Shown: positions 1 to 64,000 of the stretch, piece by piece
How positions within the stretch are numbered: position 1 is the stretch's first letter
Layout of the letters: each line of letters starts with the position of its first letter
Source of the DNA: Ceratothoa steindachneri
Lineage: Eukaryota; Arthropoda; Malacostraca; Isopoda; Cymothoidae
NCBI GenBank assembly: GCA_963969495.1
Contig: OZ018323.1
Location: forward strand, 76,036,920 to 76,100,919
Reading direction: 5' to 3'
DNA: 64,000 bases
Position numbers and translations under genes: made by a program
Notes under the pieces: model-generated
What the model saw: the letters and a program-made list of their open reading frames with translations, nothing else
Told to the model about the DNA's origin: nothing
Databases searched by the model: none

Positions 1-1583
1 AGAAAATCGGGAAATGTTGGGCGATAAGAACGCCATGGGGGCACGTGGGAAGCATGAGTTTCAATATGTGATAGAAGCGAGACGCGGCGGCCTTAGGCAA
101 TTCTATCACAATCGACGTATATCAAATTTAATTAAATTACTCCAAAGTTTTGTTATATCAGCCACTCTCTACAAATTGAAGGAACACCTTCACAAAATTT
201 AACAGAGCAATAAATAGAGTGGCTTCTGGGAAGGAGAGAAAAAAAAATTAAGAATAGAACATGAAATCCAATATATATATATAAAAACATCTCCCTATCC
301 ACACACACATTCTGACAGAGGGAGGGAGAGGTCCCTAGAAAGGGGGTGGGAGGATGGCCCTACAAACATCCTCACATTCGCTCCACATCAGGTGTTTGCA
401 TTTTGTGGAGTCACGCATTAATAATTGATTTTATTACTAAAATTTAAGTTATCAAGATAATCTTCAGAATTTCAAGGATATTTATGATAAGAGGGTCATA
501 GACACACTACTTGTTGGCCCTTTGAAATTCATCTTTTTGGTGACTCTAACATAAAGACACAAGTTTTGACTAAATAGCTCTGTTACTCCTTCACATATAG
601 TTTGCTATATTTTTGAGTATTGTGGTAGAAAAATTCGACTAAGGTGATAATTTAGTTAAATGCATGACGTAATAGAAACAGAAAAGGGCATAAATTTAAA
701 ACATATTAATAACCAAATCATATATGTTAAACCTCGGAATAATGGAGTGGATATATTCCTTTTAAAATATTTTCGATGGCGCTTTCATGTTTTTTATATG
801 CGTTCGATAAATATTAATTTTGAATTACCTTTTCCGGCAGCGGTGGAAATACCACTGATAGAGAGGTGTACAAAGCAGAGCTAAAGCAATTATTAGGTTC
901 TGAAGTCTGTTTTGCTTCTTAATAACAGCAACATTGCTATTTGACTTATGACCAAAATAAGAGTTCTACTTTTTCGAACTCGCTTTCTAAAACCGAATAT
1001 TAATAATTCTGAGATAAATTCTAGATATCTTTTGCGTTTACTTTAACATGAAAATGCAAGAAAAGTTCTTGTCTCATATGAAAGCTCTTAGAAGCCGTAT
1101 TTTCTAAGTACTCTTAAATCGAGTGAAAGAACTTGATAAAATAAATAAGACCCTCAACATTTTCATTTAATTTAAATTGATGATAGAAATAACATTAGTT
1201 AAAGGACTCAGTTTCTCAGCCTTACTTGGGGTTATCAAGGTTAGACAATAAATTTGGGCTGAAAGATTAAAAAAAACAAAAATTCAATTCTAGACTGTAT
1301 TGTTACCAGCCAGCGATCCTTCCATCGCTTCGTTGCTCAAAACAGAAACACTGCAGATTACCAACCACTTGGGCAGTTTTGCAGCTAGACTAAAGGAAGA
1401 ACACCTACGAAATTATTTTATTCTCTTCCTTAATGAACTTAATGGATATAAAGAAGTAAAGGAATAAAATTACAATGTTCATGAGAAAAATAAAAACCTT
1501 TAATATACACTCATTCTTAAAAATATGATAAAATTTCAAATTATGAAAAGGCTGAATGATTATTAACATTAATATCTGGAATT
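1..1583. other. AT-rich DNA with no recognised feature
   Basis: No open frame here has codon structure or similarity that I recognise, and no repeat with a second copy in the window is visible. The short frames are interrupted and AT-driven. It may be old, decayed repeat or intergenic DNA. Confidence 0.5.
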
Positions 1584-1832
1584 TTAGTGTAAACATTGGT
1601 TTGCATGATTGCAACCATAAATATTTACCCCTAAATGATTCAAAATTAAACCCCATCTGTGCAATGTTTAATGACATTCTTGTTAATGAAAGGTTGGCAC
1701 TTGTTCTTCCTATACCCACGAGATTTTGTACAACCATATGAAAGATTTTTTTCCGGAAAATTAGATGTTTTTGACTTTCTATTATTTTATTTGTTCCACT
1801 TTCTCATAGTTTTGGCTAGGCTGAGTAATATT
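1584..1832 (+). repeat. dispersed repeat A, copy 1
   Basis: This roughly 250 bp segment recurs in inverted orientation at 12866-13100 with scattered substitutions and small indels. Shared landmarks run from TAGTGTAAAC at one end to GGCTAGGCT at the other. Both copies can be read as a hydrophobic peptide containing LLFYLFHFLIVLARLSN, but neither frame is long or has a supported start, so I treat it as a non-coding dispersed repeat. Its class is unknown. Confidence 0.7.
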
Positions 1833-2011
1833 CCGTACCTCGGACCGGCTATTAGAGGGAAAAAAAGTTTTACCAGAAATCGGTAGTTAGAAGAATTTTG
1901 TAGCTTGCCCTTCTCCAGACCGTTTTTTTCCTTGCGGTTCTGTTTTCTTTGAAGGCTCTGATGTGACGTCAGAACTTTAAAACTTGGAAGAAATACACAT
2001 ACTTTGGCGAA

Positions 2012-2968
2012 ACGTAGGAGGACTTAGACAATTGTATCATTCAAAAGAGAATGTAAAACAACATAAGTGTTTTAGATTTCGTTAGAATCGGCCGAATAGT
2101 TACAATGTTATTACAAAAACGAAAAATTAAGCAAAACGGGGACCGACCGACCGTCGACATAGTGAGATGTAGTGTCGCTCGCAACTAGCCTCATAAACGA
2201 CTAAAAAAAATTTTTAATTAATCACTGTTCTTTCGAATATTTACAAAAAGAGAGGCAATACTATAAGGGAACAGTGCTGTTTTTAGAGCACTTATCCATT
2301 AGGTTTCCAATACCTCAAATGTTATTTTGGTTCAAAACGTAGACATTATAAGACTTCATACAACTTCAGAGTATTCATTTTTGAGGTTTCTTTGAGTGTC
2401 TTATTCCGTTATTACGATGTGGTCCCTAGCCCTATAAGTCATAATTTTTAGTCGCGTGCGAGTCTAGTCGCGAGCGACTCTACATCTCACTATGTGGGTC
2501 CCCGTTTTGCTTTTTTTGGTAATAACATTATAACTATTCAGCTGATTCTAACTAAATTTGAAACCCTTTTTTTGTTTTATATTCTTTTTCGAATGATATA
2601 ATTACCAAATTCCTCCCAATGTTAGCCCTGGAATTATTTTGTTTTTACAATAACATCATAACTATTCGGCTGATTCTAAAAGAAATTGAAAGCCTTATGT
2701 TGTTTTACATTTTCTTTCAAATGATACAATTGACAAGGTCCTCCTAAGGTTAGCCCGGGAATTATTTGGGAGGCAATAACATCATAACGATTAGGCCGAT
2801 TCTAACGAAATTTGAAACCCTTATGTTGTTTTACATTCTCTTCCAAATGTTAGAATTGCTAAGGTTGTCCCAAGGTTAGTCCATAAATTATTGAAAGTTT
2901 TGAAGGTCGTAAGCTCATAAATCAGAATAAGTGAGACCACGTGAATATTTGGTCAGCAGTCCTTGTTT
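2012..2968. mobile_element. foldback element FB1 (compact, both arms)
   Basis: Two long arms face each other: 2012-2214 and 2455-2968. The arms share inverted blocks, including CAAAACGGGGACC...ATAGTGAGATGTA on the left and its reverse complement at about 2483-2513. The outer part of each arm is built of subrepeats of about 120 bp; the right arm has roughly three, starting near 2519, 2637 and 2771, each carrying a version of AACATCATAACTATTCGGC. The left arm is shorter, so it looks outer-truncated. The right terminus (GGTCAGCAGTCCTTGTTT) is shared with the element ending near 31426, and its reverse complement resembles the left end of the element starting near 10175. No transposase frame lies inside, so it is non-autonomous. 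Long inverted arms made of direct subrepeats are the hallmark of foldback transposons. Confidence 0.7.
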
Positions 2969-3119
2969 TTCATTGAATATTATTATTTTGCGGGTTTGTT
3001 TTCTTATTACTATTAAGGTATTAAAGGATATAATACGTGTTGCAATATCATACAAAATAATAATAGACGGAAGAAACAATCATACTTACTCGAGTGACAG
3101 CGTTGAAATCGATTGACGG

Positions 3120-3589
3120 GGGCAACGTATACAAGCATTTTCTAAACAATAACTCTACTGACCGGTGCCGCTAAACCTCAATCCTCACTGCTGCTCAACA
3201 CCTTAATCACCCTTGGAGCAAATCATGACCTCCCAGCCAACCTCAGAATCTGCCACAACAATACAACTTCACGACTAACGAGCTTTTCGCTAACTGCCGA
3301 CGAACAGGTGGAGTTTCTTCCTTCTTAGCTGGGTCAAACAGCTCATTCCAACATTGCCAAACCACAACATTCTTTGTTGTGCTTCCCTATAACTACACGC
3401 CCCCTTAATCAAAAAACCATTACTCAGGCCCCCAAACTAAATTTATTAATTAATGATTAATTTAGGAATAACCTTTAACAACAATAACTCAAAACCTTAA
3501 GAATAAGAAAACAAAATTAAGGGACATTTAAGCAACAGAGTCATCCACCCAGAGAGGGGCTCCCCATACTCTCTCTGGATTTCGCCATT
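3120..3589. other. flank of the minus-strand LTR element, no gene seen
   Basis: This stretch follows the 3' side (minus sense) of the LTR pol remnant and may hold its 3' untranslated region or LTR. I could not find a second copy in the window to define LTR borders, and no coding frame is evident. Confidence 0.35.
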
Positions 3590-4500
3590 CACAATGGCCT
3601 GCACCACTCCCTTTTTCATCATCTTCAGCTTGTGGTGGCTCTTCTTCACTTCCCTCTACCACTTTGGGGTGGGAGGGTATGATCCTTTGTGCTCTAAGCT
3701 ATTCTTGAACATGTCTTGGCATACCATCTATCGACACATTATTCTCAGAGTTGATTATCTTAACTACTCATTTTGCCAATGGGACGTACAACGAGCATAC
3801 ACCGGTTTCACCCAAACTCCCCCCCCCCCAGTCTTACAGATGAAATCTCTCCTTCCCCAACCTTAGGGGGCACTGCGGCAGGGTGTATACAATCGTATTG
3901 GAATACCAATTTATAGTGTACTGATTGTTCATCTTGTCTAGACCTAGGGGACATGTTATACCAAAAGACAGCATCCAACAGGCTAATACCATCTCGTTCG
4001 GACATCGCTTTAATCGTTCTATGATGCCTCTCTACTATCTCATTGCCACCTGGTCGATATACAGATATGAAAAAACGGTGAACATTCAACTTGCTGAGAA
4101 GCCGTCCCAGTGACTCTGACCGGAAAACCGTGGTATTGCCCATCAAAAGATCGTTTACTGAACCCCTCTCTAAAAACAAGTTATTGTCTACTGTCGTTAT
4201 ACACTCAACAGATTCCCTCTTAAGCTCCTTCCGATGGCAAATCTTCCTAGTCTATAATCTACGATGTCCACATATGCCATTTGTCTATAGTGGGCGACAT
4301 CTACAGTTAGCTTCTTCCACTTCTCCCGTACCCCCACGTTCTCCTCTACGATGCACCACAGGAGAAGGGTCAATCGTTTGGCACCTCTCACAGCTTCTCA
4401 CCACCGCACTTCTGGTTACCGTGGACTCTATCTTCTTAGCTAAAAACAATGAACGGTCAACTCTTAAATGCTAGATATCATGAATCTCTTTCAGGTCAAC
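3590..4500 (-). pseudogene. LTR retrotransposon integrase (decayed)
   Basis: Read on the minus strand, this segment carries the integrase part of an LTR-retrotransposon polyprotein, which would insert the element's cDNA into the genome. At about 4380-4400 lies the CxxC half of the N-terminal zinc finger (CERCQTID). The frame 3808-4179 has the end of the catalytic core, with GGNEIVERHHRTIKAM followed by the FWYN motif (VFWYNMSPR); the E of IVERHHR is the presumed third acidic residue. A charged, proline-containing tail follows to about 3590. Frames are broken by several shifts and stops. It continues the same element as the RNase H and RT segments at higher coordinates. Confidence 0.75.
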
Positions 4501-5033
4501 TGCTGCTGCACATATGGTTCAATCTCTCCTCGTGAGATCTTCCTCTTTAGTTGCCAGCCACCCTTTCTTCACTCTAGTTAATGCACTGGCTTTATTATTT
4601 GATGGTGGGACAAGAATGACTACTATCCTTAGGTTAAACTCCTCATTCAAAATTTTCAGCATGTACAGACATCTCTTGGTTATTATTTCTGCAGCCCCAT
4701 TCATTTGGATTCTCTTCTCCTCTGTCAGAGCACCTTTCACCCATCCATGCACTGTTGCGAAATCCGTCATCAAGTTAATCTGTATCAAGCCCTATCTCAA
4801 TGATAAGTTAACCCTTTTCAAAATTGGCTCCAACTCTGCTACATTGATATGATTATAATCACTTTCCTTTCTTAGCCAGGCAGCATCCACTACTGCACAT
4901 CCGTCGATCTCAATTAACCCCCAGAAGCGATACTACTAGCATCGCACCACACAACACCACTGTCTTTCTTCGGAACATACCAGCTCCCCTTTACTGCGCC
5001 TGTCCTTCGGACTTATTCCAATACTTCTTCCTA
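4501..5033 (-). pseudogene. LTR retrotransposon RNase H (decayed)
   Basis: Minus-strand remnant of the RNase H domain, which would remove RNA from the RNA-DNA hybrid during reverse transcription. Near 4940-4960 the translation reads VVWCDASS, the first catalytic Asp motif. At about 4850 comes NHINVAELEPILK (the Glu motif), and the frame 4519-4788 holds LMTDFATVHGWV with the third Asp, then NNKASALTRVKKGWL, the usual link to integrase. At least one in-frame stop separates the motifs. Position between RT and integrase matches the order RT-RH-IN. Confidence 0.75.
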
Positions 5034-5850
5034 TTATTCCCATTGTTTTCTCTCCCACCAAGGCATCCTATCTTGTTCACTTCGCTCTACTCTTAATATA
5101 GCTACAAGCAACTCGCAGCCATCCAGCCAGGTGGTAGTGTCCGACACACTTGCCACATACAGAGAACTAATACCCCATTGAGAGATTTTACAATACGCAT
5201 GGCAGCTCATTCCGCCTAAAATAAATGAGCTCACCTTTCTCATTCCTTTGAAGCTAAAGTCCAAGTGCTGCTCCTCCATCCAAAGGCTCTGGCGGCTTTG
5301 TAACCAGAACAAACCTATTTAAGAGGCTAATTAATTCTTTAGCAGACACCAGTGACTCGTCCACCAAGATGTCACCAATGTATGAGTTTGTAGCTAGCTG
5401 TATCCTCTCTGACTTAGCGAGCGCCGTTTTCAGGATTTTTTTTATGACGCGTGGTGCACAGTTTAGCCCAACCGTGTCAAGCAAACCATTGTGCCCCTAT
5501 ACTTGATTAGTTGATATTTGCATAATTCATTTGCAATCTTTATTTGCAGATAAGCGGATTTAAGATCAACAAGAGTCGCATTTCCTTCCACCTGCTCCAC
5601 TCAAGCATAACCTCACTTCTCACATCAGTCATCTCATCTTCCATGCGACTCTTTCCATATGCATAAAACTCTCAATAATAAAAAAACGACGTACCTTTCT
5701 CTTAGTCAGCTTCTCAACTGCCATTAGCGGCAGAAGCCCACTTTCAACCTCCTCCTTCCAAGGTATAAGAATACCTTCATCTATCCAGTGCTTCTTTTTT
5801 AAACTCTTCTTTTTTCCTCTGTGTCAACTGTTTGTCGTAGCCAGAGATTG
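5034..5850 (-). pseudogene. LTR retrotransposon reverse transcriptase (decayed)
   Basis: Minus-strand reverse transcriptase. From high to low coordinates: DEGILIPWKEEVESGLLPLM near 5700-5790 (RT entry region), then the frame 5254-5484 with GLNCAPRVIKKILK and the active-site box, here YIGDI instead of the expected Y-[IV]-D-D-I. The loss of the first Asp of the pair would abolish polymerase activity. The following LVTKPPEPLDGG and LGL are typical of this retroelement lineage. Stops and frameshifts occur between motifs. I cannot decide between BEL/Pao and Ty3-type from these fragments. No gag or protease was found upstream. Confidence 0.75.
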
Positions 5851-5992
5851 CGTTTTTAAACACAGGTGGTTTATCTGCTTTTCAGTACTATTTCACAGTC
5901 CAATAGCTGCAATCAAATCTCGCTATAAAATCCTTATCTTTAATTAAACACTCTCTGCCTTTTTCTCCATAGCTTCTTTGTGTATTTTTTGG

Positions 5993-6150
5993 GGGGAATA
6001 TAGAAAATTTCCTTTATATGCATAGGAACTTTGTTTGCTAAGCATTATTATGTAAAGTCTTCATTAACAGAAATTTCTTAAATTTGAACTTCAACATCAG
6101 GATTTTGCTTTTCGTTTCTAAATAGATTTTAATTTTAAAGTTCACATCAT
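5993..6150 (+). repeat. direct repeat B, copy 1
   Basis: A 158 bp sequence beginning GGGGAATATAGAAAATTTCC recurs in the same orientation at 8469-8625 with about ten differences. The copies are about 2.48 kb apart. They could be two insertions of a short element or terminal repeats of a decayed one; no inverted ends were found. Confidence 0.8.
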
Positions 6151-7759
<1,609 letters not shown>

Positions 7760-8468
7760 AAACAAACTAGAGGCGATGTAATAACTAAAATATATCAGAT
7801 AATAACTTCTGACTAAATTAGAAGAATGTCCCAGTCGTAAAGAAAGACGAAATTTTGCTTCTATTTAGGTGCACTAAAAAAGTTAAACAACCCGAAGACA
7901 GTTCCATTTTAGGTACGAAGAAAAAGATCCCCTTAATCTTCTTTGCCTTTCAGATTTATGGCCTACATATCTTCGGCTTTCACATGAACTCATACTCAAC
8001 AAATCTTGGTTAGAAAGTAAAATCAAGATACCGAAGGAAAAACAAGGAGTATCTGCCCTTTGTCTACCAGGTCACTTAGATGAAGTCTTTTTGAGTCTTT
8101 CAAAATGGTAAGATGCCGACATATTAAAAAAAAAATCATAAGTAACATATTTATAAAGAAATATGATGTTTATGTTTTTAATTTAACTAACTAATAGTAA
8201 CTTCATCTTTTTCTCAACTTAATCGAGGTAGGAATCAATTTTTCTAGTAGGAAGAGGTATGAAGAATTAGGAATCACGGTAAAGCGGTACATTTTAATCT
8301 TTACTACTTTCTTCCATCTTTGTAATTTTATTTAAGTATTTGGTCAATGAGTCTATTTTGTGTTTGTTTATATTTCCGAATGTTTGTACGTATAAGCTAT
8401 TATTGCTCATTGGTTTGTTTTCCTCAAGAGTGTAAACAAATTTTTTTGGTTTTTAGTGTATTTTGGTT

Positions 8469-8625
8469 GGGGAATATAGAAAATTTCCTTTATATACATA
8501 GGAACTTTGTTTGATAAGCATTATTATTTAAAGTCTTCATCAACAGAAATTTCTTAAATTTGATCTTCAACATCAGGATTTTGCTTTTAGTTTCTAAATA
8601 GGTTTTAATTTTAAAAATCACATCA
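8469..8625 (+). repeat. direct repeat B, copy 2
   Basis: Second copy of the 158 bp repeat at 5993-6150, in the same orientation and somewhat diverged (for example TGCATAGG there, TACATAGG here). Confidence 0.8.
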
Positions 8626-8784
8626 CATCAAAGTTTTCTCACGTGCCAATATTTGACTAAAAATAATTAGCGATAAAAATGCGAAATTATCCAATTTAAT
8701 TCTTAAATTCTTTTTCTCCACAGTTTGATCCCTCCATGAATTCAAGTGGGGGTGGGGTTAAGAGGGTGGTCACTCAGCGTGTAG

Positions 8785-9115
8785 AGTATAATAATGATAA
8801 TAATAATACTAAAGTTTAATAAATTTGATAACAACTTTTAGTTTAATTGTTGATTTAGATTTAATCTCCAGATGACCAAATATTTAATTAGGATTTCAAA
8901 CAAATTAAAATTAAATGTTAAGTAAATATTTCATAAATCTGAGATTAAATCTAAAAAAGCAATAATAATAATAATAGTAACACTTGTTACTCTAATATTG
9001 CCGTCATTTCTTATGGCATGGGTACACTATCAATAATAATAATAATAGTGAATTCACTGTTGCCGTCATTTTTTTCTATCATAGCATGAATATATTGTAA
9101 TAATGATGCTTAAAA
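8785..9115. repeat. AAT-type microsatellites and a diverged tandem pair
   Basis: Short ATA/AAT trinucleotide runs occur at about 8790-8815, 8961-8980 and 9033-9048. A sequence containing TTGCCGTCATTT occurs twice, near 8998 and 9061, each followed by a variant of CATAGCATG/GGCATGGG, which suggests a local tandem duplication. A small inverted pair (GATTTAGATTTAATCTC near 8852 and GAGATTAAATCTA near 8941) encloses about 75 bases. Confidence 0.6.
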
Positions 9116-10169
9116 ATTACAAGGAAAAGATAGTTATTTTACTTAAAATATACATATTATATTAAACAGAATTGAATCTTTACCAATTTAAGCAGAGGAC
9201 AATAAATCCAAGCTAGAGAAAGAAAAATTGCGGACCTTTTTATTTATTTACCATCAATGAGACTTCTGCTGCTGCTTCGTTGATAACATATAATTTATAA
9301 CAGGTTAAACACCATTCGGTTGCTATATAAAAGAAGTTGGAGGTGCATTTATTTAGTTTTCTTAAGTTAAGCATTTGGCTCGCGTGCCGGTAAGCAGTCG
9401 TTGGCGTGCCAAGGGTTGCCCGGGCCTGGTCTTGGTAATCCAAGCCGAATGATAAGTTTGAAAATAGAAATTTATGGGAGTAGTTGTCTTTAACATTCCT
9501 GGGTAAGAGCGTCTTTGATCAGTCTCATTGATCGCTTTAGGTAAAGTATTGATGTTCTTGAGGAAGTGTCTAAGTTGACTTCTAATAATTTGGAGGGTTT
9601 TAAGGTCTACGAAATTATTCGTAAGGCCTTTGAGCTATATATTAACAAAATAAGATAATTGCGACAAAATTTAGCAAACATCTAGAACAGGGAAGGTTGT
9701 GTAATCCAATCAAGGAAGAGAATTTATGTAATTCATCTACGAAAAGAGACATAAAAGAAATAGGGATACCTAAAAATTAGTTGATGAGGCCAAACAAAAA
9801 ACTAAAGTTTAAATGTTGTTATATATAAACTAATTCATTTATTAAAGATATTATACATATACTGAATATACGAGTATATGTGTATCAGATAAGTTTTAGC
9901 CAAATGAATCGAATCAACTTCTAATGAGATATAAAAAGAGAAGTGAAAAAAAAATTCATCAATAAAAACGTAATTGTTATGAGTGCGAACGAACTTAGCA
10001 GAGATAGAATAAGCCAAGGTCACTAAATTGCTGACTTAAGTACAAAAGAACTCGAATGACAAACTTCTAATAATAATGGGAGTCGACGCAGTGGTTGAAA
10101 TAAAACGAAATAGAGTGGAGAGAGAGGAGAAAATGAATTGCATATATTAAGAGTGCGTAATAAAACCGG
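9116..10169. other. AT-rich DNA, no feature recognised
   Basis: No coding frame of convincing length, no RNA gene and no repeat with a second copy in this window was recognised here. Confidence 0.4.
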
Positions 10170-10174
10170 CTTAG

Positions 10175-12350
10175 AACAAGGTCTACATAGCAAAAAGTCG
10201 CGTGCTCTCACCTATAATGATTTATGACCTTAGGACCCTTAAAACCTTCAATAATTCAGGGACTAACCTTGGGATGTCCTTGTAAATTATAGCATTCGAA
10301 AGATAATGTAAAACAACATAATGATTTCAAATTTCGTTAGTATCGGCCGAATAGTTATGATGTTATTGCCAAATAATTGCCAGGATAACCTTGGGAGGAA
10401 TTTGGCAATTATATCATTAGAAAGAGAATGTAAACAACATAAGGGTCTCAGATTTCGTTAGTATGTGCCGAATAGTTATGATGTTATTTCCAAAACAAAA
10501 TTATTCCCGGGATTACCTTGGGTTGTGGTGTTGGTATAGGTGGTGGTGGTGGTGTAGTTGGTATATATGGCGGTGGTTGTTGTGGTGTAGGTGGCGGTGG
10601 TGTAGGTTGTGTTGGTGTAGGTATCGGTGGTAGTGCTTTAGGTTGTGGCATTGTAAGTGGTAGTGGTGGTGTAGGTGTTGTAAGAGGTGGTAGTGGCGTA
10701 GGTGGGAGTGACGTAGGTGATGTGGGTCTTAGATTTCGTCAGTATGTGCCGAATAGTTATGATGTTATTTCCAAAACAAAATTATTCCCGGGATTACCTT
10801 GGGTTGTGGTGTTGGTGTAAGTGGTTGTAATGTAGGTCTCTGTGGTGTAGGTGGTGGTAGTGTAGGTAGCGTTGGTGTAGGTATAGGTGGTAGTGCTTTA
10901 GGTTGTGGCATTGTAAGTGGTAGTGGTGGTGTAGGTGTTGTAAGAGGTGGTAGTGGCGTAGGTGTGAGTGACGTAGGTGGTGTTGGTGTAGGTGGTGTTG
11001 GTGTAGGTGCAGGTGATAGTGGTTTAGGTTGTGATGGTGGTGTAGGTGATGTAAGAGGTGGTGTATGTGGCGGTGGTGGTTATGGTGTAGGTGGTGGTGG
11101 CGTAAGTGGTGTTGGTATAGGTATAGGTGGTAGTGCTTTAGGTTGTGGCATTGTAAGTGGTAGTGGTGGTGTAGGTGTTGTAAGAGGTGGTAGTGGCGTA
11201 GGTGGTAGTGACGTAGGTGATGTTGGTGTAGGTCCAGGTGATAGTGGTTTAGGTTGTGATGGTGGTGTAGGTGATGTAAGAGGTGGTGTTTGTGGCGGTG
11301 GTGGTTGTGGTGTAGGTTGTGGTTTTGGTGTAGGTGGTGATGGCGTATGTGTTTTTAGTGTAGGTATAGTTGGTAGTGCTTTAGATTGTGTCATTGTAAG
11401 TGGTAGTGGCGTAGGTGGTGTTTGTGTAGGTGCAGGAGATAGTGGTTTAGGTTGTGATGGTGGTGTAGGTGATGTAAGGGGCGGTGCATGTGGTGGTGTG
11501 TAGGTGGTGCAGGTGGGAGTGGTCTAGGTGGTGGTGAAAGAGGTAGTGTAAATAGTGGTGGTGGTGGTGCAGGTGGTGTTTGTGTAGGTGGTGTTGGTGC
11601 AGGTGGTGTTTGTGTAGGTGGTGTTGGTGTAGGTGGTAGTGATGTAAGGATATCGCTGGTGTAGGTGGCGGTGTGTATGTTGTGGTGGTGTAGGTCGTGG
11701 CGTTATAGTTGATAGTGGTGTAGATAGTGATGGTGTTGTATCTAGTGATATTTGTGTAGATATTGCTGTAGGTGGTGGTGGTGGTATAGGTGGTGGTGGT
11801 GCAGGCATCGGTGGTGTAGGTGGTGGTGGATGTAAGTGGTAGTGGTGTAGGCGGTGGTGGTGTAGGCAGTGGTGGTGTAGGCGGTGGTGGTGTAGGCAGT
11901 GGTGGTGTGGGCGGTGGTGGTGGTGGTGTAGGCGGTGGTGGTGTAGGCGGTGGTGGTGTAGATGGCGTAGGTAGTGGTGGTGGTGTAGGTGGTGGTGGTA
12001 TAGGTGGTGTTGGTGTAGCTGGTGGTGTTGTATGCAGTGTAAGTGATGGTGGTGTAGGTGGTGTTGGTTTAGGTGGTGTTGGTGTTGTAGGTGGCTTAAG
12101 TGGTGTGGGTGGCATAGGTGGCGTAAGTGGTGTAGGTGGTGGTGGTGTAGGTGGTTTAGTTTATGTAGGTGATGATTTGAAAGAGAATGTAAAACAACAA
12201 AAGGGATTCAAACTTTGTTAGAATAGACCGAATAGTTACAATGTTATTACAAAAACAAAAAAAGTAACACGGGGACTAATCAACCGACGACACAGTGTGA
12301 TGTAAAGTCGCCCGCGATTAGACTCAAACGCGACTAAATACGTGTTAAAT
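10175..12350. mobile_element. foldback element FB2, left arm with expanded minisatellite
   Basis: The left end (ACAAGGTCTACATAG...GTCGCGTGCTCTCACC) is the reverse complement type of the right ends of FB1 and FB3. It is followed by subrepeats of about 121 bp (TTTCGTTAGTAT...GCCGAATAGTTATGATG near 10331 and 10452, and again near 10733). Each subrepeat ends in CCCGGGATTACCTTGGG or similar, and at this junction a G/T-rich minisatellite takes over until about 12170. The arm then resumes with GAATAGTTACAATGTTATTAC and the inner block ACGGGGAC...GTGTGATGTA, matching 2100-2170 of FB1. The opposite arm is missing, so the element is half-deleted. No transposase is encoded. Confidence 0.65.
10518..12170. 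repeat. G/T-rich GGTGGTGTAGGT-type minisatellite
   Basis: About 1.65 kb of degenerate repeats built from GGTGGT, GGTGTAGGT and GGCGGT, with very little C on the plus strand. A higher-order unit is visible: GGTAGTGCTTTAGG recurs near 10628, 10888, 11128 and 11372 (spacing about 240-260). A 281 bp unit including foldback subrepeat sequence is repeated at the 5' edge (10518 versus 10799). Because the unit is a multiple of three, glycine/valine-rich frames open on the plus strand (10518-10820, 10799-11503, 11820-12221) and threonine/proline-rich ones on the minus. They have no supported start, shift frame and share no domain, so I regard them as by-products. Confidence 0.9.
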
Positions 12351-12865
12351 TAAACATATGAAAGGCAAGTATTAGAGAACGAACCCACCAACAAAACAAA
12401 CAAAGGAAAATGTGATATGAAATAGGATATTATTGAGAAATAATTCATTATATTTATTAGTAAATGTGTCCATGGGAATCGTAAAAAAACTAAGATAATT
12501 ATTAGTTTCGGAAACAACGAATAATCACAGATAATGGTAGTAAAAGAAGATAGTAACGGTAGATTAATTCGGGTAGAATGACGTAACTTGTGCTTACAGC
12601 GATGAGAACAGACGGATAGAGACGAATGAAGGAGTCAGTGCTCACGCGGGGACTCCTTTTAAAATAGAAAGCGACTGAGCTTTGAAACTGAGAATAAACA
12701 TTTGGACGAACATACATTTATCGTTCAAGGCCACGAGACACTGAGGCAAGGAATAAAACTCTATGGCAGAAAACTGTTACATAGGGAATCTCCCTTGAAC
12801 TGGGGGAATATAATTGAATTATAAACAATAAAGAAAATGAAAGATAAATGTATCCCGTAAGAGAG

Positions 12866-13100
12866 ATTACTTAGCCTAGCCAAAACTATGAGAAAATGGA
12901 ACAAATAAAATAGTAGACAGTCTGAAACATCTAATTTTTCGGGAAAAATAAATTCTTTCATACGATTGTATATAAGAACAACGGATGCCAACTATTCATG
13001 AATAGGAAGGTCATTATACATTGAACGAATGGTGGATATTTCTTAATCGTTTAGGGGAAAAGAGTTATGGTTGCAAACATCCAAACCACTGTTTACACTA
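12866..13100 (-). repeat. dispersed repeat A, copy 2 (inverted)
   Basis: Reverse-complement copy of the repeat at 1584-1832. The shared order of short blocks is preserved over the whole length, with small indels. The 12351-12865 interval before it contains no feature that I recognise. Confidence 0.7.
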
Positions 13101-13230
13101 TCGAACGGAGCATCTTTTTCATGTATTTCGCGTATCTTGTCTCCGAATTAAACTGTTCTTCGGCCATCACCGGTTTTGAAAACGATAAATCTTTTGGAAG
13201 AGCACCGCTTTTGCCGATCCCTAACATATT

Positions 13231-13460
13231 TTAATTTCCAGGAGCCGTATTTATTTGGCTCTCCTCTTTAAAACTAGGAATATTTGGAGCAACCCTTTCT
13301 TGGCTCTCCATCCTTAAATTAAGGATTCTTGGGGGAGCCCTTTCTTGTCTGTCCAAGGTGGTTTCTACTCTGGTCGCACATATTACTCTCAGACCCTCAA
13401 TTAACTCAATTATGCGCGATTCACTATTTAACACCGCAGCAAAAATCGCCCCATCCTCTC
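13231..13460 (-). pseudogene. downstream part of minus-strand LTR element C
   Basis: The minus frame here (REDGAIFAAVLNSESRIIEL...) is the continuation of the protein interrupted by the solo LTR at 13461-14764. Removal of the LTR and one copy of its 5-bp duplication would rejoin this segment to the one ending at 14770. The function of this region, downstream of the protease-like domain, is not recognised, and no reverse transcriptase follows in the window. The first residues of the open frame are contributed by the LTR itself. Confidence 0.5.
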
Positions 13461-14764
13461 TGTGATAGAACGGTTTGAGGCTGCTAAATTTCAACCGTTA
13501 TCACATGTTGTTTAAAAACACGAGGCTACCCACGTGCATCTTCGCTTTGAAGCTGGGCGCATTATAGCCGCCACCTGAGTCAATGTTTAAACAAGGAGGT
13601 TTATCTTCCCCCGTTTCGCCCCATGCGCCGTCCTCGCCAGATTGAGTTAGGCTTATGGGCAGATAAGGTATTGTTCTCAGGCGTGGCTGTGCATTCCCTC
13701 GAAGCCCCACTCCATTGTCCCCTACGCCAAGGGAATGTCCCGACTATTTATACGGGAACTTTACCTCTAAGATCAGATTCGAGATCCAGATTTTCTTCGC
13801 GAAACATCACTACGATCCACTCTCACTTTGTGCGCCAAGGGTCCTCGACCTCAAGATCCACCATCACTTGTCCAGAAGAAGGACAATATCCCTTGAGTGC
13901 CAAGGTTCGAGCCTTCGTGACGCCAAGTCCACAAGGCTTCACCTGTTGTTCAGAAAAAGGACAACGTTAGAACAGCCATTGTTCTTTTGAGCCTGTTGAC
14001 AAGAAACGGTTCTCCCTCCCCCCCCCTTGTTGTTCAGAAGAGAACAACGTAGAACAGCCATTGTTCTTCCAGCCCGTTCGCCAAGAAACGGTTCTCACCC
14101 TTCCCCCTTGTTGTTCAGAAGATAACAACATTAGAACAGCCATTGTTATTCAGCCCGTAGACAAGAGACGGTTCTCACCCACCCTGTTGTTCACAAGAGA
14201 ACAACGTAGAACAGCCATTGTTCTTCAAGCCCGTTCGTCAAGAAACGGTACTCATTCCCAAGACGCCACGTCAGGATCATTTAATTCCCCCCCCCCTTTG
14301 GCTGGAATTCACCAGTGGACCAAAGATTCCTTCACGTCGCCTTCCTCTGCACAACAAGTGTACTTACGTAAGCTGAACGTTACCTTTGAGTATTTAACCC
14401 TTTTGTCAACCCAATCCTGTGCTTTAAATGGTTTAGCGAACGATCCCATCCCTTTAACTTTTATTTGTTTTACCTTTTTAAATCTCTCTTAATCCTCGGA
14501 TTAGCTAGATTTCCCACGACCCTTTCCATTCTCTGTTTATGTCAATATTTTCCGTTTTTTGTGTTGTTGATAGTTTTTATTAATAAAACTCTATTTTATT
14601 AATGATAGTAATATTATTATCCTTGAGCTCAGTTCCACTTCTTAAGCATATCGAAGATAAATAATATCGGTCAACCCAGACACCACGCACTCTGAAGATA
14701 ATTAAATAAGTTCCCTCAACGAATAGTCATATATGGTATATCGTCGAGAGTCCATTCTACGACA
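13461..14764 (+). mobile_element. solo LTR 1 (Gmr1-associated family)
   Basis: The segment starts TGTGATAGAAC and ends CTACGACA, matching the TG...CA ends of the LTR at 44074-45320, and is flanked on both sides by CTCTC, a perfect 5-bp target-site duplication. Internal support includes the AATAAA-containing stretch near 14580 and the terminal block with CGCACTCT...ATATGGTATAT, both paralleled in the other LTRs. No internal retrotransposon sequence adjoins it, so it is a solo LTR. It sits inside the minus-strand LTR element C. Confidence 0.8.
13943..14255 (+). repeat. tandem repeat of about 80 bp inside solo LTR 1
   Basis: Four diverged copies of a unit containing TTGTTGTTCAGAAGA, AACAGCCATTGTTCTT and CAAGAAACGGTTCTC. 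The units begin near 13943, 14028, 14109 and 14184, so the period varies between about 73 and 85 bases. The other LTRs of the family in this window lack this array, so it expanded in this copy or subfamily. Confidence 0.8.
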
Positions 14765-14769
14765 CTCTC

Positions 14770-15571
14770 TATGACCGATAGTCTCTGCGATAAATAGTCC
14801 TCTGTTTATGTAATCCCTTTTCTATAACATATAACACATCCTCTGGTTCAGTATTTCCTCCATTTACTTCGTTTATTTCTACACTAAAACAAACTATTTC
14901 TTGTGGCTTTATTTCTACATTTTCTGGAACACACAATTCTACTCGTTTTATTGTTTATACTGTGATCTCTAATGGTACTTGCACCTAACTACCAGCTAAC
15001 TAATTTTTAAACACAGAATCTACTTTGTCACGGCTCATCACGCGACCATAATTTTCTATACTCGTATTAACAGGGGTCACCTTCACGACTCCTTTGACCC
15101 AGCTCTACATCTGAGGAATGTGACCCTTTATTTCCTCTGTGACTCAACTCATGAACTCCAATTTGTTCCGTAGACTCACCATGGACCATCGATGATTCTC
15201 GTAGCTTATCTTTTATAGAACAGGGTAATGGCTCTCATAGCTCATCATGAAACACAGTCATCTTGTTTAGTCGTCGCACACGACTGTTAGATTCATCCTT
15301 AGACATTTGCGGGACCGCTATATACGGCAAATTGTTGAAAAGGCGTCACTCAACTCAGGTGTCTCTGTGCCCTAGATAGCCCTGTGGGTGCATTTTTCTC
15401 CTCTGGGTTTGATGTACTTGACTCGCGTAAACATTGTACTTATCCATTGCCGTCAGTCAACGCATGTGTATTTCTTCTCTTCGAACTCGATTACCGGCGG
15501 GGTATATATCCCAAGCAATATGGTTTATAAAGTCCATCCCTAATAGAAATTCAGTTGAAAAGGCAACCCTA
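14770..15571 (-). pseudogene. LTR element C, region after the protease-like domain
   Basis: The minus-strand translation around 14790-14990 gives a long readable stretch (VELCVPENVEIKPQEIVCFS, then VEINEVNGGNTEPEDVLYVIEK) consistent with polyprotein linking protease to polymerase in an LTR element. Between 15000 and 15570 the frame is broken repeatedly. It is continuous in direction with the gag segments at higher coordinates and is truncated by the solo LTR at 13461-14764. Confidence 0.45.
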
Positions 15572-16095
15572 TTATCTACAATTTGAACATGGATTGGGTA
15601 CGCATACTTGCGCGTCGGTCAATCTAACATGAGATTTGGTGATATGATACCTGCCTGGGTACCAAGTTAGCAATTTATTCACAAAAGCTTGTTTTACTAA
15701 AAAACTTGCCTGTCTGGTATTCAACATAGCGGTAGACGGCAGTTGCCTTACTCGTCCTCTTACTATTAGCTCTTGAAATGGGTTTATTGGTGGTAGCCTA
15801 ATGGGAAGGGATTTAGTTAACACTGAGGAGGTCCTTCGTCTAGCGGAGGGCTTCTCCCCCAAAAAGGTTCCGTATAGTACGGGCTCTCATCCTCCGGGTA
15901 ATGATCAGGATACCCTAATTCTTTTTCATAAGCAGCGGGAATATCGTCTCGTTCGGACTTAACTACACGAATGTTCTTTCTACTTCCCCTGCATATGGAT
16001 TTCCTGTTCGATCGGTACGGTTTCACTGTGGTGGTTTCGATGGAAACACCATTGCATTCTTTAGTGCTACAGGTGTTCGGCTGTAACGTTCGCAT
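15572..16095 (-). pseudogene. LTR element C, protease-like region
   Basis: Two overlapping minus frames (15817-16095 and 15572-15862) follow the zinc knuckles. The lower one contains LPSTAMLNTRQASFLVKQAF, which resembles the D-T/S-G-A active site of a retroviral-type aspartic protease with the Asp replaced by Asn and the Gly lost, so it would be inactive. The upper frame is a charged, tyrosine-rich linker. Assignment rests on position between nucleocapsid and polymerase plus this weak motif. Confidence 0.45.
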
Positions 16096-16149
16096 TTTTT
16101 GGTTTCACCTCTCCTGTGTCCGTTCTCACGACATACAGCAAGCTATGTG

Positions 16150-16330
16150 ACAATTCCTACATTCAGCAGCATAGTGTCATTTGACCTCACAATTATGACA
16201 CCAAGGACTTTCTCTGCATTGTATCATCCTGTGTCCAACTCGATGACAGTTAAAACACCTCTCAACCCTAAGAGTGTTTGCACGTTTATCATTCCTAGGT
16301 AAACTGTCCCTCCGCTTATCATTTCTCTCG
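16150..16330 (-). pseudogene. gag nucleocapsid with two CCHC zinc knuckles
   Basis: On the minus strand, 16216-16257 encodes CFNCHRVGHRMIQC, an exact C-X2-C-X4-H-X4-C zinc knuckle. Just downstream, 16159-16200 encodes a second knuckle of the same spacing with a stop codon at its seventh to eighth position. Paired CCHC knuckles bind the element's RNA in retrotransposon Gag. They lie directly after the capsid-like frames, confirming minus-strand orientation. Confidence 0.85.
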
Positions 16331-16508
16331 TTCGCATATCCGTGTTCGTATCTGGTTTAGGTTCGTTGAGTGGGTGTATGAGCTTGCGCATGTATATATT
16401 GAGTACTTGGAGCTAGGTAGATAGGGCTGTTTGGTTCCTGTTGCCGTTGACCAAAGGCCTCTGGTTTATCCTATCTCGTTTCGCTTAAGGCAATGTTAAC
16501 ATCGTCAT

Positions 16509-17014
16509 CTAACTTAATTTCATTATAGAATTTGTTTGTGCAGCAGGTGGAATGTTTGCGTAAATTGCAGTTGCAGCTAATAGATTCCATAGCTCCTTCA
16601 TATTACTACACCGGAAGTTTAATGAGGTTTCTACGGATTTAAGGGCTTCCCCAACTGTTTTATGTACCCTGCATGTAAAAGTGTGTATATCCTTTTTCTT
16701 GCCTTTATTCCATTTTAGAACGAATGCCGCAGCTAATGATGGCAGAGCGTCTCTTTGAAAGCTTGCCATGTGCCATTTTGTAAATTAGGTTGGAATTCAT
16801 CAGCCAGATGGGTATTTACCTCTGATCCATGTAAAAACCGTTTTGCCTCTGTGATTTTGTCTCGGTCAGTTGGAACTAATGTGGCTTCCCGGCGGAAGTA
16901 TTCTTCTAGCTCATTAAACCATGTGTTTAAGTGAGGTTCTACCCATACGCCGTTTACTGTTTCTTTTAATTTGCAAACTGGATTTAGCAATGATAGTAGA
17001 CGTGTTATGTTCAA
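16509..17014 (-). pseudogene. gag capsid-like region of LTR element C
   Basis: Two overlapping minus frames (16733-17014 and 16509-16769), offset by a frameshift, form a capsid-like protein. The first contains WFNELEEYFRREATLVPTDR and continues through FLHGSEV and WQAFKETL, the sort of helical pattern seen at the start of Ty3-type Gag (W-F-x-x-L-E ... T-D-x-x-K). The second runs into the zinc knuckles at 16150-16330. The likely start is the Met at 17014 or farther upstream. Non-functional because of the frameshift. Confidence 0.65.
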
Positions 17015-18290
17015 AGTATGTGGGTAGACAGTGTTTCTGAGTTGGGTGGAAATGTGGGATTTGGTCGATTCGTAGGGGTTTGGTTCATCATCTCAAAAGG
17101 GTGTTTGAATATCTAGTGTCAGAAAAAGAGGGAGTTGGGGGGAAAATTCAGTACTATGTTATCGTCACTGTTACTATGATCACTAAGAGTAACCAAGGGG
17201 GAAACTCAAACTGATTTATGAAAACCACTAAGTGCCTGAGCAATATTAGCCCGTTTTTACAAAAAAAATAAACAATGCCTACTCTAACTAAAATTGATAC
17301 GGAAATATAAAAATTTATTTTTAGCTCAATTATTTCCTTAAGAGGTATCGTAAATATTAAAAAAAATCTTTAATGCTCAGTGCCCAAATATTTGCACTAA
17401 AACTGATTAAATCAAGCTTAAAGTTGCCATCTTCAATATAGTACCCGAACCATAAGGTTTTGATCTTAATTACAGGCTAAACCAAAAATTAATTCGCATA
17501 AATTAACTGATAATTGAAAAGTAAATGGAAAATCGTTCGGCAATATGAAATATTAAGCTGTCACCACAAAATAAAGCTAACAGCATAAATACTCTTTACG
17601 CCCAATGGTCGTAGCTACAAGTTGCGTTGTTTTCTTGACGTATTCAATCACTGCGGTTTCGTTATCATTTGATTTTGTTCATCTTCAGGCCTCAGAGATG
17701 GTTTTAAAGATGTCTCGCAGTCTGCAATCGTGCCGTACTCTGGTATTCATCCACTATGTCCCGCGGTGGCTTCAGAGATGTAGCCCTATAAAGTGTTCTG
17801 AGTTAGCACCTCATTGTTGCTCCCACGTTAGATATGGTAGACTAGTAGTCCGTTATTTCCATACCATAACAATCAAAAGAGAGAATTTTACTCTCATTTC
17901 TGGCGAAGGAATGAGCCAGGCCACTGAGGGATGATGAAGATAAGGTAGCTGCAAAAATTGGCAGAGGCAAGGTCGCCAGTGTTGTAACTATGGCTGTAGC
18001 GCCAATGACCCTCAGTCGGTAGATGGGGAACGCAGTCAAGGAGATCAGGCAGTCGGTGCAACGAAATCCTTCTTGTTGAGAAAGGACTGTCTGATAGTTT
18101 AGTACACGGTGCAATCTGACGTTGATGGATGATTCATACAGGAGGTTCGATCGTAGTAGAAGGGCGTGTTTTCCTAAGTGATCACAGCAACTCGACGTAA
18201 TGCTTCGTGTGGCCCTGAGTGGCGACAGCACCTGGAGTGTTTAATTGCCCGTCTTTGATGAAGACCCGGTACGACGCAGTGGCGGAGAGT
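17015..18290 (-). other. leader region of LTR element C
   Basis: Between the putative LTR and gag (minus sense). Frames at 17605-17934 (+) and 17842-18231 (-) overlap each other and resemble no family that I know. A primer binding site could not be placed with confidence. Confidence 0.3.
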
Positions 18291-18600
18291 AAAGAAGCTG
18301 TATGACTTTTAGCTTTATTCAAAATACAAGATTTGCTCAGACTGGCTTCTGATCTAAAGTTTACAAGGGTTTTATATAAGGTTTATATGAGAGGAAGTAG
18401 GGCTCATCTAGATGGGTTTACCAATAGGATACTACTTAGGAGGAGCACTTGACTAATTTAATGGAAGTGTCCTAATCCTATATTACGTGGAAGGTGTTTT
18501 CACAGGGTTTTTTTAAGTGGGTTTACCAATACCAATACTAACCCAAGAAGGGCAGGTCACTTTCCAACACTACTTGTTTATTTACTACTTTTACGACCAG
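18291..18600 (-). promoter_or_regulatory. putative LTR promoter and polyadenylation signals of element C
   Basis: Read on the minus strand there is a TATA-like box (TATATAAAA, about 18371-18379) followed some 55 bases later by AATAAA (about 18312-18318). This is the compact U3-R arrangement of an LTR. It lies upstream of the minus-strand gag, as a 5' LTR should. LTR borders cannot be proved because no partner copy is in the window. Confidence 0.4.
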
Positions 18601-20300
18601 TGGGCGGGCATACACTTTTCTTAACGTCAAGCAGAAAAGAATTTTGATCGTATAACAGATTCCTTAAGCCTTTTTTAACAGTGTTTTAGTTTTGCTGCTT
18701 ACATTGCTCGATTTCTGCTGTGATATCATTTAGGTAAAAAATCAATTACAGAATTTGGTCAACATATGAGAGAGTTGGATACAAAGAACAGCTGAGCTTT
18801 GAAAACAAAATTTAAACTTTGTGAACTTCTAAGCATTTAACTCTTATGTATTTGTCTACTTATTATCTATTGGCCTATTTGTCTATCTAATCATATGCAA
18901 AGTATGTTTCCTAAGTATGAAAGTGAGAGGCGAGTTTCCCGCTTCATATAATTATGCTATAGTTACTTTGTTGTTAAGGCGCTTAACAATACCATATCAT
19001 TTGTGTAACATATAATGACTTGACCGCAGCTCCTCCCCCTCTTTCTGCCCCTGGTTGTGCAGGAGGGGTGAATACACCGGTCAACCACTATCGTTTCCTC
19101 GCTGTCCCTCGCCATCCTCACCTACTGATTAACGCGGAATATGAACCACGACCTGTTTTTATCCGTTTCCATTGCATTTCATGGTCTTTCTTTCATTATC
19201 GTGTATAATGTAGGATTCATTCCATTGTGTGAATTTCTGTGTTAAGCTATTGCCTAGCTGTATAGTGCTGTGTATGCTTAATTGTTTTAGTTGTTTGTAT
19301 TTGAGGTGTAGTTTCAACGATGGTATTTATTGTAGGTTTAAAGCCTTATTATCTCAACTTGATTCACTTTGGTCACTAATTTCACTTCTTTCTTTGCTTT
19401 TCTTTTTTCATTAACTATAAATCCGCTTTAGATTTGCCATAATTCTACTATTGTCACTATTATTAAACATTTTCAATTAAACTCCTATGATTGGCTATTG
19501 GGTTGCACTTTTGTTTTACTTTTAGGTGAATGTGGAGTTTAATGAATCTTAATTGGTTCGTCACGTTAGACGATAGTGTTCACTTTCTTGGGTTATTGAT
19601 AGTGGCAGTTAGTCTTAATTGGTTGGAGTGTTCATCGGCAGTATTTTAATGATCGGCTCAGGCTCCTTGCGAGGTATGACTTCACGATCTTGTCTTATTT
19701 GTTTCTCTCAAATGTATAGATGCGCTTCCACTATTTTCTGTTGATTTTTCCACTGGCGAATCTGAAGTTGAAGGGTGCGATTGCTCCGATGTTGATATTT
19801 CTGCAAAGATTGGTGGAAGTGAGTTGATTTTCCTCCAGATATTACCCGCGGGGTTTTCTTATAACAATATTTATTTGCTGGTTCCAGTTTGGCTACTTAA
19901 TTTAAAGCTCTTTGGGTTTCTTTCTTTCTCTTCTGTTGGTTATAAGGTAGAGCTTTGTTTTCCATTTTCTGGAGTTCCCTTCCTAGTGCGAGATTGATCT
20001 TTATTCTGTTCTCTGTGCTTAAGCCTTTTACGAAAAATAAAATGTTTAGCAGTGGTGTAGATTTCGATATTATTTCAGATAGGTGTTTTATTTAGCCTGA
20101 CAAAGTTATATTTAATCCCAGTACCTTGCCTTCATGATGGTCTCGCTAAAGTTGTTCTTCTACTTAGATATCGTTATAATTTTCCAGTCCCTCTCGAATT
20201 GATTAATTTCGTCCATCTATATGTGTCCCCTCCGTGACTAAAATTCCTCATTCCTGTATTGAATTAAGATTAGTTAGCTGATGCCGTAAGCGAATTGGAT
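18601..20300. other. no recognised feature
   Basis: Moderately AT-rich DNA. Only short frames occur (19020-19208 and 19229-19414), neither similar to a known protein. No repeat with a partner in the window was noticed. Confidence 0.4.
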
Positions 20301-20559
20301 ATTTAGACGTTGAGGCATTCTAGGCGGTGGCATGGCTGCTATATAAATCGAATACAGCGTGGGGCTGAAGCAAACCTCCTGAGGAAATCTAACTTCCCAT
20401 TCGAACCAAGGTCATTTAGTTTGGCTGAAAACCACAATTGCACTTTTAACTTACAAAATGGTAATGGATATGTAAGAGGTGAAATGTATGGGTTTTGTGT
20501 TGTTGGAGCTGGCAACAATAGGAGGAGTGGTGAGCACGGTGTGGGGAGTGTTGGAGACA

Positions 20560-20963
20560 GTGGAAGGGGCGGTGGGGGCAGTGGACCTGGATGGGCTCCT
20601 CAGAAGATTTAAAAACATGGCGGACTTAATGATAGATGGGCGCCGAATCAGCGACCCCCACCCGAGGGTGCCGCTCCCTTGAACGGGTTTTTGGTTATTT
20701 CAGAGTTATTGCCAATATACACAGAGACTGATGTAAATTCCCTCTGTGGTCCTATCCGGACCCATGAGGAAGGGTTACCCCACCGCAGGTTGTAACTCCT
20801 TCTCAATTGAGGACTCCTCTTAACTTCGGGTTCTGCAGTGAGCTAGAGCGCAAACCTCCTTTATCTAAAGCCTACAATTATATCTTTCTAAATCAATGGC
20901 ATAGTTGCAACGAGGTTATTTGTGTGGAGTCTCATTCACGAGTCGAAAATCTAGCGAAGCGGA
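20560..20963 (+). repeat. interspersed repeat S, copy 1 (cut by gap)
   Basis: This segment aligns with 21945-22345 over its length: GTGGAC(C/T)TGG(A/T)TGGGCTCCT at the start, then a block containing ACATGGCGGACTTAATGAT, then GCAAACCTCCTTTATCTAAAG and CTAGCGAAGCGGA at the end. The copies are roughly three-quarters identical by eye. The repeat runs into the N gap. It could be the edge of an unknown retroelement; short frames in it are not conserved. Confidence 0.7.
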
Positions 20964-21163
20964 NNNNNNNNNNNNNNNNNNNNNNNNNNNNNNNNNNNNN
21001 NNNNNNNNNNNNNNNNNNNNNNNNNNNNNNNNNNNNNNNNNNNNNNNNNNNNNNNNNNNNNNNNNNNNNNNNNNNNNNNNNNNNNNNNNNNNNNNNNNNN
21101 NNNNNNNNNNNNNNNNNNNNNNNNNNNNNNNNNNNNNNNNNNNNNNNNNNNNNNNNNNNNNNN
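20964..21163. other. assembly gap of 200 N
   Basis: Exactly 200 N, the conventional placeholder for a scaffold gap of unknown size. It separates interspersed repeat S from a mariner fragment, both repetitive, which explains the break. Confidence 0.99.
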
Positions 21164-21375
21164 ATTTGATCACTGCGCGGTGCTCAACTTTCTCCATTGT
21201 TGAAAAATTTGTGACTGACGATCTGCGATCAGCTACTGCTTCTTAAATAGACGAGGCAGGAGCGTGCGGCTGCAGGTCCTGACTTGTTATAACTTGTCCT
21301 AACACCACCACCCCTCCACAAACAGCCATCCCCCTTCCTCTGTTTTACCCTACCGATTCGCAAAACTTATTGACC
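21164..21375 (-). pseudogene. mariner element 5' end and transposase N-terminus (cut by gap)
   Basis: On the minus strand the gap edge encodes MEKVEHRAVIK, which matches the start of the mariner transposase at 33097. The upstream (higher-coordinate) 170 bases are nearly the same as 33098-33265, including CTACTGCTTCTTAAATAGACGAGG. The remaining transposase should lie in or beyond the gap. Only the first 11 or so residues are visible. Confidence 0.75.
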
Positions 21376-21944
21376 GTCCATCGCACTAAGGACCTTAATG
21401 CCCTGGTCAGGCAGTGTATTTACGTGTGTGTCGCCTTGTAATGTTATTAAGGGCCAGGACTTGTGTTTATTGTAGTATAAGTCCTAGACTCTGTCTTTGA
21501 CGTACTCTTCTTTGAGGGCGGCGAGTTTCTCCTCCGTGCTGAACTCCAGCCTAGAGGGAGCTGGTGTGACGTATACGTATCTGTTTGTTTATTATGGTGT
21601 CTGGCGCTATGGTGAAATGTTCCATGGTTGTAAGGGTGTCGTGTTCTCGCGTGTGAAAAGTCTGAGCATCATTTTTTTATCTGAAAATCAGTCAGCTCAG
21701 TATGTGTGTTGATTATGTTTACCCTGGGAGTGTCCAGTGTATATGAAAGTCTTAAAATCTCCTTATGTGTTAGAGTGGGCTTTGTGCGTGTCTTTTGTCG
21801 TAGGCATAGGGTGATCTTGTCACCCATCTTGTGATCGTGTCCAAAGAGCAAGTAAGTTTCAGGGGCTACTTGTGCGAAAAGGGATCCTCGCCTCACCGCC
21901 CAACACGCCCCGTGAGATGAGACTGGGATTAAGGATGAATAATG
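21376..21944. other. no recognised feature
   Basis: Mixed-composition DNA between a mariner fragment and repeat S. Frames at 21497-21712 (+) and 21669-22028 (-) have no recognisable domain. Confidence 0.35.
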
Positions 21945-22345
21945 AATGTGGACTTGGTTGGGCTCCTTAGAGGATGCAAAAGCATGGCGGACTTGATGAT
22001 TGGTGGGGACCGAATCAACAATCCCCACCTGAGGGTGCCGACCCTTCGGACGGGTTTTGTTTATTCGGAGTTACTTCCATCATACATAGAGATGGGTGAG
22101 ACACCCTCTATGGTACTGGCCGGTCCCGCAGGGTAGGTTAGCAACCTCCCCGCAGGTTGAAACTCCGGCCCAAATCCAGGATGCCTCTTGACCTCGGGTT
22201 CCGCATTGGGCTAGACCGCAAACCTCCTTTCCCCAAGGCCTACAATTATGTCTCTCTAAATGAAAGGCAAAGTTGCACCGAGGCTATGTGTAGAGTCTCA
22301 CCCACGGTGCGAACTCAGCGAAGCGGGAAAGGGGAGGGGAGTATT
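21945..22345 (+). repeat. interspersed repeat S, copy 2
   Basis: Homologous to 20560-20963. Its 3' half (from 22129) is also the first part of the tandem-duplicated 3.08 kb unit and recurs at 25212-25428. It ends near GAAGCGGGAAAGGGGAGGGG. Confidence 0.7.
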
Positions 22346-23102
22346 TAGGCCATCATGTTTACTGAAAGCCTAAATACAGTATTTACTCTCTGGTAGGGTG
22401 TAGGGGGGCAAGCAGTGACGGAGGTGGAGGTCGACCAACGGTGAATATCTTGGTCGAGTGCACATCAAAGCAGTCCGCTCCTTGTATGGTTTGGTAGGCC
22501 GATGGCGTTCCTTCCGGCTTGCCTCCTGATTCCAAAAGGCCAGGGGAAGAGCAAGTAAGTTGTTGACTCTCTGAGATCACAGCGACGGATGAATAATGAG
22601 TATACGATACAATATATTTAGAGAGAAATACAATGATTTTTTACAAATATTTAAAAATAAATACATATATGTAAAAATAAATAGTGGTTAAAGGTGGCGG
22701 AAAAATTCAGCAGAGAAGAGAAAGTAACAAGTATGAGAAAGCGATAAGTGGATGCTCCCGGTGTAACAAAATGTCAGATTGTTGATTCTATACAATTTTA
22801 ATTTTTAGACATATATGTATATGAATTGGATTATTTACGTTTGGTTATGTTACATATTACTGTAATATTTTCAAATTTTTAAAAGTAATTTTTACAATAT
22901 TATTTTTTTAATATAATCGAAAGAGATGGAATATTTATATTGGATATCTATGCTTTGCATGAGTTTTATTATATGTATTTTAAATATTTATTATGTTTAG
23001 AAGTTGATAGGTTTTTTACTTTTGATTTAGATAAGGTCACTTTACTATAAGTTAATTTATCACTTTTTTATCTAAATTTATTTTAATTACTTTAATATAT
23101 AT

Positions 23103-25211
<2,109 letters not shown>

Positions 25212-26185
25212 CAGGGTAGGTTAGCAACCTCCCCGCAGGTTGAAACTCCGGCCCAAATCCAGGATGCCTCTTGACCTCGGGTTCCGCATTGGGCTAGACC
25301 GCAAACCTCCTTTCCCCAAGGCCTACAATTATGTCTCTCTAAATGAAAGGCAAAGTTGCACCGAGGCTATGTGTAGAGTCTCACCCACGGTGCGAACTCA
25401 GCGAAGCGGGAAAGGGGAGGGGAGTATTTAGGCCATCATGTTTACTGAAAGCCTAAATACAGTATTTACTCTCTGGTAGGGTGTAGGGGGGCAAGCAGTG
25501 ACGGAGGTGGAGGTCGACCAACGGTGAATATCTTGGTCGAGTGCACATCAAAGCAGTCCGCTCCTTGTATGGTTTGGTAGGCCGATGGCGTTCCTTCCGG
25601 CTTGCCTCCTGATTCCAAAAGGCCAGGGGAAGAGCAAGTAAGTTGTTGACTCTCTGAGATCACAGCGACGGATGAATAATGAGTATACGATACAATATAT
25701 TTAGAGAGAAATACAATGATTTTTTACAAATATTTAAAAATAAATACATATATGTAAAAATAAATAGTGGTTAAAGGTGGCGGAAAAATTCAGCAGAGAA
25801 GAGAAAGTAACAAGTATGAGAAAGCGATAAGTGGATGCTCCCGGTGTAACAAAATGTCAGATTGTTGATTCTATACAATTTTAATTTTTAGACATATATG
25901 TATATGAATTGGATTATTTACGTTTGGTTATGTTACATATTACTGTAATATTTTCAAATTTTTAAAAGTAATTTTTACAATATTATTTTTTTAATATAAT
26001 CGAAAGAGATGGAATATTTATATTGGATATCTATGCTTTGCATGAGTTTTATTATATGTATTTTAAATATTTATTATGTTTAGAAGTTGATAGGTTTTTT
26101 ACTTTTGATTTAGATAAGGTCACTTTACTATAAGTTAATTTATCACTTTTTTATCTAAATTTATTTTAATTACTTTAATATATAT

Positions 26186-29239
<3,054 letters not shown>

Positions 29240-29324
<85 letters not shown>
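29240..29324. repeat. (TA)n microsatellite right of Tc1
   Basis: About 85 bases of TA between the Tc1 right TIR and the Penelope-LTR-like repeat R1. With the array at 27459-27624 it indicates that Tc1 was inserted inside a TA array or that the array grew from its TA duplication. Confidence 0.97.
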
Positions 29325-29326
<2 letters not shown>

Positions 29327-29583
29327 ATATGAGAAATTCACAAAGTAGCGCGTGAATAGAGAAATAAATGCAAAAAATCCCACAGGAAAATAAAAGGCGG
29401 ATTCCAAGTACTTTCGAACTTGTTCAGTTCATTCTCAAGAAATAACGAATAATTTTACAAAGGTGGTATATATATGAGAAACAATAGTGATGCCCCGCCT
29501 ATGTACAACAACAGGGCAGATAATAGAAAAATATTATCAAAGCCGGGTTTAGATACCGGATATGAAATATATAACCAAATGCA
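29325..29583 (-). repeat. Penelope-LTR-like repeat R1
   Basis: A 259 bp sequence that recurs at 30601-30908 with about 85-90 per cent identity by eye, the copies bracketing a second Tc1 element. On the minus strand it contains a hairpin block (TTGAGAA, stem GAACT/AGTTC, then GAAAG) like that in the Penelope pseudo-LTRs at 57.7 and 60.3 kb. It carries TATATATA where the other copy has a 50 base TA array. The open frame starting at 29474 begins in this repeat and runs by chance into Tc1 coding sequence. Confidence 0.6.
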
Positions 29584-30595
29584 TAATGAAATGAAGGTAG
29601 CAAAGACAACTGTTGGCGACATTGTGAAAAGAGCTGAAGACGCTGGTGAACATTCAACACTGCGGCAAGGAAAATGCGGAAGAGAACGAAAGATAACACT
29701 TCACGATGACAAAGTTCTCGTCAGAAATAGTGTGTAGGATCCCAAGAAAATCAGTAAAGGCCTCCAGAGAGATTTGTCTTTTTACTGGTGTAAATGTTTA
29801 TTCTTCAACCGTCCGGCGAAGGCTCATTGAAGTTGGCAGATTTGCTAGAAAACCAGTACGTAAAGAGTTATTAACTTCTGCTATGAAGACAAAACGTCTT
29901 CGCTGAGCACGCAAATATGCTGGAAGAAAGTTATGCTTTCAGAAGATTCACATTTTTTAAGTACATGGGCATAGGTCAGGGGTAGTAAGACGAAGAAAGA
30001 TGAATCACTTCAGACAGGACACATTCAACAGGCGCCAAAATACCCACCTAAGAAGATGTTTTGGGGTTGTTTTATGGCTAAAGGCTTAGGGCGGCTCGTT
30101 ACTATTGAGGGAATGATGAAAAGTGTTAAATACAAGGCACTCCTGCAGACTCACTTGCTTCACGCGATGCAGAAAGACTTTCCTGATGGAGGCGAGATTT
30201 TCAGCCAGGATCTGGCTCCGTGCCATACTTCCCAAATAATGGGCACATTCTTCGAAAAAAGTTGGCTTACCGTTATTGATTGGCCTGGGAATTCTCCTGA
30301 CCTAAACCCCATCGAGAATTTATGGGCTATAATTAAACGTAGAATCGAGAAAACCGACTGTTCGACGATGCAGAAGATGATTTGTGCTGGTACCATAACG
30401 AAGAACTGCCAGAAATGTGTTCAAATTTAGTTAAATCTATGCCAGAGCGAGTGAAGCAGGTTCTAAAAGCAAAGGGCGCTCATATTTCATATTAAATGTA
30501 CCATTTATAATTTACGTATTATTTTCAAATATAAACAACAATTATCAAATAATTGTACTATTTCACCACTGTCCGAACTAATTTTCACACTACTG
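29584..30595 (+). pseudogene. second Tc1-type element, 5'-truncated, broken transposase
   Basis: A different Tc1 subfamily from the one at 27625. The 5' TIR is missing; the right end is TTCACACTACTG at 30595, followed by TA. Transposase pieces in three frames give the end of the second helix-turn-helix (KTTVGDIVKRAEDAGEHS), the first catalytic Asp (SEDSHF, near 29942), the second (FSQDLAPCHTS, near 30205) and SPDLNPIENLW with the Glu (near 30312). Frameshifts occur near 29700, 29905, 30000 and 30400. The C-terminus in another frame ends at about 30495. Confidence 0.85.
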
Positions 30596-30600
30596 TATAT

Positions 30601-30745
30601 GGATAAGAGAAACTCACAAAGTGGCGCGTGAGTGGATCAATAAATGCAAAAAATCCCACAAGAAAATGAAAGGTGGATTCCAAGAACTTTCGAACTTGTA
30701 CAGTTCATTCTCAAAGAATAACGAATAATTTTAAAAAGGTGGTTT

Positions 30746-30802
<57 letters not shown>

Positions 30803-30908
30803 AACAATAGTGATGCCCCGCCCATGTACAACGACAAGACAGAATAGAAAAATATTATCACATACGGGTTTAGATACGGGATATGAAGTATAAAACCAAA
30901 TAGATAAG
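30601..30908 (-). repeat. Penelope-LTR-like repeat R2
   Basis: Second copy of R1, in the same orientation, 1276 bases downstream. It contains a (TA)n array of about 50 bases at 30749-30799 exactly where R1 has only TATATATA. The hairpin block is conserved, with its loop changed but its stem kept (GAACT/AGTTC). Confidence 0.6.
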
Positions 30909-30929
30909 GTCTACTTCCGGAAATTCCAA

Positions 30930-31426
30930 CTGTGAGCAAAGAATGTAGATCACCTACACCATCACCACCCACACCACCACATACACCACCACCTACAACA
31001 CCATCACCTACAACACCACCACCTACACCACCGACACCTACAACGCCACCACCTACAACACCAACACTTACACCACCACCACCTACATCATCTCACCTAC
31101 ATCACCACTACCTACACCACCACCAACTACACCACCATCACCTACATCCCCACCACCTACACCCCCACCACCTACATCACCACCACCTTAGACTACCACC
31201 ACCCAAGGTTATCCCGGGAATTATTTTGTTGGAGCAATAACATCATAACTTTTCGGCCGATACTAACAAAATTTGAAATCCTTATGTTGTTTTCCATTCT
31301 CTTTCGAATGACATAATTGGCAATGTCCACCCAAGTTTAGTCCAGGAATTATTGAAAGTTTTGAAAGTCAAAGCTTTCAAATCAGTATAAGTGAGAGCAC
31401 GCGACTTTTGGTCAGCAAACCTTGTT
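30930..31426. mobile_element. foldback element FB3, right arm with minisatellite
   Basis: From left to right: a CCACCACCTACA-type minisatellite (about 30945-31200), which is the reverse complement of the GGTGGTGTAGGT array of FB2; then foldback subrepeats (AAGGTTATCCCGGGAATTATTTTG, ...CATCATAACTTTTCGGCCG); then the terminus GTCAGCAAACCTTGTTT, equal in type to the right end of FB1. Only the right arm is present. The order minisatellite, subrepeat, terminus mirrors FB2 exactly in reverse. Confidence 0.7.
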
Positions 31427-32220
31427 TATAATTGTTTCCAATAATTTCACCAGATGGCATGAGACGAGCCTTGCTCATGGATTCCATAAGGTTGCCGAAC
31501 ATATACTCGTACGTAGCTTAAACCCAAGTGTTGATCGCTTAGTTTCTAGTGTTAAGAAAATATTCATAAAAGCTCCGTCACATGTGCAATTGTTCAAGAA
31601 AATGGCACCGAATTCCTTTACTTCCTCAACCTATTTTTACTAGATGGAGTACAAGGCTCTATGCTCTTCTATACTATGCTGAACCTTTTTAAAATATAAA
31701 AAAAAATTCGAATGTCGACAAGATGAAAAATCTGCTGCAGTGACGAGTGTGAGTAAATTCATGAGGAAAAAATCCCTGCAGCCCAATCTTGTTTATATTG
31801 CTTTCATTTTTTCAGACATTCTACACACCATCACTGCCTTGGGAAACTTGTAAAGCACTAGTCAATAACTTTCAGGTCTTCAATAAAGTAACTGAAGAAA
31901 TTGGTAAAGCTCCTGCGATGGAGGTAAAAAAATAAAAAGAGAAATGTCAGGGAGTGATTTCAGGTAACAAAGATCTGGAAAAAATGCAAAACATAGTTAA
32001 GTTCTGGAAGGTATTTGCGAAACACATGATATCGATATGAAATGAGAAGATATTACTTGTTTCAAGTATGCACCCGTAACCTCAGTCTAGGTTGAGAGAA
32101 CGTTTTCTTCAATTGAAGTATGTCTTTTTCGACAGACCTCGTAATTTCTATCCTGTTAATTTGAAAAATAATGTTCATTATTATGTGCAACAGAGGAAGT
32201 GTAGAAAATTCACAAATTAC
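31422..32220 (+). pseudogene. hAT transposase remnant
   Basis: Fragments of an hAT-superfamily transposase. The frame 31422-31643 includes SLAHGFHKVAEHILV and SVKKIFIKAPSHVQLFKKMA, a pattern that I associate with the RNase H-like part of animal hAT proteins. Near 32063-32125 the translation reads FKYAPVTSV, a stop, then VERTFSSIEVCL, corresponding to the conserved A-x-x-E-R-x-F-S block of the C-terminal dimerisation domain. Many stops and frameshifts lie between. TIRs and 8-bp duplications were not found. Confidence 0.6.
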
Positions 32221-32284
32221 ACCTCTATTTTGATAACCTTTGTATATTGTATTATATCTTGATATTAAAGATTTTAACCATATT

Positions 32285-32400
32285 TTAATTATGAAATTTA
32301 ATGCCTTTTCGTGCCTTTTTCGTCAATAAACGCCCTTTTGTAGGCCTTTTTTTGTAATTTTATTATGCCCTTTTGCCCGCCTATTTCAGCATTATTGAGT
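32285..32400 (+). repeat. GCCTTTT-rich short repeats
   Basis: The motif GCCTTTT or GCCCTTTT occurs about six times between 32300 and 32390, irregularly spaced. It lies between the hAT and mariner remnants and may be terminal sequence of one of them; subterminal short-motif clusters are common in hAT elements. Confidence 0.45.
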
Positions 32401-32409
32401 GCCTAAACT

Positions 32410-33097
32410 TCTGGTCTCTAATAATCACGATCTTGTAGCCTTTGGCGTTACCAATAGATGATGAATCAAGGTCAATCATCTGTTCTCAGCAGGCACGTTC
32501 ACACACCCATCTCGTCCGCACATGCTGGACATCTTCATCGTCCCCAAACCAGCGTCCACGCAGTGCAGCCTTGAGCTAGCGGAATAAAAAGTAGTCGCTA
32601 GGGGCTAGATCTGGACTGTAGGGAGGATGGTTGAGCTCCTCGAATCCGCAGTCGCGCAGGGCAGCTTGTGCAACTCTGGCCTTGTGGACTTTGAAGACGT
32701 TGAAGTCGATCATGGGGCGTGATGTTTCTAAGGACCCAACGGGCAGAGACCTTCGTCATGGCAAAATTGTCGTGGATGATTTTGATACCACTTCCTTGTG
32801 ATATTCCAAGTTCTCGCTCGATTTCTTCGACCTTCACATGTCGATTTTCGAGGATCATCCTCTCCACACAGGCCACATTGTCCTCGTTGGTCACGTCTGA
32901 TGGGCGTCCTGGACGGGGATCATCTTCAAGGGACTCACGACCATGGCGGAACTCTCTATTTCAGCGAGCAATGGTTGCATAGGAAGGGGCGGTGTCGGTG
33001 TACACTGCAACCATGCGTTCATGGATCTCTTTTGCATTCTTGGCTTCCTTGGTCAAAATTTGATCACTGCGCGGGGCTCAACCTTCTCCATTGTTAA
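32410..33097 (-). pseudogene. mariner transposase with internal deletion
   Basis: Minus strand. It starts MEKVEPRAVIK at 33097, then after a frameshift KEIHERMVAVYTDTAPSYAT, the conserved HGRESLEDDPRPGRPSDVT linker and the second helix-turn-helix (VEEIERELGISQGSGIKII). After SARWVLRNITPHD (near 32730) the sequence jumps to the far C-terminus: GFEELNHPPYSPDLAPSDYF (near 32640-32600), carrying the last catalytic Asp. The central region with the first catalytic Asp is deleted, so this is a non-autonomous derivative. The 168 bases upstream to 33265 are shared with the fragment at 21198-21375. Confidence 0.88.
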
Positions 33098-33265
33098 AAA
33101 ATTTGTGACTGACGATCTGCGATCAGCTACTGCTTCTTAAATAGACGAGGCGGGAGCGTGCGGCTGCAGGTCCTGACTTGTCATAACTTTTCCTGACCCC
33201 CCACAAACAGCCATCCCCCTTCCTCTGTTTTGCACTACCGATTCGCAAAACTTATTTACCACCCC

Positions 33266-33556
33266 TCGTACCTCCTGTCGTCTGAGACTATAAACAGGTA
33301 GAAGTGGGTAAAGAGACAGACCTGTAGTTTGATCCTTGCTATAACTACTTCCTGTGGCCTAAGACTGTAAATAGGTACGAGAGGGTAAAAAGACCTGTAG
33401 TCTGATCCTTGTCATAAGTAACTCCTGCCGTCTAAGACTGTAAGCGGGGCCTGATCCTTGCTATAACTAGCTCATGTTGTCTGAGACAGTAAATAGGTAC
33501 GAGAGTGTAAGAGACAGACCTGCAGTCTGGTTTTGCCATAAATACCCCCTATCGTC
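33266..33556 (+). repeat. tandem repeat of about 75 bp, four units
   Basis: Units beginning with CTCCTG(T/C)(C/G)GTCTGAGACT-type sequence, followed by AAATAGGTA, AAGAGACAGACCTG and TGATCCTTGCTATAA. The third unit is internally deleted (about 49 bases), the others are 73-80. It abuts the mariner flank. Confidence 0.8.
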
Positions 33557-34439
33557 TAGTTAGGCTTGATAAATGATGGATTATAATGAAGAGTGTTTGT
33601 CTCTTATCGGTACACCAATTTCAGGCAATGAGCTAAAGCGTTTCCTTATAATATTTTAATATTCGGACTTACAAAAGGTATTGAGGCACACAAGTGCATG
33701 GAGTAGCAACTCAGAGACTTAGCATCAGTAGCTTGCTGGTCGTGTTTTCATTTCTTGAAATACCAACATGGCTTGTACCCATACAAAAAGAACCTCAGCA
33801 GCAGTCAATGATGAGAGCAAATCCGGAATTTGGGCCACCAAGCAATTTGTTGAAGAGATTTAGGAAATAGACAATAGCAGATATTGAATCACTGCAAATT
33901 AAAACAGCTCCCTTAAATTCATTGCCAAGGAGAAATAATGCGCTGTGAATAACAAAGAGCTTCGATCTAAATATGAGAGTATTAAGAGTACGGAGATAAG
34001 GTAATTATCGTTACCAAATAATAGACCAGTGCCAGCTGTTCTATATTCGTGAAGAGATCCATCAGCTTAGATGGTAAGTTATAGTTTAACGGTTGTGTGT
34101 TTCATTATTCGAAAGCTATCTCGAAGTTTTGTTTTTCCTCGAGAGTGATGGAGAAGATCTTAGTATCTCCGGAATCATTCTCCGATCTCTCTGTCGTTAG
34201 TTATCCCTCTTTTAGTACCATTTTTTCTTTTAGTTCGGAACCTTTTAGTTTCCTATATTGGTTTTAAAACCTCCTCTGAGCTCTGTCTATGTTAATTTTT
34301 CCGATGAGTTTGTTACGGGTAGTATTCATTTTTGTCCTTATTAGATTGCATATTTGGGCTCTTAGATTTCTCAAACGTACGTTGTTGTTTCCATGTTGAC
34401 GGATTTGTTCAACGGTTTATTTTTATGTCGTCCATTTTA
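33557..34439. other. no recognised feature
   Basis: No coding frame or repeat partner recognised. It may contain more of the minus-strand LINE that begins to be readable from about 34440 upward. Confidence 0.35.
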
Positions 34440-35345
34440 GTTTTGATTTCGTCATTCCGCATCGGCGCTATGATTGTTTTATAGTTCCTATTAGGCGTGT
34501 AGAGGGTTGTCTGCCTCTATTATCAACTTGGTTATATTTTCAAGGTAGGCATTTATTTATTTAGGGGAGGTGTTTCAATGTTCTCGATGATGGAGTCAGT
34601 TGGATACTCTTTAATTGCATCACATTTGGTTTTGTGCAGTGCTTTTCTTTGGGAAATTTTGATTTGTATGGGCGAGATGGAGATTCATGAGGCAAACTCA
34701 ATATGATCTAAGGGTATCCCATTGCTGAGAATTGTGTGGGGATTATACATAAACTTAGGGTTTGTCACAATATCCTGAGGGATTGGGAAACTCTCCATTA
34801 AGAATGTTGAGAAGTATGGTCCTTCTCTCTGCACTAAATCCATACCCCCGTGAAAAGTTCTAGTGATTTTCCGGTGCCGTTGTTGAAGGTTGTGTATCCT
34901 GCATCCCTACACATTGCATTCATGTCTCCTAGAACGACTGCTGATGATAGGCGGGGGGAAATTTTTATGAAGTTGTGGGTCGGAAGGTACGAGCGTGAGG
35001 TGGGGAGGTTGATATTCCCCCGCTATTACCAGATGTCCTCTAGTTATTTTCAGCTTGAATAAAAATGAGTCTTCTAGGTTTGTGATTTTCAAAGAACGTT
35101 AATCCTCTTGTGATCCCCATTGTTATTTCGTGGTAGCGTGTTTGGGAAGGATTCGTGGCTATTATGATGTAGCTTGGAATTTTGACGCAATCTTTTTTTA
35201 GTTTGATTCTCTGTTCTGTGATGATAATTATATCTGGGTTTATTTCATTGATTATTTTGTTGCAAATGATTTTATTCGTCTTCGATCCGTCAACGTTCAG
35301 GGTAAAGATCCTTATGTTATTTAGATATCGTACGTCTTGATCCAT
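34440..35345 (-). pseudogene. LINE endonuclease domain (non-LTR retrotransposon ORF2 start)
   Basis: Minus strand. The open frame 35040-35345 reads IRIFTLNVDGSKTNKIICN, then EINPDIIIITEQRIK. This is the N-terminal signature of the apurinic-like endonuclease that nicks target DNA for LINE reverse transcription (Asn, then Glu in TE). After a frameshift, SSAVVLGDMNAM follows near 34918, with the G-D-x-N catalytic motif. The frame then decays through repeated stops; no reverse transcriptase is readable below 34440. The likely start is the Met at 35345. Confidence 0.75.
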
Positions 35346-35465
35346 CTTATTGTTTTGTTGATTTGCTTGATTTCCCTTTTCTGTATTTGATGGCGATCTT
35401 CTATGACATGAGCGGGGTGGGGGAGGGGGGGGGGTCTGAACTGCTCTGAGGGTAAGTTAAAGCAG

Positions 35466-35743
35466 GACTTTGATGATATTTCAATGCGTCCTTGATTTAG
35501 GGCAATTGTTTATTTCCGTTTCATCATGTCCAGAATCTTAATCCCATTTATACTTTCCTTTAGCTACGCCTTCGACAATGTCTTTATTGTTTGTTAATCG
35601 TATCGACTTTGATGATATTTCAATGCGTCCTTGATTTAGGGCAATTGTTTATTTCCGTTTCATCATGTCCAGAATCTTAATCCCATTTATACTTTCCTTT
35701 AGCTACGCCTTCGACAATGTCTTTATTGTTTGTTAATCGTATC
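35466..35743. repeat. perfect 139 bp tandem duplication
   Basis: The 139 bases 35466-35604 (GACTTTGATGATATTTCAAT...) are repeated at once at 35605-35743 with no difference seen. The copies lie in the LINE between ORF1-like and endonuclease regions. Perfect identity implies a recent event or an assembly artefact. Confidence 0.9.
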
Positions 35744-36694
35744 GAATGAGGTAGATTGGTACCCCCTAGATCTTGATATTGGTTTAGGGGGATTTGTTCT
35801 TGGTTTGTTCTTTTTATTTTTCCTTTGTTTCTCTTGTGTCGCTTTTTGGAGGTTGTCGTTTGTTCATTTTTTGTTTCTGTTCTGGACTCATAAATACTCG
35901 GTGGAGTTTGCTGGAAGTTGGGATTTGGGGGAATCACATTGGTTTTAGGCCGTTCTTTATCAACATTTTTGTAGCTATTCTGTGTATGTGCCGGGTTTAG
36001 CCATATTTACGAAGTGAGCATGTAAGATGCACAATATGAAGTCTAGCCTCCCATTGCCCTAGATATGTATTTACTATTCACAGTCTTTTGTTCTGGGGCG
36101 AGTCTTGATGCTGTTGCTGCGGCATACATAGTCGTTTTTCTGCATTCTTTTATTTGATTATGGCGGTCTTCATCATCTTGGTGATTTGTCTATTCATTTT
36201 CACGACATCGCGAGGGCGGATTGCGGGATTCCGCAGTTGAGACATTTTTTGTTCCACCTGTGATCGAGACTTGCACATTCGTCGCTTGTTGATCCATGCC
36301 GTAGCATTTGAAATAGACCTGAACACAAAGGAAGGTTTCCCTCTCAATCTAATCTGGTGCTACTTCGGTCATTTTCGTTTCTTTGAAGATGATCTTGAAT
36401 GCATGTGTTTTCTTCGCCTGGGTTTTTTTTAATTCTATTATCTCGTCTAATTTAACCCAGGAAAGTTTTTTCAATTTCGATCTTGATTTATTCTACCATG
36501 TGCTCTCCTATCCAAGGATCAAGGCACCTTAAGGCAACCGATCTTTTGGTCGTGGCGGGAAGGAGTGTTCGGGCGGCAAGTCCAATTATTTGTAACTTTT
36601 TGGTGGCATTTTTGCCGTGTAAATTATCCAGGTCCTTTTCTGCATCGCACAGCGCAACGTAGCCGTTATATTGGTCTTTCAGTCTCAATACCAC
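35677..36694 (-). pseudogene. putative LINE ORF1 region
   Basis: Minus-strand short frames upstream of the endonuclease: 36488-36694, 36150-36347 and 35677-35937. A degenerate cysteine cluster is readable in shifting frames around 36200-36330 (FKCYGMD..., KKCLNCG), compatible with the zinc knuckles of Jockey/I-type ORF1 proteins. The last frame is rich in Lys, Thr, Asn and Gln. Evidence is positional plus these weak motifs. Confidence 0.35.
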
Positions 36695-36707
36695 GTCGAA
36701 AAGACAA

Positions 36708-37704
36708 TTCTACTCCTCCTCGATTCGGGTTGTCGTACGCCGAAGGCAAGAACTTTGCGAGATAAGTCAAATATCCCTCCTGGATAAGTCAAATATTCAC
36801 ACTGGATAAGTCAAGTATCCTCTTCCTGGATTAGTCAAGAATCATCTCCCCGTTGAGAACACCCGTCTGACTCCGTGCAACGTTTCGATCTCCAAAGAAG
36901 AACTCAAGTCTTGTCCCAAAGGCTTCATTGAAGATTAATCTTCGCATAAGACCCCTTAATTACGCACAGTCGTCAAATCAATCCGTTTTGACGTCTCAGA
37001 AGAAACTTACTCTCCGTTTTCTTCGAAGAATTCTATCGGAATAATTCACAGCCTCCACTCTTTAAGGCTCTACCCCCCCCCCCCCCTCATCTCAAAAGAA
37101 TACTCAACTCCGAGCAAGATGACCCTGGACCCCATTGAAGTGAACTCAACTTCTATTTCCCCTCTTCGCCAGACACGACCATCTTCTTCCCCCTTCATTT
37201 GTACAAGCTATCGTAATAAATATTTTAGCTCCCCCAATTTTATAATTTCCGCCTACCGTTCCCCTATTATCATTGTGTGTTTATTAAGGCACCGAGTAAA
37301 GCCCAATTTTAATCCCGTCTTGCCGACCCATTTGAATTCATTTAAATACCTAATTTCATTACTTGCCCGTTGACCACTTTAACGATTTGTCTTATTCTAT
37401 GTATTCCTATTTTGTACCATTTTAACCTAAATTATTTATAATTATTAAAGTCTATTTTTGTCGACTCCTTTGCTTTCAACCTTTGAGCTCATCATAGCCG
37501 TGTAGTTGCCCTGTAACTAAGTGAGACTTAAACAACTCAGCCAATAAGGAATCAAAGTAGTTCTATTAGATTAGCCTTCTCTAAAGAGAATCTAACCTCA
37601 TAATCTGACCCGGCCGACCATAAAGTATTAAAAAAAAAACCCGCGCACTCTAAAATCGAATATAATAGAACTATGTATGGTATATAGAAACCTATTCCAC
37701 GACA
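36708..37704 (+). mobile_element. 5' LTR of Gmr1-like element (5'-truncated)
   Basis: Aligns with the distal four-fifths of the 3' LTR (44074-45320), from GGATTAGTCAAGAATC and AACACCCGTCTGACTCCGTG through AATAAATATTTTAGCTCCCC to the end CTATTCCACGACA. The first 250-350 bases of the LTR are missing and replaced by LINE sequence. Near 36760-36845 it has four copies of a 25-30 bp unit (GGATAAGTCAAATATCC variants), which the 3' LTR lacks except for one. The missing start means the 5' target duplication cannot be checked. Confidence 0.88.
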
Positions 37705-37709
37705 TATAG

Positions 37710-37710
<1 letters not shown>

Positions 37711-37795
<85 letters not shown>
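37711..37795. repeat. (TA)n microsatellite between LTR and primer binding site
   Basis: About 85 bases of TA starting 6 bases after the LTR end and finishing 5 bases before the primer-binding-site-like sequence. Such a spacer is normally only a few bases. Confidence 0.97.
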
Positions 37796-37798
<3 letters not shown>

Positions 37799-37799
37799 C

Positions 37800-37815
37800 T
37801 GGTGTCAGGTGTGGG
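37800..37815 (+). promoter_or_regulatory. putative primer binding site (tRNA-Leu-like)
   Basis: TGGTGTCAGGTGTGGG begins with the TGG that pairs with a tRNA 3' CCA and resembles the complement of animal tRNA-Leu 3' ends (TGGTGTCAGAAGTGGG type). It lies between the 5' LTR and gag as required. Confidence 0.5.
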
Positions 37816-38146
37816 TTTGATTTAAAAGGGTTTCGTTTAGATCTTTTAAAGTCCCCTCTAATTATCTTTTCTGTTTTAAGGGAAAAGGCTAAAGATTTGC
37901 TCAAGGGTTTAAGGAGAATAATTTCCCATTTAAATTTTAAAGTTCTCGTATTAAATTGTGTGTGTACCTAGACCCCAACAAAGAGTCAAGCGTAGAATTT
38001 CCCAGGCGGATTAAGTAGACTGACCATTTTCTTTTGTGCATCGGGATTGTCCCAGAGATAGGAACTCGAATAGTTCTTGAGTGTGGGTAAAGTTTTGCGC
38101 ACACGCAGTGATTGTAGCACAAACGAACCTAAGAAAAGTTGAAAAA

Positions 38147-39170
38147 ATGGCTTCGTTCGATGTTTTTAAGGCGCAAGGTGAATCTCTTGGCCTGTGGGGA
38201 ATAGATTTGATAGAATATATACAAAATGAAGAAAGACATGTTAGGGAAGAAAGAAGAAGTAAAGAGAAGCTAGAACAAGAAAGACAACATGAACTAGAAA
38301 GACAACGTGAACAGGAAGAAGGGCAACGAATACGCCAGCACGAAGCGGAAATGATGCGAGCACAAACAGAAACGCAATCTGTGAGTAGCAGATCTGAAGC
38401 CCCTCAGGGTGTTCCCCTTAAACTCCCCATATTTAAGGGGGGCGAAGAATTTTCCTCATTTCTAACGCATTTTGAGAAAATCCTTGAAATCAATCACATT
38501 GATTTGTAAACAAAGGAGTAGCGAAACTGATCCCCTTACTCAACTCGAAATTGAGAGATATCTTCATCTCATTGCCCCCAGAATGCATAACTGATTATTC
38601 GACCTTAGGGGCTGAATTACTCGCAGCCCATAATATGACCCCTGATTACTACCGCCATAAGTTCTGTCGCGTTAGGATTCTACCCGGTTAAACTTTCCGA
38701 CAGTTTGGGTATACCCTCTAAAGAAACCTTAAATTTTGGCTAGTCTTCAAAAATCTCCCCCAATTATGAGTCCCTATTGGATTTTGTTTTAAGAGATCAG
38801 TTACTGGCTTCGCTGCCCCCAGAGATCCGCGCAGCAGTGAAGGACCGGCGTTGTCGAGCCTTCAAGGAATGCGTTGAAGAAGCAGATGTCTTCGCGGCGA
38901 GTCATAATATTTACCCTAAGGACTATAAGATGCCCTCTCCACCGTGCCCTAAATCGAAAAACGGAAATCCCAGATTTAATCAAAACTCCCAGTTGAAGTT
39001 CGTAAAAATTCCAGGCCCCTTCAAACCAAGAAGTTTTCCCTTCACTAAGCCTCGAGACGTGAAGCCTCCTTTCCAGTCTTTTCCTCCAGTATCCTTCCCT
39101 AGGAAGCCCATTGTATGATATACGTGTGGTGTAGCAAACCACATAAGTTTAAACTGTCCCCAGAACTCTA
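38147..39170 (+). pseudogene. Gmr1-like gag: coiled coil, SCAN-like capsid, zinc knuckle
   Basis: Structural protein of the element. The chosen start (38147, AAAAATGG context) opens 120 residues. The first 90 are highly charged (ERHVREERRSKEKLEQERQ and on), a likely coiled coil, followed by LKLPIFKGGEEFSSFLTHFE. After frameshifts, TPDYYRHKFCRV and TFRQFGYTL (near 38640-38730) and the open frame 38777-39118 (DQLLASLPPEIRAAVKDR... EEADVFAASH) form a capsid region reminiscent of the vertebrate SCAN domain. A CCHC knuckle follows at about 39112-39160 (YTCGVANHISLNC), its first Cys codon changed to TGA. Stops and frameshifts make it non-functional. Confidence 0.8.
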
Positions 39171-39289
39171 AATTTCGGAACAACCCCCCTCAATAGGTTC
39201 ATCAAGTAAGCGCCGCTACCGCTCCCCCTATTCTTCCCGTTGAGACACCCGTCCCTTCATCTCCCCAAGACTCGCCGGATCACCAAGTG

Positions 39290-39720
39290 AATTATATTTT
39301 TAATAAGAGCTCACCAGGAGCCTTAAAATTTGAGAATGGCAGTGTAAACGGCGGTCGTACTTCCACTATCGTCCGTGATACAGGGTATACTTGTATAATT
39401 GTGTCTGAAAAGCTTCTCCCCGCTGTGGCCCCTGACCATAACAAATTTGCAGTAGTTCACGACTAATTAGGACTTTCCAACAGCTTCCCATTGTAAGGTG
39501 CTACATCGACTGTCAGTATTTTAAGGGCTGGGCCGAAGCAGTTTCAGCCCCAATTAAATTTTGTTCGGTATTAATTGGACAAAGTCCCCAAATATCTCCT
39601 AACCCAGTGGCTCAGCCGGTCACCACACGTGCAGGAACAAGAAAAGAATCCAAGGATCCTGCCCCCCTCGAAGTTCTCGCCAATTCAGAATTTAAGGGAA
39701 TTCTAAACCCAAAATTCATC
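39290..39720 (+). pseudogene. Gmr1-like aspartic protease (decayed)
   Basis: The frame through 39320-39440 reads NGGRTSTIVRDTGYTCIIV, then SEKLLP, with the D-T-G active-site triad at 39377-39385. The rest of the fold is readable in a second frame after about 39480 (CYIDCQYFKGWAEAV, then KFCSVLIGQ), followed by a linker. It would process the polyprotein. A stop after AVVHD and at least one frameshift inactivate it. It sits between gag and integrase. Confidence 0.7.
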
Positions 39721-39739
39721 AAATAAAGAGCGAGACTCG

Positions 39740-40401
39740 GTTCGTGGAAACGAGACCGTATCCTACGTCGAAAAGGATGGCCTCCTAAACAAAGAGACTA
39801 CGGATGGAGTTAACCCTGTAGACCTCTTTCTTTGCGTTCGCCAACCCCATGTCCCTATGGTGCTCAAGGTCGCGCATGATAGAGTCTTTTCTGGCCATTT
39901 TAGCCATAAAAAACGGCTCAGAGAATTCTTAAGCATTTATTTTGGCCCGCCTATGCAGCTGAAATCTCAAAGCATTGTCAGTCGTGTGACATTTATCAGA
40001 AGACCTCTGCTAAAGGTCGCGTTAAGCCCGCTTCCCTGCAGAGAGACACCATCATTTCTGAACCCTTCTCCCGAGTGGCCATCGACCTTGTCAGCCCCAT
40101 TCACCCCCCATCTAGTGAAGGGTATAGCTATATATTCACTCTAGTGGATTTTGCTACGCGTTTCCCCGAGGCTGTCCCAATAAAGAGGATAGATAGCATC
40201 ACTTGTGCCGAGGCCCTCATCTCCATTTTTTCGAGAGTAGGCGTTCCGAAGGAGGTATTGTCCGACAGAAGAAGAGATTTTACTTCAGAATTAATGGACC
40301 ATGTGGGAAAATTACTGATGGTGAAGCCCCTGTTTACCACTTCTTTCCATCCAGAGACCAATGGAATGTGTGAAAAATTAAACGGTACTCTCAAGTCCAT
40401 A
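39740..40401 (+). pseudogene. Gmr1-like integrase, N-terminal and core part
   Basis: Zinc-finger region near 39870-40000: HDRVFSGHFSHKKRL gives the two His, and SCDIYQKTSAKGR one Cys, the second replaced by Tyr. The catalytic core follows in the open frame 40075-40458: AIDLVSPIHPPSSEGYSYIF with the first Asp, FPEAVPIKRI, VLSDRRRDFTSEL with the second Asp, and NGMCEKLNGTLK with the Glu. The frame is then interrupted at 40402 by a solo LTR, so the last part of this open frame is LTR-derived. One frameshift lies near 40000. Confidence 0.85.
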
Positions 40402-41473
40402 TGTGAGGGAATTCCACGTGGAATCTCTTGTTCAGAACGGAACTTCCATGAGCTGTAGAAGGCTCTGTTAGGCTTAAATTGGTAAGCCTACCCCCCCCCC
40501 CCTTTTCCACAAGCGGTAGCCTCAAACCGCGTCCACCACGATTCACCTTTACACGGGCTAGAATAGCCTCTGCAAGAAGATTCGAGGCTATTCGAGAGTA
40601 GAGCTGTTCCCCGCTAACCCCCCACGGGAAGAGCCTCGGACATAAATAGTGCTCGACTCGCATGAGGCAGCCAGAGTTGAGAAGTTAAGAAGTTTCGCCC
40701 GGACCCAAGAAGATTCCCCTAGTTCCCAGTCAGGTGCTAACAACAAAGCAAAGTGACGGCTGAACTAGTTGTGTATTGGAATTAGCCCTAGCCAGTGAGG
40801 TAATTCCATTTAACTATCGCTACCGAGCGATTTTTCCGACTTCACCCATCAACTCCTGTCGAAGCCCTCCTCGTTCGCCCCTCGTTTTCAGGTGGCCGAA
40901 ATACTCTCCCTTGGACCGGACGTAACCACCCGCCCCCCTTTTTTTGGAGAACTGTCATCACTTTAACATCGCGCTCAGAAGCTTCGAGCGGCCTCGCCTC
41001 ACATGCAGAAGACATCTGTGAAGCCTTACCCTAACGTCTTACCCGGAATCTTCTGTAAGCCAACCCCTCTTCCCCTCCAGTAACCCATTTGCGTTAATTC
41101 CCCCATTTGAATAGTCTCCTCCCGCAACACCTTAAGTTTTAACATCATAGTCTGATTCATAACTACAATTCCCCCCTCCCTCCTCCCCCTTTGTCCTAAT
41201 GTAATTTTGCCCTTTTATTCTCTGATGTATTTTTTGCCCATCATTTCTCTCATTATTTTTGAGCAAATAAAATTATATTTTTGTACATACCTCTTTGAGT
41301 AACCTTGAGCTTTGCCATTGCCCATAATTTACCTGACCTCGTTGCACTCTTTCTCGCTACTCAGCCCGTCTAAACTAGTGGTGTTCCGTCCCCTTTCGGT
41401 TCGCCTCTAAGTTATTGGTCCCTCCCCATAGATATAATATGGTATTGACGTAATATAATGTCATACCACGGCA
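40402..41473 (+). mobile_element. solo LTR 3, nested in the integrase
   Basis: Starts TGTGAGGGAATTCCACGTGG and ends CATACCACGGCA; length 1072. It is flanked by CCATA and CCATC, a 5-bp target duplication with one mismatch. The integrase reading frame is in register across the site if the LTR and one duplication copy are discounted, which fixes the boundaries independently. It is closely related to the minus-strand solo LTR at 61048-61942 (shared AGGCTTAAATTGGTA, AAGCGGTAGCCTC) and more distantly to the element's own LTRs. Confidence 0.92.
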
Positions 41474-42060
41474 CCATCCTTCGTAAGATATGTGACGAGC
41501 AACCACGTCAATGCCACGGCTATCTTCCTGTGGCGCTCTTCGCTTACAGGGAAATCCCGCATCAGACGCTTGGCTTTGCCCCGTTCGAGTTGTTATACGG
41601 TCGTAACGTAGGAGGCCCCCTTAGTATTTTTAAGGAGTTGTTCTCACAATCTCAACTCGACCAGGAAGTTCAATATTCCTATACTTATGTACTGGAACTC
41701 CGCAACAGGTTAGCACAATGTGCCAGCATCGCGTCTCAGAACGCCGAAGTAAATTTAGAAAAATACAAAACCTACTTTTACGTTAAATCTAAAGACCGCC
41801 GTCTCGAAGCAGGAGACGAAGTTATCTTATTGCTGCCCACCGAGAGCAATAAACTCCTAAGCCAATGGAAGGACCCCTTTCCGTTTTGGAGGCACGAGGA
41901 CCTGTGGACTATCTAATCCAAACACCTTCCGGAGAAAAATTATTCCACATCAATATGTTGAAGAGGTATCACCGCCGTGCCCACGCTAATAATATTGTGG
42001 CCCTCGATGAAAGATCCTCCATGGAATCAGATTATCCCGCTGAATCCCTTAATATTGTGC
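41474..42060 (+). pseudogene. Gmr1-like integrase, C-terminal part
   Basis: Resumes with LRKICDEQPRQCHGYLPVAL and FAYREIPHQTLGFAPFELLYG, the conserved end of Ty3-type integrase cores. DRRLEAGDEVILLLPTES and, after a +1 shift near 41870, GPVDYLIQTPSGEKLFHINMLKRYH follow, which form the GPY/F-like C-terminal module. The open frames are 41458-41916 and 41865-42284 and they overlap. The protein then runs on directly into the reverse transcriptase, with no separate start. Confidence 0.88.
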
Positions 42061-42099
42061 AGACTGTGTGTGTTGAACAGGACGAAGACTATCCTTTAC

Positions 42100-43010
42100 C
42101 GTCCCTGCCAGGCGAGACCGACTTATCAATTAATAGGCTGAAAATCGACGAGTGGCTGACATCACAACAACGAAATCAACTCCAGCCCCTCCTTAGTCAG
42201 TTTAGTGACATCATTTTCGAAAACCCTGGATTTGCCACTCAGTTTGATTACGACATCAAGCTCACGACACAGGAACCGGTTTGATCTAAACCATATCCCT
42301 TACCCATTCACATGAGGCAAGCCTTTAATTTAGAGATGGAAAATTTGCTCCAATTAAACATAATTGAGCCCTCTACTTCTTATTATTGCTCGCCGATAGT
42401 CATGGTTAAGAAACCCGATGGTTCTTATAGGATGTGTGTCGACTTTCGGAAACTAAATTGAGTCACCGTTTTCGACGCCGGACACATCCCTCTGATAGAT
42501 CAAAACCTCCATCTGTTTGATGAAGTGAAATTTATTACTAAACTCGATCTGTGTAAAGCCCATTACCAAATTTCGCTCAAGAAAGAAATAAGGAAATTTA
42601 CGGCGTTTGCTACAGACAAAGGACTCATGCAGTTCCGTCGGCTCCCCTTTGGGCTAGTAACCACCTGTAGCAATTATAATCGGTTAATGCGGAGAATTAT
42701 GGATGGTTTGCCAGATACCTCTTTCTATTTTGACAATATTTATATTGCTACTCGCGACTGGGACCAACATTTAGTATCCCTTCGAGGCTTACTAACCCGG
42801 TTACTAGAAAATTGTCTTATTATTGGCCCCGGTAAGTGCCACTTCGCCTTTGAAACCAGTAAATATTTAGGTTTTAATATTTGGGAAACCCAACTCAGTC
42901 CCCAAGAGGAGAAGATTAAGGCGATCGTCGATATGCCTCTTCCTGGCAATAATAAGCAGCTCCGGTCATTCATGGGATCCGCTTCATTCTACTAATGCTT
43001 TGTCCCAAAT
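42100..43010 (+). pseudogene. Gmr1-like reverse transcriptase
   Basis: RT lies downstream of integrase. Motifs in order: FSDIIFENPGFATQFDYDIK (pre-RT linker, 42200s), MENLLQLNIIEPSTSYYCSP, VMVKKPDGSYRMCVDFRKLN (42400s), FITKLDLCKAHYQISL with the first catalytic Asp (near 42545), FRRLPFGLVTT, then FYFDNIYIATRD near 42728, where the usual Y-x-D-D is F-D-N, losing the second Asp. YLGFNIWETQLSPQEEKI marks the connection. Stops occur at 42284, after RKLN near 42460, and at 42995. Confidence 0.9.
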
Positions 43011-43550
43011 TTTGCGTCCCTGGCCGCCCCCTTCTACGACCTTTTAAAAAAGAACTCCCCCGACTTTATAACCTGGAACCCGAAGGCCACCGCAAATTTT
43101 AACTCCCTGAAAAGAAAATTAGTTTCTGCCGCCATTTTGAAGTTGCCCATCCCTGAAAAGTCGTTCGGGATTCGAATTGACACCAGCAACGAAGGCATTG
43201 GTTGTGTGTTACTTCAGTATGAGGACGGAAGCGAAAGTCATCCTGTGGCCTACGCTAGTCGCAAATTATTACCCCGCGAAAAAAACTATTCAGTTATTGA
43301 AAGAGAGGCTTTAGGAATAATCTGGGGAATACAAAAATTCAAAACGTACTTAATAGGAAAAGAGTTTCGTGTGGAAACTGATCACTGCCCCCTTGCGTAT
43401 CTCAGGAAGGTGAAACACACGAACGGGAGATTAATGCGCTGGAGTCTTCTCCTCCAGGAGTACCAGTTTAAGATCAATTATATTAAAGGGACAGACAATC
43501 AGATGGCTGACTTCCTCAGCAGAAATGCGTTAACCGCTAATCCGGATTAG
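43011..43550 (+). pseudogene. Gmr1-like RNase H
   Basis: The open frame 43137-43550 encodes GIRIDTSNEGIGCVLLQYED (first Asp), YSVIEREALGIIWGIQKFK (Glu), FRVETDHCPLAYL (Asp) and YIKGTDNQMADFLSRN (final Asp), all four residues of a Ty3-type RNase H present. It is preceded by the thumb/connection sequence in another frame (43011-43136). It ends the polyprotein at a stop; no integrase follows it, confirming the unusual order. Confidence 0.92.
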
Positions 43551-44073
43551 TTCCGTGGAGAATGGCCCTAAACAATGTTGTTGGTAGTTGTTTATATTTA
43601 TATCCGTGATAATTTAAGGTAGTTAAATTATTTTTTTAGAATAATTGACTATTTTTGTGTACTCGCATTTCTTTGTAGTATATATGTATTTATGAAGAGA
43701 GAATAACTGTCCGCGCGATATGAAATGGGAATGTCGCCGTTATTTTAATTTTTTTGGTTTAAACTCCCCAAGTGGAAACCATATGTCGTGTGGTTATAGA
43801 ATTTTTTTTTGTCTACCTATGTCTTTGATTAAGTATTCATTTTCTTGGTAGTATGTTAGTATTCTGTGTGGTCACATGACAATTTTAGAATATGCTGGTC
43901 ATTTTTTTTGTTTATTGTTTAGATCTTGGTAACAACGTATGTATATTGTATATAATTCCTTTTTGTTTCAGTAGAAAACGAGTTGAAACTTAGTCGCGTC
44001 CCCCTTCCCTTCCTTAAAAGAGTTTTGTGTTGTCCCTTTTCTCCTTTTATTTCAACTTTCGAAAAGGGATGCA
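43551..44073 (+). other. 3' untranslated region and polypurine tract of Gmr1-like element
   Basis: AT-rich non-coding sequence between RNase H and the 3' LTR. It ends with GAAAAGGGATGCA directly before the LTR's TGTGAGG, a plausible short polypurine tract for plus-strand priming. Confidence 0.6.
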
Positions 44074-45320
44074 TGTGAGGGAACAAGCACGTGATGGCAA
44101 AAATAACGTTTTGTTTTTAAGCATTTCCTCCACCTGATGGACCTCATTGCCGCTTAGAAGCATTTTTCCAAGTTTAAAAGCGTGAGAAACGACAGGAGCG
44201 GATTGAGGAATGCAGCCCTTATCAGCCCGGGTATTTACCCAAGGACAGACTCCCTCGCGACCTTCCCCCCTTTCCAACCATGCAGGGATCGCCTGAGGCA
44301 AACGCCAGCCGATGCCTCGTTCGCATTACTCAAACAATGGATGATAGTCCCCCCCCCCCCACCTTCTCTGGGGTAAGCTCCATCACTCCAGGCGTGCATA
44401 TTTACCCGTGTCGCCAGGAACCGTGGAGATTGTGCGAGAAAAGCTCACGTCCTCTTCCTGGATTAGTCAAGAATCCTCTCCCCGTTAAGAACACCCGTCT
44501 GACTCCGTGCAACGTTTCGATCTCCAAAGAAGAACTCAAGTCTTGTCCCAAAGGCTTCATTGAAGATTGATCTTCGCGTAAGACCCCTTAATTACGCACA
44601 GTCGTCAAATCAATCCGTTTCGATGTCTCAAAAGAAACTTACTCTCCGTTTTCTTCGAAGGAATTATTTTGGAAGAATTCACAGCCTCAACTATTTAAGG
44701 CTCTGCCCCCGCTTCCCCGTCATCTCAAAGAAATATTTCAACTCCGAGCAAGTTGACCCTGGGCCCCGTCGAAGTGAACTCAACTTCTACACGACCATCT
44801 TCTTCCCCCTTCATTTGTACAAGCTATCGTAATAAATATTTTAGCTCCCCCAATTTTATAATTTCCGCCTACCGTTCCCCCATTATCATTGTGTGTTTAT
44901 TAAGTTACCGAGTAAAGCCCAATTTTAATCCCGTCTTGCCGACCCATTTGAATTCATTTGAATATATAATTTCATTACTTGCCCGTTGACCACTTTAACG
45001 ATTTGTCTTATTCTATGTATTCCTATTTTGTACCATTTTAACCTAAATTATTTATAATTATTAAAGTCTATTTTTGTCGACTCCTTTGCTTTCAACTTTT
45101 AAGCTCATCATAGCCGTGTAGTTGCCCTGTAACTAAGTAAGACTTAAACAACTCAGCCAATAAGGAATCAAAGTAGTTCTATTAGATTAGCCTTCTCTTA
45201 CGAGAATCTAACCTCGTAATCTGACCCGGCCGACCATAAAGTATTAAAAAAAAAACCCGCTTACTCTAAAATCGAATATAATAGATATATGTATTGTATA
45301 TAGAAACCTATTCCATGACA
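44074..45320 (+). mobile_element. 3' LTR of Gmr1-like element
   Basis: 1247 bases, TGTGAGGGAACAAGCACG...CTATTCCATGACA, with TG...CA ends. Homologous to the 5' LTR over 36790-37704 with roughly 95 per cent identity by eye, and to solo LTR 2. It contains an AATAAA near 44831 in AATAAATATTTTAG. The five bases after it are CTGAC; the matching left duplication has been lost with the start of the 5' LTR. Confidence 0.93.
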
Positions 45321-47751
<2,431 letters not shown>

Positions 47752-47799
47752 TACACGCATACATGTCCATGCGTAATACAATGCCAAGACAAGCCCCAC

Positions 47800-48320
47800 A
47801 GAAGGGACACAACAGAAAATTCTTAATCCACACTTAATGACAAACTTTCGTCGGAAGTATTCATACAAAGAACATTTTGCATCGTGACGTGCCTAAGCCC
47901 TGCGCATCAATTTATCTGATATTTTAACTCCACTTCCTAGTTTTGCCTTATAAAAACAAGAGGTTAGCTCCTTTAGAGTATTCTCTTCGATAGTCATTCA
48001 TTACTGCCTGTTCATCATTCCAGTGTATAACTATAATCGCATGTAGTCATTAAAGTAGCGACCGATTTCCACCAGATTTCTTATTCAGGCTCCTGCACAA
48101 CCTTCATCCAGATTCAATTCATTATTGTGGCTTGATTGGAATTCAAGATTCATAAGCTGGTGGAAGCGTCGGGTCAATACTGTAATTCATTTATAAAGTG
48201 GTGTTAAATTATTTATAAAGTGGTCCTTTTTTATTAGTAAAGTGTTGTTGCAAAGATTTAAATTTTCTCGACCTGTGTGGGAAAGGGGGGAAAGTTCAAT
48301 TAATAGATAGCAAATAAACT
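47800..48320 (+). mobile_element. LTR/leader region of retroelement D, copy 1
   Basis: Homologous to 56385-56950 in the same orientation. Shared blocks include GCCTGTTCATCATTCCAGTG, AGGCTCCTGCACAAC and TTATAAAAACAAGAG, the last a likely TATA box at 47948. A gag-like frame follows at 48321, so this is probably the 5' LTR and leader of an LTR element. Exact LTR ends are not defined. Confidence 0.65.
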
Positions 48321-48740
48321 GTGAAGCCCTTGGGCCAAAAGAAGTCAGAAAGTGGGAGTTATTTTCACAAAAGCTACATGAATTCAGCTCACTCATCAAA
48401 AGCATTAGCCCCCTCCAACTACAAAATGGTGACTCCGAAGTACCAAAAGACTTCCCTTTCGCAGGATAAAAAAAAAATTGCAACGACAACTCTACAGAAC
48501 TACATCGTGAAAACTATGGACGATCACAACACGCCCGTCACAGTAAACACAACTTGTGCTATTTTCTTGCCCAAATTTCATTCTGTCTCTGCTGATTCAT
48601 GGTTCACCCAAATCAAGCTACTCTTCTTCTTAGGGAGAGTAACAAGTGACCCTAAAAAAACTCAATGCACTGGTGCTGCCATTGCCAGAATGCCACATGT
48701 AGTAATTGAAGGAGATTGGCCCCTTCTAAGAGCCCATTAA
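48321..48740 (+). pseudogene. gag-like fragment of retroelement D
   Basis: Open frame of 139 residues. The C-terminal half reads LPKFHSVSADSWFTQIKLLF and GRVTSDPKKTQ. This fits the start of Ty3-type Gag capsids in animals, where F-x-x-x-D-x-x-x-W-F is followed by T-x-x-x-K. The N-terminal 80 residues are Lys/Thr/Ser-rich and the true start may be the Met near 48426 (MVTPKYQ). After the stop at 48740, further gag-like sequence to 49050 is broken. Confidence 0.55.
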
Positions 48741-49230
48741 AACTTGAGCTATCAAACTCTCAGAGCCACCATTTTTGAAAAGTTCACCCCGGCTGTAAAC
48801 AAAATAAACTTTTGACTCGTTCCACTCAGCTATCACATTTTTTACCTGAAGGACACACTAAATATAGTGAGGACCTGGATTTTATTCGTGAGTCCTTAAT
48901 TTGGATCATTTGCTCTCACATTCAATAAACACTTGAAATTTTAGCCACTAAGACCTCACTTGAGCAACTCGCGACGACTGTCTCACGGGTTCTCAATCGC
49001 AGCTCTCTGACGGACAAGGGTGATTTCCATCTAAAACGATCTTTCATAACACTTCAGAGAGGAGATGGAGGAATCATTTTCCACCACCAAGAAAAAACTC
49101 GCAACTCTTTCGCGAAATCTCACCACTCTCGAGTGGTCAAGACACTACTTAACTGCACAGCGAGAAGTCCTCTACTTCCTCCCTTACGGCTTAACGTTTT
49201 ACTCTCTACTTCTTATTAACCTCGGATCCC

Positions 49231-50034
49231 TTGCGGGTAACCGAAGACGTTATGCCTCAACTAAGGAAGTACTCGACGACTTTTATAACCGCTTCTACAA
49301 CCGCTTCGATAACAGTCTCAACGGCTTCGACTGTTGATTTCGGTCATCCGCCCAGTCATTCTTCACTCGAGGGGCAATCAACAGGAAGTTCAGAACTATA
49401 CTCGTACATATTGCCAGAATTAACGGACGCCCAACTTGATCCACAGCTTGAGGAAACAGAAGAGGATACGGAAGTCCCAGAATCAGCAGCGGTCCGAAGA
49501 CTAACCTCCCAGAACGCGGCCATCTCTGAGGGCGAAGCCACTGGAGGATTTCTATTACCAACTGCTTATGCTGACGCACCTGCGCAGCTGTCTAAAACAA
49601 TTGAACAGGAAGCACCCTGCCTTTACATTCCTCCGGAGAGCAGGATCAACTCACCAACAAATTACGAACTAATAACGGGAAAACTAAAAGCTGAAATCAA
49701 TTCACCAAGGTTTAAGCGCCGGGACCGAGAGGAAATCCAACAATTACTTTTAATCTACAGAATAAGGGATTTCTTAAACCCTGAAGAGCTATCATCATTA
49801 AAAGCAAGACTAAGACTATATTATATAGTGCTGAATTACAATTGGGGTCCAGCAATACGCGACTCAAGAGAACGAGAAATCGCAGATTCTGGCATCACTT
49901 TATCAAATCGTACCCTAGCCACAAGAACAGGGTTCACAGCAACATATACAAGACAACAAAATGCTTACACATACACCAGAGGATTTACCAGCATGGGCTC
50001 TACAAGCAGAGCGCAATATGGCGGCAGGCCTTGA
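49231..50034 (+). CDS. 267-residue open frame, gag-like, function not recognised
   Basis: One of the longest uninterrupted frames in the window apart from the Penelope RT. The first 45 residues are Ser/Thr-rich; then an acidic stretch (LEETEEDTEVPES), then a charged helical region (RFKRRDREEIQQLLLIYRIR, LNPEELSSLKARLRLYYIV) and a Thr/Arg/Tyr-rich tail. No family was recognised with certainty. Downstream in other frames, the protein seems to continue (ARNMAAGLELAARVVEEVAE), and an RT remnant lies 1 kb on, so it is probably the Gag-like ORF of a DIRS-like or LTR element. The Met at 49231 overlaps an upstream frame, so the start is uncertain. Confidence 0.4.
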   Translation: MRVTEDVMPQLRKYSTTFITASTTASITVSTASTVDFGHPPSHSSLEGQSTGSSELYSYILPELTDAQLDPQLEETEEDTEVPESAAVRRLTSQNAAISEGEATGGFLLPTAYADAPAQLSKTIEQEAPCLYIPPESRINSPTNYELITGKLKAEINSPRFKRRDREEIQQLLLIYRIRDFLNPEELSSLKARLRLYYIVLNYNWGPAIRDSREREIADSGITLSNRTLATRTGFTATYTRQQNAYTYTRGFTSMGSTSRAQYGGRP

Positions 50035-50930
50035 GCTCGCGGCAAGGGTGGTGGAAGAAGTCGCTGAAGACAGATGGCAACAACAATAAGAAGCCATCAG
50101 AAGAATCGCAGAAGGAACCAGGGCCTAATCAGGATTTACGTTTTCAGAAGGACACAGTGAATATCTTTCGGTATCATCAACAGACTTAGCTACAATATCA
50201 TTAGGTGAACCAGTGGCCTGGCAGTATCAATCACACGCGAAAAATTGGGAAGACTCAAATAGTGCTAATTATAGTGATATTAGTTCAAGTGATAGTTATA
50301 AGTATCTAAATATGGTCATCCACGATTCCAAAAATGTCAATCAATTCGTTATTAACAATGACAAGGTGCTATTAAGTGCAAAATTTAAGTTATTAGATGT
50401 TAATATTAAATCACCACAAGTGCAAGTGTCTCAATATATAGATGTAAATCAAAGTGATCATACCACGATAATAGTGGATAACGAAATAATACTCATCATC
50501 TGAGTTTAGAAAAATTGCTAGGGATCCAAATTTAGAACAAATGCAAATATACTTTGAGGACGCCGCTAGCAGGTTGGGTGCGTTAAATGTATGTGAACAA
50601 CCTACTAACTTGAATATAGTAGATATAATAGAAATAGATAGGTATGATATTGATTTCCAGGAAAATCATATCGAAGTAGATAGAAGTTCCGAAACAAGTG
50701 TTAGTTGTGTTCAATCGTAGGAAATTCCAGACATTTTAAGCGGCCCGCCAGACATTATGGACCCAAATAGAAATAGAAATAATAATAATAATGATCAAGG
50801 CAATCAAAATAATCAAAACAATAATAATAATAATAACAATAATGATAATGACAACGGACAGGAAGGTGAAATATCACCCTTGATAGATCCACTACAAAAC
50901 AAGCAAAACTAAATCACAGATTATTTCAAA
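50035..50930 (+). pseudogene. continuation of gag-like protein with Asn-rich linker
   Basis: Shifted frames continue the preceding protein: 50213-50503 is open (LGE...WQYQSHAKNWEDSN on), rich in Asp, Asn and Val. From about 50757 a new frame begins MDPNRNRN and passes through a run of Asn encoded by AAT/AAC repeats to ISPLIDPLQNKQN at 50910. The Asn run is probably a low-complexity linker. Nothing catalytic is visible. Confidence 0.4.
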
Positions 50931-50999
50931 ATGGCTACATTAGGAGATTTAAGGGTTGGTGATTTAAGTAATGTACCAGGTACTTCTCTAATCTCATTA

Positions 51000-52030
51000 A
51001 AAGTTGTAATAACCAAGGTTTGAAAATATTCTTCCCTAGAGGATATAGATCCTTTGCTAATACAACCATGAAAATGAAAAGAAATTATAGAAGAACTAGA
51101 GAAAGCTAATATTGTTAAGAAAACTAATCATATATAGTTTGTAAATCGCTTATTCCTGGTCTCCAAAAGAGTCCGGTAGACCAAGCAATTATGACATGTT
51201 AGGATTAACTGAATTATTTAAGCCACCTCGGTTTTCACTTCCAAATGTAAACAGTTTTTAAAAATATAAAGGAACAGGAGTATGAGATTAGAATAGATTT
51301 GAAACACGGCTTATATCATTTAAAATTAAATAAAGAAGGAAAAAAAGAACTTCGGTATTAAAATAAGGAAAGAAAGATTTTGTTTCACAAGACTGCCAAT
51401 GGGTTTCTGCGGGAGTCCGTATCTAATGCAGCCCGTAATGGCCACAATATGTAATAAAATTGCTAAACAATTCAATGTCAAGAGCTATATACATATATTT
51501 AGATGATTTTCCTTTTTATTGGTGATGTGAACAACTTATTAAATGCCTTGGATGAAATATTTGATTCATCATTAAGAATTAACTACGATAAATCAGAATT
51601 ATGTCCTGTAAAACAATTAGTTTACTTAGGAGTACACATTAACATACAAAATATATGTCTAAGACTAAAAAAAATTTTTTTTCAATTGTAGCGGCATTAA
51701 TAGACATAAAATTAATGTATTTTAAGAAAATTAAGAAACCTTTTTGGCTTAGGTTGGCAGGACTGCTTAACTTTATCATACCATTGCTAAAATTACCCTT
51801 TTTATGGGTTCAGTTAGCATATAATTGCTTTGTTAAGGAATTGGATGATTTTAAGAAAATATACATTGTAGACCCGTGTATTGGTTTAGAAATAGGGCAA
51901 ATAAAATTAGTGTTTTTACAGATGCATCTAACAGCGGACTCGGCATCCGTTGGGGCAGATGTGGTTGAGCAATACCTAATTACTTCTCTAATAATAAATT
52001 CATTCTGGAAAATATTGATTTATTAATAAG
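51000..52030 (+). pseudogene. DIRS-like reverse transcriptase and RNase H remnant
   Basis: Decayed RT in three frames: IIEELEKANIVKKTNHI (51090), EIRIDLKHGLYHLKLNKEGK (51285, first Asp), LPMGF-type box near 51395, IYIYLDDF near 51490 (Y-L-D-D active site present) and INYDKSELCPVKQLVYLGVH (51580-51640). Near 51910 FTDASNSGLGIRWG is the RNase H Asp motif. The combination of YLDD, LGVH and a close RNase H suggests a DIRS/Ngaro-type or related YR element; no tyrosine recombinase was seen. At least five frame disruptions. Confidence 0.6.
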
Positions 52031-52179
52031 ACTATGCATTTTCCCAAATAGTAGATTTTCCTCACAAAACGGGGTCAAATTCCCATGAGAATATTAAAAC
52101 GCTCATCTGCCAAATCTATAGTTAGAAATTTCGAAATTGTTTGCCACCTTCTCTATTAATATAAGATATATTAAAGGTA

Positions 52180-52300
52180 AGAGGAATCTCGCTAATAGAC
52201 TCTCACGCACCTTTCAAGAAAACGACGTGACGTCCTGCGGGGATATAGGAATAAAGCCTATATAAGGGACCCCGCAGGGATAACACTAGACGTAAAGACA
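52180..52300. repeat. short inverted repeat around CTGCGGGG
   Basis: CCTGCGGGGATATAGG near 52235 faces CCTATATAAGGGACCCCGCAGG near 52257, giving a hairpin with a stem of about 12-14 bases. It lies at the 3' edge of the DIRS-like remnant and could be part of its terminal structure. Confidence 0.5.
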
Positions 52301-52399
52301 GAATACGAGGATAAATAGCTGATTGCCACGAATCCTCAGAAGACACGGATGACACTCTTCGGCGCAAGAGATCACTTCATGCATAACCTACAAATCTTC

Positions 52400-53060
52400 T
52401 CACACACACCAGACATGAACCACCTAAACCCAACAAGGCTCGACTACAACAACATACAAAAATTCTTGGGGTAACTTTTGACAAGACCCTCAGGTTCAAT
52501 ATACACCAGAACATAACACAAGCAAGAACCGCACGCACAAACATAATGCTGCACAGATTCTACCCTGCGGGCAAAAAATTTCAGTTACACCTAAATAAAA
52601 CACTAGTGCGACCTCTTCTCGCGTACGCTCCACTGTCACTCGTAGCTGCGGCTGCCACGTAGCAGCAGAAGGCTCAGCGCATTCAGAACTCTGCTCTGAA
52701 GCACGCCTGCCGCTCTCCCTTGTACAAGAGAATGTCCACACTACACGACAACAACAAATTAGCACCCCTCAACACATGCGTTCACACCAGACTCACAAAA
52801 CAACTCGGAAAACTCGCCAGAGACCCCTTATACACCGCACTACACGCAAGACTGTATGTTGGGATTGCACTGCGATACCCCACAGCCCATAACCATCCAC
52901 AACCCATACCGTTCTTCGCATATGTTACAAGCATCAGGAATAACGCATTTCCGACTAAGCAGACACGCTCTCCTTCCTGACCACCCTCGTCCAGTCACGA
53001 ACACCTCGAGACTCACCCAATCACACCACGCATCGGTGTCTAGACACCGACCTATCAACT
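52400..53060 (+). pseudogene. LINE reverse transcriptase C-terminal region
   Basis: Plus-strand remnant of non-LTR retrotransposon ORF2 downstream of the RT active site. KILGVTFDKTLRFNIHQNI (thumb motif F/Y-L-G-V-x-x-D) is followed by ARTNIMLHRFYPAG, KTLVRPLLAYAPLSL, a stop, QKAQRIQNSALKHACRSP and LYTALHARLYVG. This order (LGV, L-x-P-x-L-x-Y, L-Q-N-x-x-L) is typical of Jockey/CR1-type LINEs. It is 5'-truncated, as LINE copies usually are. One stop at about 52660. Confidence 0.75.
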
Positions 53061-53249
53061 CTTATTATCCTCTCTTAAGTTATTTCCGCACCCTTTTTCT
53101 CTACGACTGCCTGTTCATCTGTGTTATACAGTGATCCCTCTCTGTCCATTCTGAGAGCCTCATTCGAGTCACTTTCATCCTCAGCAAGAAGTCCTCTACT
53201 TTCCCCGCCCGCCCACCCATAACCATGTTTAATTTACTTTCACCATGTA

Positions 53250-53253
<4 letters not shown>

Positions 53254-53323
<70 letters not shown>
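53254..53323. repeat. (TA)n microsatellite
   Basis: About 70 bases of TA, following the LINE 3' remnant after roughly 190 bases of unclassified sequence, so it could mark the LINE tail. Confidence 0.97.
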
Positions 53324-53324
<1 letters not shown>

Positions 53325-54121
53325 TCACAAATCTCCCACTCGATTGCCTAATTCTCCTACTGAATTGCGCAATTCTCCCACTCTACAAGATGGCATCTGT
53401 TAGTACCCCCACAATACGATAGCATAGCCAGACACACCGTTGTACACCTGGTTGCAAGGACAATAAAATCTTCGGGGGGAAACAGAAGTGAAAGACATCG
53501 CATCTGTTTCCCTACTCTGAGTCCTTGGTGATAGACACAGAATCCGTGATCTCGATTCTCCCTTCTACATACGACGGTCTTCAACAACGGAACCAACATT
53601 CTCCTTCAGACCACAACGCGATCTCCAATTCGTACGTTTAATGAACGTACACATCTCTCTCCCTTGGTTTACGAAGTAATCTAAAATTGAACTTTTTAGT
53701 ATGCGATGTTAGAAATGCGATAATCGAAGCTGATTTACTAGTTAATTATAATTAACATCCGCGTTTGGTGGAAGGCACCACCAATCTACCAGTAAGCGTT
53801 AAAGTGTACATGCCATTCCTTCATAGCTTTTTTTTTTTAATTTCCACCTACTCCTGCAATAAAGCACATCAAACACTTACTCAAAGGTACTAAATTTATA
53901 TCCTCGCACATTGAAGGCAATCATTGGCACTGTCTCTCACAACCGGACACTCTCCAAAAGAGCCCCACGCATTCCAATTCATTAGTCAATACACTAATAA
54001 TATTCGCCACAGAGCCGAAAAAGATAATCTTAGTAATACTCCCGGGCACCCATAAATGAGTACCATCAAGAAGACTATCTAATTCTCTATGTTCTATTAA
54101 TGCAACCATTCCTTCTTTTAC
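53324..54121. other. no recognised feature
   Basis: No gene or repeat partner recognised. A frame at 53357-53599 (-) has no known domain. Confidence 0.35.
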
Positions 54122-55165
54122 TACAGGGTGACCCCCCTAAAACGGGCCGCAACTTTCGATAAGCATCATTTCTTAATTTTCTGTAGGATTGAATTAAGCT
54201 TTGGTGATAACTAGTTTATTGTGTTAAAAAACATCATATCAAAACATGAGAGTCTTTGGAATTTTCTTCTTTATTCTAGAGCATGTGTTCAAGATGAGCT
54301 GCATTTAGCTCTGTGCATTTATTGAGGCGCAGCACAAAGTTGTCCATGACGTCCTTACAAACCGACTGACTAATGGCCCTGATCTCCTCACTGATAGCTT
54401 CCTTGAGTTCTGTGATGGTGCTGGGTCTCCCTGTGTACACTCTATTTTTAAGGTAGCCCCAGAGAAAGAAATCTGGGAGGTCTAAGGTCTGGCTGTGGGG
54501 TGCCCACTCAATATCAGCCTTGAGAGTGATCACACGGCCACCAAAGTTCTCTTTCAGCCGATCTCAGGACCGGTTTGAGGTGTGAGAGCTTGCTCCATCT
54601 TTCTGGAACCAGAACTTCCCCATAAGCAACGCGAACAGAGTTTGCAGCTCCCTCTTGAAGAGTTTAAAGACCTCAACATACCGCTCCTTGGTGACTGTCA
54701 CTGTCGCACCAGATTCCTCGAAGAAGAATGGTCCGATGATGCTTCTGGCTGAGATTGCAGTCCATACCATGCACTTAGGGGAGTGTAGGGGCTTGGTGGC
54801 TACCTCATTTAGTCTGGTTATTCCCATAAAACATTTTTTTTCGAGTTAACCTTTCCTTCAAGATGGAATTGAGCTTTATCTGAGGTCTAAAGGAGATTAA
54901 GAAAAGTTGGGGTTTCCTCAATCTTCTCCAGTATCTTGACTGCCATAGCCTTTCGCTGCTCCTTTTTTAAGGCTGTAAGGGTCTGCTTCGTCTGTATTCT
55001 CAATGTGTAGGCCTTTACATCAATTACTAACACTCTCCTGCAAGTCCTACGGGATATACCGAGGGACTGACTTCGCTTGCGCACAGAGCGTTTTGGACTC
55101 TGCTGAACTGACTCTATCACGCTCTCGACCAGCTCAGCTGGGACAGAGGCTCTCCACTGTCCCAT
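54122..55165 (-). pseudogene. second DD41D-type transposase, truncated element
   Basis: Minus strand. The frame 54887-55165 starts MGQWRASVPAELVESVIESV and contains a helix-turn-helix (SVRKRSQSLGISRRTCRRVL). After a stop, TSDKAQFHLEGKVNS (near 54870) carries the first Asp. The frame 54564-54827 holds CMVWTAISA and FWFQKDGASSH with the second Asp, and 54276-54533 holds LDLPDFFLWGYLKNRVYTG with the third. Counting codons gives 41 residues between the last two, including one stop. The low-coordinate end TACAGGGTGACCCCCC looks like a mariner-type terminus; no matching inverse was found upstream. Confidence 0.82.
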
Positions 55166-56384
55166 ATTTCTCGAAGTTTTCTACCTAGTCCTGAATTCTT
55201 CTCTTTGGGGGGGGGGGCTTTTTCACATTCGAACTGATGCACGAAAGTGTCCTGCACTTTCTTAAACGAGCCTGTCTTGTAGTAATGTTTGACGTACTAT
55301 ATTCTTTGCTGGAGCTCCCATTGAGATCTAGTTGTGTTCACAGGCGTTGCTTCTGCCATGTCGTGCAAAGTAAGGGTGATTAGTGAATGAATGAAGGATA
55401 AGAGGATGCCTCCACCTCGCTTCAGTTTCATAAGATTTTCCTACCTTCATGCTCGCAATCTATTATTAAGCCAGTCATGCAAAGGAACACACAATCTAAC
55501 ACAAATAGCACTCACATACAATCCAACATGCCAATTCCTCATATATATACAAAGAACAAAACCTTTCCTAATGAACTTATGAGCAAACACAAAAAAAATA
55601 CATTTGAAAAATCACATTGAAATCTACATGATAATTAGTTTGACAATCTGTGTTCATGGTTTTAACTAAATTTTTATATTAAATTCCATTACTTTGTCAC
55701 ACAAATAAGATACATCAATCTTTTTAAGAAACCGGGGCGCATTTTGAGGAATCAATTAATATCTAATGTTTGTATCCTCATTATTATTATTACTACATTT
55801 TATATGGCACAATTATTATTGTTTTATGCATTTTTACATCCTTGTTGGTTACTATTTTGTTCATGTTATCATTTGCATTATATAGCAATCATTTAATTAT
55901 TATTTTTTACTCCATTGGTGGATTATTTAATTTATATATTAAATTTGGAACTTTGATGTACATTCAGGTTATATCACAACTAGAAATAATATGGTATATG
56001 TATTATTTGTCATCATCTGTACATAGCGTATTAATTTTATGTATCGATCATCATCGAGATTGGTTTTAAAGATAATAGTGATTGGCAATTGTGACTTATG
56101 ATTCCATCCATTCCACAAATATAAAGCTACAATTATATCTCTCTCCACACTTTTCTTCACATTATATTTCCCCTAATCAGAAGGCGAGGTGTTTGTATCA
56201 ATCATGTGTTCCTCTTGTCTAATTTGATGAGTGGTACTCTCTGGCATTATTTGACATTCTCTGACACTTAAATTTCCGGTAGCGCTATGCTTACGCAATC
56301 GCCGGAACTTCTCGCCTCCAGAGAAGACATCTGAGACAGATACTACCTGAAAAGCGAGCCATAAATATTTTCTAGAGATGAAAC
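55166..56384. other. AT-rich DNA, no recognised feature
   Basis: Contains a poly-G run near 55207 and a hydrophobic frame at 55770-56069 that looks composition-driven. Nothing else recognised. Confidence 0.4.
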
Positions 56385-56948
56385 ATAAAGGGACACAACG
56401 GAATATTCTTAATCGACCTTTGGCACGCACTAAACGACAAACATTCGACGGAAATGTTCCCACAAACAGCATCTTTTATCGCGACCTCAATAAACACCGC
56501 CCATAAATTCATCGGAGATTTTAACTCCGCCTCCTGATTTTGACTTATAAAAACAAGAGCTTAGTTCTTTTAAACTATACTTGTTGATATTCCTTCAGTA
56601 ACGCCTGTTCATCATTCCAGTGGCTGACTATACTCGCGTGTACTCATTAAAGTATCGACCGATTTCCAACAGATTTCCTATTCAGGCTCCTGCACAACTT
56701 ACATCCAGATTCAATTCATTAATGTAGCTTGATTGAAATTCTAGATTCATAAACTTGTGAAATCGTCAGGCCGATACTGTAATTTATTTATAAAGTGATC
56801 ATATTTTATTAGTGTTATGGACGTGTTGTTGCAAAGATTCAGTTTAACTCTACCTGTGTGGAAAATCGGGAAAAGTGGAAGGGAGATACTGTCATAAAAG
56901 TTAAGGGAACTCAGTTCACTCCTTCAAAGCAGTAGCGTAGCCTTCTCC

Positions 56949-56950
<2 letters not shown>
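56385..56950 (+). mobile_element. LTR/leader region of retroelement D, copy 2
   Basis: Homologous to 47800-48425 in the same orientation, including the TATA-like TTATAAAAACAAGAG (near 56547) and CAACAGATTTCCTATTCAGGC. It ends in the leader just before where gag would start and is cut there by the (TA)n array that precedes the Penelope-like element. Confidence 0.65.

Positions 56951-56951
<1 letters not shown>

Positions 56952-57018
<67 letters not shown>
56952..57018. repeat. (TA)n microsatellite left of Penelope-like element
   Basis: About 67 bases of TA ending exactly where the inverted Penelope pseudo-LTR begins. Confidence 0.97.
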
Positions 57019-57022
<4 letters not shown>

Positions 57023-57555
57023 AAAATTAATGCAATATCGCAAGAAAAGATGAGGAATTAAACCACATTCTCCCAAGACAATTTAATTCAGAACAGTTTC
57101 GGTGTATCTTACACCCTTTTTCAACTGACACTGGATAGAAAATATAGGAAAAAAATGCATACAAGCATAACAGGTCGTGAAATATCCCCTCTTTTATCCC
57201 CAATCCCCTACTTGTGGCTAATCTGGGAGGGGGGCGGGTTAGGCCTAAACATATTAAAGGGCTGACATTTTACTATTTTATTTATTTGCTTTCTTATTAC
57301 AGGATTAAAAGAAAATTGACCCTCAGATAGATCTTAATTAGGAACTGACGATATCAAGCTCGATTCTACGATTCTTCTCTTAACATAGTTAGCCGATTTA
57401 AATACCATTTTACTTCCATTGAAATCGATCGTATGATTCTTGTCTCTAACGTGGCAAAATATTCCACTGCTTTCGCTGACCACTCTAATATCTCTTTTAT
57501 GTTCATACAATCTCTTGTCTAGATTTCTCCCCGTTTCCCCTATATAAACTTTATC
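57019..57555 (-). mobile_element. inverted Penelope pseudo-LTR with partial endonuclease sequence
   Basis: This is the reverse complement of roughly 59905-60410 plus the extra terminal sequence: pseudo-LTR (57019-57300) followed by an inverted stretch of the GIY-YIG coding end (57305-57555). Together with the direct pseudo-LTR at 57556-57842 it makes a large hairpin with arms of about 285 bases. An inverted partial copy upstream of the main body is a regular feature of Penelope-like elements and results from their mode of integration. Confidence 0.9.
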
Positions 57556-57842
57556 CTGTAATAAGAAATCAAATAAATAAAATAGTAAAATGTCAGCCCT
57601 TCAATATGTTTAGGCCTCACCCCCCTCCCCCCAGATTAGCCACAAGTAGGGGATTGGGGATAAAAGAGGGGATATTTCACGACCTGTTATGCTTGTATGC
57701 ATTTTTTTTCTTATATTTTCTATCCAGTGTCAGTTGAAAAAGAGTGTGAGATACACCGAAACTGTTCTGAATTAAATTGTCTTCGGAGAATATGGTTTAA
57801 TTCCTCATTTTTTCTTGCGATATTGCATTAATTTTCATCATG
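57556..57842 (+). mobile_element. left pseudo-LTR of Penelope-like element
   Basis: Direct repeat of 60150-60410 (CTGTAATAAGAAA...GGTTTAATTCCTCA), extended by about 35 bases (TTTTTCTTGCGATATTGCAT...) that the right copy lacks. It holds the hairpin motif near 57730-57775 and runs into the ATG of the first open frame at 57840. Confidence 0.92.
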
Positions 57843-60125
57843 AATACCACGAGAAGAGACAACCAACTCAGGAATCTTTTCCATCTCCATCCTGAGCATA
57901 TTCCTCTGTTTAGGGAATATGAGAGAAACTTATTGCGTACTAAGAAGACCAAACTTCAATGGGACTTTTTAAATAACTGCTTGCAAGAAAAAATCGTTCC
58001 GACTACCCTACTTACAACATCTTTAAGAAAGTCCAGTGATGTTCCGTTTAACATTATACACAGTTGTATATTAAAAGAACGTGTAGAAAACGCCAAGCGA
58101 GAAGTGAACACTTTCCTATTCAAAGTGAGACGGTCAAGAAGAAATCTGTTTGATAAGTGCGGTGAATTTTTAGGGGATCATGCAGTTTCTGTGATTGAAT
58201 CAAGTGTTTAGGATAAAATCCTTCATCATAGCAATTATTTGAAGTGGAAACTTAACTGAATTTTCATGAACAGTCTTTGGATTAAAGGTTCATACCCAAT
58301 TAAAAATATTCTGAATTTATCATCTCATGTACTGACTGATGATGAAAAATTTGCGTTAGGATACCGTTTAAGCTTTTCAATTAAGTCATGCGATGAGTTC
58401 TCACTAGACCATTTAGTATCCATAGCCAAATCCTCACATGAGCAAATAAGTGGTGAATTTCTTAGTGGCTGTATGCTTAGTGCCCTAAATTCTGAAAAGT
58501 ATGACCAAATTGGTTTTCCCAAAAGATTTCAGATTGCGTTAAATAAACTTAAATTTAATAACAACATTGTTATAACCAAATCCGATAAAACGAATCAGTT
58601 AGTCATTTTGGACAAACATAGTTATAATGATAAACTAAATGAACTTCTTAATGATGTGAACACATATGAAAAGCTACAAAGTGATCCGCTCAATAACAAA
58701 ACAAGCAATTTCAACAACAAATTGAAGAGAATACTAAAAAGCGCAGATTTAATTAAACAATTCAGGAGTACGAACCCTTCACTTCCCTATATGTATGGGC
58801 TCCCAAAGACCCACAAAGAGGGATGTCCCTTACGCCCAATCATTTCCAATATTAATTCTCCCACTTATAAGCTCTCCAAATGGCTCGCCAAGCATTTATC
58901 TCCAGCAGTTGGAAGAATCTCATCTGCACACATTATAAACACTCAAGATTTCGTTGACCGCCTCAACCACTTGCAATTACCGGATGGAAAACTTTTGAGC
59001 TTTGATGTAAACTCTTTGTTTACCAAAGTTCTGGTTGACCAAACCATGGGCGTTCTGCGGGAAATCATGCCTAGACTTAATTTGGATCTTCCCATTTCTA
59101 CGAGTAAATTTATCGATTTAGTTAAATTATGTCTCTCTGACAATGTGTTTCGAGTAAATAATGAGTTTTATAGACAAATATTTGGCCTTAGCATGGGAAA
59201 TAGTTTATCTCCGATATTGGCATGTCTCTTCATGGAATATTTTGAGACTGAACTCCTTCCCACAATTTCTCCCCCTAGCTTTATATGGTTAAGGTACATT
59301 GACGATGTATTTTCTGTATGGCCTAATGGCCATGATTTTGATACCTTTTTTAATAATTTGAATAATCTGCATGTCTCCATCAAATTTAAATATGAATGGG
59401 AATATGATAATAGATTACCCTTTTTAGATGTCCTCATTAATAAAGATCACTATGAATTAAAACTTGACGTGTATAGGAAACCAACCCACTCGAATGCCTA
59501 TATACATTATTTTTCGTTTCACGATAATACTGTTAAAAAATCGGTAATTTCTAACCTTTTCCTTAGAGCATACAAAATATGTCATTCTTCCTATTTAGAT
59601 GAAGAAATTGTCATTATCAGGACCATTTTTTCTAATTTGTATTACCCCGATTGGTTCATATCGTCTGCCCATTTTGCAGCTAGGAAAACATTATATGGTA
59701 ATAAGCCTTCCCGCACTAACGACTTCAACAAATGTATAACATTGCCATTTAATAATAAATTAAATAGTTTAAAGGACACATTTGGAAAAGCGGGTATTAA
59801 TCTAGCCTTTAAATATAAAAATTCCTTAAACCAATTGATGATTGCCAGGAAACCCAAAGAACATATTAACATAGGAGTTTATGCAATACCATGCAACGAT
59901 TGCCATAAAGTTTATATAGGGGAAACGGGGAGAAATCTAGACAAGAGATTGTACGAACACAAAAGAGATATTAGAGTGGTCAGCGAAAGCAGTGGAATAT
60001 TTTGCCATGTTAGAGACAAGAATCATACGATCGATTTCAATGGAAGTAAAATGGTATTTAAATCGGCTAAATATGTTAAGAGAAGAATCGTAGAATCGAG
60101 CTTGATATCGTCAGTTCCTAATTAA
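57840..60125 (+). pseudogene. Penelope-like RT plus GIY-YIG endonuclease, two in-frame stops
   Basis: Single-frame protein of about 761 codons interrupted only by TAG at 58209 and TGA at 58257; from the Met at 58266, 619 residues are open. The N-terminal part (57840-58211) is basic and helical. In the 619-residue frame, positions 95-120 have NIVITKSDKTNQLVILDK, then LPYMYGLPKTHK and PLRPIISNINSPTYKLSKWL. Motif A is LLSFDVNSLFT (Asp about 247), GLSMGNSLSPI follows, and motif C is RYIDDVFS (Asp-Asp 346-347), so the RT triad is intact. The C-terminal GIY-YIG nuclease has GVY (537), CNDC, YIGETGR (550) and RLYEHKRDI, with the catalytic Arg. It copies RNA at a nick that it makes. Recently active by appearance. 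Confidence 0.95.
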
Positions 60126-60149
60126 GATCTATCTGAGGGTCAATTTTCT

Positions 60150-60640
<491 letters not shown>

Positions 60641-60734
60641 AAGACACATCCTAAACAAAATGAAACAGCAGGAAACAATCTGGGAAAAGCTCGAGTTGAT
60701 CTGGCGTGAATGGCAAGCTAAAACAAAATGAAAT

Positions 60735-60940
60735 GGAACCGGAAATTGAGATATTTTGAATCTGTTCGTTTTGCATAATGTATCATCCAATTTTGGATTA
60801 TGTGAAGCTAAACATACTAATTGGAAAACTGATGAAAAATTTAAAAGAAAAGGGACTACTCTCAATTTAAATAAAATATATTCAGGACGAATAAAACTGT
60901 AAGGAACGAAAACAACATTGAGCGTGTTCGTCAGGGGGGT
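60735..60940 (+). mobile_element. fragment of the DD41D transposon
   Basis: Reverse complement of about 47285-47485: AATTGAGATATTTTGAATCTG (TIR part), CCAATTTTGGATTATGTGAAGC and ACAACATTGAGCGTGTTC are shared. It comprises the inner TIR edge and the transposase N-terminus in plus orientation; the outermost TIR and the rest are absent. Confidence 0.8.
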
Positions 60941-61047
60941 AATATAATTATTATATATTATTATAAAAAAAATTATTTTATTGTCAATTAAAGAAGAGGG
61001 AAAGCTAGGGGTGTTTAATTAGAAGAACCGTTTACTAGCTTATAGTG

Positions 61048-61942
61048 TGTCGTGATATGACATTACATTATATCAATACCATATTATATCTATGTAGGAG
61101 GGACCAATAACTTAAAGGCGAACCGACAAGGAACGGAACGCAACGAGTTTCGACGCGCGGAACAGCGAGAAAAGAGTGCAACGAGGTCAGCTAAAATTTG
61201 GGCAATGGCAAAGCTCAAGGTTGTCTAAAGAGGCATGTACAAAATATAATTTTATTCACATAAAATAAGAGAATTAATGGGCAAAATTAAATTGGTAAAC
61301 GAGGGGGGAATTGCAGAGTTATGCATCAGACTCTGAAGTTAGAAATTAATGCGTTACAGAAGGAGACTATTCAAATGGGGAGGATTAACTAAAATGGGTT
61401 GCTGAAGGAAAGAGAGGGGGTTAGCTTACGGAGGATTGCGGGTGAGACGTCACGGTAAGGTTTCACGGGTGTCTTCTGCAGGCAATAACGTGAAGGCGAG
61501 GATGGAACGAGAAGGGCTTCGACAGGAGTTGATGAGTGGAGTCGGAAAAATCGCTCGGTGGCGATCGTCAAATGGAATTACCACACTGGCTGGGTTAATT
61601 CCAAGACACAAAAGTTCAGCCGTCACTTTGCTTCGTTGTTAGCACCTGACTTGGAACTAGGGGAAACTCTGTGTCTCCCACCTGGAAGACGAGCCCTATA
61701 TATCCGAGGCTCCCCCGCAGGGGTGGTGGAAACAGCGCTACTCTCGAATGGCCTCGAATCTTCACGTCGAGGCGATTCTAACCCGCAAAAAGGTGGTCTG
61801 AGGTGGACGCAGTTCGAGGCTACCGCTTGTGGAGGGGGTAGGAGGCCTACCAATTTAAGCCTAACCAAATTCTAGAACCTTCTCCAGCGCATGGACGTCA
61901 TTTCCGTGCTTGAAAAGAAATTCCACGTGGAATTCCCCCACA
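61048..61942 (-). mobile_element. solo LTR 4 (minus orientation)
   Basis: In minus sense it starts TGTGGGGGAATTCCACGTGG and ends CATATCACGACA; length 895. Perfect 5-bp target duplication TAGTG on both sides (61043-61047 and 61943-61947). It is a close relative of solo LTR 3. Open frames in it on both strands do not correspond to element proteins. Confidence 0.93.
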
Positions 61943-62255
61943 TAGTGGTTAGCGTCCTTGCCCAGCAATCGTTGGGTCGGCAGTTCGAATCTCCGTCCGG
62001 ATTCTTTTTTAGGTTACAGTATTTACTAGGGAGGTTACCTCCGTGACTGAGCATTACGGTTCGACTGATAGGTGTAGCTTGTAGCCATGACAGGCAGTCC
62101 ATCTAAGAGAAGGAAATACTCTGATTTCGAACCCTGGAGAAGGAGAAATGGGCCTCCCCCGACTCCAACTATGGAGGCTTATGAAAACGCACCATAGTTC
62201 GTCCAACGCCGCATCGGTGAAGGCTTTAAGAAGAAGAGAAGAAGAATCATTTGAT
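61943..62255 (+). repeat. tRNA-like sequence and SINE-like tail, split by solo LTR
   Basis: TAGTGGTTAGCG resembles an RNA polymerase III A box and AGTTCGAATCTC, 44 bases later, a B box. Between them CCCAGCAATCGTTGGG could be an anticodon-arm remnant. A T6 run follows, then about 250 bases of unrelated sequence ending in GAAGAAGAGAAGAAGAA. This is the layout of a tRNA-derived SINE. The A-box side is interrupted by the LTR at 61942, its duplication TAGTG being part of the box. Alternatively it is a decayed tRNA gene. Confidence 0.45.
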
Positions 62256-63489
62256 AAAAGGACCAAATCTAGCTTGAAATCAAAAATCTATTTTAATGGT
62301 ACATTTGATTATTTTATTTAAATCTTACCTTATTTTTTGTGCAAATGCGAAGAAGTCTAAAAAATCGAAGTACTAATTTTACCAGACTTCTGTTTATGTG
62401 GACACAAAAATGAGGTTAGATTTAAGCAAAACGTATCAAATGTACCATTAAAATGTATTTATTACTTTTACCTAGCTATCCTATCGTTAGAGGTATTAAT
62501 GTATCTGCCGAAAGGACAGTACAGGCAAAACAAATTCTTTTTCGATACTCACTCAATAACCCAAAGTGCCCGAACACCTGTAACTGTCCTACCTCTATTA
62601 TACCTATCTAGATTTTCCAAATTTGTTTTCATCTATCTCGACAATAATCCCATTTTCACCAATCTTGGGTTGGTTTCTAAGCGATATTTCTCAAACTTCT
62701 GAACACAGCGACTTCCAGTCGAATCATTGCCTATGAAATGATATCTAATCGCCTTTGGCACCAAAACAAAATAATTACGTTTTTCCTATGCATACAACCC
62801 ACCTATTTACGAATGCAGACATACTCGTAGTGTGACTTGATTTTCGATCATTTTGTTTTTGTTGATGACAGCAGTTCTTGCTTATTTTTAAATTCTTCCA
62901 TTTTTTTCTTCAATTTTCAAATTACCAGTTTGTGAACCAAAGGAGGGCCTTCGTCCTCCTACCCTTTTTTCTAGGGGCTATCTATCCTCTATGGTCCCCG
63001 ATTTTTTCAATCAACTCATAGTATGCCTAACTCAAAAATAAAAATATTAGCGAAACCGAATGAACGTAGGGTGTATTCGCATGCCATGAAAATTTATTAA
63101 AATATTAAATTCTAATTAGGACATAAATCTCTATTTACACAATACATCAGGTTTAACGAAAGCACAAAATGTCATTCGGATAAGTATGCTTGCTATTGTT
63201 GTTCCACGTTGTGACCTGTATCGAATAATGACTATAGGGAATTCAAACATAACATAACATAATTTCACGGATGACAAAAGTCACAAGGGCCTATCAAAGG
63301 TCATCCGCATCTGTCAAAACCCACTCATAAAATGCATCCATAGGATTGTGGAAGAGCAGGAATCTACAATATATAATTTAAACTATCCACTGCAATGCAT
63401 CAAAAACAAAAAGTATCACCATCAAGACTCGTCAAAATCCAAATCACCCATTATATACAATAATAAAAAATTGCAGCCACAGGAATGAG
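62256..63489. other. no recognised feature
   Basis: A short inverted pair (TTTTAATGGTACATTTGAT near 62290 and its inverse near 62437-62455) brackets about 170 bases and may be a small MITE. Nothing else recognised. Confidence 0.4.
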
Positions 63490-64000
63490 TCCAGAATACC
63501 CCAGCCCCCCTCTAATCTGCGTTTGAAAATATTCAAGTTTGGACTCTCTACTGTATCAAGTGGCAAACTATCCAGTAATCTACCACTCTATTGGTGAAAA
63601 AATATTTCCTAACATCCAACCTGCACCTCTTTTTTTTAAATTTTTAAGTGGTGACCCCTAGTCCTATTACGACCTTCTAACTCAAATATCTTGCTAAAAT
63701 CCAACTTATCCATCCGATTTGAAAAGCTTAATCATATCTCCCTTCACACACCTTCTTTCAAATGAGAACATATTTAGTATTCTCAGTCTATCTTCATATT
63801 CAAGGTGCTTCAGGTACGGTATTATTTTTGTTGCCCTCCTTTGTACTGACTTCAGTAGGTTGATATCATGTTTAAAATGTGATGACCATGCTTGTATACA
63901 GTACTCTAAATGTGGCCTGACATACGAGTTGTAGAGTTTAAAGATAACTTCCTTACTCTTGTAGCTAGCATTCCTCTTAATGTATCCTAGCACCCTATTT
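63490..64000 (-). pseudogene. CR1-like LINE reverse transcriptase C-terminus (runs off window)
   Basis: Minus strand. The open frame 63706-63993 reads MLGYIKRNASYKSKEVIFKL, then YNSYVRPHLEYCIQAWSS, LLKSVQRRATKIIPYLKHL and YEDRLRILNMFSFERRCVKGDMI, the post-RT region conserved in CR1/Rex-type LINEs. After frameshifts, FELEGRNRTRGHH and SGRLLDSLPLDTVESPNLNIFKRRLE complete the usual C-terminus near 63540. The RT active site lies beyond base 64000. Confidence 0.85.

Follow-up and report, generated by a model that had tools for sequence, protein, structure and literature searches.

According to the available sections of the papers concerned, non-autonomous Helentron-associated elements of the HINE/DINE-1/pearl kind carry central repeats that resemble satellites, along with short microsatellites and, in some cases, two arrays (PMC4067079, PMC7492417, PMC5139131, PMC9659126, PMC9957191, PMC11136912, PMC12628747 and PMC2374699). 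A 5' subterminal repeat followed by a partial inverted repeat and a microsatellite is published for DINE-1 and Cg_HINE (available text of PMC2374699, PMC4067079 and PMC7492417). The element described here is like Cg_HINE of the Pacific oyster in the 5' subTIR, the complementary inverted repeat, the short GTC-type microsatellite, the satellite-like central repeats, the 3' subTIR, which in Cg_HINE is followed by a palindrome, and the very many dispersed copies, as far as the accessible text of PMC7492417 describes them; Cg_HINE exceptionally contains two repeat arrays in a row (same text), whereas the present element has a minisatellite of up to 1.65 kb nested within one core repeat, at a constant position. 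The core unit is ~125 bp here but 140-180 bp in the most abundant oyster clusters (PMC7492417, available part), and the oyster elements are likened by description, not by sequence. With DINE-1/INE-1 of Drosophila it shares subTIRs, a partial inverted repeat at the 5' subTIR, a GTCY-rich microsatellite (in block A of DINE-1) and variable central repeats, and DINE-1 is further described with a stem-loop after the 3' subTIR, T-rich insertion sites and no target-site duplication (TSD) (available sections of PMC2374699 and PMC4067079). It differs from DINE-1, as these sections present it, in that the subTIR is ~10 bp instead of 13, the palindrome is weak and a minisatellite is nested in the core repeat. 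The distance from the 3' subterminal repeat to the end is ~21 nt, in contrast to 38-60 bp in mite HINEs (PMC4067079, available part). The pearl elements of bivalves (CvA, CvE, CvG and DTC84) are alike by description in having short core-repeat arrays between conserved ends, and the accessible text of PMC5139131 reports a microsatellite-like segment inside the CvA repeats, but the minisatellite found here is long. In the available sections of PMC9659126 and PMC9957191, no HINE core repeat is described in which a minisatellite is nested at a fixed position.

The window, which is the whole stretch of DNA analysed, covers positions 76036920-76100919 (64,000 nt) in the 3.93-Gb genome of Ceratothoa steindachneri. 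Three loci in this window (FB1, FB2 and FB3) are very probably copies of one abundant non-autonomous Helentron-associated (HINE/DINE-1/pearl) element, one group of which has its core repeat split by a GGT/GTA minisatellite. The kind of element is ordinary and very abundant; what is uncommon is that in some copies a core repeat contains a tandem array nested at a fixed position. The parts of the three loci are as follows, with coordinates accurate to a few bases.

2010..2205, minus strand: FB1 left copy, 3'-truncated; its 5' end faces the right copy over a ~240-bp spacer
2445..2967, plus strand: FB1 right copy, complete, without minisatellite; 5' end TTTTTAGTCGCGTGCGAGTCTAGTCGCGAGCGACT
10175..12338, minus strand: FB2, a single complete HINE-like copy whose pieces were placed by BLAST; alignment to other copies puts the 5' end at ~12338 and the 3' end (CCTTGTT) at 10175
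12263..12338, minus strand: FB2 5' module, with subterminal AGTCGCG, partial inverted repeat GGGCGACT and decayed (TCGG) microsatellite
12172..12263, minus strand: remainder of the FB2 core repeat split by the minisatellite (unit positions ~42-129)
10523..12171, plus strand (G-rich strand): FB2 GGT/GTA minisatellite, 1649 bp, period 3, peak at 15
10724-10803: partial core repeat, re-duplicated, inside the FB2 minisatellite
10250..10522, minus strand: two core repeats of FB2 (~122-128 bp) and the initial part of a third
10175..10250, minus strand: FB2 3' module, with subterminal GCACGCGACT, decayed short palindrome and CCTTGTT end
30946..31426, plus strand: FB3, a copy truncated on the 5' side, inside the minisatellite
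30946-31203, plus strand: FB3 minisatellite; core repeats come next, and then the 3' module as far as 31426

Within the window, the matches of terminus and inner block between the loci are 80-82% identical, and direct subrepeats of ~122-128 bp are detected in FB1, FB2 and FB3 by Tandem Repeats Finder. The initial annotation had the three loci share termini, ~120-bp subrepeats and inner blocks; the termini and subrepeats are common to all three, but the inner block is found in FB1 and FB2 only. It had also placed the same minisatellite at the same junction in two loci, and in both FB2 and FB3 the array indeed starts directly after CCCGGGAT(T/A)ACCTTGGG. The "mirror orientation" ascribed to these two loci amounts to the FB2 and FB3 copies lying on opposite strands.

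Several other features are seen in the window. A 3.08-kb stretch that includes a long AT repeat is present as a direct tandem duplication of 99.8% identity at 22129-28293, and this duplication is either recent or an artefact of assembly. A perfect tandem duplication of 139 bp in two copies lies at 35466-35745, an 82-bp repeat in about four copies with 82% matches at 13944-14254, and a run of 200 N, which is an assembly gap or a withheld stretch, at 20964-21163. A 619-aa frame at 58266-60125 gives a GIY-YIG match and a reverse transcriptase match, the latter below the cut-off of Pfam, a pair of domains found in Penelope-like elements. Similar stretches of ~600 bp lie near this frame at 56952-57554 and, inverted, at 60512-59905. 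A reverse transcriptase match is also found in a 156-aa frame at 42525-42995.

The element is non-autonomous and abundant, with thousands of copies genome-wide. A 36-nt pattern of its 3' end is found at 2380 genome places with at most two mismatches (reversed control, 0) and the ordinary core-repeat joint at 2859 (control, 0). One joint of the minisatellite, joint A, is found at 286 places with at most two mismatches (reversed control, 0). Copies with the minisatellite are probably a minority in the genome, because joint A is found at 286 places and the ordinary joint at 2859. The 336-bp terminus at 10175-10510, a query without minisatellite, gives 55 matches when the best 40 of 7354 candidates are scored. 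The initial annotation had proposed a genome search with this terminus and the FB1 arms; the terminus yields many copies, of which the complete ones are single units. The 20 best-matching other loci were sampled as 10-kb stretches and 8 lower-ranking ones as 2.5-kb stretches; one of these 8 (L033) was left out since its region is too short. The resulting 27 copies are the closest relatives of the 3' side of FB2 and not a random sample.

The strand on which copies are read was chosen to fit the published DINE-1/HINE elements. Read in this way, a unit consists, from 5' to 3', of a T run, the subterminal repeat AGTCGCG(T/G)GC, the partial inverted repeat GCGACT, CTACATCTCACTATG, (TCGG)n, ~125-bp core repeats, ATAAGTGAGAGCACGCGACT as the second subterminal repeat, TTTT, GGTCAGCAGACC and TTGTT. 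The paired ends of the element are TTTTAGTCGCG...GCGACTCTAYATCTC and GCACGCGACTTTTGGTCAGCAGACCTTGTT. Both ends of a single unit are kept in 16 of the 20 loci fetched first; the 5' end is missing from L011, L014 and L021 and the 3' end from L015. The number of core repeats varies from two to six per copy, with six in L014. Exact motifs are worn: AGTCGCG is found in 18 of 28 5' ends, TCGGTC in 23, TCGGTCGG and GCGACT in 15 each, AGTCGCG together with its inverted repeat in 11, and the exact 10-nt 3' subterminal repeat in 16 of the 34 copies read. A palindrome at the 3' end, GGTC-AGCA-GACC, is conserved in many copies, but its stem is only 4 bp. When five end-stretches from the window were folded as DNA, four, two 3' ends among them, were no more stable than shuffles, and one folded better (z -2.42; 6 of 200 shuffles as good). 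Hairpin energy is not used as evidence here. In a tree of 3'-end regions, which has weak support, copies with and without the minisatellite are not cleanly split, and the array-free L012 is placed with L013 (support 0.74). The sequence at L021:2831-3619, immediately after the broken minisatellite of that copy, matches flanking sequence of L010 and of L012, and these flanks match L015 and L024; the sequence is apparently another repeat family.

The minisatellite is present in 17 of the 27 sampled copies (13 of the first 20 and 4 of the next 7), and two of the ten array-free copies (L014 and L029) have lost the 5' part. In copies that retain both joints, the array lies between ...GGATAACCTTGGG and (GTAGGTGA)TGATTCGAAAGAGAATG inside one core repeat, and it replaces ~17 nt of the core unit at about unit position 27-42. 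Single joint bases vary among copies, and the far joint is lost in L011, L021 and L035. The length of the array ranges from 26 bp in L034 to 1649 bp in FB2 (920 bp in L023), and other sequence lies within the array in L019 and L026. According to the initial annotation, the array belongs to the mobile element and does not merely lie next to it by chance, and this is borne out by the same joints in different copies, with joint A found at 286 places and its control at none. An exact 24-mer of the array occurs at 42 genome places, of which ten were checked: four were fetched and are all in copies, five lie near joint A (~200 bp) and one is in L022. At one of these places, L049, joint A adjoins a broken copy, behind which another copy lies in inverted orientation. 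The contrary case named in the initial annotation, an array mostly outside the foldback arms, is not what these places present, since 10 of 10 places checked (of 42) are in or beside copies.

Among 13 copies, the 40 nt that adjoin either joint have an identity of 0.77, a value helped by the anchors, which contain 11 and 9 nt of array, and interior pieces are 0.69 identical (sd 0.02), with a maximum of 0.756 in 100 draws, below the joint-proximal value. The array is read as ancestral and single, with changes mostly in its interior. The minisatellite marks a subfamily of the element: the base C at a diagnostic site in CTACATCTC, which was picked after inspection of the copies, is present in 15 of the 15 copies that have both the array and a 5' end, including L034, for which the base is taken from a gapped alignment, but only in 3 of 11 array-free copies (Fisher P=1e-4). 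The copies without a 5' end (L011, L014, L021, L029, L035 and FB3) are not in this table, and the bearers of another array, L013R (T) and L031b (C), are tabled apart. FB1 is a pair of copies with ordinary units at the array site. Both of its copies have C at the diagnostic site, and FB1 is possibly the ancestral form and possibly a collapsed one, because both copies carry this base of the minisatellite subfamily.

The array has a period of 3 with a peak at 15. Its G strand contains 117 starts of two-tier G-quadruplex motifs, compared with 59 in base shuffles, a weak control in that single-base shuffling loses the 3-bp period, and its C strand contains none. Frames of 234 and 222 aa are present on opposite strands of the array because of its 3-bp periodicity, and a coding reading of the array was dismissed on inference, the frames being taken for artefacts.

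The core-repeat stretch replaced by the array is itself G-rich (CCTTGGGAGGA). The minisatellite may have been born once, in this stretch (CCTTGGGAGGA...), in the founder of the subfamily, and would then have been carried with the element while its middle was grown or shrunk by slippage or unequal exchange. That the minisatellite was instead acquired from another source through recombination, with no growth in place out of the core repeat, is a serious possibility, somewhat short of an even chance. Capture fits the replacement, not mere extension, of ~17 nt of the unit, and the presence, in some other copies, of a second, unrelated array elsewhere in the unit; replacement of a part of the monomer is discussed for oyster elements in the available text of PMC5139131. 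It is at odds with the G-rich nature of the replaced stretch and with L034, which has the same joints around just 26 bp of GGT repeats, and a free-standing source array was not encountered at the 10 places checked.

The second array, unrelated to the first, is a degenerate pentamer array of ~1.1 kb and of the TAGGCTATACTATGC type, and is joined to core repeats. It is nested in core repeats at the following places.

L013:3776-4868: pentamer array of the copy L013R
L031:987-2148: pentamer array
L051:1-190: pentamer array

L013R and L051 share the joint of this array, ...AGAGTATCGG|(CCG)AATAGTTATG of the unit. The second copy in L031 (947-2306) also has the array, but its joints differ from those of L013R and L051. 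A 401-nt piece of the L013 array matches 39 other scored places over nearly its full length at 84-91% identity (4037 candidates); among these places L051 alone was opened, on one side. The pentamer block is co-linear and old and not variable in length, because 39 places match the 401-nt piece nearly in full. Copies bearing it are read as a subfamily C, next to A with the GGT/GTA array and B with none. It is possible, but rather doubtful, that the core repeat gives rise to new tandem arrays, two of which would have originated within it, been fixed in subfamily founders and spread genome-wide. On such a reading, the GGT/GTA array would have arisen at unit position ~27-42 and the TAGGC-type pentamer at ~89, and growth of the GGT/GTA array may be driven by rolling-circle copying of a fold-prone strand with two-tier G-quadruplex motifs.

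The insertion sites were analysed in 14 copies, namely the 16 two-ended loci minus L020 and L024, whose 3' tips are worn or lost. There is no excess of TSDs of 2-9 bp over swapped flanks in these copies, and identical flanks of at least 6 bp, with 7, 8 and 9 bp included, are found in none of the 14. Position +1 of the 3' flank is T in 9 of 14 copies and the flank is T-rich as far as +6; the 5' flank outside the TTTT counted as element is T in 6 of 14, a weak T bias, and the 5' T run itself may be target or element. The L027 copy has inserted into a repeat whose paralogue in L022 is uninterrupted. When the L027 flanks are joined, they align over the join to L022 with 414 of 544 aligned bases identical (76%), and at this single such site there is no duplication, with three paralogue bases missing beside the join. 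The absence of a TSD and the anatomy of the element match the Helentron insertion described in the available sections of PMC4067079 and PMC2374699. The element would be copied as a single strand, from the 5' to the 3' end.

A TIR-type MITE of a cut-and-paste superfamily, with expanded internal repeats, is an improbable alternative. It would account for the AGTCGCG-type repeats, which lie near both ends in opposite sense, AGTCGCG(T)GC at the 5' end and GCACGCGACT ~21 nt from the 3' end. These inverted repeats are, however, subterminal and only ~10 bp long, the outermost ends are unlike (TTTTAG and CCTTGTT), and a TSD is absent in the 14 copies and at the L027 site. In its favour, DINE-1 itself was described as a MITE (PMC2374699, available part), and so was pearl (PMC7492417, available part).

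For the pairing of copies, the initial annotation had proposed a foldback element with long inverted arms. Foldback elements such as FB of Drosophila and Galileo have internal direct subrepeats and a target-site duplication of 7-9 bp. The element is like FB and Galileo in its internal direct subrepeats, but has no TSD, and no long inverted arms of a copy's own are present in any copy examined. An inverted pair is present in FB1 alone among the three loci of the window, and a second arm is absent at FB2 (10175-12338) and FB3 (30946-31426). Among the 27 sampled copies, a second copy adjoins in inverted orientation in two (L013 and L024) and as a direct tandem in one (L031); the other 24 have no partner within the stretch fetched, where the 2.5-kb stretches could miss partners further away. 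The 5' ends of inverted partners are turned towards each other, with spacers of ~40 bp (L013), 240 bp (FB1) and 560 bp (L024) between them; the spacers differ and look unrelated. The left and right copies of FB1 are 85.5% identical in their shared 5' part, which ranks 15th of 27 in similarity, and the partners at L013, L024 and L031 rank 21st, 18th and 16th of 27. For L013R, the identity in the tree comparison is low due to the inserted second array, and the tail comparison was used instead.

As judged from these sequences, the paired "arms" are two neighbouring, independently inserted copies, because partners are no more alike than random copies. An FB/Galileo-like foldback transposon, with long inverted arms made of subrepeats, is highly improbable: inverted pairs do exist at FB1, L013 and L024, but 24 of 27 sampled copies have no neighbouring second copy in the stretch fetched, the spacers differ, arm-to-arm similarity is no higher than similarity to random copies, the two ends of a single unit differ, and a TSD is absent. 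The foldback proposal thus does not hold, as complete copies are single units with two unlike ends. The pairs would come from copies inserted side by side with their 5' ends facing, and such adjacent insertions look commoner than chance for a 3.9-Gb genome with thousands of copies. Foldback transposons can easily be seen where two copies merely lie side by side in opposite orientation. A dispersed satellite or minisatellite with chance neighbours as its "ends" is barely credible: the core repeats do form short tandem arrays, but constant ends flank the array on both sides in 16 of 20 loci, and 10 of 10 minisatellite places checked (of 42) lie in or ~200 bp from copies.

The element is probably moved in trans by a Rep/helicase element. 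The Helitron Rep domain (PF14214) gives at least 151 matches in the genome, with the best 150 of 886 candidates scored. At C38:238973 (L045:2767-8301), an open frame of 1845 aa contains Rep and PIF1 helicase domains, in which no AP-endonuclease domain is detected at E<=0.001, and three neighbouring frames (205, 177 and 626 aa) give no Pfam match at E<=0.001. No autonomous partner with the ends described here was found, which counts against the Helentron-associated reading: these ends are absent from 15 kb around this frame (L045/L046), the sole Rep locus so compared, and the L045 Rep/PIF1 element is ruled out as the autonomous partner by its ends.

Non-autonomous Helentrons are already known to spread satellite-like repeats. 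With fixed joints, lengths from 26 bp to 1.6 kb and thousands of copies, the growth of an array on a moving element becomes measurable. If the core repeat is truly a birthplace of new tandem arrays, the element would build satellites in tiers, from microsatellite to minisatellite to core repeat to element.
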